Part shown: in pieces, positions 1 to 64,000 of the stretch
Numbering within the stretch: the first letter of the stretch is position 1
Layout of the letters: every line of letters begins with the position of its first letter
NCBI RefSeq assembly: GCF_025151385.1
Contig: NZ_CP102287.1
Coordinates: forward strand, 2,790,001-2,854,000
Direction of reading: 5' to 3'
Source of the DNA: Hoylesella buccalis ATCC 35310
GTDB taxonomy: Bacteria > Bacteroidota > Bacteroidia > Bacteroidales > Bacteroidaceae
DNA: 64,000 nucleotides
Position numbers and translations under genes: made by a program
The notes under the pieces: model-generated
What the model was told of the DNA's origin: nothing
The model's input: the letters and a program-made list of their open reading frames with translations, nothing else
The model's database searches: none

Positions 1-774
1 GTAAGTGTCATCGATGAATTGCCTCCCGGGCGTAAACCCATACAGACTATTCATCAATATGACAATCAGATGACGAGTCTGTACCAAGGCATACGGAAGC
101 AAATCCAACAGGGTCGACAGGTATATATCGTCTTTCCGCTGATCACTGAGAGCGAGAAAATTGATCTGAAAAACCTGGAAGCAGGGTTCGAATCGCTATG
201 TACGATCTTCCCAGACTTTAAACTCAGCAAGGTGCATGGCAAGATGAAGCCGAAAGAAAAGGATGCTGAAATGCAGAAGTTCAGTCGTGGAGAAACCCAA
301 ATTCTGGTGGCTACGACGGTGATAGAGGTGGGTGTTGACGTGCCAAACGCCTCGGTCATGGTGATTCTCGATGCCCAACGGTTTGGTCTTTCACAGCTTC
401 ATCAGCTCAGAGGACGTGTGGGACGAGGTGCCGATCAGAGTTATTGCATCTTGGTAACCAGTCACAAGTTGTCGAAAGAAACCCGCAGACGCATTGACAT
501 CATGTGTGAAACGTGCGATGGTTTTCAGATTGCAGAGGCCGATTTGAAGCTCCGTGGACCGGGAGACCTGGAGGGTACGCAGCAAAGCGGCATCGCCTTC
601 GACCTCAAGATAGCTGACATTGCACGCGATGGACAAATCATTCAACTCGCTCGTGACGAAGCACAGAAGATTATAGAGGCAGACCCGCTTTGCGAAAAGA
701 CGGAATACAGTCTGCTTTGGAACAGGCTCAACGAGCTGAGAAAGACCAATATCAATTGGGCATCAATATCTTAG
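1..774 (+). CDS. recG: ATP-dependent DNA helicase RecG, C-terminal part
   Basis: The reading frame is already open at base 1, so the 5' part of the gene lies outside the window; about 257 C-terminal residues are present. RecG is a superfamily 2 helicase that remodels stalled replication forks and Holliday junctions. Visible are the second RecA-like domain with its helicase motifs (VATTVIEVGVDVP and QLRGRVGRG, motifs V and VI) and the RecG C-terminal block DLKLRGPGDLEGTQQSG. The frame closes normally at a TAG. There is no sign of damage, and the next gene has its own promoter-like sequence. Confidence 0.96.
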   Translation, partial: VSVIDELPPGRKPIQTIHQYDNQMTSLYQGIRKQIQQGRQVYIVFPLITESEKIDLKNLEAGFESLCTIFPDFKLSKVHGKMKPKEKDAEMQKFSRGETQILVATTVIEVGVDVPNASVMVILDAQRFGLSQLHQLRGRVGRGADQSYCILVTSHKLSKETRRRIDIMCETCDGFQIAEADLKLRGPGDLEGTQQSGIAFDLKIADIARDGQIIQLARDEAQKIIEADPLCEKTEYSLLWNRLNELRKTNINWASIS

Positions 775-854
775 TAGCTGTTTGTATTTATTACAAGTTA
801 GTTAAAGTCGTTATAAATTCTGTTAATAACGTAACAACTTTGCAATATAATCGT

Positions 855-862
855 TATATTTG
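855..862 (+). promoter_or_regulatory. -7 promoter box for the M23 peptidase gene
   Basis: TATATTTG matches the Bacteroidetes -7 consensus TAnnTTTG. No TTTG lies at the usual 19-20-base distance; one is present only 12 bases upstream (839-842). Transcription would start near 869, about 100 bases before the preferred ATG at 968. Confidence 0.5.
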
Positions 863-967
863 CACAACCATTTTTTAAAGTTGAAGGATTTCTTACAGCA
901 TCTGGTAAATCTTTAAAAAACATTTTTGATTAGCTCTTTTGGGAGACCTAAAACTAACAAAATTTGT

Positions 968-1918
968 ATGGCATTTATAAACAAGATAAAAACATTTGCT
1001 TTTATTGCAGTCTTTGGGGCAATCGCACAATCAGCAACAGCGCAAGATTTACTTGCCAAACAGGCTCCCGTAGACCGGAAGATGAAAGCCGTAGATACGC
1101 TTTTGCTGCATAGCATCATCGAAAAAGAAAACACAGAGTCACCTGCTGCCCAACTGTATGACGAATGGAATAACCGTTATGCACACCGTGCGACAGCTCT
1201 TCCCGATTCATTCAAGATAGATCTTCGCCACTTCCACATGCCCACACCCAGCCGGGTTGTGACGAGTAACTTCGGTACTCGTTGGGGACGTCAACACAAA
1301 GGCTTGGACATTAAGGTGTACATTGGAGACACTATCCGTGCTGCCTTCAGTGGCAAAGTGCGGATTGTTCGTTATGAGGCACGTGGATATGGCAACTATA
1401 TCGTCATCCGACACAACAACGGATTGGAGACTATCTACGGTCACTTGTCAAAACAATTAGTGCAAGAGAATCAAGAAGTACGAGCTGGCGACGTGATAGG
1501 ACTGGGAGGGAACACGGGTAGAAGTACCGGATCTCATCTTCATTTCGAAACGAGATTATGCGGTGTGGCTCTGAATCCCGCACTCTTGTTTGACTTCCGG
1601 GCTCAAGATGTCACAGGCGATTTCTACACATTCAGAAACTCTTCCTATCAACGTGAGTCATCAGAAGCTACCCGTTTGCGTGGTGTAGTAAGAAACGGAA
1701 GATATACACCTGAAGAGGTTCGTGGCGAATTAGCCTACAAAAAGGACGATAATGACATGGTCAACCCTACTCAGGTACAATACCATAAGGTGGTGGCAGG
1801 CGAAACTCTCTCCTCGATTGCGCGCAAACGCGGTGTAACGGTTGAGCAGATTTGTAGGCTGAGTCATATCAGTAAATCAGCGAAGCTTAAGCCAGGAAGC
1901 ATCTTGAGATATTCTTAA
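968..1918 (+). CDS. Secreted M23-family metallopeptidase with C-terminal LysM
   Basis: 316-residue exported cell-wall protein. The start at the ATG of 968 begins a clear signal peptide (MAFINKIKTFAFIAVFGAI, cleavage after ATAQ-D); a TTG codon 42 bases upstream in the same frame is less likely. The central part is a peptidase M23 (LytM) domain: SNFGTRWGRQHKGLDI gives the first zinc ligands and GSHLHFETR the HxH motif. The C-terminal 45 residues (YHKVVAGETLSSIARKRGV) are a LysM peptidoglycan-binding repeat. The protein probably cleaves peptide cross-links in peptidoglycan or regulates such cleavage in the periplasm. All M23 metal ligands seem present, so it is likely active. It is followed by a terminator and stands alone. 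Confidence 0.9.
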   Translation: MAFINKIKTFAFIAVFGAIAQSATAQDLLAKQAPVDRKMKAVDTLLLHSIIEKENTESPAAQLYDEWNNRYAHRATALPDSFKIDLRHFHMPTPSRVVTSNFGTRWGRQHKGLDIKVYIGDTIRAAFSGKVRIVRYEARGYGNYIVIRHNNGLETIYGHLSKQLVQENQEVRAGDVIGLGGNTGRSTGSHLHFETRLCGVALNPALLFDFRAQDVTGDFYTFRNSSYQRESSEATRLRGVVRNGRYTPEEVRGELAYKKDDNDMVNPTQVQYHKVVAGETLSSIARKRGVTVEQICRLSHISKSAKLKPGSILRYS

Positions 1919-2019
1919 CATCGGAATACGATACAGACAAACAACAATTTAACGTTCACTTGAGCAAAAATGGTCATATCGTCTGGCCGATATAAAAGCA
2001 CAAGAAAACGTAACGAATA

Positions 2020-2054
2020 CAGTTCTTTCTAGCAAGAAAGAGCTGTTTTTTTTA
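2020..2054 (+). terminator. Rho-independent terminator after the M23 peptidase gene
   Basis: The stem CAGTTCTTTCT / AAGAAAGAGCTG is closed by a very short loop and followed by a run of T (2045-2052). It lies about 100 bases downstream of the peptidase stop codon. Confidence 0.75.
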
Positions 2055-2165
2055 TTTCATCGCAGGAAACATTGCCCTCTATTGCTTAACAGATTCATCG
2101 AAAAAATAGTGAATCAATCGGGTTAAATTAATATAATTTGTACGAGAACATTGCTGTATTATGTA

Positions 2166-2173
2166 TACCTTTG
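2166..2173 (+). promoter_or_regulatory. Possible -7 box and long leader of the amylase gene
   Basis: TACCTTTG fits TAnnTTTG, with a TTTG 25 bases upstream (2137-2140), longer than the usual 19-20. If used, the leader before the amylase ATG (2408) would be about 230 bases. The 489-base interval 1919-2407 otherwise holds only the terminator at 2020-2054 and an AAACGTTT core at 2289-2296. Confidence 0.35.
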
Positions 2174-2407
2174 TATGGTACAATCCACAAAACGACGACA
2201 TTATGACGGCTTTTCAATCCACATGAAGGGTTTTTTTGTGCATCTTTTTAAATAGGATGCCAACCAAACAACCCATCCGAGTGAATGAAAACGTTTAAAA
2301 CCCCATCATTTGCAAAAGGTCAAATCAACATCGCGCCCGTTCAAACAACGACTTTTTCCAACCAACACGTCATTTTAAATAAACGCTTTACATAAACAGA
2401 TAAAGGT

Positions 2408-3880
2408 ATGAATCAAACTATTTTGCAAGGTTTCCACTGGTACACAGAAGGAAACGGCGTGTTTTACAAACACATGAAAGAGATTTCTGATCAGCTTCAA
2501 GAGTTAGGAATCACCATGGTGTGGTTTCCCCCAGCATACAAGGCAGCTGGTGGTGACAACTCTGTTGGCTACGATCCTTATGACTTGTTTGACCTAGGAG
2601 AATTTGATCAGAAAGGAACTATTGCTACGAAATATGGTACCAAGGACGAATACATCGATGCTTGCAAGACCCTACAGAGCAAGGATGTCTCGGTGATGGT
2701 CGATGTGGTGCTCAATCACAAGGCTGGTGGTGATGAAACCGAACACTTTCATGTGGTGAAAGTAGATCCCAACAACCGTCAAAAAAACATATCAGCCCCT
2801 TTCGAAATTGAAAGCTATACCAAGTTTACTTTCCCGGGTCGTGGCGACAAATATTCTAAATTTAAGTGGGATTTCACATGTTTTTCCGGCGTAGATTATG
2901 CGGTAGGGCAAGACAAAGGCATCTTCCAAATCATCAACGACCATGGCGATGGGTGGGAAACTGTTGTTGGTTCAGAGAAAGGCAACTACGACTATTTGAT
3001 GTACAACGACATTGAGCACCGAAATCCCTATGTTCGCAAGGAACTGAACGACTGGGCAAAATGGTATCACGACCAAGTGTTTTTCGATGGTGTGCGACTG
3101 GATGCCGTGAAGCATCAATCGCCTGAATTCTATAAAGAGTGGCTGAATTTATTGCGCTCGAATACAGGAAAGGATATTTTTGCCGTGGGTGAATACTGGA
3201 CACCAGGTTTGCTTCCCTTGATGCTCGATTATCTGAAGGCTACGGATGGATGCATGAGCCTGTTCGATGCATCGCTGCAGCAAAACTTCCATATTGCCTC
3301 CAACAGTGGCGGTGATTACGATTTGCGACGCATCTTTGATGAAACCCTGTTGTCAGCCCGCCCCGACAAGGCAGTTACTGTGGTCGACAATCACGACACC
3401 CAACCTCTTCAGGCGTTGGAAGCACCGGTAGAAGCATGGTTCAAGCCTTTGGCTTATGCTCTCATTTTGTTACGACAAGACGGTTATCCTTGCGTGTTTT
3501 ATCCCGATTTGTTTGGTGCACATTATACGGATAAGGGGCAGGATGGCAACGATTATGAGATTTTCTTGGATAAGGTTGATGGCATTGACGGTCTGTTGAA
3601 AGCCCGAAAAGAAAATGCTTATGGCACGCAGCGCGATTATTTTGAAGACGCCAACTGCCTTGGTTGGACACGCGAGGGTGATGGATATAACCGGGGATGT
3701 GCCGTGGTGATGAGCAACAAGGACCAATACGAGAAACCCATGGAAGTAGGCAAGGCTTATGCTGGGCAGAAATTCTACGATTTGTTGGGCAGATTCGAGC
3801 ACAAGATTCAGATTGATGAGAATGGTTGGGGCAACTTTACCTGTCCGGCTGGGAATGTCTCGGTGTGGGTTCCAGAATAG
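2408..3880 (+). CDS. Cytoplasmic alpha-amylase, GH13
   Basis: 490-residue glycoside hydrolase family 13 enzyme without a signal peptide, so a cytoplasmic endo-acting alpha-1,4-glucanase acting on maltodextrins or stored glycogen. Conserved regions are in order: DVVLNH (residues 99-104), GVRLDAVKH with the nucleophile Asp232, GEYW with the acid/base Glu262, and VVDNHD with Asp330. The start MNQTILQGFHWY and overall shape resemble the liquefying amylase type (GH13_5, as in Bacillus licheniformis AmyS and E. coli AmyA). A beta-sandwich domain C ends the protein (VSVWVPE). It stands apart from the starch locus near 36-57 kb, suggesting a separate role such as intracellular glycogen turnover. Subfamily assignment is by eye. 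Confidence 0.93.
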   Translation: MNQTILQGFHWYTEGNGVFYKHMKEISDQLQELGITMVWFPPAYKAAGGDNSVGYDPYDLFDLGEFDQKGTIATKYGTKDEYIDACKTLQSKDVSVMVDVVLNHKAGGDETEHFHVVKVDPNNRQKNISAPFEIESYTKFTFPGRGDKYSKFKWDFTCFSGVDYAVGQDKGIFQIINDHGDGWETVVGSEKGNYDYLMYNDIEHRNPYVRKELNDWAKWYHDQVFFDGVRLDAVKHQSPEFYKEWLNLLRSNTGKDIFAVGEYWTPGLLPLMLDYLKATDGCMSLFDASLQQNFHIASNSGGDYDLRRIFDETLLSARPDKAVTVVDNHDTQPLQALEAPVEAWFKPLAYALILLRQDGYPCVFYPDLFGAHYTDKGQDGNDYEIFLDKVDGIDGLLKARKENAYGTQRDYFEDANCLGWTREGDGYNRGCAVVMSNKDQYEKPMEVGKAYAGQKFYDLLGRFEHKIQIDENGWGNFTCPAGNVSVWVPE

Positions 3881-3931
3881 TTTTTGCTGGTGGTTTATCA
3901 GCCATCTAACCTATAGAGGGCATCCATGATT

Positions 3932-3982
3932 ATGGGAAATGGGAAATTTTGGGAGTGTGATGCCCATTTTTCCATTTCCCAT
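3932..3982 (+). terminator. Hairpin downstream of the amylase gene
   Basis: ATGGGAAATGGGAAA (from 3932) pairs with TTTTCCATTTCCCAT (ending 3982) around a 20-odd-base loop, followed by TTTTCATTT. It is likely the transcription end of the amylase gene. A perfect 12-bp palindrome TATCCGCGGATA follows at 3995-4006, purpose unknown. Confidence 0.5.
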
Positions 3983-4065
3983 TTTCATTTCCTGTATCCG
4001 CGGATAGCGGCGGAACGTGATAAATCACACCCCACCAACTGCTGATATGGAAAACCTGATTGAGC

Positions 4066-4450
4066 AACTAAGAAATAATTTTACATGCCCTCGAAATACG
4101 AGCTTATTTGCAACCAACCGCAAGGTTGATGGCAAATACGCAAAATATGAGCGACTTTTATAATTAGTTGATGTATAATGTGTTATATGTTTTACCTCGC
4201 TTTATCCGTCAAATTTGTTATTGGTTTCCCTCCAAAAGCATGCTTATTGAAACCTAATATGCATGCTATTGCGTTCCAATAGCATGCCAATAGCATGGCT
4301 AAAACATACAAATAACACGATAAACTGCCTGATTTGATGCTGTAAAGTATGACTTTTTAGCTTGATAGACCACCAAAAAGTCACCATCAGCGGATAATTT
4401 TTTTCTATTTCAAAACTTGAAAATTTTGAAATAAATCAACAAAACGAGTT
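4066..4450 (-). repeat. Dispersed intergenic element, copy A (reverse orientation)
   Basis: First of four full copies of a family described under findings. Read on the minus strand it holds a TTTCAAAA-type block (near 4412-4435), several AATAGCATGC/AAAAGCATGC motifs (4225-4300), then the terminal hairpin GCGTATTTGC...GCAAATAAGC (4102-4141) followed by GAGGGCATGT. Boundaries are approximate. It fills most of the interval between the amylase and the glycosyltransferase genes. Confidence 0.65.
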
Positions 4451-4534
4451 CTTATGTAGTCAGGTCAGCATGGCGATGAAACTACCAGTGAGCTGCCAAT
4501 TGTCCAGCTGTCACCATGCAGCTTCACCCCAATT

Positions 4535-5311
4535 TCACCGTTTGAAGGCACTTCTAATCACAAACCAGCCGTGCATCACGAGGGTTGGCAGGTAGCCATA
4601 ATGCGACGCCATGACGTGAAAACGCTCTTTGAGCGATGCTTGGTGGTTTTGATTGGTCATGCCGCCATCCAGAAAATTTACCACCACTGCCTGCACATTG
4701 CGCAATGGCAAGTGCCTACGGGCGGCCTCTTTCATGATTCGTATGCACCAATCAACATCGGCAGAATAGCGATACTTCGTCAGGTAAGGCGTAACCTTGG
4801 CAATGTCGGTGCGTGCATAAAAAGCCTGATGGCACACCAGCATGCCGTGTAAGAACGAACGCCAGGTGAGATGGCGCGGTGGCGTCAAGCGTCGACGGCG
4901 CACAAACTCGCCCTTGTCATCAACAATATGGGTATCACCATACAACACGGCGGGCAAGACATCGTATGCGCCCACGCTACCAGCCACAAGTTCCAGCGTG
5001 TCGTTTGTCGGAAAGCTGTCGCCGGCATTGAGAAACAACACATAGTCGCCCGTAGCCCTCTGCAAGCCTTTGTTCATGGCATCATACAAACCATGGTCTG
5101 GTTCTGAAGCCACCACCACCTCGTGTCCGGTTTCCATCTCGGCAGAAAGTGCGGCGTAACGCTTTGCCATTTTCACCGTTTGATCCGTAGAAGCACCATC
5201 AACAATCAAGTGTTCTACCTCTTTATATCTCTGTTTCAGCACACTGTCAAGCGTTCTTTGCAATTCTTTTTCTGCCTGATAGGTGCATGTGATGACACTG
5301 AATTTTATCAT
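4535..5311 (-). CDS. Family 2 glycosyltransferase
   Basis: 258 residues, complete. The N-terminal GT-A fold is evident: FSVITCTYQAEKELQRTLDSV, HLIVDGASTDQT (nucleotide binding) and GDYVLFLNAGDSF, where an N-A-G-D replaces the usual DxD metal site, as is common in WcaA-like enzymes. It transfers a sugar from a nucleotide donor to a growing surface polysaccharide at the cytoplasmic face of the inner membrane. A hydrophobic C-terminal stretch (YLPTLVMHGWFVIRSAF) could associate with the membrane. It lies downstream of a GT4 enzyme on the same strand, separated by a pair of hairpin repeats, so the two probably belong to one small glycan locus. Donor and acceptor cannot be told. Confidence 0.88.
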   Translation of the reverse strand: MIKFSVITCTYQAEKELQRTLDSVLKQRYKEVEHLIVDGASTDQTVKMAKRYAALSAEMETGHEVVVASEPDHGLYDAMNKGLQRATGDYVLFLNAGDSFPTNDTLELVAGSVGAYDVLPAVLYGDTHIVDDKGEFVRRRRLTPPRHLTWRSFLHGMLVCHQAFYARTDIAKVTPYLTKYRYSADVDWCIRIMKEAARRHLPLRNVQAVVVNFLDGGMTNQNHQASLKERFHVMASHYGYLPTLVMHGWFVIRSAFKR

Positions 5312-5326
5312 ATCTTTTTTTGTTTA

Positions 5327-5574
5327 GGGAGTTACTGGGAGTTACGAAGGAGTGAACGGGAGTTAACAGACGATAGTTTTTTTATTGAGAAAGTCTAATG
5401 TCCGATAACTACCATTAACTCCAAATAACTCCTGATAACTCCGCTCTCTTTTTGTTTTGGGAGTTAATGGGAGTTACGAGGGAGTGAACGGGAGTTAACA
5501 GACAATAGTTTTTCCGTGCAGAAAGTCTAATGTCCGATAACTCCAATTAACACCAACTAACTCCCAATAACTCC
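5327..5574. repeat. Two tandem copies of a GGAGTTA hairpin element
   Basis: Copies at 5327-5442 and 5459-5574. Each begins with four GGGAGTTA-type words, has a near-constant core (GACRATAGTTTTT ... AAAGTCTAATGTCCGATAAC) and ends with four complementary TAACTCC words, so each can fold into one long stem. They separate the two glycosyltransferase genes. A third copy lies at 35896-36088. Confidence 0.8.
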
Positions 5575-5580
5575 AGCTCA

Positions 5581-6852
5581 TTACCTTCTGCCTTCCTCCA
5601 TTGCCTCTCCGTAAACCTCCAGATAGCGCTTTGCCACATGCTGTTGCGCATAAGCAGTTTGCACTTTATGGATGCACCGCCTGCTCAGTTCGGCACCATT
5701 GGTATCTTTGTCTAATATCCACGCGATGCCTTCGGCCAACGATGCGGCATCTTTGTAGCGGGCCACATAGCCGTTTTGCAAATGATCAATCATCTCGGGA
5801 ATGCCCCCCACGTCAAAACCAACACAGGGTACACCACACGACATGGCCTCCATGATGGTATTGGGAAGATTTTCTGAGAGCGAAGGCAGCACAAAAACGT
5901 CCACAGCATTGTACACGTCCACTATTTTCTTCGTGTCGTTGACATATCCGAGCGAATAAGTTGGCAAGCTAAAAGCGTCTTTCAACTCTTCCGCATGACC
6001 GCCCAACATCACCAATCCCACCTTGTTTTTCATTTCAGGGTGAGCAGCTACCAATTGTTGACAGGCCTCGATGAGGTACTGAATGCCCTTATTTTCGTTC
6101 GTAATGCGCTGTGACGCGAACAAAACAAGCTGTTGATCGCTGGGCAATCCCAACCGCCTGGCAGCCGCTACCTTATCGTTAGGCGTAAAGAGGTGGGTGT
6201 CGATAGGATTCGGAATGGTTGTCACCATATGGTTTTGCAATAGTCCGCTTGCCTTTGCCTGTGCGGCAAGCCAGTTGCTACATGCCACAAAATGGATGTT
6301 GCCCGATGCATATACCTTTTGTTTTCGTTTCCACACCCTGTGCGAGAGGTCGCCATCTGAGCCATGATGAGGCAGATACATGCAGTTGCCACACTGCGTT
6401 TGAAAGTTCTGGCACGCCAGGGTAAGGTGACAAATACCCGTTGCCGGCCACATGTCATGCATAGTCCAAACCACTGGTTTGCCACTCTCGAGAATCTTTT
6501 GAATGTTGCGCAGCGACAACATTCCTTGGTTAATCCACTCCAAATGAATGATATCAGCCTCTTGAAATTCGGGCAACGACGTGATATCAGTACCCACGTT
6601 GGCTACATCAACATGGAATAAATGACGTTTACTGAAATGCAAATGCCAAAATATACACCAGCGTTCCCATAGAAAATGCAACCTTTTCAGTGCTTGATGG
6701 GGCAACTGCGTAACGGTGAGATGGTCGGTTTCTTTATCCTTGACCAGCATCTTGGCCTTGACACCCGACTGATTCAAGGCCTGCATCAATCGGTTGGAAG
6801 CCACTGCGGCGCCACCCGTTTTCTCGCTGGTGTTCACTATAAGAACGCGCAT
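5581..6852 (-). CDS. Family 4 glycosyltransferase
   Basis: 423 residues, GT-B fold. The N-terminal half starts MRVLIVNTSEKTGGAAVASNRLM, typical of GT4 enzymes of exopolysaccharide loci (AmsK/WcaC type). The C-terminal half has the donor-binding domain with LFASQRITNENKGIQYLIEA and the E-x7-E motif in LSENLPNTIMEAMSCGVP. It is a retaining transferase using a nucleotide sugar at the cytoplasmic side of the membrane. With the downstream GT2 gene it forms a minimal two-gene glycan unit; no flippase or polymerase is seen in the window. The specific sugar is not predictable from sequence. Confidence 0.9.
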   Translation of the reverse strand: MRVLIVNTSEKTGGAAVASNRLMQALNQSGVKAKMLVKDKETDHLTVTQLPHQALKRLHFLWERWCIFWHLHFSKRHLFHVDVANVGTDITSLPEFQEADIIHLEWINQGMLSLRNIQKILESGKPVVWTMHDMWPATGICHLTLACQNFQTQCGNCMYLPHHGSDGDLSHRVWKRKQKVYASGNIHFVACSNWLAAQAKASGLLQNHMVTTIPNPIDTHLFTPNDKVAAARRLGLPSDQQLVLFASQRITNENKGIQYLIEACQQLVAAHPEMKNKVGLVMLGGHAEELKDAFSLPTYSLGYVNDTKKIVDVYNAVDVFVLPSLSENLPNTIMEAMSCGVPCVGFDVGGIPEMIDHLQNGYVARYKDAASLAEGIAWILDKDTNGAELSRRCIHKVQTAYAQQHVAKRYLEVYGEAMEEGRR

Positions 6853-7106
6853 ATAGGTCGTTTTGATTCTGATGTAAAGGTACGCTAAATCGGAAACACC
6901 AACAAGTGTTTCGCCTATTTTTAGCCTATTTCATCCTTGAACTTGCGCCATTCTGCCCATTTTCATCGTATGTGCGTGGCGAAAGTGATACCTGTTTGGT
7001 TACAACGAAAGGGTAGAAGAAGCTTGATTTTGTACGTTGTGTGCGGACACAAAATATTGACATAGGTCAAGAAAGAGGCATTTTGAACACTAAAATGGCT
7101 CACTTA

Positions 7107-7138
7107 TTTGGAACGAGTGGTAAATCTGCCTACCTTTG
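7107..7138 (+). promoter_or_regulatory. Consensus Bacteroidetes promoter of the candidate small RNA
   Basis: TTTG at 7107-7110 and TACCTTTG at 7131-7138 are separated by exactly 20 bases, a full match to the primary sigma factor consensus. No gene on this strand follows before the terminator at 7297-7335. Transcription should begin near 7145. Confidence 0.8.
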
Positions 7139-7144
7139 CAGTAC

Positions 7145-7335
7145 CAAAAAGGTTAATAGATTGTTTAGGTTAGTAGTAATAGATTTAGGTTTTTAGTTAT
7201 TAGGTTTAAGGTAAATTAAACAGATTGTTTAACAGGTAACAATGAAGGCCGTGAGGTTTTCATTTACTGAGAAAAGATTTTTAGTTAAACATACTATACG
7301 CTGCAGCTCGTTGAGAGTTGCAGCGTATTTTTTTT
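7145..7335 (+). ncRNA. Candidate small RNA of about 190 nt
   Basis: A consensus promoter and a strong intrinsic terminator bracket a 191-base stretch with no convincing coding sequence; the only ATG frame (7244 onward) would read straight through the terminator hairpin. After CC at 7144-7145 the RNA has no C until 7221, a 75-base A/G/U tract, followed by a small hairpin TTAAACAGATTGTTTAA. It lies convergent to the end of the MacA-type gene and upstream of, and opposite to, the GT4 gene. I did not recognise it as tmRNA, RNase P, SRP or 6S RNA; its 5' and 3' ends are not complementary as 6S RNA would need. The coordinates are inferred from promoter and terminator. Confidence 0.6.
7297..7335 (+). 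terminator. Intrinsic terminator of the candidate small RNA
   Basis: TACGCTGCA (7297-7305) pairs with TGCAGCGTA (7319-7327) and is followed by eight T (7328-7335). On the opposite strand no T run follows, so it acts rightward only. Confidence 0.85.
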
Positions 7336-7403
7336 ACTTACGTTTTTTATAAAGCTTTTTGTAGCAGCATTCAACATCACTTACAAACGAATGACATTGC
7401 AAG

Positions 7404-7432
7404 ACCGTGCGCATAAGATAGCAAGGCACGGT
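7404..7432 (-). terminator. Weak hairpin at the end of the exporter operon
   Basis: ACCGTGC pairs with GCACGGT ten bases beyond the MacA-type stop codon. No strong T run follows, so termination is only suggested. Confidence 0.35.
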
Positions 7433-7441
7433 TGATTCATC

Positions 7442-8545
7442 TTAATCTTCCTTTACTTTCTTGGGTCCGCGCACCTTTTCGTTCTTGTTCAAGCCGCTTT
7501 TTATCTCGATGTTCAGACCGTCGCTCATGCCCGTTTCAACCTTTCGTCGCTCGTAAGTCTTATTGTCTTCATCTCCCTTGACGACATACACATAGGTTTG
7601 TTTTCCACTAAACTCGATGGCACTCTCGGGAACAGTCAACACGTTTTGCGCACTTGCCAGCACAATCTCGGCATTGGCACTGTACCCACTGCGTATCTTC
7701 TTGCCCTGGATGTTACGAATGGCGGCTTTAATCTCAAATTGGTTGGCGCCGTTTTGCTCAACGGCTTTGGGCGAAACATATTCGAGTGACGCCTGTAAGG
7801 TGTTGTCCTGCAAGGCTCCGATAGTAATCTTCATGGGCATGCCCACAGACAGTTGTCCCACTTCCGTCTCGTCGATGTTGCCTCGGAAGATAAGGTCGCC
7901 CATGTTGGCTACCGTGGCAATGGTGGTTCCGTCGTTGAAAGTGTTGCTCAAGATGACCGTGTTGCCCACTTTTACAGGTACATCAAGAATCAAACCGCTA
8001 ATGGTGGAGCGAATGAGTGTGCTGCTGGTGTTGGCATTATTCTTCGACACACCGTCGCGAACCACCTCTAAATTGTCTTGTGCAGCCTTCACTTCCTCCT
8101 GGGATTGCTGGTAGGCTTGCCGTATCTTGTCGTACTCATCGCCTGCTACTAATCCTTTGTCGTAGAGCTTCTTCTCACGGTCGTAGTTCACTTTCGCTTG
8201 CTTCACGTTGATTTGCGCCAAGCGAACGCGTGACTGTGCGTTTGACAATTGGTTCATATCAGGCACCACTTTTACCTTTGCGATAATCTCTCCAGCCTGC
8301 ACCATCTCGCCCGCTTCTTTCATAATCTCGGTGATGATACCCGAAATCTGCGGCTTCACGTTCACCTCGTTGCGAGGTTCTATCTTGCCAGTGATGACAG
8401 TTACCTTCTTTAGGTTCGATATCTTGGGTGTAAACTCGTCGTAAACCTCGGGTTGAGGGCGTGACTTGAACCATAGGAAAACAAATGTTCCGATGAAGAT
8501 GAGGGCGATAACGCCTGCAACGATAAATTTGATATTCTTTTTCAT
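7442..8545 (-). CDS. MacA-like periplasmic adaptor (HlyD/membrane fusion protein family)
   Basis: 367 residues. An N-terminal membrane anchor (residues 5-27) is followed by a split lipoyl domain (VNVKPQISGIITEI and GLILDVPVKVGNTVIL), an alpha-helical hairpin with coiled-coil character (about residues 80-170: QINVKQAKVNYDREKKLY and QSQEEVKAAQDNLEV), a beta-barrel and a membrane-proximal domain. This is the adaptor that links an inner-membrane ABC transporter to an outer-membrane channel. It is the last gene of the operon after two permeases and their ATPase. No TolC-like gene is present here, so the channel must be encoded elsewhere. The substrate is unknown; the MacAB name implies macrolides only for the E. 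coli system. Confidence 0.92.
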   Translation of the reverse strand: MKKNIKFIVAGVIALIFIGTFVFLWFKSRPQPEVYDEFTPKISNLKKVTVITGKIEPRNEVNVKPQISGIITEIMKEAGEMVQAGEIIAKVKVVPDMNQLSNAQSRVRLAQINVKQAKVNYDREKKLYDKGLVAGDEYDKIRQAYQQSQEEVKAAQDNLEVVRDGVSKNNANTSSTLIRSTISGLILDVPVKVGNTVILSNTFNDGTTIATVANMGDLIFRGNIDETEVGQLSVGMPMKITIGALQDNTLQASLEYVSPKAVEQNGANQFEIKAAIRNIQGKKIRSGYSANAEIVLASAQNVLTVPESAIEFSGKQTYVYVVKGDEDNKTYERRKVETGMSDGLNIEIKSGLNKNEKVRGPKKVKED

Positions 8546-8638
8546 AATGGTGTAATGTATGGTTCACAATGCGCAACTCGTTCTGCGGTCGGCAGTGTAT
8601 ATCATGAATAGGTTTTATAATCTGTTTTCTTGTTCGGG

Positions 8639-9883
8639 TTATTCGTCTCGCATGGCATCCACTGGTTTGATGGACATGGCTCTCAGTGCAGGTGCCAATC
8701 CTGCCAAAACGCCAAGGATAGACAGCATGATAACAGCACCCACGGCAGTCCAGAAGTTTACTTGGAAGTGTGCAGCAGTAAAGCCATCAGTGGTGGTACC
8801 CATCTCTGCCAACTGCAGAATGATGACGGCAAAGAGTATTCCACTCATGCCAGCTACCGCTATCAGGATGATGCTCTCTGCGATAATCTGTCCCAAAATG
8901 GTGCGTGGCGTGGCACCAATGGCACGCCTGATGCCGATTTCTGTGGTTCGTTCGCGCACCGTTACCATCATGATGTTGGACACACCGATAGCTCCAGCCA
9001 GCAAAGTGCCGATGCCTATGAGCCATACCAAGAAGTTGACACCGGCAAAGAGACTGTCAACCATGCCGTACATCACTTCGGTATTGAACACCGTGATGCC
9101 CTTTTCATCGGTCGGATCAATGTGGTGCGCACGGGCGATGACATCCCTCATGGGTTGTGCTACTTTGCTCATTTTAACCCCGGGACGCCCTGTAACACAA
9201 ATAACGTGTACGGTTTGTCCCAAATTATAGGCTTGTTGCATCAGTGGGAGCGGTATGACGACGCTCTCTTCTGCCGACCCGTTGATGTTCATGTTACCTG
9301 CGCTGTAGTCTACTCCTACGACACTGTAGTAGATAGAGTCTATTCTAATGAGCTGACCGCAAGGGTCTCCACCGCCTGGAAACAAGTTCTTGTACACTTT
9401 CTTGCCAAGTATGCACACCTTCCTGCGTTGCTGCATGTCCATTTCGTTGAGGTATCTGCCGTAGTACATGTGCGGTGTTTCCACCTTGGCGTAATCCGCC
9501 ATCAGGCCTTTGATGTTGCAGTTGCTCTTCTTGTCGCCAAACACAGCGTTTCCACCCCATTGCGACAATCCCGGTGTAACGATGTCTAAGTCGCGAACGT
9601 TCGCCTTAATACGCTCCACATCTTTATATTCTAATGTCCATTGTCGTCCCTTCCGATAGCCGTCGTATGGCTTGGTAGTGGGTTGAGCGAAGATGACTGA
9701 GGAGTTGGTAGCAAAGCCTTCGAACACTCGATTGAGCAACTCTCTGAACCCTTGTCCACCTCCGATGAGTCCCATGAGCATGAAGATGCCCCAGAAAACA
9801 CCAAAGCCAGTGAGGAAAGAGCGGCTCTTGTTGCGAGAGAGTGTCTCGATAATCTCTTTGTATGTGTCGATATCAAACTTCAT
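8639..9883 (-). CDS. MacB-type ABC transporter permease (second of two)
   Basis: 414 residues. One N-terminal transmembrane helix (about 23-45, FLTGFGVFWGIFMLMGLIGGG), a periplasmic MacB core domain of about 220 residues (MacB_PCD), then three helices of an FtsX domain with the typical block TEIGIRRAIGATPRTILGQII. Unlike E. coli MacB it has no fused ATPase, which is encoded separately upstream. It begins three bases after the stop of the preceding permease, so the pair is almost certainly co-translated and forms a heterodimer. It lies 93 bases before the adaptor gene. Confidence 0.92.
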   Translation of the reverse strand: MKFDIDTYKEIIETLSRNKSRSFLTGFGVFWGIFMLMGLIGGGQGFRELLNRVFEGFATNSSVIFAQPTTKPYDGYRKGRQWTLEYKDVERIKANVRDLDIVTPGLSQWGGNAVFGDKKSNCNIKGLMADYAKVETPHMYYGRYLNEMDMQQRRKVCILGKKVYKNLFPGGGDPCGQLIRIDSIYYSVVGVDYSAGNMNINGSAEESVVIPLPLMQQAYNLGQTVHVICVTGRPGVKMSKVAQPMRDVIARAHHIDPTDEKGITVFNTEVMYGMVDSLFAGVNFLVWLIGIGTLLAGAIGVSNIMMVTVRERTTEIGIRRAIGATPRTILGQIIAESIILIAVAGMSGILFAVIILQLAEMGTTTDGFTAAHFQVNFWTAVGAVIMLSILGVLAGLAPALRAMSIKPVDAMRDE

Positions 9884-9886
9884 GGC

Positions 9887-11149
9887 TTATTCTGCTCTTA
9901 GTGCTTCAATGGGTCTTACGCGTGCCGCCTTGCGTGCAGGTATGAGTCCAGCGATAGTGCCTGCCACCACCATCAGTAGCGTGGCGTTGATACAAACGTC
10001 AAGTCCAACGGTGGGATTAACAAACATGGTGGTGGTAAACATGCCCGAATCAACCTTCATGTTGCCAATGGTGGCATTCATGTATTCATTGGCTGCAATG
10101 CCTAACACCATGCCGATGTATCCGAAAAAGGTGGTGATGATGATGCTCTCAATGATGATGAGCCGCAGAATAGACCATGGTGTGGCACCGATAGCCTTGC
10201 GGATACCGAACTCGTGGGTGCGTTCTTTCACCGTGATGAGCATGATGTTGGAAACTCCGACGATGCCACTGAGCAGGGTAAAGATGCCCACTATCCATAA
10301 TGCCGTGCGCAACATGCCCATTCCTGTGTTCATCTGCATGGCTTGCGTGAATCGGTTCCATATCCAAACCGCCTCCTCATCATCGGGCGCAGCACCGTGA
10401 TTGCCGTTGAGATTGGCACGGTAACGCTGCTCGAAAGCTTCGTTTTGCTGTTCTGTCTCCAAGCCTTTGAATGAGAAAACGATGTTGCCTGTCTTGTCAC
10501 CCACATTATATATAGTGCGATAGGTAGTGAAAGGGATGAACGCATCGGTACCCATCATGCTTTTGTCTACTTGATAAATACCCACAATGTGAAACGCCAA
10601 GTCTTCTATCCTCACGATTTTTCCCAGCATATCTGCCACGTTTCCCGTGGGTGAAAGCTCCTTTGCCATGTCATCACTGATAACAATCGACTTCCTGCGG
10701 TCTCTGATATCTATCTTATTAATAAATCTCCCATAGATCATATCACGCTTGTTGATGATGTAATCGTTGGGATATACGCCACTGATGTTAGCGGCAGTGT
10801 ACTCTTTTCCATGGCTCATGGTAGTGTTGCCATGGTCAAGTTCGGCACCTACCTCTTCCACATTGTCGCTGAAACGCTCTTCGGTGATTTCCATATCACG
10901 GTCGTTCAACTCTATCCTGCGCCCCTCCTTTAGTCCTTTGTGTGCCTTTGAAGTTTGTCCACCAAATATCACCATGGAGGTATTGAGGTATCTATGCGAG
11001 TTCTGTTGCGTGGCATTAATCAGTCCGTTGCCTGCTCCCAACAGAAATATGAGCATGAAGATACCCCACGCAACGGCAAATCCAGTGAGGGTAGTGCGCA
11101 ATTTATTGCGTCGTGCGGTCGCCCATATTTCTGTTAAGATGTCTCTCAT
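9887..11149 (-). CDS. MacB-type ABC transporter permease (first of two)
   Basis: 420 residues with the same layout as the next gene: N-terminal helix (TLTGFAVAWGIFMLIFLLGAG), a periplasmic domain, then FtsX helices with HEFGIRKAIGATPWSILRLI. The two permeases are clearly related but well diverged. In Bacteroidetes such split systems (one ATPase, two permeases, one adaptor) are common mechanotransmission-type exporters of peptides, lipids or drugs. It begins 19 bases after the ATPase gene. Confidence 0.92.
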   Translation of the reverse strand: MRDILTEIWATARRNKLRTTLTGFAVAWGIFMLIFLLGAGNGLINATQQNSHRYLNTSMVIFGGQTSKAHKGLKEGRRIELNDRDMEITEERFSDNVEEVGAELDHGNTTMSHGKEYTAANISGVYPNDYIINKRDMIYGRFINKIDIRDRRKSIVISDDMAKELSPTGNVADMLGKIVRIEDLAFHIVGIYQVDKSMMGTDAFIPFTTYRTIYNVGDKTGNIVFSFKGLETEQQNEAFEQRYRANLNGNHGAAPDDEEAVWIWNRFTQAMQMNTGMGMLRTALWIVGIFTLLSGIVGVSNIMLITVKERTHEFGIRKAIGATPWSILRLIIIESIIITTFFGYIGMVLGIAANEYMNATIGNMKVDSGMFTTTMFVNPTVGLDVCINATLLMVVAGTIAGLIPARKAARVRPIEALRAE

Positions 11150-11168
11150 GTTCGACTTATTTTAAGCA

Positions 11169-11888
11169 TTATTTCATGATACCTCCTGTCCCGAACGGAC
11201 TTGAGTTATGGTCGAGATTCTCCTCAATGCGTCCTATCAGTCCGTCCTTGATATGGATAATCTTGTTTGTCTCGTTGGCGACACCGCTCTCGTGCGTTAC
11301 CACGACAATGGTCATGTGTTCGTCTTGGTTGAGCGATTTGAGCAGTTGCATCACCTCCACGCTGGTTTTCGAGTCCAAAGCTCCCGTCGGTTCGTCGGCT
11401 AAGATAATCTGTGGTTTGGTAATCAGCGCGCGGGCAATGGCAACACGTTGTTTCTGTCCGCCCGACATCTCGTTAGGATAGTGGTCTGCCCATTGCGCCA
11501 ATCCTAATCTGTCAAGATATTCAAGGGCTTGCTGACGGCGTGTTTTGCGACTTACTCCTTGGTAGAACAAGGGCAACTCCACGTTTTCTACCGCTGTCTT
11601 GAAGCCAATGAGATTGAACGACTGAAAGATGAAGCCAATCATCTTGTTGCGGTATTCGGCGGCACGCCTTTCGCTCAGGTTCTTGATGAGCGTACCCGAC
11701 AGCACATATTCGCCACTGTCATAATTGTCGAGGATGCCTAATATATTTAATAAGGTAGACTTCCCCGAGCCCGATGCGCCCATGATAGAGACAAATTCGC
11801 CTTCCTCTATGTCAAGCGTGATGCCCTTGAGAACGTGCAAGGGCTGTGCGCCAAAATAGGTCTTGTTGATGTCTTTGAGATGTATCAT
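11169..11888 (-). CDS. ABC transporter ATPase, LolD/MacB type
   Basis: 239 residues from the ATG at 11888 (MIHLKDINKTYFG); a longer frame upstream would run back through the preceding gene and is rejected. Walker A is GASGSGKST (37-45), the signature MSGGQKQRVAIARAL and Walker B IILADEPTGALD. It powers the two MacB-type permeases encoded next. The start codon overlaps the stop of the thioredoxin gene as ATGA, indicating translational coupling. Confidence 0.95.
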   Translation of the reverse strand: MIHLKDINKTYFGAQPLHVLKGITLDIEEGEFVSIMGASGSGKSTLLNILGILDNYDSGEYVLSGTLIKNLSERRAAEYRNKMIGFIFQSFNLIGFKTAVENVELPLFYQGVSRKTRRQQALEYLDRLGLAQWADHYPNEMSGGQKQRVAIARALITKPQIILADEPTGALDSKTSVEVMQLLKSLNQDEHMTIVVVTHESGVANETNKIIHIKDGLIGRIEENLDHNSSPFGTGGIMK

Positions 11889-12439
11889 TTGGCTTTTAGA
11901 CGACAGCATGGCTTTGAAAGTTGCACCAGCTCGGCTAATTTTTTCTCGATTTTTTCCACCATCACCGTTCTCATGACAATCTTTCCTTCTGGATTGATAA
12001 GATAGAAGGAGGGAATCCACTTGATGTGAAAATCCTTTGCCACTTTCGATTCTTTCATCTTCTCAAAGTTACAAACATGGTATGCTTGCTTGTTTTTCCA
12101 ATTTTGCTGTACATACTGAGTCCATGCCTCTTTCTTGGTATCAAACGAAACGTGTATGAAAGCCACGCCATGGTCGGCATATTTTGCTCCCAACTCTTCC
12201 ACTTTCGGTGTGATTTTTCGGCAATCGGGACACCAAGATGCCCAAAATTCCAACACTACATACTTCCCTCGGAAGTCGTTTAGTGATAAGGTCTCGCCGT
12301 TGATGGTGGGCAGTGAAAGGGTTGGTGCTGTCGTTCCAACCTCTAAAAGCTGAGTGGCATACTTGGCATCATCATCTTGTGCCAACAATGTTGCAACTGT
12401 GCAGAACAAGCAAAATGTGAGAAATACAATTCTTTTCAT
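11885..12439 (-). CDS. Exported TlpA/ResA-like thioredoxin-fold protein
   Basis: 184 residues from the ATG at 12439 (MKRIVFLTFCLFCTVATLLAQ, a signal peptide); a TTG two codons upstream is an alternative. The redoxin domain shows YVVLEFWASWCPDCRKITP, so the active site is Cys-Pro-Asp-Cys in place of the usual CEPC or CGPC, and later a cis-proline region IKWIPSFYLI. It probably reduces or isomerises disulfides, or delivers electrons, in the periplasm. It begins 6 bases after the upstream ABC exporter gene and overlaps the ATPase start by four bases, so it is fixed inside an exporter operon, suggesting a role in assembly or in cargo processing. Confidence 0.9.
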   Translation of the reverse strand: MKRIVFLTFCLFCTVATLLAQDDDAKYATQLLEVGTTAPTLSLPTINGETLSLNDFRGKYVVLEFWASWCPDCRKITPKVEELGAKYADHGVAFIHVSFDTKKEAWTQYVQQNWKNKQAYHVCNFEKMKESKVAKDFHIKWIPSFYLINPEGKIVMRTVMVEKIEKKLAELVQLSKPCCRLKAK

Positions 12440-12445
12440 AATCAA

Positions 12446-14116
12446 TTATTGTTTTTGTAGATGTAACGTTTGGTCGCAGTAGTCTACTACGGCAGGTCTG
12501 TGAGTAATGAATATCACGGTTTTGTCGTGATTAGAGAGAATGTTATGCAAGAGCTGTCGCTCCGTCTCGGGGTCTAAAGCACTGGTAGCCTCATCGAACA
12601 GCATGATTGGACGGTTGCGCAACAAGGCTCGGGCAATGCTGATACGCTGTGCCTGTCCTTCGCTTAATCCGCCTCCTGCTTCCGTACAAACGGTGTCTAA
12701 GCCGTCAGGAAGCTCCATAACAAACGAGGCGCAACTCATTTCCAATGCCGCTTTTATTTCCTCTTCCGTAGCGTTGAGCTTGCCCAATCGCAAGTTGTCG
12801 CGAATCGTGCCACTCATCAGCGTGTTTCCTTGTGGCACATACACAAAGTTGCAGCGCATCAGGGGCGACAATTCCTTTTGCTCTTGTTGATTGTATAGGA
12901 TGACTTTCCCCTCATTGGGGTGCAACAGAGCCAAGATGAGTCGTATCAGTGTGGTCTTTCCTGCGCCCGTTTCGCCCAAGACAGCCGTGCACGAACCAGG
13001 GTAAAAATCAAAATCTAACTGCTCAATCACATTACTGTCGCCATCGTCGTATGCGTAGGTAATGTGTTCCAAGCGCACTCCACACGGTGCCGTTAGAGGG
13101 ATAGGGTCGCCTTGTTCCTCCAAAGGATTCTCCTCAAGTTCCATCAATCGCTCGGCGGCCGTAAAGACTCCGACAAACACAGGTGCTAAGCGAGTGAGGT
13201 CGCGCGCTGGTCCTTGGATACGATTTACTAATTGCAAGAACGCTGTCATGCCTCCGAAAGTCAGCGTTTGGTCAGCCATTCGCAAGGCTGCCCATAAGAA
13301 AGCAATGAGATAACCCACAGAGAATCCTGCGTTCAAGATAAAGTTTGATACCACACTAAATGCCGTTCGCTTTACCACCCGATGCCGAAGTTCGCTCTGT
13401 GTGCTTTCCAATCGATCCACCATCACACTGTCGCTCTCCAAAGTCTTGATGAGCATACGGTGCTGAATGGTCTCTTGCAGCACACTTTGCACCTTGCTAT
13501 CCGAGTCGCGTACCTGTCGGGTGAGCCTTCGCATCTGTCCAATATACAGCTTACTTAACAGCACAAACACAGGAATAATGCCTACGATGACGAAGGCAAG
13601 TACTTTGTCCATAGAAAAAAGATACAGGAAAGCGCCCACAAACATTGCCACTACCGAAATGGTATTAGGAATAGTTTCGGTTAGAAAACTTACCACCGTG
13701 CCTACATCCTGCTCTAATCTATTGAGAACATCGCCTGAGTGATGCGACTCTTTTCCCGTCCATTCCGACCGCAAAATACGGTCGAGCATGCGTTGCTGCA
13801 TACGGTTTTGCGCCTTGATGCCCAAGATGTTGCGCACCCAAATGGAACAGATGCGCAGGGCGAATCCGCAAAGAATGAGCAGTGCCATCACCCCTACAGA
13901 CCAGTAGATAGACCCTTCAGCGTGTCCAGACGCCACGTCAATGGCATGCTGTACCGCCCACACTTGTGCTAAGCTCACCACTACGGAGAGCAAACCAATG
14001 GCGGCATTGAGGATAGCTTGCAACTGATTGCCACGCCAAGCACGCCAAAGCCATTTGAAAATAACCCTGGCGGAATATTTGGGGGTAGGTATCTTAAACC
14101 ATTGTCGGATGTTCAT
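12446..14116 (-). CDS. ABC exporter with fused membrane and ATPase domains (MsbA-like)
   Basis: 556-residue half-transporter. The first 330 residues form a six-helix exporter domain (for example IGLLSVVVSLAQVWAV and VLAFVIVGIIPVFVLLSKL). The C-terminal ATPase domain has Walker A GETGAGKTT, a slightly altered signature LSEGQAQR (in place of LSGGQ) and Walker B PIMLFDEATSALD, followed by the switch His in IFITHRP. It should act as a homodimer moving lipids, peptides or drugs out of the cytoplasm. It starts 19 bases after nadK in the same operon. The substrate is unknown. Confidence 0.93.
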   Translation of the reverse strand: MNIRQWFKIPTPKYSARVIFKWLWRAWRGNQLQAILNAAIGLLSVVVSLAQVWAVQHAIDVASGHAEGSIYWSVGVMALLILCGFALRICSIWVRNILGIKAQNRMQQRMLDRILRSEWTGKESHHSGDVLNRLEQDVGTVVSFLTETIPNTISVVAMFVGAFLYLFSMDKVLAFVIVGIIPVFVLLSKLYIGQMRRLTRQVRDSDSKVQSVLQETIQHRMLIKTLESDSVMVDRLESTQSELRHRVVKRTAFSVVSNFILNAGFSVGYLIAFLWAALRMADQTLTFGGMTAFLQLVNRIQGPARDLTRLAPVFVGVFTAAERLMELEENPLEEQGDPIPLTAPCGVRLEHITYAYDDGDSNVIEQLDFDFYPGSCTAVLGETGAGKTTLIRLILALLHPNEGKVILYNQQEQKELSPLMRCNFVYVPQGNTLMSGTIRDNLRLGKLNATEEEIKAALEMSCASFVMELPDGLDTVCTEAGGGLSEGQAQRISIARALLRNRPIMLFDEATSALDPETERQLLHNILSNHDKTVIFITHRPAVVDYCDQTLHLQKQ

Positions 14117-14135
14117 AAGCTGCTGTGTCTATGTG

Positions 14136-15023
14136 TTATCCCCTTGTGTCTGCCCCCCACATCATCTTTTCACGCAGGGTTGAGAAGTAACGTTGACCAA
14201 ATCGTTTGACGAAAAGGGTTGCAAAAGGAGCTTTTCGAATAGTCAGTTGCGTATGCTCACCTAACTTTGTGGAGCGACCGTCAATGGCAGCGAGGAAGTT
14301 GTGTGAGCGCGATTCTACCGTGAGGGTAATGACATTGTTGTCGTTAATCACGATAGGACGAATGTTCAGACTGTGTGGAGCCACAGGTGTGAGACACAAA
14401 TTGCTGGTCGATGGCACCATAATTGGGCCGCCATTTGACAAGTTGTATGCCGTACTACCCGTAGGTGTCGCAATTACTAAACCATCGGCTTGGTAGGTTA
14501 CCAAGTAGTCATCGTTCACGCAAGCACGGATGGTAATCATCGCCGCATTGTCACGCTTCAGGATTGCAATGTCGTTGAGGGCGTAAGGGTTGATGTCTAA
14601 GGGTTCTCCGTTGGTTTCTAATTGAATGACCGAATGCCTCTCTAACTCGTAATGGTGGGCGTAAATGTCAGCAACGGCTTCCTTTAACTCACTTGGAAGG
14701 ATGTTGGCAAGAAAACCGAGTCTGCCAGTATTCACCCCTATCAGCGGAATTTGTTTGATGCCCACACGTCGGGCAGCCTTGAGAAAGGTGCCGTCTCCAC
14801 CCACGGAAATCACAAAATCGGCATCGAAGTTTTGTCCTTCAAACCGCTGTACGGTCTCCGATTTGAAATGAACATCTTGGCTTAAAAAGTCGTAAAACGT
14901 GCTATCAATGCTCACGTGAGCATCGTATGCCTGCAACTCCTCGATAATTCGCAGGAAGAAGGCTGTTTTCTCAGGTTGGTATTCGTTGCCAAAAAGGGCA
15001 AATCTTAATTTCTGTTCTGACAT
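14136..15023 (-). CDS. nadK: NAD kinase
   Basis: 295 residues. It phosphorylates NAD to NADP using ATP or polyphosphate in the cytoplasm. Diagnostic are GGDGTFL (75-81), the ligand for the phosphate donor, then NTGRLGFLANI, and the conserved DGLVIATPTGSTAY block. Length is normal for the family. It is the first gene of the leftward exporter operon; the 19-base gap to the ABC gene implies co-transcription, although the functions are not obviously linked. Confidence 0.97.
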   Translation of the reverse strand: MSEQKLRFALFGNEYQPEKTAFFLRIIEELQAYDAHVSIDSTFYDFLSQDVHFKSETVQRFEGQNFDADFVISVGGDGTFLKAARRVGIKQIPLIGVNTGRLGFLANILPSELKEAVADIYAHHYELERHSVIQLETNGEPLDINPYALNDIAILKRDNAAMITIRACVNDDYLVTYQADGLVIATPTGSTAYNLSNGGPIMVPSTSNLCLTPVAPHSLNIRPIVINDNNVITLTVESRSHNFLAAIDGRSTKLGEHTQLTIRKAPFATLFVKRFGQRYFSTLREKMMWGADTRG

Positions 15024-15336
15024 GATTGCGTATCGTTTTATCTGTCCCTGACACAGCAGTCAAGTAAAAAGTAATGACTGACATGCCCAAAGCCGCACAG
15101 GCTATACCTTGCAAAAATACATATTTATATTGAAAAAAGCGATGAAACGGTAGAAAACAGATTATCTTTTTCGAGGCATCATAGTTGACGGTTCATGAAC
15201 GATATTCAGATACATTCACCAGGTGTGCGCCTCACTTTTTATATGTGAACAAATTTGACTGAAAACTAATTCCAGGGATTAAAACCACCAATTTGTCAGA
15301 AATACAGAGTATTCTGTGATAAAGAATGTAAATTAT

Positions 15337-15368
15337 TTTGAACTTTTGCTCTATTTTCCCTATATTTG
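15337..15368 (+). promoter_or_regulatory. Consensus promoter of the small lipoprotein gene
   Basis: TTTG at 15337-15340 and TATATTTG at 15361-15368 are spaced by 20 bases, a full Bacteroidetes consensus. The start codon follows 25 bases later. The remainder of the 370-base interval 15024-15393, between divergent nadK and this gene, shows nothing else I can name. Confidence 0.8.
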
Positions 15369-15393
15369 TAACGACAATTAAAACAATTAAGTT

Positions 15394-15786
15394 ATGAAAA
15401 CAACATTAAAAACATTATCCATTTTCTTATGTGCCCTGCTTTTATCAGTGGGATTTGCAGCTTGTAGTGATGACACTGATCCAGCAGAGGCCGAAGTGTT
15501 CACAGACGTTTATAAAGGAAAAATATCGTATGTAAACCTCAAAACAGATAAGAAAATTTCAGCCAATGACGGCAAAGTGACTGTTGTCAAACTGGGGAAC
15601 AGGTATTCGTTTCACTTCAACAACGGCATTCCCGACCTGACCAACATCAAGTTTTCGAAAAAAGATGACAACACCTTCGTGAGCATAGGCTCGGATGGTT
15701 TGAAGGGAATCAAGATTGACGAGTCTAAACTTCATATCCTTTATGTAAAGGGTAAGGAGACCTGGACAGCCGATTGTAACAGGTAG
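15394..15786 (+). CDS. Small lipoprotein of unknown function
   Basis: 130 residues. Signal peptide of lipoprotein type ending FAAC-SDDTD, so the mature protein starts at Cys24 and is membrane anchored. The remaining 105 residues look like a single small beta-rich domain (VFTDVYKGKISYVNLKTDKK, GKVTVVKLGNRYSFHFNNGI). I do not recognise the family. It stands alone with a perfect promoter and a terminator-like hairpin, so it is a real, probably well expressed gene. Confidence 0.8.
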   Translation: MKTTLKTLSIFLCALLLSVGFAACSDDTDPAEAEVFTDVYKGKISYVNLKTDKKISANDGKVTVVKLGNRYSFHFNNGIPDLTNIKFSKKDDNTFVSIGSDGLKGIKIDESKLHILYVKGKETWTADCNR

Positions 15787-15822
15787 ACTGGGAACGAACA
15801 GCCTCACCCCCAACCCCTCTAC

Positions 15823-15874
15823 AGCCTCACCCCCAACCTCTCTCCCCTCGGGGAGGGGTAGGGAGTGAGGCTTT
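15823..15874. terminator. GC-rich hairpin with CCTCACCCCCAACC repeat
   Basis: AGCCTCAC (15823-15830) pairs with GTGAGGCT (15865-15872); inside it CTCCCC pairs with GGGGAG. TTTC follows. A second CCTCACCCCCAACC lies just before (15802-15815). It may end the lipoprotein transcript and is one end of a composite repeat seen again, inverted, at 26690-26885. Confidence 0.6.
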
Positions 15875-15893
15875 CAACTTGTAAACTAACCAA

Positions 15894-15965
15894 CTAGGAA
15901 TTCTAGGAAAACTAGTATTTCTAGCAAAACTAGCAAAACTAGCAAAACTAGTAAATCTAGACAAC
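15894..15965. repeat. Eight 9-bp CTAGnnnnn tandem repeats
   Basis: CTAG occurs at 15894 and then exactly every 9 bases up to 15957, with mostly AAAA-type spacers. CTAG is normally a rare tetranucleotide in bacteria. The array lies between TTCAACTTGTAAAC on the left and ACAACTCGTTAAATCGTC on the right, words that recur in the arrays near 26.7 kb and 34.1 kb. Confidence 0.85.
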
Positions 15966-16033
15966 TCGTTAAATCGTCAACTAAAAACCTCAATTCTATA
16001 TTTCCTATTTTAGTATTGTTTTTGGGGGTGATA

Positions 16034-16119
16034 TCCAATAGCATCGAGTTTAGTGTCCAAAGTCATTGAGTTTGATGTCCAATAGCATTGAGTTTGGGGA
16101 TCAATATCATTGAGATTGG
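16034..16119. repeat. Four 22-bp repeats of the CCAATAGCATTGAGTTT type
   Basis: Units begin at 16034, 16056, 16078 and about 16101 and share a CCAATAGCATTGAGTTTG-like sequence with two or three differences each. The word resembles the internal AATAGCATGCAGTTTG repeats of the dispersed elements at 45 kb and 60 kb, so this may be a fragment or relative of that family. Confidence 0.6.
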
Positions 16120-16266
16120 CGAGCAACATATTTTTAACGGTCTGACATGAATCGCATCTAAGGCACAACAAGCAGGTTAGCTGCGAAAAATTCTTCACAC
16201 AAACTACGAATATAGGATGCTTACTAAGCCCACTTATATGAGTACTATAATGCCTTTGGGGCATAG

Positions 16267-16310
16267 AAATAAAAGGAGGTGTACGCATGGTCGCACACCT
16301 CCTTTTATTT
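16267..16310 (-). terminator. Terminator of the N-glycan locus
   Basis: A perfect 16-bp stem, AAATAAAAGGAGGTGT (16267-16282) and ACACCTCCTTTTATTT (16295-16310), with a 12-base loop. It lies 24 bases after the last gene of the leftward locus and, with T-rich flanks on both strands, could act in both directions. Confidence 0.88.
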
Positions 16311-16333
16311 ACATTTTATATCACTCTCAAAAA

Positions 16334-17476
16334 TTATTTGATGGAGATAGGTTCATCTAAGGTAGTGATATTAATACCGTTTGTCTTACCATCCAAGTTT
16401 TTGGCTGCGTCCTTGATAATATTGCCCTCTACTTTCTCAGAGCCATCAAGCTTATAATACAATTCAAGTCCATCAGACTTAGGATCAACTCCTAACATGA
16501 ATTGTTTGATTTGCTTCTCGGTACGGGCCACGCTCCATACTCTCATTTCGCTCATATAACCACGGAATGGACGTTCTCCCCATGGGAATCCTGCCAGTTT
16601 ACCAATGTTAAAGCCGACATCCTTATTAGGATCGAAGCCAGCAATGTTCCAAGTAGACTCTGCCCATTTGGCACCATTCAAGTACAGAACTGTTTTTCCA
16701 GAAGGCTGATCGTAAGTAATGGCGACATGACACCACTGGTTAGCGGGCAGCTTGTCAGGCGATTCATAATGCTGGTTTCCTGCAATTTGCAAAATACCTC
16801 TACTAATGCCGCCGCCTTCGTCACCAACGCGTAATATCATGATACCTTCGCAACCCATGATGGTATTATTAGATCCCCAGCCAGAAGAATAAACTAAAGC
16901 CTCATAGGTAAACGATTTAAAGAAAGTTCCTGCTGGGAATTTTACAGAAATATAGTGACTTGTAAACGTGCCTACCTTGTTAATTAAGATTGGTTTTGCT
17001 AAAATAACATATTCTATATCCTCACCAGCAACTGTTGGAACACTACTTGATTTCACTCGAACAGGCAAGATATAAGACTTTCCTGCTTCAAGACTATTCA
17101 ATCCAGACAGGGTAAGCACTACAGGTTTGGCGTGCGTAGCACCTGCTTCAATCACAGCTTGCGGTGTGTTTATTTTCGCATTTTGTGCATTGAACGGTAA
17201 ATAGCCAGTACCATGCTTCGCATTATACTCTTTTACCAATGACTCTTCTGCTACCTCATACGATACATTCACATCCGACGACAGAAGATTACTAAGACGA
17301 GAGGTGATATTTACATCCATCACATCTTTTTCTTCTTTCATCGTTACCTGATATTCACTGCTCTCGAAGTAAACCTTTTCAGCGAGCAAATCATTTTCGC
17401 TCTCATTATTGCATGCTCCTAACAAGAGGGCTAACCCTCCCATTAAAAGAGAACGGCATATATGTTTGTTTTTCAT
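16334..17476 (-). CDS. DUF1735 and LamG-domain surface lipoprotein
   Basis: 380 residues. The signal peptide ends in a lipobox, LLGAC-NNES. Residues about 35-165 match the DUF1735 (BT_3987-type N-terminal) beta-sandwich (VYFESSEYQVTMKEEKDV ... YILPVRVKSSS). Residues about 185-380 form a concanavalin-like LamG/jelly-roll domain (WCHVAITYDQPSGKTVLYLNG, FRGYMSEMRVWSVARTEKQI). It is probably a surface glycan-binding protein anchored in the outer membrane. It is the last gene of the locus, directly after the GH18 enzyme. No catalytic residues are evident, so a binding role is inferred. Confidence 0.85.
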   Translation of the reverse strand: MKNKHICRSLLMGGLALLLGACNNESENDLLAEKVYFESSEYQVTMKEEKDVMDVNITSRLSNLLSSDVNVSYEVAEESLVKEYNAKHGTGYLPFNAQNAKINTPQAVIEAGATHAKPVVLTLSGLNSLEAGKSYILPVRVKSSSVPTVAGEDIEYVILAKPILINKVGTFTSHYISVKFPAGTFFKSFTYEALVYSSGWGSNNTIMGCEGIMILRVGDEGGGISRGILQIAGNQHYESPDKLPANQWCHVAITYDQPSGKTVLYLNGAKWAESTWNIAGFDPNKDVGFNIGKLAGFPWGERPFRGYMSEMRVWSVARTEKQIKQFMLGVDPKSDGLELYYKLDGSEKVEGNIIKDAAKNLDGKTNGINITTLDEPISIK

Positions 17477-17506
17477 TGTTATCTCATTTTTGATGATTCT
17501 CTAAAC

Positions 17507-18625
17507 TTACTTTTTCTTTTGGTTAGCTTTCCATTCATTATAAACCTTCTGGTTAATCTGAATAGCTTGGCGCATCCACTTGTAATTAGGCGTATTGTCA
17601 TAGTCGTTGTCAAAACGATAAGCACCTACACCTCCTTTACATCCGTTGGTTGGCATCAAGGCTGCCTGCTTCAATAGCTTACCACCACTACTAAAGTTGG
17701 ATTCAAAATTCTCTGTGATAATCAGTTTTTTGGTATCGAAATCATAGTAATCCAAACTGGGCACCCAGCCATACGATTGTGCAATCCAATAATCAACATA
17801 GCCATCCAAGGCTTTGGTTAGACCATGGAATTGTCCGTCAATACAAATTAGTTTGTGGCCATTGCCCTCCGGGTCACTCTTAGGACCAATATACTTATTC
17901 ATTTCCTTAATCAAATAAATTAAGTCTTCATTGGTTTCTAAAGTTCCATCCATGTCAAAGACACCACTTCCAATTTCCCAGTCGATGTCATAACCATCCC
18001 AATCGTTAGCTACCAACGAGTCGCAGAGTGCTTTCGCAAACTTTGCCAACGCCTGTTTATGGCTCTCTGAACCACGTACACCATTGTAGCCCCAGAACTT
18101 CCAACGTGCCTGTTTCTTTGCCTCGTTCAGCCGCGCTTCGTCTTTGTTCCAGCCTTCTTGTTCTGCTTTTTTCTCTACTTCGTGGTATACATAATCAGGA
18201 GTTCTACCTTTTCCGATATAAGAAAGTAGGGTTACCTCCAGCAGTTTGGTTCCTTTCACTTTTTGCACAAATTCTTTGTCAGCCTTCTGTGCAGGTGTGA
18301 TTTCAAATCTGTTTGGGGCACCACTCCACATAGATACAATGTCCATACTGTCTGGCATTGAACTAAGGTAGCCTCTACGGTAAGTGCCTGCTGGCGACCA
18401 GTTAGAATACCAACCAAATGCTACAGGACGACCATAATTATTAGCCGTTTTCTTATAAGCTCTTAAATCAGCATAATATTGTTCGCTCTTTGCGTTGTTC
18501 ATGGTGTTATAACCACCCACATGGTCAAACTCTTTTGCTTCGGGTTCTACCATATCACTACAGGAGGTCATGAACATTCCTATCGCAAGAGCGAGAAATA
18601 GTTGATGATATTTAAAACGTTTCAT
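17507..18625 (-). CDS. Surface GH18 endo-beta-N-acetylglucosaminidase
   Basis: 372 residues. Lipoprotein signal ending MTSC-SDMVE. The GH18 catalytic motif is D210-G-Y-D213-I-D215-W-E217, with Glu217 as proton donor; GH18 enzymes use substrate-assisted catalysis through the N-acetyl group. The overall sequence resembles EndoH/EndoF-like enzymes, such as those Bacteroides thetaiotaomicron uses on N-glycans, more than chitinases. It should cut the GlcNAc-beta-1,4-GlcNAc core and release the glycan at the cell surface for uptake by the neighbouring SusC/SusD pair. Glycan class (high-mannose or complex) cannot be told from sequence. Confidence 0.88.
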   Translation of the reverse strand: MKRFKYHQLFLALAIGMFMTSCSDMVEPEAKEFDHVGGYNTMNNAKSEQYYADLRAYKKTANNYGRPVAFGWYSNWSPAGTYRRGYLSSMPDSMDIVSMWSGAPNRFEITPAQKADKEFVQKVKGTKLLEVTLLSYIGKGRTPDYVYHEVEKKAEQEGWNKDEARLNEAKKQARWKFWGYNGVRGSESHKQALAKFAKALCDSLVANDWDGYDIDWEIGSGVFDMDGTLETNEDLIYLIKEMNKYIGPKSDPEGNGHKLICIDGQFHGLTKALDGYVDYWIAQSYGWVPSLDYYDFDTKKLIITENFESNFSSGGKLLKQAALMPTNGCKGGVGAYRFDNDYDNTPNYKWMRQAIQINQKVYNEWKANQKKK

Positions 18626-18646
18626 TATTTTTCGATTTTAAGTATA

Positions 18647-20278
18647 TTATTTATTCTTATTATCCCACCACAGGCGAGTACCAGCTTTATCCTGTCCGTC
18701 ACGTAGCATCTGACGCGCTTTGTCCAAGTTCTGCTTGTCCTCATCAGATGTAGCCCTATTGGCAGGGTAACGCATTCTGCGAATACCGATATTGGTATCA
18801 ACCTCACCGTTGCTGTAATTCGCCATTACCTTGTGCAGCTTTGGATAGCCCGTACGACGATATTCACTCCAAGCTTCTTGTCCGTTAGGATATAATGCAA
18901 TCCATTTTTGGATCATGATTTTCTCTAACTTCTCTTCGTTACTGCCACCCCATTTTACGGTAGCATTTGTAACAGAAGGTTCAGAAACATTTACGTTGGG
19001 ACGCCACATGTTCAGACTATACTCCATCGGTGTACGACCAGAGTTCATATAGCTGTCTACCTCATTGGCAGGAATGCCATTCTCCTCGAACGACATGGCA
19101 ATACCCTTGCGATACAAGTCTTCAGCAGTACCGTTGACAGAAATGCCATGTAACGCTGCTTCCGCCAAAAGGAAATACACTTCAGATGCGCGCATCCAAT
19201 AAGTGGCGGTTGTCTTGGTTACATTAGGTCTTGATGCCATTTTAAACACATCGTTCTGCGAAGCTATATTACCAGTTGGCACTGCCAGGTATTTTCCGTA
19301 TTGTCCCAACTCCTGAGCGTAATAAGCTTCAGACTCTGTAAAGTACTTAGGAAGTCGTGGATCTTCATATCCACCTAAATAAGCCTGCATTGAAGAACCC
19401 ATGCGGCACTCGTTGTATTGGTTCGATAAAATCTCAATATTGTTGATAAAGGTAAGTCCTGCACCCTTTTCCATCTTGGCTTCATCGTCCTTAGACTGCA
19501 TCACACCGTAAGGATTGTTCACCGCTTGCAGTACATACTTCTTTGACATGGCCTCATCGGCATAATATACACGCATTGCCAAGCGAAGCATTAAAGAGTT
19601 GGCATAAACTATCCATTTCTTCACATTGCCTCCATATACGGCATCAGCATTGGGCAACAATTTGGTAGTACCATGCTCGAGAGCATTTGTCAGCACGCCA
19701 ATGGCATTCGTCAAATCTTCAAACATACATTTGTACACGTCTGCCTGACTGTTGTAAGGCACACTAATAAGACCTTTTCCTGCCTCTTTGTAAGGAATTG
19801 GACCGAACATATCGGTAGCCTTATGCCAAGTAGATACTTTAAGAATTTGTGCCAAAGCATAAGCCTCTGGGAAATCTTTCTCGGTCTTTATCTTGATGTC
19901 TTGCCACAACGGTATCACTTTGGTATAAGCCGAAGTGTACGATGCCGATACCCAACCGTCCATCAAGAAATAAGTTAAGTTGTTACGACCGCTGTTCCAG
20001 TTGTTGTTTTGAGCAAAGTAACCACTCCAACAATCGGCAGCCAAATGATAAGCTACTTGATATTCGTTGGCAACATTCGTTCCATCGTCTTGTGTGCCAA
20101 CAGGCACTACGCACTTTTGCAAAGCTGTTATAGGACCACCGACAGAGATACCGTCCATTTTACCTTCTTCGGGAAGCATCTCGAACTCGTTGGTATTGAT
20201 TTTCTCAAAGTCGCACGAAGCAAACAGTGACAAAGCCAATAAACCTATCATATATTGTTTATATCTTAGAAATTTCAT
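18647..20278 (-). CDS. SusD-like glycan-binding lipoprotein
   Basis: 543 residues. Lipobox LFASC-DFEKIN. The sequence belongs to the SusD/RagB superfamily, nearest the SusD-like_2 branch (N-terminal KINTNEFEMLPEEG; TPR-type helices such as ALAQILKVSTWHKATDMFGPIPY; C-terminal LEKIMIQKWIALYPNGQEAWSEYRRTGYP, shown in part). It sits 6 bases downstream of susC and forms the lid of the importer in the outer membrane. The ligand is inferred from the GH18 neighbour. Confidence 0.93.
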   Translation of the reverse strand: MKFLRYKQYMIGLLALSLFASCDFEKINTNEFEMLPEEGKMDGISVGGPITALQKCVVPVGTQDDGTNVANEYQVAYHLAADCWSGYFAQNNNWNSGRNNLTYFLMDGWVSASYTSAYTKVIPLWQDIKIKTEKDFPEAYALAQILKVSTWHKATDMFGPIPYKEAGKGLISVPYNSQADVYKCMFEDLTNAIGVLTNALEHGTTKLLPNADAVYGGNVKKWIVYANSLMLRLAMRVYYADEAMSKKYVLQAVNNPYGVMQSKDDEAKMEKGAGLTFINNIEILSNQYNECRMGSSMQAYLGGYEDPRLPKYFTESEAYYAQELGQYGKYLAVPTGNIASQNDVFKMASRPNVTKTTATYWMRASEVYFLLAEAALHGISVNGTAEDLYRKGIAMSFEENGIPANEVDSYMNSGRTPMEYSLNMWRPNVNVSEPSVTNATVKWGGSNEEKLEKIMIQKWIALYPNGQEAWSEYRRTGYPKLHKVMANYSNGEVDTNIGIRRMRYPANRATSDEDKQNLDKARQMLRDGQDKAGTRLWWDNKNK

Positions 20279-20284
20279 AGTTGA

Positions 20285-23200
20285 TTAGAATTTAAATTTT
20301 ACACTAAATCCATAACTCTTCAGACTGGGCTGCATGAAGTAATCGTTTCCTTGTCCATAAGTTCCTGTAGAAGGAGTCACCTCTGGATCGAAAGGTGCCT
20401 TGCAATAAATCATCCAAGGATTGTTAGCCACAAACGAGAGTGTTAAATCTTTCACTACATTATTGAACCAACGAGAATTAAACTTGTAACTGAAAGTTAA
20501 CTCTTGCAATCTAACATTGGTTGCACTATAGGTATAATAGCCAGCCAAGGCTGTTTCGCCTGTGCCTATCAAGTTATAATAGTTTTTGGCATCGAACATC
20601 CCCTGTTCTGGAATTAGCACACCACCAGCATCACGTGCATCGGCAGAGGCTTGCGACACACCAAACTTATCGAGCAATGCTTGCGTAGAAGAAGTAACAA
20701 CACCACCCACACGTGCATTGATCAAGAAGCTTAGTCCGAAACCTTTATAAGTAAATGAGTTGTTCCAACCCATCGTAAAATCTGGTGTGGTCTTACCGAG
20801 GTACACGGGCTCTACATTCTCTACGTTGAAGCCACCTGAAGAGGTGACATTGATAAAGCCTTGATTATCTTTAGCCAAGAACTTATTTGCGTAGATATCG
20901 TTGATAGAACCTCCAACCTTTAAGATAACACGACCATTGTCTTTGGAAACTTGAGGAATGTTAATAGGTTTGGGACTCATGGGGTGAGTATAATCCTTCA
21001 CCATCTCAATAATTTCGTTGTTGTTGTGCGAGTAGGTGAGCGAAGAGTTCCAACCCAACTCGCCAAAGTTGTCGTGATAACCCAAGGTCATCTCCACACC
21101 GCGGTTCTCCACATTTCCTGCTTGTAGATATACGGCTTTATAACCAGAGCTTTCGGGCAATTCACCGATAAACGTTTGGTTGTAGGTGTTCGATTTGTAC
21201 CAAGTGAAGTCGAAGGATAGCTTTTTGAATAAGCGTGCCGTCAAACCAAGCTCATACGACTTTGTACGTTCTGCCTTATAATCGGTAAACGGATAAATGT
21301 CGGTTGATTTCAAACTACCGCCCAAAATAGGTGTTGTGATGGTTCCCGGTGTCATACCCGAACGTGATACTGGCGAACCTACTTCGGTGAACGAACCTCT
21401 TACTTTGAGGTAAGAAATGGCTTTGGGTAATTTTACCATTTCAGAAATGATGCCTGACAAACCAACCGATGGATAGAAGAACGACTCTTCGGAAGAATTA
21501 ACCAAGCGCGAATTCCAGTCATTTCTGCCTGTCAAAGTAAGGTAGAGCATGCTCTTGTAGCCTAATTCAGCACTGGCAAAGGCTGCCACATTGCGCACCT
21601 TGCTGTCGCCACCTTCCTCGCGAATCTTACTATCGGTAGGGTCGATGTTCGTCAAAGAGAACTTATTGGGTACCAACGTCAGGTTACCACCATAGCCTCT
21701 GGTGAGTGAGCCATAATCTGAATAGCTGTAACCAATGTTGGAAGCTAAGCTAAAATCGCCAAAACGTTTGTTGATACTGGCAATAAAGTCAACATAGGTC
21801 TGATGATCTTTATAATTATAGTATTCGTATGCGCCCTTTGACTTAGCAAACACATCGTATGAAGAAGCATAAATCTTTCGTTCGCTCGTCATAAAAGTTC
21901 TGTCAAAACGAACACGACCAGCAAGATCCAACCAATCTAAAACGTGATAAGTGAGACCTGCATTAAACATATATCTGTCTTTATCATCAGGAGCTAAATT
22001 ACGATAAGCTGTCCAGTAAGGGTTTTGATTGGCAAATTTACCATCTAATATTGGCCAATACTGCAATGGGAAGTTTCGTGTATTGTCGTAACGCTCAAAC
22101 GTTTTGATGGCATCAAACGACTCGCCACGTGGGAACAGATAAGCAGCCACAATAGGATTCCAATACTCACCTTGCGATACCATATTGTTGTCTTTTTGCT
22201 TGATGTACGATGCGCCTAAGTCTAATTGAACCTTACCACCAAAGAGTTTTGAAGAATTACGAACTGTAAAGTTCAATCGGTCGTAGGTATTATTTGGCAC
22301 AATGCCCTTTGAATTAGTTGAAGCTACCGATGCAAAGGTTTGATTATACTCATTACCTGTGTTTAGGGTCAATGAGTTGATAAAGTTAGTACCTGTGCGG
22401 AAGAAGTCTTTTGCAGGGTCGTATGAACTGGGCGTTGCAAGCTTTTCACCCCAGCTCTCGTAAGAGCCTGCTTTGTTGCCATAAGTGTTTTGGAACTTAG
22501 GCATGAGTAAGGGAGAGCTGAAATCGGCTGCTGACGAGAAGGATATCTCCATTTTTCCTTCTTTACCCTTTTTAGTGGTAATGAGGATAGCGCCATTCGC
22601 TGCATTACTACCATACAAGGCAGCGGCAGAAGGACCCGCCAAAACGTTGATACTCTCAATATCTTCGGGATTAAAGTCGGCAATGCCTTCACTGCTGACA
22701 CGTCCCTCTCCTAAAACACCACTATCTGAACCTCCATTGAAGTTGAACAAGGGGATACCATCTATTACATACAACACATTGTTGCTGCCTTCAATAGATT
22801 TAGCACCACGCATAACCACACGCGTGGCACCACCCACACCACTGGCACTTTTGGTAATGCTTACACCTGCCACTTTACCATTGAGCGAGTTGACAAAGTT
22901 GGCATCCTTGTTACGAGTCAGTTCTTCACTCTTTACTTGTTGTACATTGTAGCTCAAAGCCTTCTCTTCGCGCTTGATACCAAGAGCCGTTACTACCACT
23001 TCACCCAGTTGTTTAGAACTTTCGTTTAAGACGGTAGTAGAGGTGATATCAGAAGCTTTGAATTCGCGAGTAGCAAATCCAACATACGAGAATTCAAGTA
23101 TGTCATTGCTACGAACATTGAGGCTATAGTTTCCATCAATATCGGTTGCAGTTGCAGTCTTGCTGCCCTTCACTCTCACCGTAACACCTGGGAGCGATTC

Positions 23201-23611
23201 GCCATTCGCATCTGTCACTTGTCCTGTCACCTTGATGGTAGCCTGGTCTTGCGCAGAAGTGCTTACTTTAGCTTTGGGTTTCTCACTAATCAAGATGTGG
23301 TGGTCGGTAATGGTGTAATCGACATTGGTGCCCTTGAAAAGTTCTTGTAAAAGATCGGACAACTTCATCTTGTTAGAACTTACTTGGACTACCTTCTTCA
23401 AATTGATGACATTTTGTCCATAGTCCACTGATTTGTTGGTCTGTTTTTCAATAGCAGTAATCAGAGTCTTCAGCGTTGCTTTGCGTTGCTGCAACTTGAT
23501 GACTTGATTTTGTGCGAACCCTGCTGATGAAATAAATAACAATGCGCCAACCAAAAAAGTTTTGCTGAATGGCATCATCGTTAACAGTGTTTTTTTAGCC
23601 TTAGGTTTCAT
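20285..23611 (-). CDS. SusC-like TonB-dependent importer with STN domain
   Basis: 1108 residues. After a signal peptide (cleaved near GFAQ-NQ) comes a Secretin/TonB N-terminal (STN) domain (residues 45-110, KATLKTLITAIEKQTNKSV), then a carboxypeptidase-regulatory-like beta-sandwich (VTGQVTDANGESLPGVTVRV), the plug (VIDGIPLFNFNGG, SINVLAGPSAAALYGSNA) and a 22-strand barrel ending in SYGFSVKFKF with the usual C-terminal aromatic residue. The STN domain is the part that contacts the FecR-like anti-sigma factor, in agreement with the fecR/sigma genes upstream. It imports the oligosaccharide released by the GH18 enzyme. Confidence 0.96.
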   Translation of the reverse strand: MKPKAKKTLLTMMPFSKTFLVGALLFISSAGFAQNQVIKLQQRKATLKTLITAIEKQTNKSVDYGQNVINLKKVVQVSSNKMKLSDLLQELFKGTNVDYTITDHHILISEKPKAKVSTSAQDQATIKVTGQVTDANGESLPGVTVRVKGSKTATATDIDGNYSLNVRSNDILEFSYVGFATREFKASDITSTTVLNESSKQLGEVVVTALGIKREEKALSYNVQQVKSEELTRNKDANFVNSLNGKVAGVSITKSASGVGGATRVVMRGAKSIEGSNNVLYVIDGIPLFNFNGGSDSGVLGEGRVSSEGIADFNPEDIESINVLAGPSAAALYGSNAANGAILITTKKGKEGKMEISFSSAADFSSPLLMPKFQNTYGNKAGSYESWGEKLATPSSYDPAKDFFRTGTNFINSLTLNTGNEYNQTFASVASTNSKGIVPNNTYDRLNFTVRNSSKLFGGKVQLDLGASYIKQKDNNMVSQGEYWNPIVAAYLFPRGESFDAIKTFERYDNTRNFPLQYWPILDGKFANQNPYWTAYRNLAPDDKDRYMFNAGLTYHVLDWLDLAGRVRFDRTFMTSERKIYASSYDVFAKSKGAYEYYNYKDHQTYVDFIASINKRFGDFSLASNIGYSYSDYGSLTRGYGGNLTLVPNKFSLTNIDPTDSKIREEGGDSKVRNVAAFASAELGYKSMLYLTLTGRNDWNSRLVNSSEESFFYPSVGLSGIISEMVKLPKAISYLKVRGSFTEVGSPVSRSGMTPGTITTPILGGSLKSTDIYPFTDYKAERTKSYELGLTARLFKKLSFDFTWYKSNTYNQTFIGELPESSGYKAVYLQAGNVENRGVEMTLGYHDNFGELGWNSSLTYSHNNNEIIEMVKDYTHPMSPKPINIPQVSKDNGRVILKVGGSINDIYANKFLAKDNQGFINVTSSGGFNVENVEPVYLGKTTPDFTMGWNNSFTYKGFGLSFLINARVGGVVTSSTQALLDKFGVSQASADARDAGGVLIPEQGMFDAKNYYNLIGTGETALAGYYTYSATNVRLQELTFSYKFNSRWFNNVVKDLTLSFVANNPWMIYCKAPFDPEVTPSTGTYGQGNDYFMQPSLKSYGFSVKFKF

Positions 23612-23727
23612 TACTTTGTGTAAATAAAATAAATTGATAGTTTTAATATAGATTCTTTAATCGTGCGCATCCGTGATTGCTCTTCATGCCATCACCCCGA
23701 TGCGGCCTCAATATTCACATGTTATTA

Positions 23728-24750
23728 TTACATATTGCCTGCTTTGTGTCCTCCTTTCTTCACATTAAGTGTAATTGTATGTTGTTGATGAATATAATCT
23801 AAGTTTCCAGATATTGTCGTCAGCACTTTCATCACGTCGTCAATGCCTTCATCAGCCCTGAAAGCCATGGTGAATTGCTGTGACAAATCAACAGCCGGAG
23901 TGGCCTTGATACAGACATTGTATCGACGCTGCAAATCAGCAATAATCACTTTCAAAGGCGTTTGGTCGAACAACAATCTACCGTTCATCCATTGATTGTA
24001 CTTCCCGCTGTCCACGCTACGCTTCGTCATTTTACCACTGATGCGATTGTACACCGCCTGTTCATTGGGCAACAGCGTCATGGCGATTTTGTCTTCATAA
24101 ACTTTCACCTTTCCTTGTTCCAAGGTTGTGGTAACCAGTTCTTCGGCAGGGTAGGCCTTCACGTTAAAATGGGTTCCCAGTACCTTTACCTTCAAATTGC
24201 CCACATGTACGATAAAAGGCTGACTGCTATTTTTAGCAACGTCAAAATGTGCCTCTCCGTCTAAGTAGACATCACGCCGAGAAAAAAAACGATTAAAGCG
24301 TTGGGGATAAAACAAAGAAGAACCTGCGTTGAGGCGTACCTGGGTTCCATCGGACAAACGCAAGACTTTAGTTTGCCCGTTTTCCACATGACATTCGGTG
24401 AGCATGGCTTGAGAAGCCATCTGGTTAGAAGCCATCAGCCACGTACCCAAACATAAAGCAATGGGTAAGAAGATAACAGCCGCATACTTCAATACCTTCA
24501 AACGTATTTGGCGAGCACGCTCCTGATGGCCGTAATGAGAACGAAGAGCTTGATTTCGCAGAACCGATTGCGACATGGCGTCGGCATTCATCACGTCATC
24601 GGTTTCATCCCAAACGCGCTTCAAGGCTTCGTTTTTCACCTCTCTGTCGGCCTCGTCAATGAGCCACGCCATCATTTGTTGGCGATAGCGAGACGGAATG
24701 AGTCCATCTGAAAAATATCTAATGATTTTGTATGCGGTTTCCTTGTTCAT
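23728..24750 (-). CDS. FecR-like anti-sigma factor
   Basis: 340 residues. A cytoplasmic N-terminal part (residues 1-85, binding the sigma factor), one transmembrane helix (about 87-108, YAAVIFLPIALCLGTWLMA), a periplasmic FecR domain (GQTKVLRLSDGTQVRLNAGS, FLVHV-like FIVHVGNLKVKVLGTHFNV) and a C-terminal DUF4974/STN-like domain (LKVIIADLQRRYNVCIKA). It holds the ECF sigma factor inactive until SusC signals ligand. It precedes susC by 116 bases and is divergent from the sigma factor gene. Confidence 0.94.
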   Translation of the reverse strand: MNKETAYKIIRYFSDGLIPSRYRQQMMAWLIDEADREVKNEALKRVWDETDDVMNADAMSQSVLRNQALRSHYGHQERARQIRLKVLKYAAVIFLPIALCLGTWLMASNQMASQAMLTECHVENGQTKVLRLSDGTQVRLNAGSSLFYPQRFNRFFSRRDVYLDGEAHFDVAKNSSQPFIVHVGNLKVKVLGTHFNVKAYPAEELVTTTLEQGKVKVYEDKIAMTLLPNEQAVYNRISGKMTKRSVDSGKYNQWMNGRLLFDQTPLKVIIADLQRRYNVCIKATPAVDLSQQFTMAFRADEGIDDVMKVLTTISGNLDYIHQQHTITLNVKKGGHKAGNM

Positions 24751-24803
24751 GATTTAGGGTTTTACTCAATAGACAATAATAACGGTCAACACACGCAGTT
24801 AAA

Positions 24804-24818
24804 AGATGTTAAACATCT
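24804..24818. promoter_or_regulatory. Perfect palindrome upstream of the anti-sigma gene
   Basis: AGATGTTAAACATCT is a 15-base palindrome with a single central base, 54 bases before the fecR-like start. It could be a regulator site or an early hairpin in the leader. No matching copy was noticed elsewhere. Confidence 0.3.
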
Positions 24819-24915
24819 GTTTGCCGATAAACTACAGCCTTTCGGTACCACAAAAGGGTGCTTCTTGTGAAGATAAAAGCTGAACATCATCCTAGTAACT
24901 CATTTGATTTTATTT

Positions 24916-25300
24916 TGACAAAGAACCTCTTCATATTTTGCGTATTTGTAAACAGTTGCTTATTGGGGCACAAATTCGCCAAGCATTTGTAAATTTTGTA
25001 TTGATCTACTACTCAACATATTATGAATTTTTGCGGCCGTTTTGGACTTGCATTTCATACCTTTTTAGGGCAAAAGCATTGCGTTAAGGATGTTATTTGC
25101 ATGCTTTTTACAGGTTAGTGCATGTAGATTGCTCATCAAAGTCATGTAGGTTGAGCAGAAAACTCATTGCTTTTGCGCCAAAAGTTGAATTTTCTTACCC
25201 GTTCAACTCATTTTTTGCATGCCGTTTGCCTATTAATTTTTTCTAGATTGAAAGTTTGAACTGCCCGTTTTTACGGATGTTTTTGTGATAAAAAATTAAC
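24916..25300 (-). repeat. Dispersed intergenic element, copy C (reverse orientation)
   Basis: Read on the minus strand: a TTTCAATCTAGAAAAAAT block (revcomp of 25236-25253), AAAGCAATGAG and GCATGC words in the middle, then the terminal hairpin ACAAATGC...; the conserved arms on the plus strand are GCGTATTTGT (24940-24949) and ACAAATTCGC (24970-24979), followed outward by TTTGTCAAAAT. It fills most of the 739-base gap between the divergent fecR and sigma genes. Boundaries are approximate. Confidence 0.6.
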
Positions 25301-25452
25301 TTTTCATGCGGAATTTAGGCAACACACGAAGATTTACACTATTACCGACGGCTCGTTTGGCAGCAACTCATCACGCCGGCCAAGCAGTTGCTTTTCAACA
25401 CGAAGGGTTTGTAAAATCAATGTAATATTTTTTAAGATGTTGTTTTTTATCG

Positions 25453-25460
25453 TATATTTG
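25453..25460 (+). promoter_or_regulatory. -7 box of the ECF sigma gene
   Basis: TATATTTG, 30 bases before the start codon. There is no TTTG at the standard distance upstream. The very short leader (about 23 bases) fits a gene kept at low basal level. Confidence 0.55.
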
Positions 25461-25489
25461 CGCAAAAGAATACTTATAATCACCTTTCA

Positions 25490-26056
25490 ATGTCTAAGAA
25501 AATAATAACGGTAGGGCAAACCAACCCCCAGGATATCGAATGCTTAAAAGCATACGATATGCTATTTACACGTTATTATGCCAAGGTGAGAAATTTCGTT
25601 TATGCCATCATCAAAGACGAAAATGAGGCTGAAGACATTGCGCAGGATATCTTTCTTAAATTGTGGATTCAACGCGATAAAATAGGTATTGTTGACAATT
25701 GGGATGCCTATTTGTTCGCTATGGCACGCAACTGCACACTGAATGCCCTCAAACAGAAAGTGCATGAACACAATTTAAGAGCTTACCCGGAGGCGGGTAT
25801 ACCCGAAGAAAATTCTTTGGAAGAAATGATTTTCAGTGAAGAACTCAAGGCGATTCTCGAAAATGTTATCAGCAAAATGCCCGATCAGCGGCGCAGAGTA
25901 TTCACCATGAGCCGATTGCAAGGCATGACAAATCAGGAAATCGCACAAGCCTTGCACATCAGTAAACGCACCGTCGAAACGCATATTTCGGCTGCACTGG
26001 CGCAAATCAGGCGAGTTGTGACGGTGGCGGTCGTGTTTCATTTCCTTGTTTCGTAA
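25490..26056 (+). CDS. ECF-type RNA polymerase sigma-70 factor
   Basis: 188 residues. Region 2 is in the first 95 residues (FTRYYAKVRNFVYAIIKDEN, EAEDIAQDIFLKLWIQ) and region 4 near the C terminus with its helix-turn-helix (MTNQEIAQALHISKRTVETH). It belongs to the group of ECF factors expanded in Bacteroides for glycan sensing. It is divergent from the FecR-like gene and should drive the SusC operon when the ligand is sensed. The last 12 residues (VAVVFHFLVS) are hydrophobic, a common feature of this group. Confidence 0.95.
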   Translation: MSKKIITVGQTNPQDIECLKAYDMLFTRYYAKVRNFVYAIIKDENEAEDIAQDIFLKLWIQRDKIGIVDNWDAYLFAMARNCTLNALKQKVHEHNLRAYPEAGIPEENSLEEMIFSEELKAILENVISKMPDQRRRVFTMSRLQGMTNQEIAQALHISKRTVETHISAALAQIRRVVTVAVVFHFLVS

Positions 26057-26165
26057 AGAGAAACAAAGGTGTTCATCCCCATCAGGCACGCCCTTGCTCA
26101 TGGATGCTGCTAAGAACTGCAAGCACTCATAGCCCAGCTAAACCGCACAACCACTTGCCTCATAG

Positions 26166-26192
26166 AAGCGTTGACCAATGATGCCAACGCTT
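26166..26192. terminator. Small hairpin between the convergent sigma and ispF genes
   Basis: AAGCGTTG (26166-26173) pairs perfectly with CAACGCTT (26185-26192), overlapping the last bases of ispF. It may help end transcription in one or both directions. No clear T run. Confidence 0.4.
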
Positions 26193-26676
26193 ATGCCTTC
26201 ACTATCAACACGGTAGCGTATGCAGCCATTCCCTCCTGACGACCCACAAAACCCATGCGCTCGCTGGTGGTAGCCTTGATGGAGATGTTGTCTTCATCGG
26301 TTTGCATCAGCTTGGCCAAACAACTCTTCATGGCGGGTATATGGGGATTAATCTTGGGCTGTTCGGCACAAACGGTGGCATCAACATTACCGAGTCGATA
26401 CCCTTTGGTGGCGATGAGTGCCATGGTTTTCTGCAAAATCACCTTGCTGTCCATGTTGAGGGTTTCATCAGAGGTGTCGGGGAAGTGGTAACCGATGTCA
26501 CGCATGTTGGCTGCTCCAAGCAAAGCATCGCAAATGGCATGAATCAAGACATCGGCATCGCTGTGTCCCAACAGTCCCATCGAATGCTCTATCTTGATGC
26601 CACCGAGCCAAAGGTCGCGCCCTTCCACTAATTTGTGGACATCATAGCCAAAACCAACACGAAAAATAGGAAACAT
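26191..26676 (-). CDS. ispF: 2-C-methyl-D-erythritol 2,4-cyclodiphosphate synthase
   Basis: 161 residues, the normal size. IspF is the fifth enzyme of the non-mevalonate isoprenoid pathway, cyclising CDP-methylerythritol 2-phosphate with loss of CMP; it works as a trimer with bound zinc. Visible are GFGYDVHKL (metal ligands Asp12 and His14), LGHSDADVLIHAICDALLGA and the C-terminal ERMGFVGRQEGMAAYA. Its position after porU-porV is the same as in Porphyromonas gingivalis, which supports vertical inheritance of the block. Confidence 0.97.
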   Translation of the reverse strand: MFPIFRVGFGYDVHKLVEGRDLWLGGIKIEHSMGLLGHSDADVLIHAICDALLGAANMRDIGYHFPDTSDETLNMDSKVILQKTMALIATKGYRLGNVDATVCAEQPKINPHIPAMKSCLAKLMQTDEDNISIKATTSERMGFVGRQEGMAAYATVLIVKA

Positions 26677-26689
26677 AAGGTAGAAGTTT

Positions 26690-26885
26690 TTTAGTTGACA
26701 AGTTTACGAGTTTACGAGTTGACAAGTTATCTAGATTTCTAGTTGTCTAGTTTTTCTAGTTTATCTAGTTTTCCTAGATTTCCTAGATGTTCTAGATTTT
26801 CTAGGCTCCTAGATTACTAGTTTACAAGTTGATAGCCCTGCTAATCACTCCCCTCCCCTTTGGGGAGGGGTTGGGGGAGAGGCTG
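26690..26885. repeat. Composite repeat: TTTACGAGT words, CTAG array and GC-rich hairpin
   Basis: From left to right: GTTGACAAGTTTACGAG words (26693-26728), eleven CTAG words spaced 8 or 9 bases apart (26731-26820), TTTACAAGTTGATAG, then CCCCTCCCC/GGGGAGGGG (hairpin near 26851-26870) with TTGGGGGAGAGGCT. Read on the minus strand the order is the same as that of the element at 15800-15990. It separates porV from ispF, and the hairpin may end the porV transcript. Confidence 0.8.
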
Positions 26886-26886
26886 T

Positions 26887-28065
26887 TTATCTCTTAAACA
26901 AGTCTTTAATCCCATCCATATCAAAGTTCAATGAGAAGCGAAGGGTCTGATCAAGCGGGTTACTCTTCGCCATGGCAATCACGTAACCTGCATCCAACGA
27001 GAACACACTCATCTTGAAACCGGCACCCACCGTAAAGTATTTTAGGTTACCTTTATTCTCCGCTTGATGATGATAGCCTGCCCGCAAGGCGAACTGATCG
27101 TGATAAACATACTCGGCACCTACGCTCCATTGTATTTCCTGCAACTCTTCTTTCGCACCATTGGGGGCATCGCTGAAGCTTTTGAAGATGCCGCTGATGC
27201 TCGACACGTCATAATATTCTTTCTGCACACGCTCCTGATAGTCCTCCGTACTCTCGCCCTCATTCTGTTTTGGGTAGGTGGGTACCAACAATTTGTTGGC
27301 ATCGGCTGCCAAGGTAAATCGGTTATATTCATCGATGGGAATCATCAGAGAAGCACCCAATCGCATGTTGGTGGGAATGAACTCACTGTTGTCGCTGCCA
27401 CCAAAAGTTATCTTACTACCGATGTTTGAGATGTTGAGACCGATGCCCAACTGGCTTTCACGTTCCCCAAGGTTGATATAATTTTGATAATAGGCCGAGA
27501 TGTCTGCGGCGAAAGCCGAGCCAGGAGTGGTTTCATCCTTAAAGTCGTAAGTTAAGTCAGAATAAATCCAACGCACGGCTGCGCCTAATGAAAAACGCTC
27601 ACTCAACATCAACGAGTAGGCTACATCCAATGACATTTCGTATGGGTTGATGGTCATCCCACCCCCTTTGCCATCTCTGTCAACATTGGTTGTCACCTCG
27701 CCCAGTGAGAAATAGCGCAGCGAACCAGACACGGCACTATAGTCACCAATGCGATAGTAGCCTGCCAAATAGGCTAAATCGATGTCGTTGACCAACTGTC
27801 GGAGCCATGGCGTGTAGTTGAGTGCCACACCGGCACGACTGATGGTGAAGGGATATTTGGCTGGGTTCCAATATTGCGAAACCACGTCGGGGTCGGTAGC
27901 CGCACCCACATCACCCATACCGGCTGAGCGAGCATCGGGTGCAATCATTTGTGAGGTGACCGATGAGTGGACTGGATTAAACATGTTTCGTTTGTCTTGT
28001 GCCGACAATGAAAGGACGAAGCAGACAAACAGCAACATGCAAAATATTCTTGGAAATGTTTTCAT
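26887..28065 (-). CDS. porV: Type IX secretion outer-membrane protein PorV
   Basis: 392 residues. Signal peptide to LSLSAQ, then the PorV/LptO beta-barrel beginning APDARSAGMGDVGAATDPDVVSQYWNPAKYPF, given here only in its motif SAGMGDVGAATDPD, diagnostic of this family. It is a 14-strand FadL-like barrel that collects folded cargo from the secretion pore and hands it to the PorU sortase at the cell surface. It follows porU directly (48 bases). The gene is complete, unlike its partner. Confidence 0.93.
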   Translation of the reverse strand: MKTFPRIFCMLLFVCFVLSLSAQDKRNMFNPVHSSVTSQMIAPDARSAGMGDVGAATDPDVVSQYWNPAKYPFTISRAGVALNYTPWLRQLVNDIDLAYLAGYYRIGDYSAVSGSLRYFSLGEVTTNVDRDGKGGGMTINPYEMSLDVAYSLMLSERFSLGAAVRWIYSDLTYDFKDETTPGSAFAADISAYYQNYINLGERESQLGIGLNISNIGSKITFGGSDNSEFIPTNMRLGASLMIPIDEYNRFTLAADANKLLVPTYPKQNEGESTEDYQERVQKEYYDVSSISGIFKSFSDAPNGAKEELQEIQWSVGAEYVYHDQFALRAGYHHQAENKGNLKYFTVGAGFKMSVFSLDAGYVIAMAKSNPLDQTLRFSLNFDMDGIKDLFKR

Positions 28066-28113
28066 TCTGTTCAGTAACTCTTTTCTGTTATTGATTAAAA
28101 ACGCACGGGATGG

Positions 28114-31100
28114 TTAATTATTGCCTATCACGATGAGTTTCTTCGCTTTGGAAACCTTCTGACTGCCCTCAGAGGAGAGCAACACACGATAGAGATAAAC
28201 GCCGGTTTGCAAGCGTGCCCCACTATCAACTATCAAGTCCCAGTCAACAGTATAAGCATCATTAGTACTCACGCCACGTTCCTGATGCTTCCATAGTTGG
28301 CGGCCACTCATGTCAAACACGTCAATTTCCACATCCACCTGTGTGCCTACCCTGTCGTGGTTGATGATGAAGGTCGTAGTGGTGCGTGCGGGATTGTTCG
28401 TGCAATCGACCGAAAACAGATTGGGTTGCATGCCCTTGACGACATGGAATGTCAGTTCTGCGGTCGAAGAATTGTTCAGAACATCCCATGCTCTGAATTG
28501 CAACTTGTGCGGACCAGGAGCCAATTCGGGGATGTTGTAATGCGTGGTTCCGGTGGTATAACTGCCAAAGTCGTACACGAAATGATCGTTGAGGTTATAC
28601 GTTTTTGACATTTCTCCATCGATAATCAACTGCAAGTCGTGCCCAATGCCGCTTCCGGCGCTATTGATTCCGTTCTCATCGGTTATTTTCGCAACGAAAT
28701 AAGGCGTGCTGTTCACCTTATCGCCATTGGTGAACGACGGCGAGTTGAGGTAACAGTAAATAGACGGCCCAATGGAATCGTTGGCCACATCGGCCGTGCC
28801 ACCAATCGTGAACGCCTCGCTGGTACCGTGCGCCTTCAACTGATGATCATCACTCAAGGCATACAAATTCATTAGTCCTGTGCCATCCGTGTAATTAATG
28901 TCTTGCGGAATGGCAAAGGTCAACGTAAACCTTCCGCCTACAACGTTGCCAGATCCGTTGAACAATGTCTTGGTGCGATCGTAATAGGTAAATGGACTGG
29001 TGATGTCAGCCGCATCGTTCATTCGGCCAACAATTTTTTCCTGACTATCCCGAACGGTTACAGTTACCGTTCCATTGAAGTCGGCAGCGTGCTCTACATG
29101 CCCCGTCACTTTAGCTATTCCGCCAGCCTTGAGAGAAGTTTTGACATCGATTGACACGGGCGAGCCATTGATAGAATCGACAACCACCTTGAAGGTGGGC
29201 TGATGAAGTGCCACGGCTGGATCGCCCAACAATGAATATTGCAGTTTGTTGTCGGTCAAGTCGCGTCCGGTATCAATCATCTCATTCTTGGCCAAGCGTT
29301 GAGCTTCACCTATCGTAATCGGTTTCCCAGCACGGTCCTTGCTCAACACATGCCGCAGGAAAGAGGTGTTGATCTGGGCGTTGTAATAAGCCCAAACGGT
29401 ACGAGTTGTGCCAAAGAAAGCCAAAGCGCCGCCCTTTGGATTGAGTACAGCTGCCTCACCAATGGTTGGAACCACGCCATCAAAAGGCATGATGTCACAC
29501 GAAGCAGTGACCCACAAGGGAAGATTAGGATTATTGAACGACTGGAAATCACTTAAATTCAATACCTTTTCATGGGAAATCTGTATTTCTGACCCATGTC
29601 CACCGTAATCCATGATGAGGGCTCCAGCCGCCTGTTGCTGCTTAATCAGTCGAGTTACCTCTGGGTAGGCATGTCCGGTAGACGAAGTTTCGCGAACGTA
29701 TGCATCCCACATGATTTTCTTAACCAAATAGCCGGGATATTGTGTTGAGATGGTATCGGCCGTGGCATTGATGTCATCCATGTGCAGATTGTTCTCGCCA
29801 TCATCGCCCATGAACACCAAAGTGTTTTGCCATGCGCCGCCATTTTGGTTTTTCACATAGTTGATAACTTTATCAACCATCACTTTGGCCTCGGCTTCTG
29901 TCTTCACAGGAAAACGACCCACGGCGACATCTTGCTTATCAGAGAAATTGGTATTCAAACCTTCTCCGTCGTCCAAAGCGCAAAAAAAGCCATCGTCTAC
30001 ATAGCAATGAAGGGCGTTGAACGAATTTTCGCTTTCAAAACAAAGCAGGTAATCGTCAGGATTGAGGTTGCGACAGTTGGCCGTCAGCATTCGGTTATCC
30101 CAGACACAATCGCCAAACAGCAACAGATATTTAGGCATGTCAGCTTCGGTTTGTGCCCGATCGTACAACATCTTGAGGTATCTGCGGTAGGCATTGGCAT
30201 CAGGAGTGCCGCTCGAGAACTCGTTGTAAAGTTCATCAGCCGGCACGATGCGTACTCGCATGCCATCGTTTTGTTCGTGGAAAGCCTTCAAACGTTCGGC
30301 CTGCGTGCGAAGTTTTTGACTGGTAGGAATGATGATGACCATGTCGGCGAAGCCATCTCCATGCAAGTCTTGGTTTGTAATGTTGTAAACATATTCAGGG
30401 ACAGGGAAGGAGGTTCCTTTGAGTTGTGGTGCCGGCAGAGGCTTCTGCCATGTAAAAGAAATATAATCTAAGCGAATTGGACCACCGGAGTTTGTGGATA
30501 TCTTGACCGAATCAGTCGTGCCTTTTCTATCAATCTCATACACCGCACCCGCCTCATTTCCACTGTCATGATCTATTATTCACCTTATTAATATCTGTAA
30601 AGCCGGCTTTACGAATCAAGTCATCCGTCAATCGGTACACGCCCGATGCGGGTACACGTATCTTTGCCCACTTGCCTGATGCCAATACCGAGTGAGCCGC
30701 ATAACGACTTGTACCGCCTGCTCTTGTCTGAACTGCGGCATGTCGCAGCGATTGTTTGCGTGGCTGGGCTTCTAATCGCAGCATGAAGCTGACCAAGATT
30801 TGATATTTGCCGTCACGAAACACCAAAGGGCAGAAGTCTACCTCCAAAGAACCTTTCTTTCTATCCAAAGCCAACCGCTGTCGGATAGGTGGCATAGCTA
30901 GCAAGGGCGCATCAGAAAGCTGTCTGTATCGTGCAATATCGGCCGACGTCATGTCTATGAATTCGGGGTAGAGAATAGAAACGGCATAGGAAGAGTCAAC
31001 GTATTGATCGCCCAGCGCAAAGGAATAGGAGAAATGAGGCAACCGTGAATCTATCTTCACGTCAGCTGCCGTCAAGTTAAAGAAACGCTCTTGAGCAGAA

Positions 31101-31159
31101 ACACTCAAGCACAAAAGCGACAAAAAACTAATAACAAGAAATTTGATTCCTCTCAACAC
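28114..31159 (-). pseudogene. porU: Type IX secretion sortase PorU, split and internally shortened
   Basis: Two frames together make a PorU-like protein. The N-terminal part (31159-30566, 197 residues) has a signal peptide and reads to RKAGFTDINKV, then runs into NNRS and a TGA. The C-terminal part, open from 30579 to 28114 (about 820 residues), begins IDHDSGNEAGAVYEID and contains the C25 gingipain-like domain with His (IMDYGGHGSE) and Cys (WVTASCDIMPF), and ends in a sorting-type domain (GVYLYRVLL...KKLIVIG). The parts overlap by 11 bases in different frames. The linker expected after DINKV (family members continue KIYGYGG and reach the C25 domain over 130 or more further residues, as I recall PorU) is missing. 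Hence a deletion with frame loss, not a single-base slip. PorU cleaves cargo signals and attaches them to A-LPS. Assembly error is possible. Confidence 0.8.
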
Positions 31160-31176
31160 GCGTTCTAATTCTGTGT

Positions 31177-31794
31177 TTATTTACAATTCATTTCAAGCAC
31201 TTTCCGGTCTGCCAGATACCCTTCCAAATGGTCGTTTACCTTCACCACTCCCGTTCCCGCAGGTGTACCGGTGTACAAGATATCGCCAGTCTTCAAGGTG
31301 AAATACCGACTGATATAAGCAATCAGCTCATCAATCTTATACAACATGTCGCCCGTGAACCCTTCTAGCACTGTCTTTCCATTGATATCAAGATGGTAAT
31401 TGAGCGTCTGCACGTCGCGAAACTTGCCTACATCTACCCAGTCACCCAAGGCTGCCGCACCATCAAATCCTTTGGATAGCTCCCAAGGCTGCCCTGCTAA
31501 GCGTAATTTTTGTTGCAGCTCACGGGCGGTGAAGTCTATGCCTAAGGTAACAGCATCATAATAACGATGGGCAAATCGCTCAGAGATAGTCTTTCCTAAT
31601 CGACAGATCCGCACGACCACTTCGGCCTCGTATTCTATCCTCCCCAAGTCATCGGGAATGAAGAACGGCTTATGATCTTTGAGCAAAGCCGAGTCAGGCT
31701 TCATGAAAATCACAGGATTCTCTGGTTTTGATAACGTTCCCAACAGCTCTTTATTGTGCTGTGCGTAATTCATTCCAACGGCAAATATCTTCAT
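31177..31794 (-). CDS. Fumarylacetoacetate hydrolase family protein
   Basis: 205 residues from the ATG at 31794 (MKIFAVGMNYAQHNKELL). A longer frame to 31917 would place coding sequence over the tsf terminator and the gene's own -7 box, so it is rejected. Metal ligands are in IEYEAEVVVRI (two Glu) and TLGIDFTAREL (Asp), with the family block TGDILYTGTPAGTG. Such small YcgM-like proteins hydrolyse or decarboxylate acylpyruvates or oxaloacetate in the cytoplasm; the exact substrate is unknown. It is followed by porU after 17 bases and may be co-transcribed with porU-porV-ispF. Confidence 0.9.
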   Translation of the reverse strand: MKIFAVGMNYAQHNKELLGTLSKPENPVIFMKPDSALLKDHKPFFIPDDLGRIEYEAEVVVRICRLGKTISERFAHRYYDAVTLGIDFTARELQQKLRLAGQPWELSKGFDGAAALGDWVDVGKFRDVQTLNYHLDINGKTVLEGFTGDMLYKIDELIAYISRYFTLKTGDILYTGTPAGTGVVKVNDHLEGYLADRKVLEMNCK

Positions 31795-31850
31795 CCCTTT
31801 GATTTTTTCTATTGATTCTCCAACATCTCCAGCTACACTGGGGTATGCTG

Positions 31851-31858
31851 CAAAGATA
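31851..31858 (-). promoter_or_regulatory. -7 box of the FAH-family/porU transcript
   Basis: On the minus strand TATCTTTG fits TAnnTTTG, with transcription expected near 31844, 50 bases before the ATG. No clear TTTG is at the standard distance. Confidence 0.55.
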
Positions 31859-31893
31859 CTACAAATTAGAATAAGTAGCGAAGATAAACGCAA

Positions 31894-31926
31894 AAAGCCC
31901 GATTGAGAGGTATTCAACCGGACTTT
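31894..31926 (-). terminator. Terminator after tsf
   Basis: In the leftward RNA a 13-bp stem, AAAGTCCGGTTGA with TCAATCGGGCTTT (two G-U pairs), loop of 7, followed by TTTTTGCG. It closes the rplM-rpsI-rpsB-tsf group. Confidence 0.85.
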
Positions 31927-31963
31927 TCTATGTCAAAAAACTTCCTTCCTTGGAAGCTATTTC

Positions 31964-32956
31964 TTAATCAGCACGCAAGCTAAAACGCTTGAAGTCGACG
32001 ATTTCCAAATCCTTGTCAGCCTGTTTCAGATATTCAGAAACAGTGATTTTGCTGTCCTGGATATATTCTTGGTTCAACAAGCAGTTTTCCTTGAAGAACT
32101 TGTTCATACGGCCTTTAGCTATATTCTGAATCATGTTTTCTTGCAGATTCTCCTTCTTGTCAGCTGCTGTTTCAGCCTTAATCTTACGAATCTCTTCTGC
32201 TTGCTCAGCGGTAATCTCACCCTTGCGGAGGCCTTCCTCCATGTGTTCCTCGCTCTCAGCGATATACAAGTTGAAGCCAGCTTTCTTCAATGCTGCTGTG
32301 ACAGCCTTCTCAATCTGCTCTTCTTTGGTCTTCTCTACAGCCACCTTGTACTCAGCATCTTTCACTTCTTGCGAAACACTTTCTTCATTCAAGGCCACAG
32401 GGTTCATCGCAGCAACCTGCATGGCGATGTTGTGAGCCTGCTCTTCAGCAGGTTTGTTGGTCTGAACCATCGTGCACAAGATGTTTTTGTTCATGTGGTT
32501 GTATGCCTCGATATTTTCTCCTTCGAGGAAACGATAGCCATCTAACTCCATCTTCTCGCCTGTGATACCAGAACGAAGTTTAACAGTTGTGGCAACATCT
32601 TTTCCATCTGCGAGCTTCAAAGTAAGGATTTCATCGATGGTCTTGGCCTTAGCAGCAACGGCAGCGTCGAGGATGTTTTGTGTACACTCGATGAAGTCCT
32701 TGCCGTTAGCCACGAAGTCGGTTTCGCACTTCAAAGCAATCATTGCAGCGAAGTCTTTGTCAACTTTCACAAGCACACAACCGTTTGAGGTCTCACGATC
32801 AGAACGCTTGGCAGCGATAGCCAGTCCGCGTTCACGAACCAACTCAACAGCCTTGTCCATGTCACCAGCAGCTTCGGTCAACGCTTTCTTGCAATCAGCC
32901 AAACCAGCGCCGGTCATTTTACGAAGCTTTTGTATATCAGCAATTGTTACAGCCAT
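31964..32956 (-). CDS. tsf: Translation elongation factor Ts
   Basis: 330 residues. EF-Ts exchanges GDP for GTP on EF-Tu. The N-terminal UBA-like domain reads IQKLRKMTGAGLADCKKALT with the family signature, followed by the dimerisation core (CETDFVANGKDFIE). It is downstream of rpsB as in nearly all bacteria. The length is somewhat greater than that of E. coli (283), as is normal for Bacteroidetes. Confidence 0.98.
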   Translation of the reverse strand: MAVTIADIQKLRKMTGAGLADCKKALTEAAGDMDKAVELVRERGLAIAAKRSDRETSNGCVLVKVDKDFAAMIALKCETDFVANGKDFIECTQNILDAAVAAKAKTIDEILTLKLADGKDVATTVKLRSGITGEKMELDGYRFLEGENIEAYNHMNKNILCTMVQTNKPAEEQAHNIAMQVAAMNPVALNEESVSQEVKDAEYKVAVEKTKEEQIEKAVTAALKKAGFNLYIAESEEHMEEGLRKGEITAEQAEEIRKIKAETAADKKENLQENMIQNIAKGRMNKFFKENCLLNQEYIQDSKITVSEYLKQADKDLEIVDFKRFSLRAD

Positions 32957-33008
32957 AATATAAAAATCTTATTTATTGGGTTAATATTATTCTTTTATAA
33001 AAAATGAC

Positions 33009-33071
33009 AGAGAAGAATGAAGAGACCACCAGATATGTAAAGAACATACCTTTCCCCCTTCGTTCTTCTCT
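33009..33071 (-). promoter_or_regulatory. Possible attenuator hairpin between rpsB and tsf
   Basis: GAGAAGAACGAAG and CTTCATTCTTCTC (33009-33022 with 33058-33071) can form a 14-bp stem in the leftward RNA around a 35-base loop, followed by GTCATTTTTTAT. A partial terminator here would set the ratio of S2 to EF-Ts. Confidence 0.4.
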
Positions 33072-33082
33072 ATTCAATATGA

Positions 33083-33973
33083 TTATTCAGCAGCAGGAGC
33101 TTCTTCTTTAGCTTCAGCTTCCTTGTTTTCTTCCTTTGCAGGCTCAGCCTTTTCAGCTACTTCCTCTGTTCCTTCAGCCTTCTCAGCCTCTTCGGTCTGC
33201 TTGCGAGCTTTGCGAGCACGCTTTGGCTTAGCCTCTGCAGCTTCCTCTTGTTGCTCTGCAGCAGCCTTCTCATCAGCCTTTTCAGCCTTGCGCTCCTCCA
33301 AACCCTCAGCGATGGCTTGGCAGCAAGCAGTCAAGATTACTTCTACAGAATCTTTTGCATCATCATTTGCGGGAATCACGAAGTCGATGTTCTTAGGATC
33401 TGAGTTGGTGTCAACGATAGCGAACACGGGGATGCCCAAGCGATTGGCTTCCTTCACGGCGATGTGTTCCTTGCATACGTCTACAACGAACAGTGCAGAA
33501 GGCAAGCGTGTAAGGTCGGCAATAGAACCCAAGTTCTTCTCCAACTTGGCGCGTTGGCGTGTAATCTGAAGCAACTCACGCTTGGAGATGTTTTCGAATG
33601 TGCCATCAGCCATCAACTTGTCGATGTTTGTCATTTTCTTCACAGCCTTACGAATGGTTGGGAAGTTGGTGAGTGTACCACCAGCCCAACGCTCGTTCAC
33701 GTATGGCATGTTTACAGATGCAGCCTTCTCGGCTACGATGTCCTTAGCTTGTTTTTTAGTAGCGACAAACAAAACCTTCCTACCAGACTTCGCAATCTGT
33801 TTCAAAGCTTCGGCTGCTTCGTCTATCTTTGCAACCGTTTTGTTCAGGTCGATGATGTGAATGCCATTGCGCTCCATGAAGATATAAGGAGCCATGGCTG
33901 GATTCCATTTGCGACGGAGGTGTCCGAAGTGGCTACCTGCCTGCAATAATTGGTCAAAATTTGTTCTTGACAT
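33083..33973 (-). CDS. rpsB: 30S ribosomal protein S2 with long charged tail
   Basis: 296 residues. The S2 fold occupies the first 225 (NFDQLLQAGSHFGHLRRKWNP, TNFPTIRKAVKKM, SALFVVDVCKEHIAVKEA). The last 70 residues are a low-complexity Lys/Glu/Ala tail ending KEEAPAAE. E. coli S2 has 241 residues, so the tail is an extra. Similar tails occur in other Bacteroidetes S2 proteins. Co-transcribed with tsf. Confidence 0.97.
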   Translation of the reverse strand: MSRTNFDQLLQAGSHFGHLRRKWNPAMAPYIFMERNGIHIIDLNKTVAKIDEAAEALKQIAKSGRKVLFVATKKQAKDIVAEKAASVNMPYVNERWAGGTLTNFPTIRKAVKKMTNIDKLMADGTFENISKRELLQITRQRAKLEKNLGSIADLTRLPSALFVVDVCKEHIAVKEANRLGIPVFAIVDTNSDPKNIDFVIPANDDAKDSVEVILTACCQAIAEGLEERKAEKADEKAAAEQQEEAAEAKPKRARKARKQTEEAEKAEGTEEVAEKAEPAKEENKEAEAKEEAPAAE

Positions 33974-34079
33974 TTTTCTTTTCTTTAAATTGTTTACTTT
34001 CTTTTTAGTTGATTAGAACCAATCTTCGAGTAGTTCGCCACGCATGGGAAATCTCGAGGATTTAGATACTAAACGGGTG

Positions 34080-34240
34080 ATCAGTTTACGAGTTGATAGT
34101 TTACAAGTTTACAAGTTTACAAGTGTACAGTTTACAAGTTTACGAGTGGATAGCTTGTAAGTGTACGAGTTAATCGTTTACAAGTTTAGAAGTATCACCT
34201 CGTCAACTTGTCTACTCGTGAACTTGTCAACTACTCTCCT
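34080..34240. repeat. Array of TTTACAAGT words between rpsI and rpsB
   Basis: About ten copies of TTTACAAGT/TTTACGAGT in one direction (34085-34190) face reverse-complement words CAACTTGT/GAACTTGTC at the right end (34204-34231), so a long imperfect stem can form. The same words flank the CTAG arrays at 15.9 and 26.7 kb. It interrupts the normally compact ribosomal cluster. Confidence 0.75.
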
Positions 34241-34242
34241 CA

Positions 34243-34629
34243 TTAACGCTTACTGAACTGGAAGCGACGACGGGCCTTGGGCTGTCCTGGCTTCTTACGC
34301 TCAACAGCACGGCTGTCACGTGTCAAGAATCCATTGTCCTTCAACACCTTCTTATCTTCAGCATTCAACTTGACGAGTGCACGGGCAATGGCGAGGCGAA
34401 GTGCCTGGCTCTGACCTGTGAATCCGCCACCATCAAGGTTGGCCTTGATGTCATATTTTCCTTCAACCTCAAGTGTTTCCAATGGCTGTTTAACCACGTA
34501 ACGCAAGATAGCTGATGGGAAATAGGTTTCAATATCTTTTTTGTTAATCGTTATTTTGCCGGTACCTTCAGTGAGGTATACGCGAGCGATGGCGCTCTTG
34601 CGGCGGCCTATTGCATTGATTACTTCCAT
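34243..34629 (-). CDS. rpsI: 30S ribosomal protein S9
   Basis: 128 residues, complete. Starts MEVINAIGRRKSAIARVYL and ends with the conserved basic tail KARRRFQFSKR that reaches the ribosomal P site. Begins nine bases after rplM. Confidence 0.98.
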   Translation of the reverse strand: MEVINAIGRRKSAIARVYLTEGTGKITINKKDIETYFPSAILRYVVKQPLETLEVEGKYDIKANLDGGGFTGQSQALRLAIARALVKLNAEDKKVLKDNGFLTRDSRAVERKKPGQPKARRRFQFSKR

Positions 34630-34638
34630 CTTTCCTTA

Positions 34639-35100
34639 TTATTTATACTGGTTAATATCGATAGCCTTAGGCTTCTGTGCAGCCTTGTCGTGCTCAGCGC
34701 CTTCGAATACATACAGGTTGCTCAGCAAAGAACGTCCCAACGGACCCTTTGGCAGCATACCTTTCACGGCATGACGAACAATCTTGTCAACACCATTCTT
34801 GCGAGTACGAAGCTCAGCAGGGGTGTTGAAACGCTGTCCACCAGGATAACCGGTATAACGTGTATAAAGTTTGTCTGTTTCTTTCTTGCCAGAGAACTTA
34901 ATTTTCTCGGCATTGATGATGATGACATTGTCTCCACAATCAACATGAGGAGTGAAAGTTGGCTTGTACTTGCCACGCAGCAACTTAGCGACCTTTGAGC
35001 AAAGGCGACCAACAATCTGGTCGGTTGCGTCTACTACGACCCACTCTTTTTGAGCTGTTTCCCTGTTGACGGAAATAGTCTTGTAACTTAATGTGTCCAT
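34639..35100 (-). CDS. rplM: 50S ribosomal protein L13
   Basis: 153 residues, complete. Contains VVDATDQIVGRLCSKVAKLLRGK and the signature VDCGDNVIIINAEKI. First gene of the rplM-rpsI-rpsB-tsf cluster, with a 138-base structured leader. Confidence 0.98.
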   Translation of the reverse strand: MDTLSYKTISVNRETAQKEWVVVDATDQIVGRLCSKVAKLLRGKYKPTFTPHVDCGDNVIIINAEKIKFSGKKETDKLYTRYTGYPGGQRFNTPAELRTRKNGVDKIVRHAVKGMLPKGPLGRSLLSNLYVFEGAEHDKAAQKPKAIDINQYK

Positions 35101-35252
35101 TAAAAATTTAAATTTTACTACTAAAAAACGTTTTTATTTCACTCATGTACGAACGATTCACTAACCGTGATGCTCGGCCAAAAGCACCACTATTAACACA
35201 TCCGCACAGGGGACTCTAAGTTCATCCCCGAAATAATCGGTCTGCAAAAATA
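35101..35252 (-). promoter_or_regulatory. rplM promoter and structured leader
   Basis: The -7 box TATTTTTG lies at 35252-35245 (minus strand), so the leader is about 138 bases. It can form two hairpins: GGGGA/TCCCC (35209-35229) and GTGGTGCT/AGCATCAC (35167-35190, one G-U pair). L13 leaders in Bacteroidia have been proposed as autoregulatory RNAs; this fits in position, but identity with such a motif is inferred. Confidence 0.5.
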
Positions 35253-35462
35253 CACATATCTATAAACATAGCCAACATTAGACTCTCTCAACAGCTATTA
35301 TTTTATAATTTATTAATTATATTACGATTTATTAACGCTATCCACTTGGGTTAAAATCGTCTTATTGGAGAAATTGGTAGAATACCCAAGAATAAAGTGA
35401 AACGAAGGGGGTACAGACAGAAAACTTCAATTATTTTTACCAAAAAAAGGCCCAAAAGCAAC

Positions 35463-35735
35463 CCTTCTGAATTTTCATTCTGGAGAAAAACAATAGGCTT
35501 GGCGGATGAAAACAAAGAGCTGTTTAGCCTGAAAAAAGTGTTTTTAACCCCCGAAACGACGAAATTAGTCTCCAAAAGACGTCATTTATCACCCCTATAC
35601 GTATGCTATTGCATGGCAAAGGCATGTCTATTAGCGTGTAAAAGCAATGCTTTTGAGAAAACAAGACTGATGAGAGGATTGCTATTTATAGCCGAAATGC
35701 TATAACGAGTTGTGTGATAATGAGATATAAATGTG
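35463..35735 (+). repeat. Partial dispersed intergenic element, copy D
   Basis: Has the first block (TTTTCATTCTGGAGAAAAACAA, in part), a TTTTTAACCC word, then GTATGCTATTGCATGGC, AAAAGCAATGCTTTTG and GATAATGAGATATA, in the same order as the full copies, but the terminal CGCGTATTTGC hairpin is absent. Degenerate or truncated member. The rest of the interval 35253-35895 shows no gene. Confidence 0.5.
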
Positions 35736-35895
35736 TCTTATTCTTGGTGTATTTGAAGCCAAACAATCTGCTGTTGTCAAATAATGAAATTATGAAAGGT
35801 ATGTTTGTAAAGAAAAATATCTCGGCTTAACCTATGGAAGCTTCTTCTTGATATCTTGCTCCGAGAGCATAGGGTGGGGGCGACGGAAGGTTGAT

Positions 35896-36088
35896 GGGAG
35901 TTGTCGGGAGTAAACAGGGAGTAAACAGGAGTTAGCGGGGAGTTAAAGAAGAAGTTGGCGAGGAGTTAGAAAGGAGTTGGCGGACAATAGTTTTTTTGTT
36001 TGACTTCAAAAGCATTCGTTTATAATGCTCAGTCGAACTAATGTCCGCTAACTCCTTTTTAACTCCCTGTTACCTCCTGTTAACTCCC
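35896..36088. repeat. Third GGAGTTA hairpin element
   Basis: GGAGTTA-type words (35896-35985), the core GGACAATAGTTTTTTTG ... CTAATGTCCGC, then TAACTCC words (36047-36088). Same plan as the two copies near 5.4 kb with a longer left arm and an AAAAGCATTCG insert in the loop. It lies eight bases after the susA stop, so it may serve as its transcription end. Confidence 0.75.
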
Positions 36089-36095
36089 TTTCTAC

Positions 36096-38015
36096 CTATA
36101 ATTCAGTGACAAGCGTTTGGCGTGGAGACAACTTGATGTCTTTGCTCACGTCCACGTTCTCACCGGTAATGACGTCATGAGCAGCAGTTGATTTGCCGAT
36201 GACTTCGGCATATCGCTTCACGTCCAACTGGGCTTCTTTCGATGTTCCGTTAAGTACAGTCAGCACTGTTTTACCTTGATATTGGCGTGCTAAGACGTAC
36301 ACCCCTTGGTGGGGAATGAACTGAATCTGCTTGCCTTGGGTAATTACTTCATTGCCTTGTCGCCAATGCAGCAGCTTGCTGAGCCAGTTGAACATTTCGT
36401 TTTGTGCCTTTGACCTTCCTTCTGCCGTGAATGCCGTGTGTGCATCGCCCGGGAAACCACCAGGGAAATCCTGACGTACATGCCCATCGGTCACCTCTTT
36501 GGTGCCATTCATCAGCACTTCGGTGCCGTAATATAGCTGCGGAGTGCGATTCATGGTGAGCAAAAGGGCTAAGGCTTGTTTGAGTGCGGCGACATCTTGT
36601 CCATTACCTAAGAATCGGTCGGTGTCGTGATTCTCGATGAAAGCCATCACATCTTTTGGATTTTCGTATAGGTAATCGTACACCAGTGAGTTGTAAACCC
36701 TGTTCAGTCCATTCCACCAGCCATCGGTCTCTTCATTCTTCGCCTTGTTGATTTTCTCAAAGAAACTAAAATCCATGACGCTTTTCAAGTTGCTGTTGAT
36801 GTCCGACAGCTTACAGTCTTTTTGCCAAGCCGCAGTATAAGCGGGTTCTGTATTCCATGTTTCGCCCACCACATTGAAGTTGGGATACTCCTCGTTGAGC
36901 GTCTTCATCCACAGTGCCATGGCTTTACGATCGGCATAAGGATAGGTGTCCATGCGGATGCCATCGATGCCTACGGTCTCAATCCACCATATACTGTTTT
37001 GGATGAGGTACTTGATGACGTGCGTATTGCGTTGGTTCAAGTCGGGCATGGAGGGTACAAACCATCCGTCAACGGTTTCTTTCTGGTCTATTTCCGAAGC
37101 GTATGGGTCGAGTACCGGCGTGAGTTTATAGCTGGTCTGCAAATACTTGGAGTTGGTTTTTGTACCATTTGTCATGCCTGTCTTCTCGTCTTTGCCAGTA
37201 TTCTTGCCTTCCTCGAGCCATTCAGGCACGTTCAACCAATCGTCAGAGGGCAATTCTTTGAGCCATGGGTGTTCAAATCCGCAATGGTTGAAAATCATGT
37301 CCATCACCACTTTAAGTCCTTTTTGGTGAGCTTCGTCAATGAGCTGTCGATATTCCTCGTTAGTGCCAAAGCGTGGGTCTACCTTATAATAATCTGTCGT
37401 GGCATAGCCATGATAGGTACTAAAGCCGTTGGTGTCGGGCGAATTGTTTTCCAGTACAGGCGTGAACCATAGAGCGGTCACCCCTAAATTCGTGAAATAA
37501 TCGAGGTTTTTGCGAATGCCCTCCAAATCGCCCCCATGTCTCAGACTGGGTTTCGTGCGGTCGCAAACATATTTGTTCATGCCTTTTATCTGGTCGTTCT
37601 TGGTGTCTCCGTTGGCGAATCGGTCGGGCATGAGCATGTACAGCACGTCGGCATTGGTGAATCCCATGCGCTTGTCGCCACTCATCTCACGCTGCTTCAG
37701 CTCGTATTTCACTTTTTTTGTTTTCTTTCCCTTTGTGAACGACAGCGTGATGATGCCTGGCTTGGCGTCCTTCAGGTTGAGGTAAGCCAACAAATAATGT
37801 GCGTTGGGCATCTGTACCACACTGTCTATTTGCACGCCAGCGTCACGGGTGGTTACTTGAGTGCCGTGCAAGTCGTTGCCGTACACCATGAGTTGTAAAC
37901 TCGCATCCTTCATCCCAACAAACCAATTGGTTGGGTCAATGCGGTTTATTTGTATTTGGGCATACGTCGCAAAAGTCTGTGTCAAAAGGGAAATGACAAA
38001 TAATAACTTCTTCAT
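36096..38015 (-). CDS. susA: Periplasmic neopullulanase SusA-like, GH13
   Basis: 639 residues. Signal peptide to ATYAQ, an N-terminal immunoglobulin-like domain (IQINRIDPTNWFVGMKDA), then the GH13 barrel: MDMIFNH (238-244), GIRMDTYPYAD with nucleophile Asp356, VVGETW with Glu385 and FIENHD with Asp464, and a C-terminal beta domain. It cuts alpha-1,4 links in pullulan and maltooligosaccharides in the periplasm. In Bacteroides, susA neighbours susB and susC; here it is the last of four genes of the leftward starch operon, 12 bases after pulA. Confidence 0.92.
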   Translation of the reverse strand: MKKLLFVISLLTQTFATYAQIQINRIDPTNWFVGMKDASLQLMVYGNDLHGTQVTTRDAGVQIDSVVQMPNAHYLLAYLNLKDAKPGIITLSFTKGKKTKKVKYELKQREMSGDKRMGFTNADVLYMLMPDRFANGDTKNDQIKGMNKYVCDRTKPSLRHGGDLEGIRKNLDYFTNLGVTALWFTPVLENNSPDTNGFSTYHGYATTDYYKVDPRFGTNEEYRQLIDEAHQKGLKVVMDMIFNHCGFEHPWLKELPSDDWLNVPEWLEEGKNTGKDEKTGMTNGTKTNSKYLQTSYKLTPVLDPYASEIDQKETVDGWFVPSMPDLNQRNTHVIKYLIQNSIWWIETVGIDGIRMDTYPYADRKAMALWMKTLNEEYPNFNVVGETWNTEPAYTAAWQKDCKLSDINSNLKSVMDFSFFEKINKAKNEETDGWWNGLNRVYNSLVYDYLYENPKDVMAFIENHDTDRFLGNGQDVAALKQALALLLTMNRTPQLYYGTEVLMNGTKEVTDGHVRQDFPGGFPGDAHTAFTAEGRSKAQNEMFNWLSKLLHWRQGNEVITQGKQIQFIPHQGVYVLARQYQGKTVLTVLNGTSKEAQLDVKRYAEVIGKSTAAHDVITGENVDVSKDIKLSPRQTLVTEL

Positions 38016-38027
38016 CTTATTTTCTTT

Positions 38028-39989
38028 TTACTGCTGTTTTCTTAGAATCATGGCTGATTGGGCAGGGACAATGGCCTTGTCGGCATGTTCGTCGAGCATC
38101 AATTTCTCTGTTCCGTTGACATCAATGACCCCATCGTAGCACAGTACGTTGTACGCTCCAGCGGGTAAGGATACCTGCTTCTCGGTTTTGTTGGCATTGA
38201 GCAGCACGTAGATATCACTGTTGGTGGGGGCATCAAACAAGCGATAACCCACCAAGCAAGGTTCTGTTGGGAGGAAGGTGAGATACTGTCGAACGGCCTC
38301 GGCATTGCCCAAGCGGAATGCCTGGTATTGCTTTCGCAGTGCAATGAGTCCCTTGTAATAGCTGAACACTTGCGGGTAACGCTGCAAATTTTCCCAATCC
38401 AACCGATTGATACTGTCAGGTGACTTGTAGCTGTTGTGCACACCTTTCTTATCTCTGAACATCTCCTCGCCGCTGAGCATGAAAGGCACGCCCTGCGATG
38501 TGAAGACCGCAGTCTGCGCCAAGAGGTTCAGGCGTATCTGCTCCTCCACTGTGAGGTTGGGTATGCTGGCTTTCAGGCGGTCGTTCAGACACATGTCGTC
38601 GTGGCAGCTCACATAGCTGATCATCTGTGTCGGCTCTGTGGCCCACGCCTCTTGGGCATAGTTCACCTTGGTCATGTCTACCTGTGGGTGTGCTATTGCG
38701 CCGGCGATGCCAAACTTAATGCTTTCTTCCAGCCCTGCGATGCCGGCGAGAAACGCCCCCTTGCTGTCGTCCGAGAACGGGCCGCGGAGTGCATCGCGCA
38801 GTTCATCGCTGAAAGCACCGATGCGTGGCATCTGTTTAACGTTGGCCTTGAGTGCCAACTTTTCCGTAGGATAGGCACACGTTCCTGCACTCCATCCCTC
38901 ACCATAGATATATATTGATGGATCTATCCTGTCCATTTCCTCGCGTATGAGGTTCATCGTTTCTATGTCGTGCACACCCATCAAATCCACGCGGAAGCCA
39001 TCAATGTGATATTCCGTAGCCCAGTATTTCATGCTTTCAATCATGAATTCGCGCATCAACGGCTTTTCCGAGGCAGTCTCGTTGCCGCAGCCAGAACCGT
39101 CAGAATAGGTGCCGTCGGCATTCTTGCGATAGAAATAATCGGGAAAGGTGCGTTGGAAATTGCTGCCGTCGATGTCGAACGTATGGTTATACACCACGTC
39201 GAGAATGACGCGGATGCCCGCCTTGTGCAGTGCTTGCACCATCTGCTTGAATTCCCTGATGCGCACTTCGGGCTTGTAGGGATCCGTGGCATACGAGCCT
39301 TCGGGCACATTGTAGTTCAGTGGGTCGTAGCCCCAATTGTACTGAGGCTGGTCGAGTTTTGTCTCATCCACCGAGGCATAATCGTAGGAGGGGAGGATGT
39401 GTACGGCGTTGACACCCAGCGACACCAAGTGTTCGATGGCTTTAGGCTCGGTGAGTGCCAAGTATTTTCCCTTATGTTTTAGTCCGGACGACGCATCAAT
39501 GGAAAAGTCCCTGTGGTGCATTTCATAGATGACGAGGTCTGCAGGCGACGCCAATGCTGGCCTGACATCGTGTTCCCAGCCCACGGGATTGGTGGTCTTC
39601 ATGTCTATGATAGCTCCCCGTTTGCCGTTCACGCCTACGGCACGGGCAAACATCCCCGGCATTTCCACGGGTTGCTTCTTTGTTCCCACCACGTCGAAGG
39701 TATAGAACATGCCTTTCAAATCACCCTTCACATCTGCTATCCACCCGAAATTCTCTTCTCGCTTCATCTTGGTGGTCTTCACCGGCTTGCCGCCCAATCC
39801 CTCACGATAGAGTCTGATGAGAGGCCGATGCCGTGCATTGTCGGGGGCACACAGGAAAAAGGTAGTCTCTGATGACGTGTAGTCAACGTGGCTGGTGTAA
39901 TCTATGGCCATTGTATCGAGTGACTGCGCGCGCATCCATGCGCACATGATTAAAAGGAAGAATGTTAGAAACAGTACTTTCAATTTCAT
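38028..39989 (-). CDS. pulA: Type I pullulanase, GH13_14
   Basis: 653 residues. Signal peptide to MRAQS, an N-terminal CBM48-like domain, then the barrel with the type I pullulanase hallmark YNWGYDP (217-223), DVVYNHT, GFRVDL (nucleophile Asp335), IYGEGW (Glu364) and SCHDD. It debranches alpha-1,6 links of amylopectin or pullulan fragments, probably in the periplasm. The combination of pulA with susA and susB gives complete debranching capacity. It starts 32 bases after susB. Confidence 0.94.
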   Translation of the reverse strand: MKLKVLFLTFFLLIMCAWMRAQSLDTMAIDYTSHVDYTSSETTFFLCAPDNARHRPLIRLYREGLGGKPVKTTKMKREENFGWIADVKGDLKGMFYTFDVVGTKKQPVEMPGMFARAVGVNGKRGAIIDMKTTNPVGWEHDVRPALASPADLVIYEMHHRDFSIDASSGLKHKGKYLALTEPKAIEHLVSLGVNAVHILPSYDYASVDETKLDQPQYNWGYDPLNYNVPEGSYATDPYKPEVRIREFKQMVQALHKAGIRVILDVVYNHTFDIDGSNFQRTFPDYFYRKNADGTYSDGSGCGNETASEKPLMREFMIESMKYWATEYHIDGFRVDLMGVHDIETMNLIREEMDRIDPSIYIYGEGWSAGTCAYPTEKLALKANVKQMPRIGAFSDELRDALRGPFSDDSKGAFLAGIAGLEESIKFGIAGAIAHPQVDMTKVNYAQEAWATEPTQMISYVSCHDDMCLNDRLKASIPNLTVEEQIRLNLLAQTAVFTSQGVPFMLSGEEMFRDKKGVHNSYKSPDSINRLDWENLQRYPQVFSYYKGLIALRKQYQAFRLGNAEAVRQYLTFLPTEPCLVGYRLFDAPTNSDIYVLLNANKTEKQVSLPAGAYNVLCYDGVIDVNGTEKLMLDEHADKAIVPAQSAMILRKQQ

Positions 39990-40021
39990 TTTCTTCAGGC
40001 ATTTAGGTTTTCAGATGTTTA

Positions 40022-44930
<4,909 letters not shown>

Positions 44931-44979
44931 AAACTAAGGAGTAGTAGTTGGTTTACTTTAGGTTTGGTTCTTATTTATG

Positions 44980-44987
44980 CAAATGTA
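44980..44987 (-). promoter_or_regulatory. -7 box of the malQ-susB-pulA-susA operon
   Basis: TACATTTG on the minus strand; expected start of transcription near 44973, 43 bases before the malQ ATG. The same octamer is used in front of the LacI gene (48652-48645). Confidence 0.7.
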
Positions 44988-45042
44988 TAAATAATAAATA
45001 AGGTGATGTTGCTTTGGAACGCTAATTGTCGAAAAAATATTA

Positions 45043-45056
45043 TGCAATCGTTTGCA
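45043..45056. promoter_or_regulatory. LacI-type operator upstream of malQ
   Basis: TGCAATCGTTTGCA differs in one position from the perfect palindrome TGCAAACGTTTGCA at 48708-48721. Its centre is 69.5 bases upstream of the last base of the malQ -7 box, the same distance as at the lacI promoter. Confidence 0.75.
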
Positions 45057-45109
45057 CATGCGTTGCTTTTCCCTCCCGATTGTAGGTGCCGTGGGGATGA
45101 GTTTTGTCC

Positions 45110-45432
45110 GATTATTTGGTCATTTCAAAATCTTCATTCTAGCTTCTCGAGAAGGTGATTTTAACCCTTTGAAGGTCGGTTTTTACACCTTGACGAGCCA
45201 AAAGCATAGAGTTTGTTTGCACAGAACAATGTTTTTGAAGAGAAAAGTGATGGTGGTTGACCTGCAAACTCTATGCTTTTGGCAGTCAATAGCATGGAGT
45301 TTGCTGCCGACCGAAAATACTCGTCATATACAATAGTTTGATAATGAGCGATATACAAAAATCGCGTATTTGCCGTCAATCTGTCGATTGCTTGCAAATA
45401 CGCGAGTATTGAGGGTGCATGTCAATATTTTT
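45110..45432 (+). repeat. Dispersed intergenic element, copy E
   Basis: Order: GGTCATTTCAAAATCTTCAT (45118-45137), a TTTTAACCC word, a perfect 19-bp inverted repeat GCCAAAAGCATAGAGTTTG (45197-45215) with its complement at 45265-45283, CAATAGCATGGAGTTTG, GATAATGAGCGATATA, then the terminal hairpin TCGCGTATTTGC (45362-45373)/GCAAATACGCGA (45394-45405) and GTGCATGTCAATATTTTTGAC. The remaining 45433-45610 shows nothing I can name. Confidence 0.75.
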
Positions 45433-45610
45433 GACACTTTTACACCTCTGTTTTGTGGCGTTTGACACCTGCGTTTAAGGAGAAAAATGACATTCCACGG
45501 AGCGGATATAAACTTGCTGCAAAAATTTGTTCTCGAAGGCGGTCGTTACCACTGTGGTCGAGTGTTAACTGCCAACAGCTAATTCTGCAACAAATACTTC
45601 CTAACCGATG

Positions 45611-46900
45611 TCACTCCTTAACATCTTTGATCAGCGATACAGCGGCGGCACCCAGTAACAGTGAGATGCCCGCAACGAACATCATGTGGCTCTGAATCGA
45701 GCCTACAAGACTGAGGAGTGTGCCTCCTATTAACGCAGCCACGATTTGCGGAATGCAGATGGTGCCATTGAACAGGCCGAGGTAAGCACCCATGTGGCCA
45801 TAACCTTGCAGGGCGTTGGTAACAAAAGTAAACGGCATGGCCAGGATGGCGGCCCACGCACAGCCTATGAGGAGGAACGGAATGAACAACAAGTACTGGT
45901 CGTGCACCACGGTACAGGCTGCAAAACCTATGGCACCCAATGCCAGACTAAGAGCGTAGGCGGTCTTCCTACTACCGAGTTTGGGCAGCAATGGTGCCCA
46001 TAGCACAGAGCCAATGGCCTGCACGGCGAACAATACGCCCACCCAGTTGCCAGCCTCTTGTGCTCCCTCGCTGGCCATGTCGGTGGTGCCCCAAACGTTG
46101 GCGGCTACGGTGCCGTGCGTATAGGTCCACATGTACATGAAGGCTATCCAACTGAAGAACTGCACGATGCCTACCTTCCAGAAAGTGGAGGGTGCATGCT
46201 TGAGTAGGGTTATCCAGTTTTCTTTCTTCTCTGTATCAGACTTCAGACTGCCGTTGTACTGCTCGTACTCCTGCGGTGGCCACTCCCGTACCTTGGAGAT
46301 GGTGTAGTTGACGCAGAGAATAAGGATGCCCGCACCCACGATAAAGCTGTAGATCACCGAGTCGGGGATGACACCCTTGGGTGCCGTGTTGGCGATGCCC
46401 AACAACGCGAAGAAGAATGGAAACAGATAACCCACTAACGAACCTGCATTGCACAGCAAGCTCTGGATGGAGTAGGCCTTGGCTTTCTGTTTTTCGTTAA
46501 CCATATCACCCACGAGCATCTTAAACGGTTGCATGGCCATATTAATAGAGGTGTCGAGGAACATGAGCATGACAAGTCCGAAAATCATAGCTTCTGATGC
46601 CGACATGCCAAACGAGCCGGAATGGGGTAACAGGCACATGACCAGTACAGCTGCTGCCGCTCCGATGAATAAGTAAGGGATGCGACGACCATAGCGTGTC
46701 CATGTTCGATCTGAAAGTGTACCGATAATGGGTTGCACCACAATGCCCATCAAGGGTGGCAGAATCCAGAAATAACTCAAGTTGTGTGGGTCTGCGCCCA
46801 GTGTGGCGAAGATACGCGAGATGTTTGCACTTTGTAGCGCGTACGCAATCTGTACACCGAAAAATCCGAAACTTAAATTCCAAAGTTTCCAAAAGCTCAT
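45611..46900 (-). CDS. Inner-membrane sugar transporter, MFS (SLC45/GPH-like)
   Basis: 429 residues from the ATG at 46900 (MSFWKLWNLSFGFFGVQIAYAL); ten more codons upstream would be encoded by AATTCATAATTC repeats and are rejected. Twelve transmembrane helices are apparent, with the loop motif GTLSDRTWTRYGRRIPYLF typical of glycoside/cation symporters and SLC45-type sucrose and maltose carriers. It probably takes maltose or maltooligosaccharides from the periplasm to the cytoplasm, where MalQ acts. Same strand as, and probably in one unit with, the LacI-type gene. Confidence 0.9.
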   Translation of the reverse strand: MSFWKLWNLSFGFFGVQIAYALQSANISRIFATLGADPHNLSYFWILPPLMGIVVQPIIGTLSDRTWTRYGRRIPYLFIGAAAAVLVMCLLPHSGSFGMSASEAMIFGLVMLMFLDTSINMAMQPFKMLVGDMVNEKQKAKAYSIQSLLCNAGSLVGYLFPFFFALLGIANTAPKGVIPDSVIYSFIVGAGILILCVNYTISKVREWPPQEYEQYNGSLKSDTEKKENWITLLKHAPSTFWKVGIVQFFSWIAFMYMWTYTHGTVAANVWGTTDMASEGAQEAGNWVGVLFAVQAIGSVLWAPLLPKLGSRKTAYALSLALGAIGFAACTVVHDQYLLFIPFLLIGCAWAAILAMPFTFVTNALQGYGHMGAYLGLFNGTICIPQIVAALIGGTLLSLVGSIQSHMMFVAGISLLLGAAAVSLIKDVKE

Positions 46901-46916
46901 GTCGGGCTTCTTTTTT

Positions 46917-47040
46917 AATTCATAATTCATAATTCTTAATTCATACTTTTGGTTGAGTATACGATGAAGTTTTTTTGCAATTCATAATTCATAATTCGTT
47001 ATTCATACTTTTGGTTGAATATACGTTGAGGTTTTTTTTG
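46917..47040. repeat. Two tandem 62-bp repeats with AATTCATAATTC words
   Basis: Copies begin at 46917 and 46979. Each has AATTCATAATTCATAATTC, then TTCATACTTTTGGTTGA, TATACG and a run of T. They differ at about six positions. They lie between the four-helix-bundle gene and the transporter gene; AATTATGAATT words recur on the other side of the small gene (47570-47600). Confidence 0.8.
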
Positions 47041-47069
47041 ATTCATTATGTTTCATGCAAAACGGTTAA

Positions 47070-47441
47070 TTATTGTTTTTGTTGTTCCTTGGTAATGTGC
47101 TTGATGATGGATGTTAGTAGTTTAATCAATTCAACGCAATCTGCTTGGAGGCTTTTTGCTGCCGTTTCGTTAATATATTGAGTGCGCCATAAAAGTTCTA
47201 TCCAGTATTCTGTTTCACTCGCTTCTTTCAGTGCGATGTTGAGTTTTGATTTAAAATCTGCTTTTGATTGAGCTCTTAGTGCTTCTTTTACGTTTGCGCC
47301 AATACTCGTTCCGCTTCGTATAAGCTGTTTGCTCATTTCGTATTCTTTTTTCTCTTCTCTCAGATATTTACAGAGATTTACACAGCGAATAGCAAAAGAA
47401 AAACTCTTTTGGACGATTACATTGTTGTCTATATCTTTCAT
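47070..47441 (-). CDS. Four-helix-bundle protein of the 23S rRNA intervening-sequence (S23) family
   Basis: 123 residues from the ATG at 47441 (MKDIDNNVIVQKSFSFAIRC); the frame continues 26 codons upstream but those are not family-like. Motifs: YEMSKQLIRSGTSIGANVKEA and ASETEYWIELL, both standard in the family. Such proteins are found inside 23S rRNA intervening sequences and, in Bacteroidetes, scattered between genes; function unknown, though a nucleic-acid role is suspected. It separates the LacI gene from the transporter and is flanked on both sides by AATTATGAATT arrays, suggesting insertion as a unit. Confidence 0.88.
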   Translation of the reverse strand: MKDIDNNVIVQKSFSFAIRCVNLCKYLREEKKEYEMSKQLIRSGTSIGANVKEALRAQSKADFKSKLNIALKEASETEYWIELLWRTQYINETAAKSLQADCVELIKLLTSIIKHITKEQQKQ

Positions 47442-47598
47442 TGATAGCTGGAGTTTAGGTTCAAGTGAAAATATATGTATTATATGTATTATATAGATAC
47501 CTATTACAAAGGTATTCATTTCAACATGATTTCTTCATATTCCATAACAAAATACTGTCAGCAAATAAAATTATGAATTATGAATTCTTAATTATGAA

Positions 47599-48624
47599 TT
47601 ACCTCGTTGTTCCCCTAATAATAAGTTTTGTTCTCACGATTCTCTTTTCAATCTTGTCAGGTGGGATGAAACCCTCCACACGAGAAATGAGGATGTTAGC
47701 CGCTTCTTCGCCTACCCGCACGCCACGCTGCTCTACGGTGGTGAGCATGGGGTCGCAGGCCTTGGCACGGTCACCATTGGTAAAGCCACAGATAGAGATA
47801 TCCTCGGGTACCCGATACCCCATGCGCTTGGCAGCGTAGAGAATGCCCACGGCCGTATCATCGTTCACGGCGAAGAAAGCATCGGGGGCTTCCTCCTGAC
47901 TCAGCAGCTCGGGGGTGATTAGCTCTGCGTCGGCGCGATTGTCGCAGATTCGGAAAAAACGGTCGTCAGCCTTCAGTCCGTACTTGGTAATAGCATCGCG
48001 GTAGCCGTTGTAACGGTTTTTGGAAATCTCCATGGTCATCAGCGTGCCGTAGTAAGCAATGCGCCGACAGCCAGTCTGTATCAAGTGGGTGACAGCATTG
48101 AAGGCACCCATATAGTCGTCCACCACCACTCGACTACATTCCACGCCCGTACAAATACGGTCGTAAAACACAAGTGGCATGCCGTGGTTTATCAGTTTCT
48201 GGAAATGCTCATAGCGTATGGTATCCTTGGCTTGTGAAACGATGACGCCGCACACCTTGTTCTCAAAATAATCCTGGCAGATGCGCACTTCACGATCGTA
48301 TTTCTCGTTGCTCTGCGCCACCATGATGCGATAGCCGCGGGCACTGGCTTCCTCTTCGATGCCGGAGAGGATGCTGGAGAAATAGAAATGTGACAGCTGA
48401 GGAACAATGACGCCAATGACTCTCAGTGGTTTCACCTTGCTGTTGCGCAGCGACTCTGCGATGACGTTGGGATAGAAATTATGTTCGCGCGCGTAGGCCT
48501 GTATCTTTTCCCGTTGTTCTTTGCTGATGCTCGGGTTGTCTTTCAACGCACGCGAGACCGTTGCAATAGAAACACCCAGTTCCTTTGCAATGTCTTTCAT
48601 TGTGAGCGGTGACAAAATATCCAT
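47599..48624 (-). CDS. LacI-family regulator of the starch system
   Basis: 341 residues. N-terminal helix-turn-helix TMKDIAKELGVSIATVSRAL with hinge NVIAESLRN, then a periplasmic-binding-protein-like effector domain (IGVIVPQLSHFYFSSILSGI, VNDDTAVGILYAAKRMG). It sits divergent from susC with a palindromic operator between them. In Bacteroides the starch system uses the membrane activator SusR; a LacI-type protein here is a different control. Effector is probably a maltooligosaccharide (inference). The operator position, far upstream of the promoters, suggests activation. Confidence 0.92.
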   Translation of the reverse strand: MDILSPLTMKDIAKELGVSIATVSRALKDNPSISKEQREKIQAYAREHNFYPNVIAESLRNSKVKPLRVIGVIVPQLSHFYFSSILSGIEEEASARGYRIMVAQSNEKYDREVRICQDYFENKVCGVIVSQAKDTIRYEHFQKLINHGMPLVFYDRICTGVECSRVVVDDYMGAFNAVTHLIQTGCRRIAYYGTLMTMEISKNRYNGYRDAITKYGLKADDRFFRICDNRADAELITPELLSQEEAPDAFFAVNDDTAVGILYAAKRMGYRVPEDISICGFTNGDRAKACDPMLTTVEQRGVRVGEEAANILISRVEGFIPPDKIEKRIVRTKLIIRGTTR

Positions 48625-48644
48625 TTAGGTTGTTATTAGTGATA

Positions 48645-48652
48645 CAAATGTA
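48645..48652 (-). promoter_or_regulatory. -7 box of the LacI-type gene
   Basis: TACATTTG on the minus strand, start expected near 48638. Its last base is 69.5 bases from the centre of the operator at 48708-48721. Confidence 0.6.
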
Positions 48653-48707
48653 TGCAAAACCTGAGAATGCAGGAAAGCAAGTCGTTGATTTCTAACCAAA
48701 TCTTTCA

Positions 48708-48721
48708 TGCAAACGTTTGCA
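48708..48721. promoter_or_regulatory. Palindromic operator between lacI and susC
   Basis: TGCAAACGTTTGCA, a perfect 14-bp palindrome with the central CG typical of LacI-family sites. It lies about halfway between two divergent -7 boxes (48645 and 48783). Confidence 0.85.
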
Positions 48722-48775
48722 CTACTAAAACAACGAATTTATAGGAAAAATCGTATGTTAAAGGTTAAACAATAC

Positions 48776-48783
48776 TAACTTTG
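48776..48783 (+). promoter_or_regulatory. -7 box of the susCDE operon
   Basis: TAACTTTG, no TTTG at the standard distance, so the promoter is probably weak without an activator. Start expected near 48790, giving a leader of about 174 bases before susC. Confidence 0.6.
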
Positions 48784-48963
48784 CACGCAGAGGAGCTACT
48801 AACCAGACATACAAGAGAAACAATCAAGCCTCCTCATTGCATTTCCCTGGCCTTAATATGGAAGGCACAAACGCATGAGTCACGACAGGCCATGAACATC
48901 AGGGAACACGACCTAAGCGATACACTAAATTTATTATATTTATATTAACTAAAAACAAGAAAG

Positions 48964-51963
48964 ATGAAGCAGGTAAATTTTACATTGCCGCTGAGAATGC
49001 TAACGCTGTTGTGTGTGTTGGTATTATCAGTCAGTGCCTTCGCGCAACAAATTGCCGTGAACGGCCATGTGAAGGATGAAACCGGCGAACCCATTATTGG
49101 CGCTACTATTAGAGTAGTGGGACAGACGGGAGGTACGGTGACAGACTTTGATGGAAATTTCACCATCAACGCCAATACGGGCGACAAAATCTCCGTTAGT
49201 TACATTGGTTACGATGTCTTTGAGGCACCAGCAACCGCCAAGATGACCATTACTCTGAAAGAAGCTAAAGGCGAGTCGATCAACGAAGTGGTGGTGATTG
49301 GCTACGGACGAGTGAAGAAAAACGACTTGACGGGTAGTGTTACTGCCTTGAATGCAGAGAAAATGGTAAAGGGAGCCGTTACCTCTGCCACCGATATGTT
49401 GGTAGGTAAGGCTGCTGGTGTGAGCGTTATCACTGACGGTGGCGCTCCAGGTGCTGGTGCGACGATACGTATTCGTGGTGGTTCGTCTATGTCGGCATCC
49501 AATAACCCGTTGGTGGTAATCGATGGTGTACCCGTAGACGATGGTGGCATCAACGGTATGGCCAATCCTTTGAGTACCGTTCACCCCGATGATATCGCTA
49601 CTATGACGGTGTTGAAGGATGCGTCAGCAACAGCTATCTATGGTTCGCGTGCATCGAATGGTGTGATTCTTATCACCACCAAGAAAGGAAAAGCTGGTGG
49701 TATTCAAGTTGGATACAGCGGTTCTGTGAAGGTGAGCACCAGTGTCAAGGACGTGGATGTGATGTCGGCAAACGACTTCAAGAACTTTGTAATCTCCAAA
49801 TTTGGTGAACAAAGCATGCAAGCCAAGGCTCTTGGCACGAGCGACACCGACTGGCAGAAGGAGGTGCTGCGCACATCTGTTAGCACCGACCACAACATTA
49901 ACGTGTCGGGTGCGGTGGCTAACTTGCCTTACCGTGTGTCGGTAGGTTATACGAATGAGAACGGTATCGTGAAGACATCCAACATGGAACGTTATACGGG
50001 TGCCATCAACTTGAGTCCGCAATTCTTTGACAAGCATCTCTCTGTTCAGTTGAACCTCAAGGGTATTTACAACACCAACCGTTTTGCAGACCTTGGTTCT
50101 TTGGGCATGGCAACACAGTACGACCCCACACAGCCCATCTATATGAAAGGGTCTGAATATGGCAACGGCTACTTCATGTATCTCAACGACAAGGGAAAAC
50201 CCATCGACATTGCTTTGGCTAACCCTGTATCCATCCTCACGGACAAGAGCGACAAGACAAAAGTGTACCGCAGCATCGGTAACGCACAGTTCGACTATAA
50301 ATTCCATTTCTTGCCCGACTTGCGTGCAAACCTCAATTTAGGATATGATGTTTCCAAGGGAACGGGCGACGTGATAACCGTAGACAACTCTCCTATGTCG
50401 TGGACGTGGGGCAACTTCAAGAAAGGATTTGGTGAGAACAGCAGCTTCTGGCAGCTCAAGCGGAATACGTTGTTGGAGTTCTACATGAACTACAACAAGA
50501 CCTTTGGCGCACACTTCATTGATGCCATGGCAGGTTATTCGTGGCAGCACTTCTATCGTTCGGAATGGACCAAGTACCCCTATTCAGCGGCCAAGACTAA
50601 GGAATATGGCAAAGAATTCTACAAGGGCGAGGATGATTTCAGCACCGAGAACTACCTCGTTTCGTTCTTCGGACGTGTGAACTACACCTTATTAGATCGT
50701 TATCTCTTGACATTCACTTTGCGTAATGACGGTTCTTCACGCTTCAACAAAGACAATCGCTGGGGTATATTCCCATCGGCAGCATTGGCTTGGCGTATCA
50801 ACGAGGAGGCTTTCTTGAAAGACGCACGCTGGCTTGATGATTTGAAACTGCGTTTGGGTTACGGTGTGACCGGTCAGCAGAACCTTGGTAGCGGTGATTA
50901 CCCCTACATGGCACGCTACGCTTATTCACAACCAGGTGCCAATTACTATTTTGGTGACAAGCGTATACAGCTCATTGCACCATTGGCTTATGATGAAAAC
51001 TTGAAGTGGGAGGAAACCACGACCTATAACGCTGGTCTCGACTTTGGCTTCTTCAAAGGCATGCTCTCGGGTACGCTGGATTTCTATTATCGACAGACCA
51101 ACAACTTGTTGAACACTGTTACGGCACCAGCTGGCACCAACTTCAGCAATGAGTTACTTACCAATGTCGGCACATTGGAAAACAAAGGTGTGGAACTATC
51201 GTTGACTGCACATCCTATTACAACTAAGGATTTCCAGTGGACACTGGGTTACAACGTGTCGTACAACAAGAACACCATCACCAAACTGACGTTCAACGAC
51301 GACCCCAAATATAAGGGCGTGATACATGGTGGTATCGATGGTGCCACAGGTTACAACATTCAAATTAATGCTGTTGACAAGCCATACAACTCGTTTTATG
51401 TGTTTGAACAGATGTATGATGAGAACGGAACTCCTATTGAAGGAGCTTATGTAGACCAGAACAACGACAATAAGATTGATGAAGGCGACCTTATTCCTTA
51501 CAAGAAATCGGCTCCTGATGTTTACATGGGTTTGACATCGCAGCTGAATTACAAGAACTGGGATATGTCGTTCGCACTCCGCTCGAGCATTGGCAACTAT
51601 GTGTACAACAACACACAGTCTAACCGTGAGGCATGGGACGGTTCACAGATGTACGACCAGACAGGCTTCTTGAAGAATCGTCTAAACTCTGCCGCCAACA
51701 AGAACTTCCATACGGGACAGTACCGCAGCAGCTACTACGTGCAGAAAGCTGACTTTGTTCGCATGGACAACATCTCGCTCGGCTACACATTCAATAAGCT
51801 GTTCAATGATAAACAGTCCGCTCGTCTGTATTTCACCGTGCAAAATCCGTTTGTCATTACCAACTATAGCGGTATTGACCCTGAAATCAGCGGCGAGGGT
51901 ATAGACAACAAGATTTATCCGAGACCTATTTCGTTTATGTTTGGTTTCAATTTCAAATTCTAA
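48964..51963 (+). CDS. susC: SusC-like TonB-dependent starch importer
   Basis: 999 residues. Signal peptide to SAFAQ, carboxypeptidase-regulatory-like domain (VNGHVKDETGEPIIGATIRV), TonB box region (INEVVVIGYGRVKKNDLTGS), plug (VVIDGVPVDDGGINGMANPL) and a 22-strand barrel ending in FMFGFNFKF. No STN domain, in contrast to the SusC near 22 kb, which agrees with control by LacI rather than a sigma/anti-sigma pair. It imports maltooligosaccharides across the outer membrane with SusD. Confidence 0.96.
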   Translation: MKQVNFTLPLRMLTLLCVLVLSVSAFAQQIAVNGHVKDETGEPIIGATIRVVGQTGGTVTDFDGNFTINANTGDKISVSYIGYDVFEAPATAKMTITLKEAKGESINEVVVIGYGRVKKNDLTGSVTALNAEKMVKGAVTSATDMLVGKAAGVSVITDGGAPGAGATIRIRGGSSMSASNNPLVVIDGVPVDDGGINGMANPLSTVHPDDIATMTVLKDASATAIYGSRASNGVILITTKKGKAGGIQVGYSGSVKVSTSVKDVDVMSANDFKNFVISKFGEQSMQAKALGTSDTDWQKEVLRTSVSTDHNINVSGAVANLPYRVSVGYTNENGIVKTSNMERYTGAINLSPQFFDKHLSVQLNLKGIYNTNRFADLGSLGMATQYDPTQPIYMKGSEYGNGYFMYLNDKGKPIDIALANPVSILTDKSDKTKVYRSIGNAQFDYKFHFLPDLRANLNLGYDVSKGTGDVITVDNSPMSWTWGNFKKGFGENSSFWQLKRNTLLEFYMNYNKTFGAHFIDAMAGYSWQHFYRSEWTKYPYSAAKTKEYGKEFYKGEDDFSTENYLVSFFGRVNYTLLDRYLLTFTLRNDGSSRFNKDNRWGIFPSAALAWRINEEAFLKDARWLDDLKLRLGYGVTGQQNLGSGDYPYMARYAYSQPGANYYFGDKRIQLIAPLAYDENLKWEETTTYNAGLDFGFFKGMLSGTLDFYYRQTNNLLNTVTAPAGTNFSNELLTNVGTLENKGVELSLTAHPITTKDFQWTLGYNVSYNKNTITKLTFNDDPKYKGVIHGGIDGATGYNIQINAVDKPYNSFYVFEQMYDENGTPIEGAYVDQNNDNKIDEGDLIPYKKSAPDVYMGLTSQLNYKNWDMSFALRSSIGNYVYNNTQSNREAWDGSQMYDQTGFLKNRLNSAANKNFHTGQYRSSYYVQKADFVRMDNISLGYTFNKLFNDKQSARLYFTVQNPFVITNYSGIDPEISGEGIDNKIYPRPISFMFGFNFKF

Positions 51964-51976
51964 ATAGCAACTCAAA

Positions 51977-53596
51977 ATGAAAAGATATCATATTAAAAAG
52001 TCATTATTCTTGCTCTTGTCAGGAGCATTGTTAGGAATGACCTCCTGTGTAGGAGACTTGGATACCGAACCGTTGGACAAGGATGAATTAGTGTCTAATG
52101 TAGTGTTCAAAAACGACATCAACGCCTACACCGAGAGCCTCGCCAAGATTTATGCAGGCATGGTGATAGGTGGAAACAAAGGTGGAGACGCTGAGCAAGA
52201 CGTCAAAGGAATCGACGGAGGCTCGCAGGCTTCTTTCATACGTGTGTTGTGGAACATGCAGGAACTGGCATCCGACATGGCTCACTGTGCATGGAACGAC
52301 CCAGGAATCCCTGGCTTCAACCATCTTTCTTGGGATTCATCAAGTCCATGGATCAAGGGTTCGTATTACCGATTGGCGTACCAAATCAACTTGGCGAATG
52401 CTTTCCTTCGTGAGACCACTGACGACAAGCTGAGTAGCCGCGGTTGTAACGAGCAAGTTAAGCAGACGGTAAAGACGTATAGAGCTGAGGCTCGATTCCT
52501 GCGTGCGCTCACTTACATGTACGCCCTTGACCTGTATCGCAACTATCCGTTCTTTGATGAGAATAGTACAATAGGTAGCGAGCGTCCACAACAAATTATG
52601 AAGGACGACCTTTATAAATATGTGGAGAAAGAATTACTGGAATGCGAGAAGGATCTTGCTGCTCCTGTTGTAGGCTGGAACAAGAATTATGGCAACGCTA
52701 ACAAGGCTGCCGCATGGGCTGCTCTGTCGCGTTTGTACCTCAATGCAGAGACTTACGTGGGGCAGAAGAAGTACACCGAGTGCATCACTTATAGCAAGAA
52801 AATCATTGCAGCAGGTTATGAGCTGGAACCCAACTATGGCGACATGTTCAAGGCGGACAACGATCACTCCAAGGAAATGATTTTCCCACTTCGCTACGAA
52901 GGTGCTGAAACCATGACTTGGGGAGGTATGACAGCTCTGTTGTGTTGGGGTTCTGCACAATTCCAAGAAGAGACGAATGCCAAGGGAGCTTGGCAAGGAG
53001 TACGTGCCAAGTCATCACTGCTCAAGTTGTTTACCAACGAGAAAAAGCATGAGGAAGACACTCGATTCGCCATGCTGCGCTTGGATGGAACCAAGAACGT
53101 GGAAATTGTCAAGGAGGGCGACTTCAAGGACAATGGTATTCCCGTGACCAAGTTCTACAACATAAATAAGGATGGTAGCAAACCCGAATCAAGCGAAGCT
53201 TACGTTGACTTCCCATTGTTCCGCTTGGGCGAGATCTACCTGAACTTGGCAGAGGCTGTTCTCCGTGGCGGAACAGGTGCTACCAAGAACGAAGCCATGA
53301 ACTATCTGAACGAATTGCGTAAGCGTGCCTATAAAGAAAAGACCGTGGCACCTATCGATGACAACAACTTTACGTTGAAGTTCTTGCTCGACGAGCGTGG
53401 ACGTGAGCTCTTCTTCGAGGCACAACGCCGCACCGATCTCGTGCGCTTTGGCAAGTACACCTCCGCCGATTATGTATGGCCTTGGAAGGGTGGCGTTGCG
53501 GAAGGTAAAGCTGTGGACGACAAGTACAAGATATTCCCATTGCCTTCTGACGACATTGGCTCGAACCAGAACTTGAAACAGAATGATGATTATTAA
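51977..53596 (+). CDS. susD: SusD-like starch-binding lipoprotein
   Basis: 539 residues. Lipobox GMTSC-VGDLDT. The SusD/RagB fold is recognised from AEARFLRALTYMYALDLYRNYPF, the C-terminal FRLGEIYLNLAEAVLRGGT and DERGRELFFEAQRRTDLVRF, with each motif given in part. It binds starch helices and forms the lid on SusC. It starts 13 bases after susC. Confidence 0.96.
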   Translation: MKRYHIKKSLFLLLSGALLGMTSCVGDLDTEPLDKDELVSNVVFKNDINAYTESLAKIYAGMVIGGNKGGDAEQDVKGIDGGSQASFIRVLWNMQELASDMAHCAWNDPGIPGFNHLSWDSSSPWIKGSYYRLAYQINLANAFLRETTDDKLSSRGCNEQVKQTVKTYRAEARFLRALTYMYALDLYRNYPFFDENSTIGSERPQQIMKDDLYKYVEKELLECEKDLAAPVVGWNKNYGNANKAAAWAALSRLYLNAETYVGQKKYTECITYSKKIIAAGYELEPNYGDMFKADNDHSKEMIFPLRYEGAETMTWGGMTALLCWGSAQFQEETNAKGAWQGVRAKSSLLKLFTNEKKHEEDTRFAMLRLDGTKNVEIVKEGDFKDNGIPVTKFYNINKDGSKPESSEAYVDFPLFRLGEIYLNLAEAVLRGGTGATKNEAMNYLNELRKRAYKEKTVAPIDDNNFTLKFLLDERGRELFFEAQRRTDLVRFGKYTSADYVWPWKGGVAEGKAVDDKYKIFPLPSDDIGSNQNLKQNDDY

Positions 53597-53617
53597 TGGA
53601 TTAAAACAAAACTGATC

Positions 53618-55222
53618 ATGAAACTTAAAAATATATTATTCCTTGCAGCTGGTTTCTTGGCTATGGCATCATGTTCGGATGACATCACCACGCCAGTGCT
53701 CAGCTTGCAACAAGCTGCGAAGCTCAACGCTGTCAATCCAGCCACGATAACTTTCACAAAGGCAAACAGTGCTGAGGCTTTTCCACAAATCAGTTGGGAA
53801 AAAGCAAATTACGGCAAGGGTGCAGTGGTTGAATACACTGTTACCATTACCAATAATGAGAACAAAAAGAGCATTGAGGCAGGTAGCACCGAGGATAACA
53901 AACTCACGTTTACCAATGAGGAGATGAACTCGCTGTTGGCAAAGATAGGTGCCTATCCTGGTCATACCTATGACTTCACCGTATCTCTTAAGTCTTCTGC
54001 ATTCAAGACGCTGATCAACGATGCGCAGAACACGGTCAACTTCAAGGCTACACCTTACGACCCCAACACTGTGAACATTGATTGGAACTATGCCTATGTG
54101 GCTGTGGGTTATCCCGAGTGGGATTATTCTAAGGCTTATCTCCTTGGCGACCCCGATGGTGACGGCACTTACCAAGGTTGGGTGCAGTTTGACGAAGAAT
54201 GTACATTTGCTGTCGTGGATGGCAAAGACGTTACCAAGGTACTCGCCAAAGACTTGAAGGTTGATGCTGCTAAGAAGGGATTTGTCGAGGTGACACTCAC
54301 ACCCGACGGCAATGTGACTATCGGAGAGTCCTGCGAGTGGGGTATGGTTGGAGATGCTACATCTGTTGGATGGAATGAAAAAGAACCTGTCAAGATGGAG
54401 TACGATAAAGAAACCCGTATGTGGACGGCAATCACACCGTTGACAGATAAATACTTCAAATTCATTGCCAATAAGGCTTGGAAAATCAACTATGGTAGCG
54501 ACAAAAACAATCCAAGTGTTTTGGCGCAAGGTGGCGAAAACCTCAAGGTGGCTAAGACACACGCATACATCGTGAAGCTTAACTTGACTACTGCTGGCAA
54601 GTACACCTACACCATGGAAGAGACCAACATCGAAGTGTCGAGTACCGAGCTTTCAGTGCCTGGCTCTTATCAGGGTTGGAATCCGACAGCAAAAAGCGCT
54701 TACCGACTCGAGTCAAAGAGCCGCGACTTCCAATATACAGGCATCTACTATTATCCTGCCAATACCGAGTTCAAACTCTATGACGACGGTAAATGGCTGG
54801 GTAGCAGAGGCGAAGTGAAATGGAACGAGGACAAGACTAAGGCTGAGTTTGACCTTGGCGAAGGAGACAAAGGAGACAACATCAAGTTCACCGAAGGTGG
54901 CTGGTATCGCATCACAGCCAACACTAAGAAGATGCTTGCCTCCGTTGCCAAGACTGGATGGGGAATTGTTGGCGATGCCACACCCGGAGGATGGGACAAG
55001 GACCAAATGATGACCTACAACCCCGAGACCAAGAAGTGGTCTATCACCATAACAATGGTGGACGGTGAATTTAAGTTCCGTTGGGATGCCTCATGGGAAA
55101 AGAATCTCGGTGGTGCCCTATCAGGTCTTACCGATGGTGGCGACAACATCAAGATTGGTGCAGGTACCTACCTCATCGAGCTTGACCCCGAAGCCAAAAC
55201 TGCTACCGTAACAGAGCAATAA
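53618..55222 (+). CDS. SusE/SusF-like multi-domain starch-binding lipoprotein
   Basis: 534 residues. Lipobox LAMASC-SDDITTP. An N-terminal Ig-like SusE domain (residues 25-140, FPQISWEKANYGKGAVVEYT) is followed by probably four carbohydrate-binding modules: about 150-235, 245-335 (EWGMVGDATSVGWNEKEP), 345-445 (VPGSYQGWNPTAK) and 447-534 (GWGIVGDATPGGWDKDQ). Bacteroides SusE has two starch sites and SusF three, so this protein is longer than SusE and more like SusF. It lies on the cell surface and holds starch near the importer. It starts 21 bases after susD. Confidence 0.88.
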   Translation: MKLKNILFLAAGFLAMASCSDDITTPVLSLQQAAKLNAVNPATITFTKANSAEAFPQISWEKANYGKGAVVEYTVTITNNENKKSIEAGSTEDNKLTFTNEEMNSLLAKIGAYPGHTYDFTVSLKSSAFKTLINDAQNTVNFKATPYDPNTVNIDWNYAYVAVGYPEWDYSKAYLLGDPDGDGTYQGWVQFDEECTFAVVDGKDVTKVLAKDLKVDAAKKGFVEVTLTPDGNVTIGESCEWGMVGDATSVGWNEKEPVKMEYDKETRMWTAITPLTDKYFKFIANKAWKINYGSDKNNPSVLAQGGENLKVAKTHAYIVKLNLTTAGKYTYTMEETNIEVSSTELSVPGSYQGWNPTAKSAYRLESKSRDFQYTGIYYYPANTEFKLYDDGKWLGSRGEVKWNEDKTKAEFDLGEGDKGDNIKFTEGGWYRITANTKKMLASVAKTGWGIVGDATPGGWDKDQMMTYNPETKKWSITITMVDGEFKFRWDASWEKNLGGALSGLTDGGDNIKIGAGTYLIELDPEAKTATVTEQ

Positions 55223-55250
55223 TTCGTTACGAGAGTAGAATATTGAATAT

Positions 55251-55290
55251 AAAAGGCGCACTCTCACATGTGGATAGTGCGCCTTTTTTT
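55251..55290 (+). terminator. Terminator between susE-like and amylase genes
   Basis: AAAAGGCGCACT pairs with AGTGCGCCTTTT around CTCACATGTGGAT and is followed by seven T. No promoter box is evident between it and the amylase start at 55324, so amylase is probably made by read-through at a lower level. Confidence 0.85.
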
Positions 55291-55323
55291 ACAAAATTAC
55301 ATATTTATCACTACTAACAAGTA

Positions 55324-57132
55324 ATGGCAATGAAACATATATACACCTTATTATTACTGATGCTGGCACTCGCTGGCAACGTTCACGCGCAGGGGTGGCC
55401 AAAGGATTACAAGGGCGTGATGCTGCAAGGCTTTTATTGGGACAGCTATCAAGACACGCAATGGAGCCATTTAGAGAGCCAGGCTGACGAACTGTCCAAA
55501 TACTTCTCACTCATTTGGGTGCCACAGTCGGGCAATTGCAACACGCTGAAAAACCAAATGGGCTATGCGCCTATATGGTGGTTCAAACACGACAGCGCCT
55601 TTGGCAGCGAACAGCAATTGCGCAAGATGATTAAGACCTTCAAAGAAAAAGGCACGGGCATCATCGAAGATGTGGTCATCAACCACCGCAACGGCGACAC
55701 CGACTGGTGCAATTTCCCCCCGGAAACGTGGAATGGGCAAACCTTCACATGGTCGCTTGCCGATATTTGTAAAGGTGACGATCAAGGAGAAACAGAGCGA
55801 AATGGCTATGCATTGAAAGGCAATAGCGATACGGGCGACGACTTCAAAGGCGCACGCGACATCGACCACACTTCTGTGAATGCCCAAAAGAACATCAAGG
55901 CATATCTTGATTTCTTGTTGAATGATATGGGGTACACTGGTTTCCGTTACGATATGGTCAAAGGCTTTGCAGCCAAATATATTGGCATGTACAACACTTC
56001 TGCCAAACCCGTGTACTCGGTTGGCGAGTATTGGGACAACACAGGCAACATCAAGAACTGGATTAACGGCACCAAGGTAGATGGTGTTCCTACCTCTGCC
56101 GCTTTCGATTTCGACATGAAGTATCGTATTTATGATGCCTTTAGTTCTAATGGCGACTGGTCAAAACTCAACAGCGAGTGTTTGGCCAGCGATTCATATT
56201 ACAAGCAATATGCCGTAACGTTTGTCGACAATCATGATACAGGTCGCACCGATGGACACGGTCGCAGTCCACTGTTTGCCAACATCGAGGCTGCCAATGC
56301 TTATATCCTCGGCATGCCAGGCACGCCTTGCGTGTTCCTGCCACATTGGCTTCAATACAAAACCGCCATCAAGCGGATGATTGCCACACGCCGTGCCGTG
56401 GGCATCAGCAACACCAGCGACATCGTGCATGCCGATGCCAAAAACGATGGCTTCGTGCTGAAAGTAAAAGGCAGTCAAGGTGATTTGCTGTTGATATTGG
56501 GAAAAACGACAGACGCCGATACGCAAGGTATGAAGTTAGCGACATCGGGCGATAACTATAAAATGTATGTTAGCAATGCCGTCAACATTGATGAGGTAAC
56601 AAGCATCAAGGAAGAGCAAGCTACATTCCATGCGCCTTCGTTTTGCGTGGTGAACGATGGCGAGACCTGTGCTTTCTTTGAAAAGCCAAAAGACTGGAGT
56701 TCTGACATCAAGTGTTGGGCATGGAACGCTGCTGGCAACTTTACGGGTGGTACGTGGCCTGGCGTGGCATGCACCAAGGTAGGTGTGACTGACAATGGCA
56801 ACGAGGTGTGGAAGTGGACATGGAATGGCAACTTCACCAATGGCTCTGCCGAAGGACAAGTGCCAACTGGCATTATCTTCAGTACTTCGGGTGGCAAACA
56901 AACCAGCGACTTGAAGTTTCAAAATGGCGCATATTTCAATCCCACTGGTGTAAACTTAGGTGTGGTGACGGGCATCAACAAGTTGCTCTCGGCGCAGAAT
57001 GGCCAGCGCAAGGTGAACGTATACACAATGGACGGACGCCTTGTTCGCTCGCAAGTGAGCGAGGACAAGAGTCTGCAAGGATTACAAAAAGGCGTTTATG
57101 TGGTGAACCGCCGCAAGCTGCTCGTTCGATAA
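55324..57132 (+). CDS. Secreted alpha-amylase, GH13, with starch-binding and type IX sorting domains
   Basis: 602 residues (an ATG two codons later is equally possible). Signal peptide ending GNVHAQ with no lipobox, unlike SusG. GH13 motifs: DVVINH (116-121), GFRYD with nucleophile Asp210, VGEYW with Glu235, FVDNHD with Asp305; the barrel resembles the plant-type and related GH13_6/7 amylases. Residues about 450-550 form a CBM26-like starch-binding module (IKCWAWNAAGNFTGGTWPG). The last 40 residues (VNVYTMDGRLVRSQ ... LQKGVYVVNRRKLLVR) are a type A sorting domain for type IX secretion. It therefore takes the surface-amylase role of SusG but by another export route. Confidence 0.92.
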   Translation: MAMKHIYTLLLLMLALAGNVHAQGWPKDYKGVMLQGFYWDSYQDTQWSHLESQADELSKYFSLIWVPQSGNCNTLKNQMGYAPIWWFKHDSAFGSEQQLRKMIKTFKEKGTGIIEDVVINHRNGDTDWCNFPPETWNGQTFTWSLADICKGDDQGETERNGYALKGNSDTGDDFKGARDIDHTSVNAQKNIKAYLDFLLNDMGYTGFRYDMVKGFAAKYIGMYNTSAKPVYSVGEYWDNTGNIKNWINGTKVDGVPTSAAFDFDMKYRIYDAFSSNGDWSKLNSECLASDSYYKQYAVTFVDNHDTGRTDGHGRSPLFANIEAANAYILGMPGTPCVFLPHWLQYKTAIKRMIATRRAVGISNTSDIVHADAKNDGFVLKVKGSQGDLLLILGKTTDADTQGMKLATSGDNYKMYVSNAVNIDEVTSIKEEQATFHAPSFCVVNDGETCAFFEKPKDWSSDIKCWAWNAAGNFTGGTWPGVACTKVGVTDNGNEVWKWTWNGNFTNGSAEGQVPTGIIFSTSGGKQTSDLKFQNGAYFNPTGVNLGVVTGINKLLSAQNGQRKVNVYTMDGRLVRSQVSEDKSLQGLQKGVYVVNRRKLLVR

Positions 57133-57146
57133 GGCACTAACCAAAG

Positions 57147-57188
57147 CAATGCCCCCTGGAATGTGAGAAAACATTCCAGGGGGCATTG
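57147..57188 (+). terminator. Strong terminator at the end of the starch operon
   Basis: CAATGCCCCCTGGAATGT (57147-57164) is perfectly complementary to 57171-57188, an 18-bp stem with a six-base loop, followed by TTCATTC. It starts 15 bases after the amylase stop. Confidence 0.9.
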
Positions 57189-57310
57189 TTCATTCATATC
57201 GTTTGTTCATGGGTGTCAACCATCTGCACCAATCCTTGCCCCCCATCGTACAACATTAATCCCAAATCGGTCATTAGGATTTCTCTGCGTCGTACGGCAA
57301 AGAAAAATCC

Positions 57311-57334
57311 TTTAACCCAAATCGGTCATTAGAA
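57311..57334 (+). repeat. Left arm of a 24-bp perfect inverted repeat
   Basis: Core CCCAAATCGGTCATTAG. The exact reverse complement of all 24 bases is at 60123-60146. A further direct copy of the core lies at 57270-57286 region start 57261, and a degenerate inverted copy (TTCTAATGAACGATTTTAG) at 57351-57369, so the left end is a small cluster. Confidence 0.85.
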
Positions 57335-57416
57335 AATGACAAGAAGCTTTTTCTAATGAACGATTTTAGATAAAAAACTAATAACCTCCGAAATAACTCT
57401 TTACTCAAAGTTTTTT

Positions 57417-57424
57417 TATCTTTG
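57417..57424 (+). promoter_or_regulatory. -7 box of the small two-gene cassette
   Basis: TATCTTTG, 77 bases before the start at 57501 and inside the inverted-repeat pair. No TTTG at the usual distance. Confidence 0.5.
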
Positions 57425-57500
57425 CCATATCTTTTGTTAAGCTATCATATATTTATGGTTGTGCATATAGGAAAATAGCAATTACTAAAATAAAGAAACT

Positions 57501-57764
57501 ATGGATTTCATTAAAAACAACAAAGAGTTACAAGAATGGCTTGTAAATTACATAACCGACTCCATTCACGGATTTGAAGCAGAAGATTCTGCAGAGTTCA
57601 ATAAGTGGGCTAAGAATTTCCAAAAAGAGGAAGCTGAGTTTGTCGTGAACATGGAATTTGGAAATGACTGGGGATATGATGAGCGCAAGGAAATTCCACT
57701 GAAAGAAGCGAAAGAGTATGCAAACGCTTTGATGAAGAAGAATTTAGAGAACTGGTATTTGTAA
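57501..57764 (+). CDS. Small acidic protein of unknown function
   Basis: 87 residues, no signal peptide, rich in Glu, Lys, Asn and aromatic residues, predicted mainly helical (MDFIKNNKELQEWLVNYITD; EIPLKEAKEYANALMKKNLE). I do not recognise a family. It precedes the interrupted secreted-protein gene by 24 bases in the same direction, so they form a two-gene unit. A cytoplasmic partner or immunity-type role could be imagined but nothing shows it. Confidence 0.7.
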   Translation: MDFIKNNKELQEWLVNYITDSIHGFEAEDSAEFNKWAKNFQKEEAEFVVNMEFGNDWGYDERKEIPLKEAKEYANALMKKNLENWYL

Positions 57765-57952
57765 TATTACTTAAATAGTCAATAACCTATGAAAAAGTTT
57801 TTATTCTTTTTACTTATTCTATCGATTCCTTTTTTGGGAATGGCACAGACAGTTGGTAAAAAACAAGAAAGTACAACAGGCAGCCAAGGCAAGAATATAT
57901 CCGCTTTGCTTTCAAAGATTGATACGTTGCTAACCATAAATAATATGTTGTT

Positions 57953-58027
57953 AGAGCAAATAGAAATAGATTCTTCCTTAAAAGGGAGATTCAAACTCTA
58001 TAAAACAGAAAACAATTACAACTTCTT
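57953..58027 (+). repeat. Left copy of the 75-bp target-site duplication
   Basis: Identical to 59700-59774. It starts AGAGCAAATAGAAATAG and ends AATTACAACTTCTT. Both copies touch the terminal inverted repeats of the insertion sequence directly. Confidence 0.95.
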
Positions 58028-59699
58028 CCTGACTTCGTCATCGTGTCACCCAAAAATCTTCGTCAAAGAGTTTAGCTATTCTCTGATGTCTTGCCATCAG
58101 CATAGTCTGCGTATAAACCTCCTTGTTCAGAGGTAGCTTGATTTGTATCGTTGTAATGGTCTTTGCCAATGCAAGCACCTTGTCTATGCTCATCTTAATC
58201 TCTGAGACTTTCAACATACGCTCCAATTCCTTGTATACTTTCAAAGCCACGAAGCAGATGCATATATGAGCCTCGATTCGTTTGCGCGTAAAGTGAAACA
58301 TGGGACGTATCTCTATCTTTGATTTGGCTATGCGGAAGGCTCGTTCCACATGCCAAAGGTTGTGATATGCCGTGTATATGTCCTGTATTGGTATATCCGT
58401 ATTGGTGAGATATCCCTTTAGGCCGTCCCATTTGGAGTCGTCGGCAACACGGTCATAATTGATGGCGACTTTCACTTCACCATCCATGGATAAGAACTTA
58501 TTGTAACCTCTCTTGTTGATGTTGCCTTTCGTGAGCGCACCATGCTTGTAAGCCTTTTCCAACCTGCGTATTCCCTTTTCCCGGTTATAGGCATCTTTCT
58601 TAGCACGGTCATCTGTATAGCCGACCAAGAGACGACGTCCGCCTCCTTTGTCATATTCAACCATCTGGCAGTCGCGCTTGGGCTGTTCCAGTATCCAGTT
58701 CTTGACCTCTTGACTTTCATTCTTTATCTTCGCACCTATTATATACTTGTAGCCGTGCGATTCAAGTTCCGCTATGTTGGCATTGTTCATCAGACCAGAA
58801 TCTGCCACTACAACGAAGTTTTCCAATCCGTATTTGCTTACAAACTCGTTTATCGTCGGCAGCATCGTATGACCCTCATATTTGTTGCCTTCATGGATGC
58901 AATAGGCAAGCGGATAGCCACCAAGGCTGACAAGCAGTCCAAGTATGATTTGAGGATTACTGTGACGTCCCTCTTTCGAGAAACCTGTCTTGCGTAATTC
59001 GTCCTCATAATCCGCTTCAAAGTAAAGTGTGGTAACATCATAGAATAACACACCGATATTTCCACCGAACAGTTTAGCTGTATGTTGCACGCTTATGTCC
59101 TGTACGATTTCGTGCTGATGGTCGCTAAGCTTGTCAAGATAGCGATAGATTTTTGAGAGATCCATATCTTCGTCAAAGTGGTTTTTAAGGTATTCCACCG
59201 TGGCAGCTTTGCTTGTTGGATATGCCAAACGAGCCTTAACAAGCTTGCGGAATACATCATCGTCAATCCGATTGAAACCAATCCTGTCAAACGTGCGGTC
59301 TAATATCAAGTCGCATCCGTTGAGAAAGATATTGCTGACATTGGACAGGACACGGCGGACTTCTTCACGCTCATGGTCACAGGCCTCACGTTCCTCGCCG
59401 AATAGATCAAGCTGGGGCTGGCGGCGTGAATTCTCTCTGGAAATCCATTCTTTTGCTTCAATGACAAGATTTTCAACCTCACCTTCATTATAGGCTACTC
59501 CAATTGTGGCAAGTTCCTTCATTTTGCCTCCAATTTTCTCAACAACGATAACTCCGATATTGCCAGATGGATATTTCTTTTTGCGGACAAACATAGTTAA
59601 AATATCTTTCGTGTCACCCAATATTAGATGACACAAAGATACAAAATAGTGTTTATCAACCAGTTATAAAATACATGTTTTTTGAGTGACGAAGTCAGG
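58028..59699 (-). mobile_element. IS1634-type insertion sequence, 1672 bp
   Basis: Terminal inverted repeats CCTGACTTCGTCA (58028-58040) and its exact complement (59687-59699), one transposase gene, and a 75-bp direct duplication of target. Long and variable duplications are known for IS1634 and IS1549 of this branch of the IS4 superfamily, and the transposase fits that branch. Perfect repeats and an intact gene point to a recent insertion. Confidence 0.93.
58038..59594 (-). CDS. IS1634-family DDE transposase
   Basis: 518 residues from the ATG at 59594 (MFVRKKKYPSGNIGVIVVEK); 14 more codons upstream lie over the element's own -7 box (TATCTTTG, 59641-59634) and are rejected. Catalytic residues in this numbering: Asp186 (VLFYDVTTLYFEA), Asp265 (VVADSGLMNN) and Glu417 (WHVERAFRIAKSKIEIRP). 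The stop codon lies inside the left terminal repeat. Complete and probably active. Confidence 0.93.
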   Translation of the reverse strand: MFVRKKKYPSGNIGVIVVEKIGGKMKELATIGVAYNEGEVENLVIEAKEWISRENSRRQPQLDLFGEEREACDHEREEVRRVLSNVSNIFLNGCDLILDRTFDRIGFNRIDDDVFRKLVKARLAYPTSKAATVEYLKNHFDEDMDLSKIYRYLDKLSDHQHEIVQDISVQHTAKLFGGNIGVLFYDVTTLYFEADYEDELRKTGFSKEGRHSNPQIILGLLVSLGGYPLAYCIHEGNKYEGHTMLPTINEFVSKYGLENFVVVADSGLMNNANIAELESHGYKYIIGAKIKNESQEVKNWILEQPKRDCQMVEYDKGGGRRLLVGYTDDRAKKDAYNREKGIRRLEKAYKHGALTKGNINKRGYNKFLSMDGEVKVAINYDRVADDSKWDGLKGYLTNTDIPIQDIYTAYHNLWHVERAFRIAKSKIEIRPMFHFTRKRIEAHICICFVALKVYKELERMLKVSEIKMSIDKVLALAKTITTIQIKLPLNKEVYTQTMLMARHQRIAKLFDEDFWVTR

Positions 59700-59774
59700 A
59701 GAGCAAATAGAAATAGATTCTTCCTTAAAAGGGAGATTCAAACTCTATAAAACAGAAAACAATTACAACTTCTT
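59700..59774 (+). repeat. Right copy of the 75-bp target-site duplication
   Basis: Identical to 57953-58027 over all 75 bases, which again suggests recent transposition. Confidence 0.95.
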
Positions 59775-60122
59775 GGAGTTAGACACGAAAACAGGAAAGA
59801 TAAAGCAAGTGCAATGGTCTTTGGATGCGAAGAACGAATGCACTGTCATAATTAACAATGTAGATTTATCATGGGGGACAGGTTATGGTTCTGGCAGTTT
59901 TGAGTTGTACCCGACAAGTAATATGTATCAATTCATTCTAATCGATAAAACTAATGGACGTAAATGGCATGTTCAATGGGGACTTGAAAATGCCAATCGC
60001 TGGATACGGTACATAGACTAATTTATGAAAGAATCCCCCTCTCTCCGCTTAGTAAATTCAACAAATCATTGATTTATAATAACTTAAATGATTTTTGCGC
60101 TCTTGGTTTTTCTTTGCCCCAC

Positions 60123-60146
60123 TTCTAATGACCGATTTGGGTTAAA
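60123..60146 (-). repeat. Right arm of the 24-bp perfect inverted repeat
   Basis: Exact reverse complement of 57311-57334 (core CTAATGACCGATTTGGG). Both arms have GGCAAAGAAAAA-type sequence on their outer or neighbouring side (57297-57308 and, inverted, 60106-60120). They enclose the two-gene cassette and the insertion sequence. Confidence 0.85.
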
Positions 60147-60239
60147 GATTGATGATTCAACATGAGAATCGACTAGCTTTGTCGGTGTTTATGCTTCCGG
60201 CTTTATCCTCCATGCAATAATCCCGGTTTTTCAAGAATT

Positions 60240-60572
60240 GTTCATATTTTTGGTATTTTCAAAATGTTCATTCTAGAAAAATGATGCTCTTTTTGGATAG
60301 TTTTTAGCACCTTTTTGCACAACCGTCGGTCTGTTTTGATGCAATAGCATGCAGTTTGCCTTTCTATAGCATGCAGTTTGTCCCCAAAACTCAATGCTTT
60401 GGCACTCCAATCTGTATGCTTTTTTAGTCTTAAAGCATTGCTTTTGCCTGTACACAGATTTATCTATTGAGTGTAAGTTGTTGAAAAACAGACACAAAGA
60501 AAAATCGCATATTTGCGCCCAATGACCTGTTTGGTTGCAAATATGCGAGTGTTTGACACAGTTGTCAACATA
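60240..60572 (+). repeat. Dispersed intergenic element, copy F
   Basis: Order as in copy E: GGTATTTTCAAAATGTTCAT (60255-60274), TTTTTAGCACC, GCAATAGCATGCAGTTTG, CTATAGCATGCAGTTTG, AAAGCATTGCTTTTG, then the terminal hairpin TCGCATATTTGC (60505-60516)/GCAAATATGCGA (60537-60548) and GTTGTCAACAT. The rest of 60022-60625 shows no gene. Confidence 0.75.
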
Positions 60573-60625
60573 TTTCGTATGTTAACCGCTATGTTTTTAT
60601 CTGCTCAGTTTTCTGTTTGCGGCCA

Positions 60626-62125
60626 CTAATTGATGCCGGTTGCCTTTTGCAACATCATTTTTTTGCCGTTGACGATATAGATGCCTGGCTGGGTGATGTT
60701 GGTAACTTTCTTGCCATCTAGGGTGTATATTTCGGTCTTTTTCTCGCTGACTTTCTGCTCAAGAGCCTCGATGCCAGTTGTGTTGATTACGAAGTTGGCC
60801 TCTACAACCGGACTGAACACATTGTAGCCAGCGGCGATAATAAGCAATCTGCAGCTCTCCTGGACGATGATTTTTGCAGCCTTTGATGGCAAAATTTCCG
60901 GGTTCTCAACCAGTTCTGTCGAATCCTTGGCTGTCGTGGACAGCCAGATGGAAACCGCTCTTTCATCGTCGGCGTCGACCAACACCTCAACCGGTCCGTT
61001 GAATGTTCCTCCCATTGGAGATACTCTCGGGGCCTTCAAAGGCTTTTTGGCTTTGACGGTGAGCACATAGCTTGCGATGGTTGGCCTGTAAACTGCGTCG
61101 CCCAGGTAGCTGGCCGTAATCGTGGCGACACCTGGCTTTACTGAATACAGGTCGCCATACTGATCGACAACGCAAACGCTCTCATCCGAACTGGCATATT
61201 TGATGGGTTTCACACCATTTGGATTTTTAAGTTCCAAACCATGTCCATTATCCGGACTTTCGATAGTATAGGTATCAGCAACGAAGTGGAAGCCTGCATC
61301 TTGCCGCACCACATATCTGGCTTCTGTCACCTCACTATACTTGCCTTCCTTGCTTGTGACGGCCTTGATGGTCATACTCTTGTCCACCTTGATGGTGGAT
61401 GTGTAGGTCATTCGTTTTGATCCTTCCAGCTTAGGGTTGCTGCCATCCAAAGTATACAGCACCTTGTATGTGCCTGCTTCCATTCCGTCGACGGTAATTG
61501 TATTTTCTTGTGCTTCGTCGTATCTCCCGCCGGCCAATGAGAATGTTGGTGCAACCAGCCCAGCAGCACCCTTATCCTCTTTGTAGGTAATGGCTAGCGA
61601 CTTAATATACAGCGTGCTCTTCACTTTTGAAGTCTGGTTGATGACAATCTCTATCTTTCCTTCCTGTGGTGCATCGGGAACCATGAATTCATATTCCTTT
61701 AAATCGTTTGTCAGGGAAACCTTAGAACCATAAGCCACACCATTGACCGAAGCCGACATATCTGCGGCCGTTTCATCTTTCAACTTTCTGGCTGTTACTT
61801 TGATTTTTGTTACCTTTCCTATCAAGTCTGTCGTAAACATTGTTGCATGACTGGCTGGCTTTGTTGGCTTGCCTATGGCTTGTCCCGATTTGGGTACAAA
61901 TGTATAATAGTTGGTTTCTGGCGAGGTAACAGTCCAGTTCAGTCCATTCAGCTCGGTAGTAATACTATCCTGATTTAGGTGATTAGAGCCGAAATTGTAA
62001 AATCCCTGCCCTCCACTTGTCTTACTCTTATCCCAAGTAAAACTCCATGTACTTTCTTGTGCGAATGCCACGGACGATACTGTCGCCAGCAACAGAAGCA
62101 GCAACACTTTCTTGATACTTTTCAT
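60626..62125 (-). CDS. Secreted multidomain protein with sorting-like C terminus
   Basis: 499 residues. Signal peptide to SSVAFAQ. Residues about 25-185 form a beta-sandwich of unknown family; about 190-275 is a chitobiase/beta-hexosaminidase C-terminal type domain (YTLDGSNPKLEGSKRM ... VTSKEGKYSEVTEA); about 285-360 is a BIG2-like domain (YASSDESVCVVDQYGDLYSV, GVATITASYLGDA); a further sheet domain follows. The C terminus (TEIYTLDGKKV ... QPGIYIVNGKKMMLQK) is the Prevotella variant of a type A sorting domain. It is probably exported by type IX secretion. No catalytic motif recognised. Confidence 0.82.
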   Translation of the reverse strand: MKSIKKVLLLLLLATVSSVAFAQESTWSFTWDKSKTSGGQGFYNFGSNHLNQDSITTELNGLNWTVTSPETNYYTFVPKSGQAIGKPTKPASHATMFTTDLIGKVTKIKVTARKLKDETAADMSASVNGVAYGSKVSLTNDLKEYEFMVPDAPQEGKIEIVINQTSKVKSTLYIKSLAITYKEDKGAAGLVAPTFSLAGGRYDEAQENTITVDGMEAGTYKVLYTLDGSNPKLEGSKRMTYTSTIKVDKSMTIKAVTSKEGKYSEVTEARYVVRQDAGFHFVADTYTIESPDNGHGLELKNPNGVKPIKYASSDESVCVVDQYGDLYSVKPGVATITASYLGDAVYRPTIASYVLTVKAKKPLKAPRVSPMGGTFNGPVEVLVDADDERAVSIWLSTTAKDSTELVENPEILPSKAAKIIVQESCRLLIIAAGYNVFSPVVEANFVINTTGIEALEQKVSEKKTEIYTLDGKKVTNITQPGIYIVNGKKMMLQKATGIN

Positions 62126-62223
62126 TTTTTTCTCTTTTTGTATTTTATTGATTTGACAATGATATTTCTACTACTTGAAACATAGGTCCCTCGGATGACC
62201 GTTAGAGGTTTATACAAGCTTCT

Positions 62224-62240
62224 TGGTTAGCGGCTAACCA
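62224..62240. promoter_or_regulatory. Palindrome in the leader of the secreted multidomain protein
   Basis: TGGTTAGCGGCTAACCA, perfect palindrome arms of seven bases with CGG in the centre. It lies about 12 bases after the expected transcription start, so it could be an operator or a leader hairpin. Confidence 0.35.
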
Positions 62241-62258
62241 TGTTATACGAAGTGTTTG

Positions 62259-62266
62259 CAAAGATA
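62259..62266 (-). promoter_or_regulatory. -7 box of the secreted multidomain protein gene
   Basis: TATCTTTG on the minus strand, start near 62252 and a leader of about 127 bases. Intervals 62267-62470 hold only AT-rich sequence. Confidence 0.55.
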
Positions 62267-62471
62267 TGAAAAATTAATTAAATAAGGTTTCTTTTTGGGC
62301 ATTTGTAAATGAAAATCTATGTTTTTGTGATAAAAAGTTTGTATTTATGCGGTTATTGTTTCCTTTTGTGGTAATTTCTATTTTGGCGATGATGTGGGTG
62401 TACTTGAATCGTTGAAACTTTCTAATCATTGAGTTGTTTCTGCTACTCCGGAAATTTTCCAACCATTTTAT

Positions 62472-62634
62472 TTTGTTACGAGCTTAGTTTGCAGTATCTT
62501 TGCATAAAATAGGCGGCACCTCAGCAATTACAAACAAGCTTGATTGCGTTCGGTTTGCGCTATCTTTGCATAAAAGAGGTTGCGCCTCAGCAAAGCAAGT
62601 AAACTTTCTTTGGCTTCGGCTTGCACTCTTTTTG
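62472..62634 (+). promoter_or_regulatory. Triplicated 66-bp promoter unit upstream of purL
   Basis: -7 boxes occur at 62495-62502 (TATCTTTG), 62561-62568 (TATCTTTG) and 62627-62634 (TCTTTTTG), exactly 66 bases apart. The first has TTTG 19 bases upstream (62472-62475), the second TTG 18 bases upstream (62540-62542). Units also share GCCTCAGCAA or CACCTCAGCAA after the box. The third box has lost the A of the consensus. Confidence 0.7.
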
Positions 62635-62671
62635 CAATAACTAACATTCGCCAAACTAATAATAAAGATAT

Positions 62672-64000
62672 ATGATTCTCTTCTTTAAAACCCCGCAAGA
62701 AACCATTATTGCCACCGAGATGGACCATCAACCCTCACAGGAAGAAACCAGCAAACTGTGCTGGCTCTTCGGTGGAGCAGAATGTATAGATACACAACAG
62801 CTTGATGGAATCTATGTGGGGCCTCGCCGTGAGATGGTGACACCGTGGAGTACGAATGCCGTAGAGATTACCGAGAACATGAATCTGAGCGGTATCACGC
62901 GTATCGAGGAATACTTCCCGGTAAGCTCCAAGGAGGCCACGCACGACCCGATGTTGCAGCGTATGTACGAGAAATTGGACCAGAGCTTGTTCACCGTGAA
63001 CCATGAGCCGGAGCCCATCAAGCTGGTGGAGAACCTGGAGCAGTATAATGAGGACGAGGGATTGGCTCTTTCACCTGAGGAGATGGCGTACCTGCACACC
63101 ATAGAAAAGCAGAACGGACGGCCGCTCACCGACAGCGAGATATTCGGATTCGCACAGATTAACTCGGAGCATTGCCGACACAAGATATTCAGCGGCACGT
63201 TCATCATCGACGGGGAGGAGAAAGAGTCGTCGCTCTTTGCGATGATCAAACGCACTACACAGGAGAATCCCGGCAAGATTTTGTCTGCCTACAAGGATAA
63301 CGTAGCCTTCGCACAAGGCCCTGTTATCGAGCAGTTCGCACCCGCTGATCAGTCGACCAGCGACTATTTCCAGGTGGAGGACATTGAGAGCGTGATTTCA
63401 CTGAAAGCCGAAACCCACAACTTCCCCACCACCGTGGAGCCGTTCAACGGTGCCGCAACGGGTACGGGAGGCGAGATTCGCGACCGCATGGGTGGTGGCG
63501 TAGGGTCGTGGCCGTTGGCCGGAACGGCGGTGTACATGACCGCTTATCCGCGTTTGGAAGGCGATTCTCGCACGTGGGAGGACATCCTGCCCGTGCGGAA
63601 GTGGTTGTATCAGACTCCCGAACAAATACTCATCAAGGCCTCGAACGGTGCCAGCGACTTCGGAAACAAGTTCGGTCAACCGCTCATCTGCGGTTCGGTG
63701 CTGACGTTCGAACATCAGGAAGACGATCAGAAGCTGGCCTACGACAAGGTTATCATGCTGGCTGGGGGCGTTGGTTACGGCAAAAAACGTGACTGTTTGA
63801 AGAAAGAACCACAGAAAGGAAACAAGGTCGTGGTGGTTGGAGGCGACAACTACCGCATCGGACTGGGTGGCGGAAGCGTGTCGTCCGTTGACACAGGGCG
63901 CTACACCAGCGGCATTGAGCTGAACGCTATACAGCGTGCGAACCCCGAGATGCAGAAGCGCGCCTACAACTTGGTGCGTGCCTTGGTGGAGGAAAAGGAA
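62672..64000 (+). CDS. purL: Phosphoribosylformylglycinamidine synthase, N-terminal part
   Basis: 443 codons from the ATG at 62672 to the window edge with no stop, so the 3' part lies outside. The full large-type enzyme has about 1230 residues. It converts FGAR to FGAM with glutamine in purine synthesis. Visible are the linker and first synthase domain: CWLFGGAECIDTQQLDG, QINSEHCRHKIFSG (shown in part; conserved His), KAETHNFPTTVEPFNGAATG with the phosphate-binding loop, GGEIRDRMGGG, and the start of the next module (VVVVGGDNYRIGLGGGSVSS). The start follows a purine-rich AATAAAGATAT. Confidence 0.96.
   Translation, partial: MILFFKTPQETIIATEMDHQPSQEETSKLCWLFGGAECIDTQQLDGIYVGPRREMVTPWSTNAVEITENMNLSGITRIEEYFPVSSKEATHDPMLQRMYEKLDQSLFTVNHEPEPIKLVENLEQYNEDEGLALSPEEMAYLHTIEKQNGRPLTDSEIFGFAQINSEHCRHKIFSGTFIIDGEEKESSLFAMIKRTTQENPGKILSAYKDNVAFAQGPVIEQFAPADQSTSDYFQVEDIESVISLKAETHNFPTTVEPFNGAATGTGGEIRDRMGGGVGSWPLAGTAVYMTAYPRLEGDSRTWEDILPVRKWLYQTPEQILIKASNGASDFGNKFGQPLICGSVLTFEHQEDDQKLAYDKVIMLAGGVGYGKKRDCLKKEPQKGNKVVVVGGDNYRIGLGGGSVSSVDTGRYTSGIELNAIQRANPEMQKRAYNLVRALVEEKE

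Follow-up and report, generated by a model that had tools for sequence, protein, structure and literature searches.

Accounts of gene regulation at the polysaccharide loci of Bacteroidota usually centre on SusR, hybrid two-component systems and ECF sigma factors, and most of the well-known members of the LacI family are repressors. Like the regulator proposed here, GalR and Cra of Escherichia coli are LacI-family proteins acting on the polymerase from upstream sites, GalR inhibiting through RNA polymerase contact; unlike it, they mix repression with activation and follow no single spacing rule. In Bacteroides fragilis, OsuR is reportedly a genetically shown activator of the starch operon osuABCD that mediates maltose induction; to our knowledge, neither its operator nor a rule for its spacing has been published.

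SusR of Bacteroides thetaiotaomicron resembles the regulator proposed below in being a local activator of starch genes that responds to maltose (accessible part of PMC3878776). It differs in being a membrane protein unrelated to LacI, and its predicted motif, in the same text, is a pair of direct-repeat sites separated by 67 or 77 bp, whereas a single palindrome is found here. MdxR of Enterococcus faecium, a Firmicute, is a LacI-family protein whose deletion lowers expression of maltodextrin genes (excerpts of PMC3737153). CcpA, again of the LacI family, activates ackA, pta and ilvB from cre sites upstream of -35 (sections of PMC3463425); however, it is global and mostly a repressor, whereas upstream sites are the norm for the LacI-type protein studied here.

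The window analyzed, a stretch of 64,000 nucleotides from the oral Prevotella Hoylesella buccalis ATCC 35310, contains the following features (gene assignments by Pfam unless stated otherwise):

36096..38015, minus strand: neopullulanase/cyclomaltodextrinase-like amylase, SusA-like (NCBIfam, below cut-offs)
38028..39989, minus strand: type I pullulanase (NCBIfam TIGR02104, above cut-off)
40022..42190, minus strand: SusB-like alpha-glucosidase of GH97 type, following malQ in the same direction, with an uncertain start codon (called from by-eye resemblance to L244/L275, which are GH97 by Pfam; NCBIfam below cut-off)
42225..44930, minus strand: malQ, 4-alpha-glucanotransferase (GH77, CBM20)
44987-44980, minus strand: -7 box TACATTTG of the malQ promoter, last base 69.5 bp from the centre of upstream O2
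45043..45056, no strand: operator O2, TGCAATCGTTTGCA, with one changed base, upstream of malQ
45611..46930, minus strand: MFS sugar transporter, downstream of lacI
47599..48624, minus strand: lacI, LacI-family regulator of 341 aa with LacI HTH (8-53) and sugar-binding domain (PF00356, PF13377, PF00532)
48652-48645, minus strand: -7 box TACATTTG of the lacI promoter, last base 69.5 bp from the centre of upstream O1
48708..48721, no strand: operator O1, perfect palindrome TGCAAACGTTTGCA, common to the divergent lacI and susC promoters
48776..48783, plus strand: -7 box TAACTTTG of the susC promoter, last base 68.5 bp from the centre of upstream O1
48964..51963, plus strand: SusC-like TonB-dependent transporter
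51977..53596, plus strand: SusD-like protein
53618..55222, plus strand: SusE/SusF-like outer membrane protein
55324..57132, plus strand: alpha-amylase with CBM26

The regulator has the features of the LacI/GalR family, an N-terminal LacI HTH followed by a periplasmic-binding-protein-like domain (PF00356 at 8-53 and PF13377 at 178-340, both above cut-off), so that by Pfam it is not a membrane sensor of the SusR type. Its NCBIfam matches were LacI-type families, none above its own cut-off, and among solved structures CcpA chains were the top sequence matches. A tRNA scan of the window returned no tRNA.

The preliminary description had reported the perfect and the one-mismatch operator and distances of 69.5 (malQ), 69.5 (lacI) and 68.5 (susC) bp. 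Both operators are present, and the distances were correct when recomputed, with search match lengths in agreement. Likewise, none of the three promoters has a clear -33 TTTG: at -26 to -21, counted from the first T of the TAnnTTTG box, TTG occurred in 0 of 3, a single TTG lying at -28 of the lacI promoter on the same count. The operator had also been placed near -76. Its fixed upstream position holds, but the centre would lie nearer -74.5 with the box taken at -12 to -5, as mapped in Flavobacterium (available portion of PMC9723704). O1 and O2 are the only sites of the window matching at 0-1 mismatch; with up to 3 mismatches 11 sites were found against 5.8 expected, a number reached in 5 of 100 shuffles. 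Across the 3.31 Mb genome, too, TGCAAWCGWTTGCA is matched without mismatch at these two sites alone. With up to 2 mismatches there were 77 matches compared with 28 for the reversed pattern; the sole one-mismatch site (L003) had no box near 69.

The observation reaches well beyond the window. Among the best 80 of 228 candidate stretches from relatives, the LacI/GalR-type palindrome with central CG that lies next to the regulator gene (48708-48721 in the window) was kept upstream of lacI in 77 of 80. Spacing was counted only at these loci, which carry an operator at up to 2 mismatches (L093, L109 and L112 were dropped), and the tabulation that the preliminary description had proposed as a check bore it out: the distance was constant to about 1 bp. 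Facing lacI, 76/77 had a TAnnTTTG box at 68.5-70.5, and facing susC, 76/77 had one at 68.5-69.5. Altogether 152 boxes were found at 68.5-70.5, against approximately 0.14 expected from box density over three positions and 154 operator sides. The spacers between operator and box have diverged, median identity being 0.36 on the lacI side and 0.46 on the sus side. Held at one helical position ahead of the core promoter, these are sites of class I type; other families show the arrangement in part (39/70 boxes).

Further promoters, of malQ, amylase and GH97 genes, show the same distance (in relatives, ORFs for malQ and amylase were recognised by eye, with Pfam run on eight). For 61 further operators of the same loci (best 80 of 228), 37 boxes were found at 67.5-69.5 and 7 elsewhere. 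When the combined operator-box pattern was searched over a range of 54.5-84.5, 142 of 150 were at 67.5-70.5 among the matches listed, which came from 40 of the 55 genomes with a match, the final one in part; the reversed operator pattern gave 1 match in 60 genomes. Of 40 sites picked from these matches as lying away from lacI, 16 precede no recognisable starch gene. A LacI match was obtained in 44/44 pattern-positive genomes included in the LacI search and, at E 1e-60, in 0/5 pattern-negative ones (two by elimination from the matches listed). Regulator and operator pattern co-occur across these genomes, and the LacI-type protein is the putative binder of the operator.

In a second genus, which includes B. 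fragilis and was sampled with 31 loci (30 from the search and L116), 28 lacI-ward boxes lay at 68.5-69.5 for 32 operators. In the B. fragilis genome, assigned through a small contig identical to an NCTC 9343 plasmid over 4,000 bases, a lacI relative and a four-gene susC-susD-susE-amylase operon are transcribed divergently, and an operator lies 68.5/69.5 from their two boxes. A divergent LacI gene, a four-gene sus-like operon and the same operator spacing are thus common to this locus and the window. The B. fragilis sus locus is described as having a predicted LacI-type regulator and, as far as the accessible text goes, no SusR (PMC11633381); from this source and from gene position, OsuR would correspond to the lacI relative.

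Other families were sampled with 68 loci (28 from among those given by the search, plus 40 fetched), keeping for each box the best operator at 10-200 bp. Here 39/70 boxes fell at 67.5-70.5, 79.5-81.5 or 91.5-94.5 and 31/70 outside these windows; the distances cluster at about 69, 81 and 93 bp, that is, about 12 bp apart. In 29 of 69 other-family loci no pair of operator and box was seen. Farther out in the class and phylum, 28 more distant loci had 15 operator-like sites, of which 0 had a box near 69.

The -33 element is missing from the operator promoters as a group. After removal of promoters more than 85% alike (162 to 138; 66 to 65), TTTG at -26 to -21 occurred in 1/138 operator promoters compared with 12/65 other promoters (p 5e-6, an optimistic value because the compared sequences are related). 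The flanking windows showed no depletion (6/138 vs 1/65 and 14/138 vs 3/65). In the second genus, 2/47 operator-linked promoters had TTTG, compared with 6/16 among second boxes of lacI in those loci. The target promoters thus have the weak upstream element of class I-type activation. The fixed spacing points to polymerase contact and leaves its sign either way; the missing -33 element tips the balance towards activation.

Since the operator stands at a near-constant upstream distance in the window and in many relatives, the starch genes are apparently switched on from it. The activation proposed in the preliminary description gains support from a spacing constant to about 1 bp across diverged spacers, its recurrence at other promoters and the depletion of the -33 TTTG. 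Judged from sequence, the LacI-type protein is very probably a dedicated, class I-type activator of alpha-glucan use.

A dual regulator, compatible with this activator, is rather unlikely: it would activate with the operator near -74 and repress as a roadblock with the operator just before malQ. The classical repressor position, on the core promoter or immediately beyond it, is absent at box-bearing promoters, the exception being 12 promoterless malQ sites. In these 12 of 80 loci (best 80 of 228) the operator follows the stop codon of the preceding gene, which by eye looks MFS-like, stands 31-61 bp ahead of malQ and has no box at 69. However, in hand-assembled lists the A/T-CG-A/T core was retained in 3/12 of them compared with 33/33 malQ operators with a promoter, a loss that looks like decay, although the comparison carries limited weight because the 12 species may be close kin. 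The promoterless malQ operator may be either a roadblock or a relic.

We consider it improbable that the protein is a repressor which touches RNA polymerase from the upstream site, or blocks another activator, and is released by maltose. Fixed spacing would equally fit contact-dependent repression, and the best-known LacI relatives mostly repress. Repression from upstream by this family is on record for CcpA at lev, where it blocks the activator LevR (sections of PMC3463425). Against such a repressor, the -33 TTTG is absent at nearly all operator promoters, no second conserved site common to the lacI, sus and malQ spacers was seen by eye, and a terminator-like hairpin occupies part of the spacer in 8/33 malQ spacers. 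Shared descent of one intergenic region without functional constraint can hardly be the sole cause of the spacing because of the promoters away from lacI: a susC or MFS gene does stay the neighbour of lacI in many relatives, but the spacers have diverged and the same distance is found at other places of the genome as well as in other families.

In the activator mechanism that we propose, a LacI dimer would sit on TGCAAWCGWTTGCA, its centre some 74 bp ahead of the transcription start and always on one face of the helix, and would recruit RNA polymerase, probably via the alpha-subunit C-terminal domain placed over A/T tracts between operator and promoter. Target promoters would have a good -7 box and lack a -33 box. 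The symmetry of the dimer would let a single operator serve both directions, O1 driving lacI (positive autoregulation) as well as susC-susD-susE-amylase. O2 would drive malQ and, if co-transcribed, the GH97, pullulanase and neopullulanase genes. The likely signal is maltose or a maltooligosaccharide.

Precedents of this kind exist in E. faecium MdxR and, reportedly, B. fragilis OsuR; the present variant appears new, and a literature search, with most subscription journals outside its reach, found no account of a LacI-type protein activating starch genes in Prevotella or elsewhere in Bacteroidota. The spacing rule of about 1 bp offers a simple predictive signature of starch regulons in Prevotella and B. 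fragilis-like species and a handle on how an activator contacts the unusual polymerase recognising TAnnTTTG, and it cautions against annotating these LacI-type proteins as repressors. We give about even chances to a wider proposal, in which this lineage is the ancestral Bacteroidales alpha-glucan activator, of class I and helix-phased near -74 (some families having further tandem operators near -86 and -98), and SusR a later replacement. If true, this would provide a general contact geometry for the Bacteroidota RNA polymerase and a LacI protein whose sugar turns activation on, and some Prevotella regulons would include a candidate small RNA.

With regard to gene neighbourhood, lacI is flanked by a susC or MFS gene in many relatives, and a relative of the MFS transporter adjoins it in many other-family loci; in this comparison the label 'spaced' was set by hand from the other-family operator-box results. 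Paralogous LacI proteins of 36-40% identity were also found in the LacI search.

Re-measurement of the window sequence placed the LacI-type operators and the -7 boxes (TAnnTTTG) at the positions claimed in the preliminary description, with distances from the last box base to the operator centre of 69.5, 69.5 and 68.5 bp for the malQ, lacI and susC promoters, respectively. The alpha-glucan locus of the window is composed as follows:

Minus strand: lacI (47599..48624, the proposed starch activator), MFS transporter, malQ, GH97-type gene, pullulanase, neopullulanase-like gene
Plus strand: susC, susD, susE-like gene, amylase
48708-48721: operator between lacI and susC
45043-45056: operator upstream of malQ

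The lacI protein is 99-100% identical to proteins of Hoylesella buccalis ATCC 35310 and Prevotella sp. BV3P1. Across the 3.31 Mb of the genome, the window's two sites were the only perfect TGCAAWCGWTTGCA sites, and its three promoters the only operator-box pairs at 54.5-84.5 bp.

The fixed spacing described for the window recurred on both sides of the operator in relatives. Among the best 80 of 228 relatives of the regulator, 77 had an operator with at most two mismatches upstream of lacI; no such operator was found there in loci L093, L109 and L112. With the best operator in front of lacI as the reference point, boxes towards lacI lay at 68.5 (n = 18), 69.5 (n = 47) or 70.5 bp (n = 11) and boxes towards susC at 68.5 (n = 22) or 69.5 bp (n = 54), while the box density predicted about 0.14 boxes at these positions by chance. 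Within 200 bp, 7 boxes occurred at other distances, 2 of them at the poor L093 site. The distance was thus conserved but the spacer sequence was not, since the median ungapped spacer identity was only 36% on the lacI side and 46% on the sus side.

The best evidence that the sequences offer on the sign of regulation is the depletion of the -33 element (TTTG). Poor -33 boxes had been noted at the window's operator promoters, and in the 80 loci TTTG at -26 to -21 was indeed found in 1 of 138 operator promoters vs 12 of 65 others (Fisher p 5e-6), and TTG in 13 of 138 vs 17 of 65 (Fisher p 0.003), both p-values being optimistic because the sequences are related. In the flanking windows operator promoters were no poorer in TTTG than others (6/138 vs 1/65 at -36 to -31; 14/138 vs 3/65 at -18 to -13). 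In a second genus of the family, TTTG was present in 0 of 28 operator-linked lacI promoters and 2 of 19 sus promoters, vs 6 of 16 second lacI boxes of the same loci (p 0.002). This second box, observed e.g. in L116, L291, L296, L306 and L315, is closer to the gene and often reads TACCTTTG; possibly it is a basal promoter for the activator.

When one mismatch to a somewhat loosened pattern was tolerated, the same 80 loci yielded 61 additional operators, with 37 boxes at 67.5-69.5 bp and 7 elsewhere. Of the 24 lacking a box at 67.5-69.5 bp, 7 had a correctly placed box whose last base was A rather than G, 5 stood alone and 12 were malQ sites without a promoter. Those downstream ORFs that were read were, by eye, mostly malQ-, amylase- or susC-like. 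A simple stem test detected a terminator-like hairpin in 8 of 33 malQ spacers, with the operator-box distance unaltered. The 12 promoterless malQ operators (L050, L051, L057, L064, L066, L067, L070, L082, L085, L087, L089 and L107) lie after the preceding gene's stop codon, with 31-61 bp separating them from the ATG of malQ. The A/T-CG-A/T core was kept in 3 of these 12 vs 33 of 33 with a promoter, which suggests that the malQ operator decays after promoter loss; promoterless sites may act as roadblocks.

When 60 Prevotella genomes that were 95% or more complete were searched for an operator and a box at any distance of 54.5-84.5 bp, 55 gave matches, and the reversed control pattern gave 1 hit in total; 142 of the 150 matches listed were at 67.5-70.5 bp. 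The five genomes without an operator-box match (G060, G098, G102, G144, G147) had no LacI at E 1e-60 among the matches listed, as judged by elimination among these for G144 and G147. A LacI match was present in all 44 other genomes covered by both searches, 11 of the 60 being outside the LacI search. malQ was retained in all five genomes, with no operator within the fetched stretch. Genome G003 has LacI, yet one malQ without an operator nearby.

Out of the matches listed, 40 pairs away from lacI were fetched. By eye, 24 were upstream of a malQ-, amylase/GH13- or GH97-like ORF (5 confirmed by Pfam). No such ORF was found behind the box in the remaining 16, which included one pair with a 922-residue protein that matched nothing in Pfam and ten lacking an ORF close to the box. 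Also among the 16 were pairs in L247 (G042, 69.5 bp), upstream of a gene for a DUF3575 protein, and in L261 (G076, 70.5 bp), upstream of one for a beta-lactamase-fold protein; neither is obviously a starch gene.

The ten ORF-less pairs (L243, L248, L252, L254, L259, L262, L265, L269, L270, L280) had operator-box distances of 68.5-69.5 bp, and in 8 a terminator-like hairpin ended 100-250 nt downstream. Four shared an exact TTTTGTTGATTTAGTGA, and these were all its exact occurrences in the 60 genomes; only exact hits carry weight, because one mismatch gave 7 hits vs 9 for the reversed pattern. Rfam reported no family above gathering score at these pairs, the sole tRNA hit being elsewhere in L262, and the window's genome had neither an ORF-less pair nor a TTTTGTTGATTTAGTGA element. 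It is possible that these pairs encode a small RNA under the same regulator.

LacI was found in 52 of 99 genomes of the second genus. The 31 loci examined contained 32 operators, two loci having none. Towards lacI, 28 boxes were at 68.5-69.5 bp and 18 elsewhere, mainly the second box at 97-148; towards sus, 16 were at 68.5-70.5, 3 at 71.5-72.5 and 6 elsewhere. One genome of this genus is B. fragilis, its small contig matching the NCTC 9343 plasmid at each of 4,000 bases compared; its locus, lacI-MFS-GH65 divergent to susC-susD-susE-amylase, has distances of 68.5 and 69.5 bp. OsuR of B. fragilis is reportedly an activator that mediates induction by maltose.

In other families of the order, LacI matched (E 1e-75) in 83 of 294 genomes, and lacI and MFS with divergent susC was a common gene order. 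With one best operator per box, 70 boxes in 68 loci fell at 67.5-70.5 (18), 79.5-81.5 (9), 91.5-94.5 (12) or elsewhere (31); 29 of 69 loci had no operator-box pair at all. Tandem operators 12 bp apart in several regions, with the nearest copy often at about 69, explain some of the boxes in the 81 and 93 classes. Two or three tandem operators in 12-bp steps, some degenerate, were observed upstream of boxes in L127, L132, L133, L144, L175, L180, L181 and L205. At class and phylum level, LacI matched in 49 of 296 genomes, and none of the 28 loci inspected there showed the spacing rule.

Class I activators, for example CRP, exert their effect from positions near -61.5, -71.5 and -82.5. Applying the Flavobacterium box mapping, -12 to -5 in PMC9723704, puts the operator centre near -74.5. 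On the susC side, A/T-rich positions repeat about every 10 bp from operator to box, and alpha-CTD could contact them. A dimer being symmetric, one bound to the single operator would be able to serve both divergent promoters.

LacI-family activation of maltodextrin genes is already known, whereas no description of the operator, the spacing rule or the -33 depletion was found in the literature searched. Published work describes such activation in E. faecium (PMC3737153), an activating position of CcpA at sites upstream of -35 (PMC3463425), a Clostridium LacI protein proposed as both activator and repressor (PMC5171806), predicted LacI-type regulators in sus loci of B. fragilis and B. uniformis without SusR (PMC11633381), and a predicted SusR motif of two sites separated by 67 or 77 bp (PMC3878776). 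If the second SusR site is the -7 box, the SusR distance would be similar.

Two further features were observed in the window. A four-helix-bundle protein gene (TIGR02436; 47070-47519) between lacI and the MFS gene has inverted AT-rich repeats, each about 40 nt long, on either side (46917-47601) and looks like an insertion. The DNA separating the MFS gene from the malQ operator holds two inverted repeats (45197-45283 and 45356-45411), with arms of 19 nt (perfect) and 26 nt (81%).
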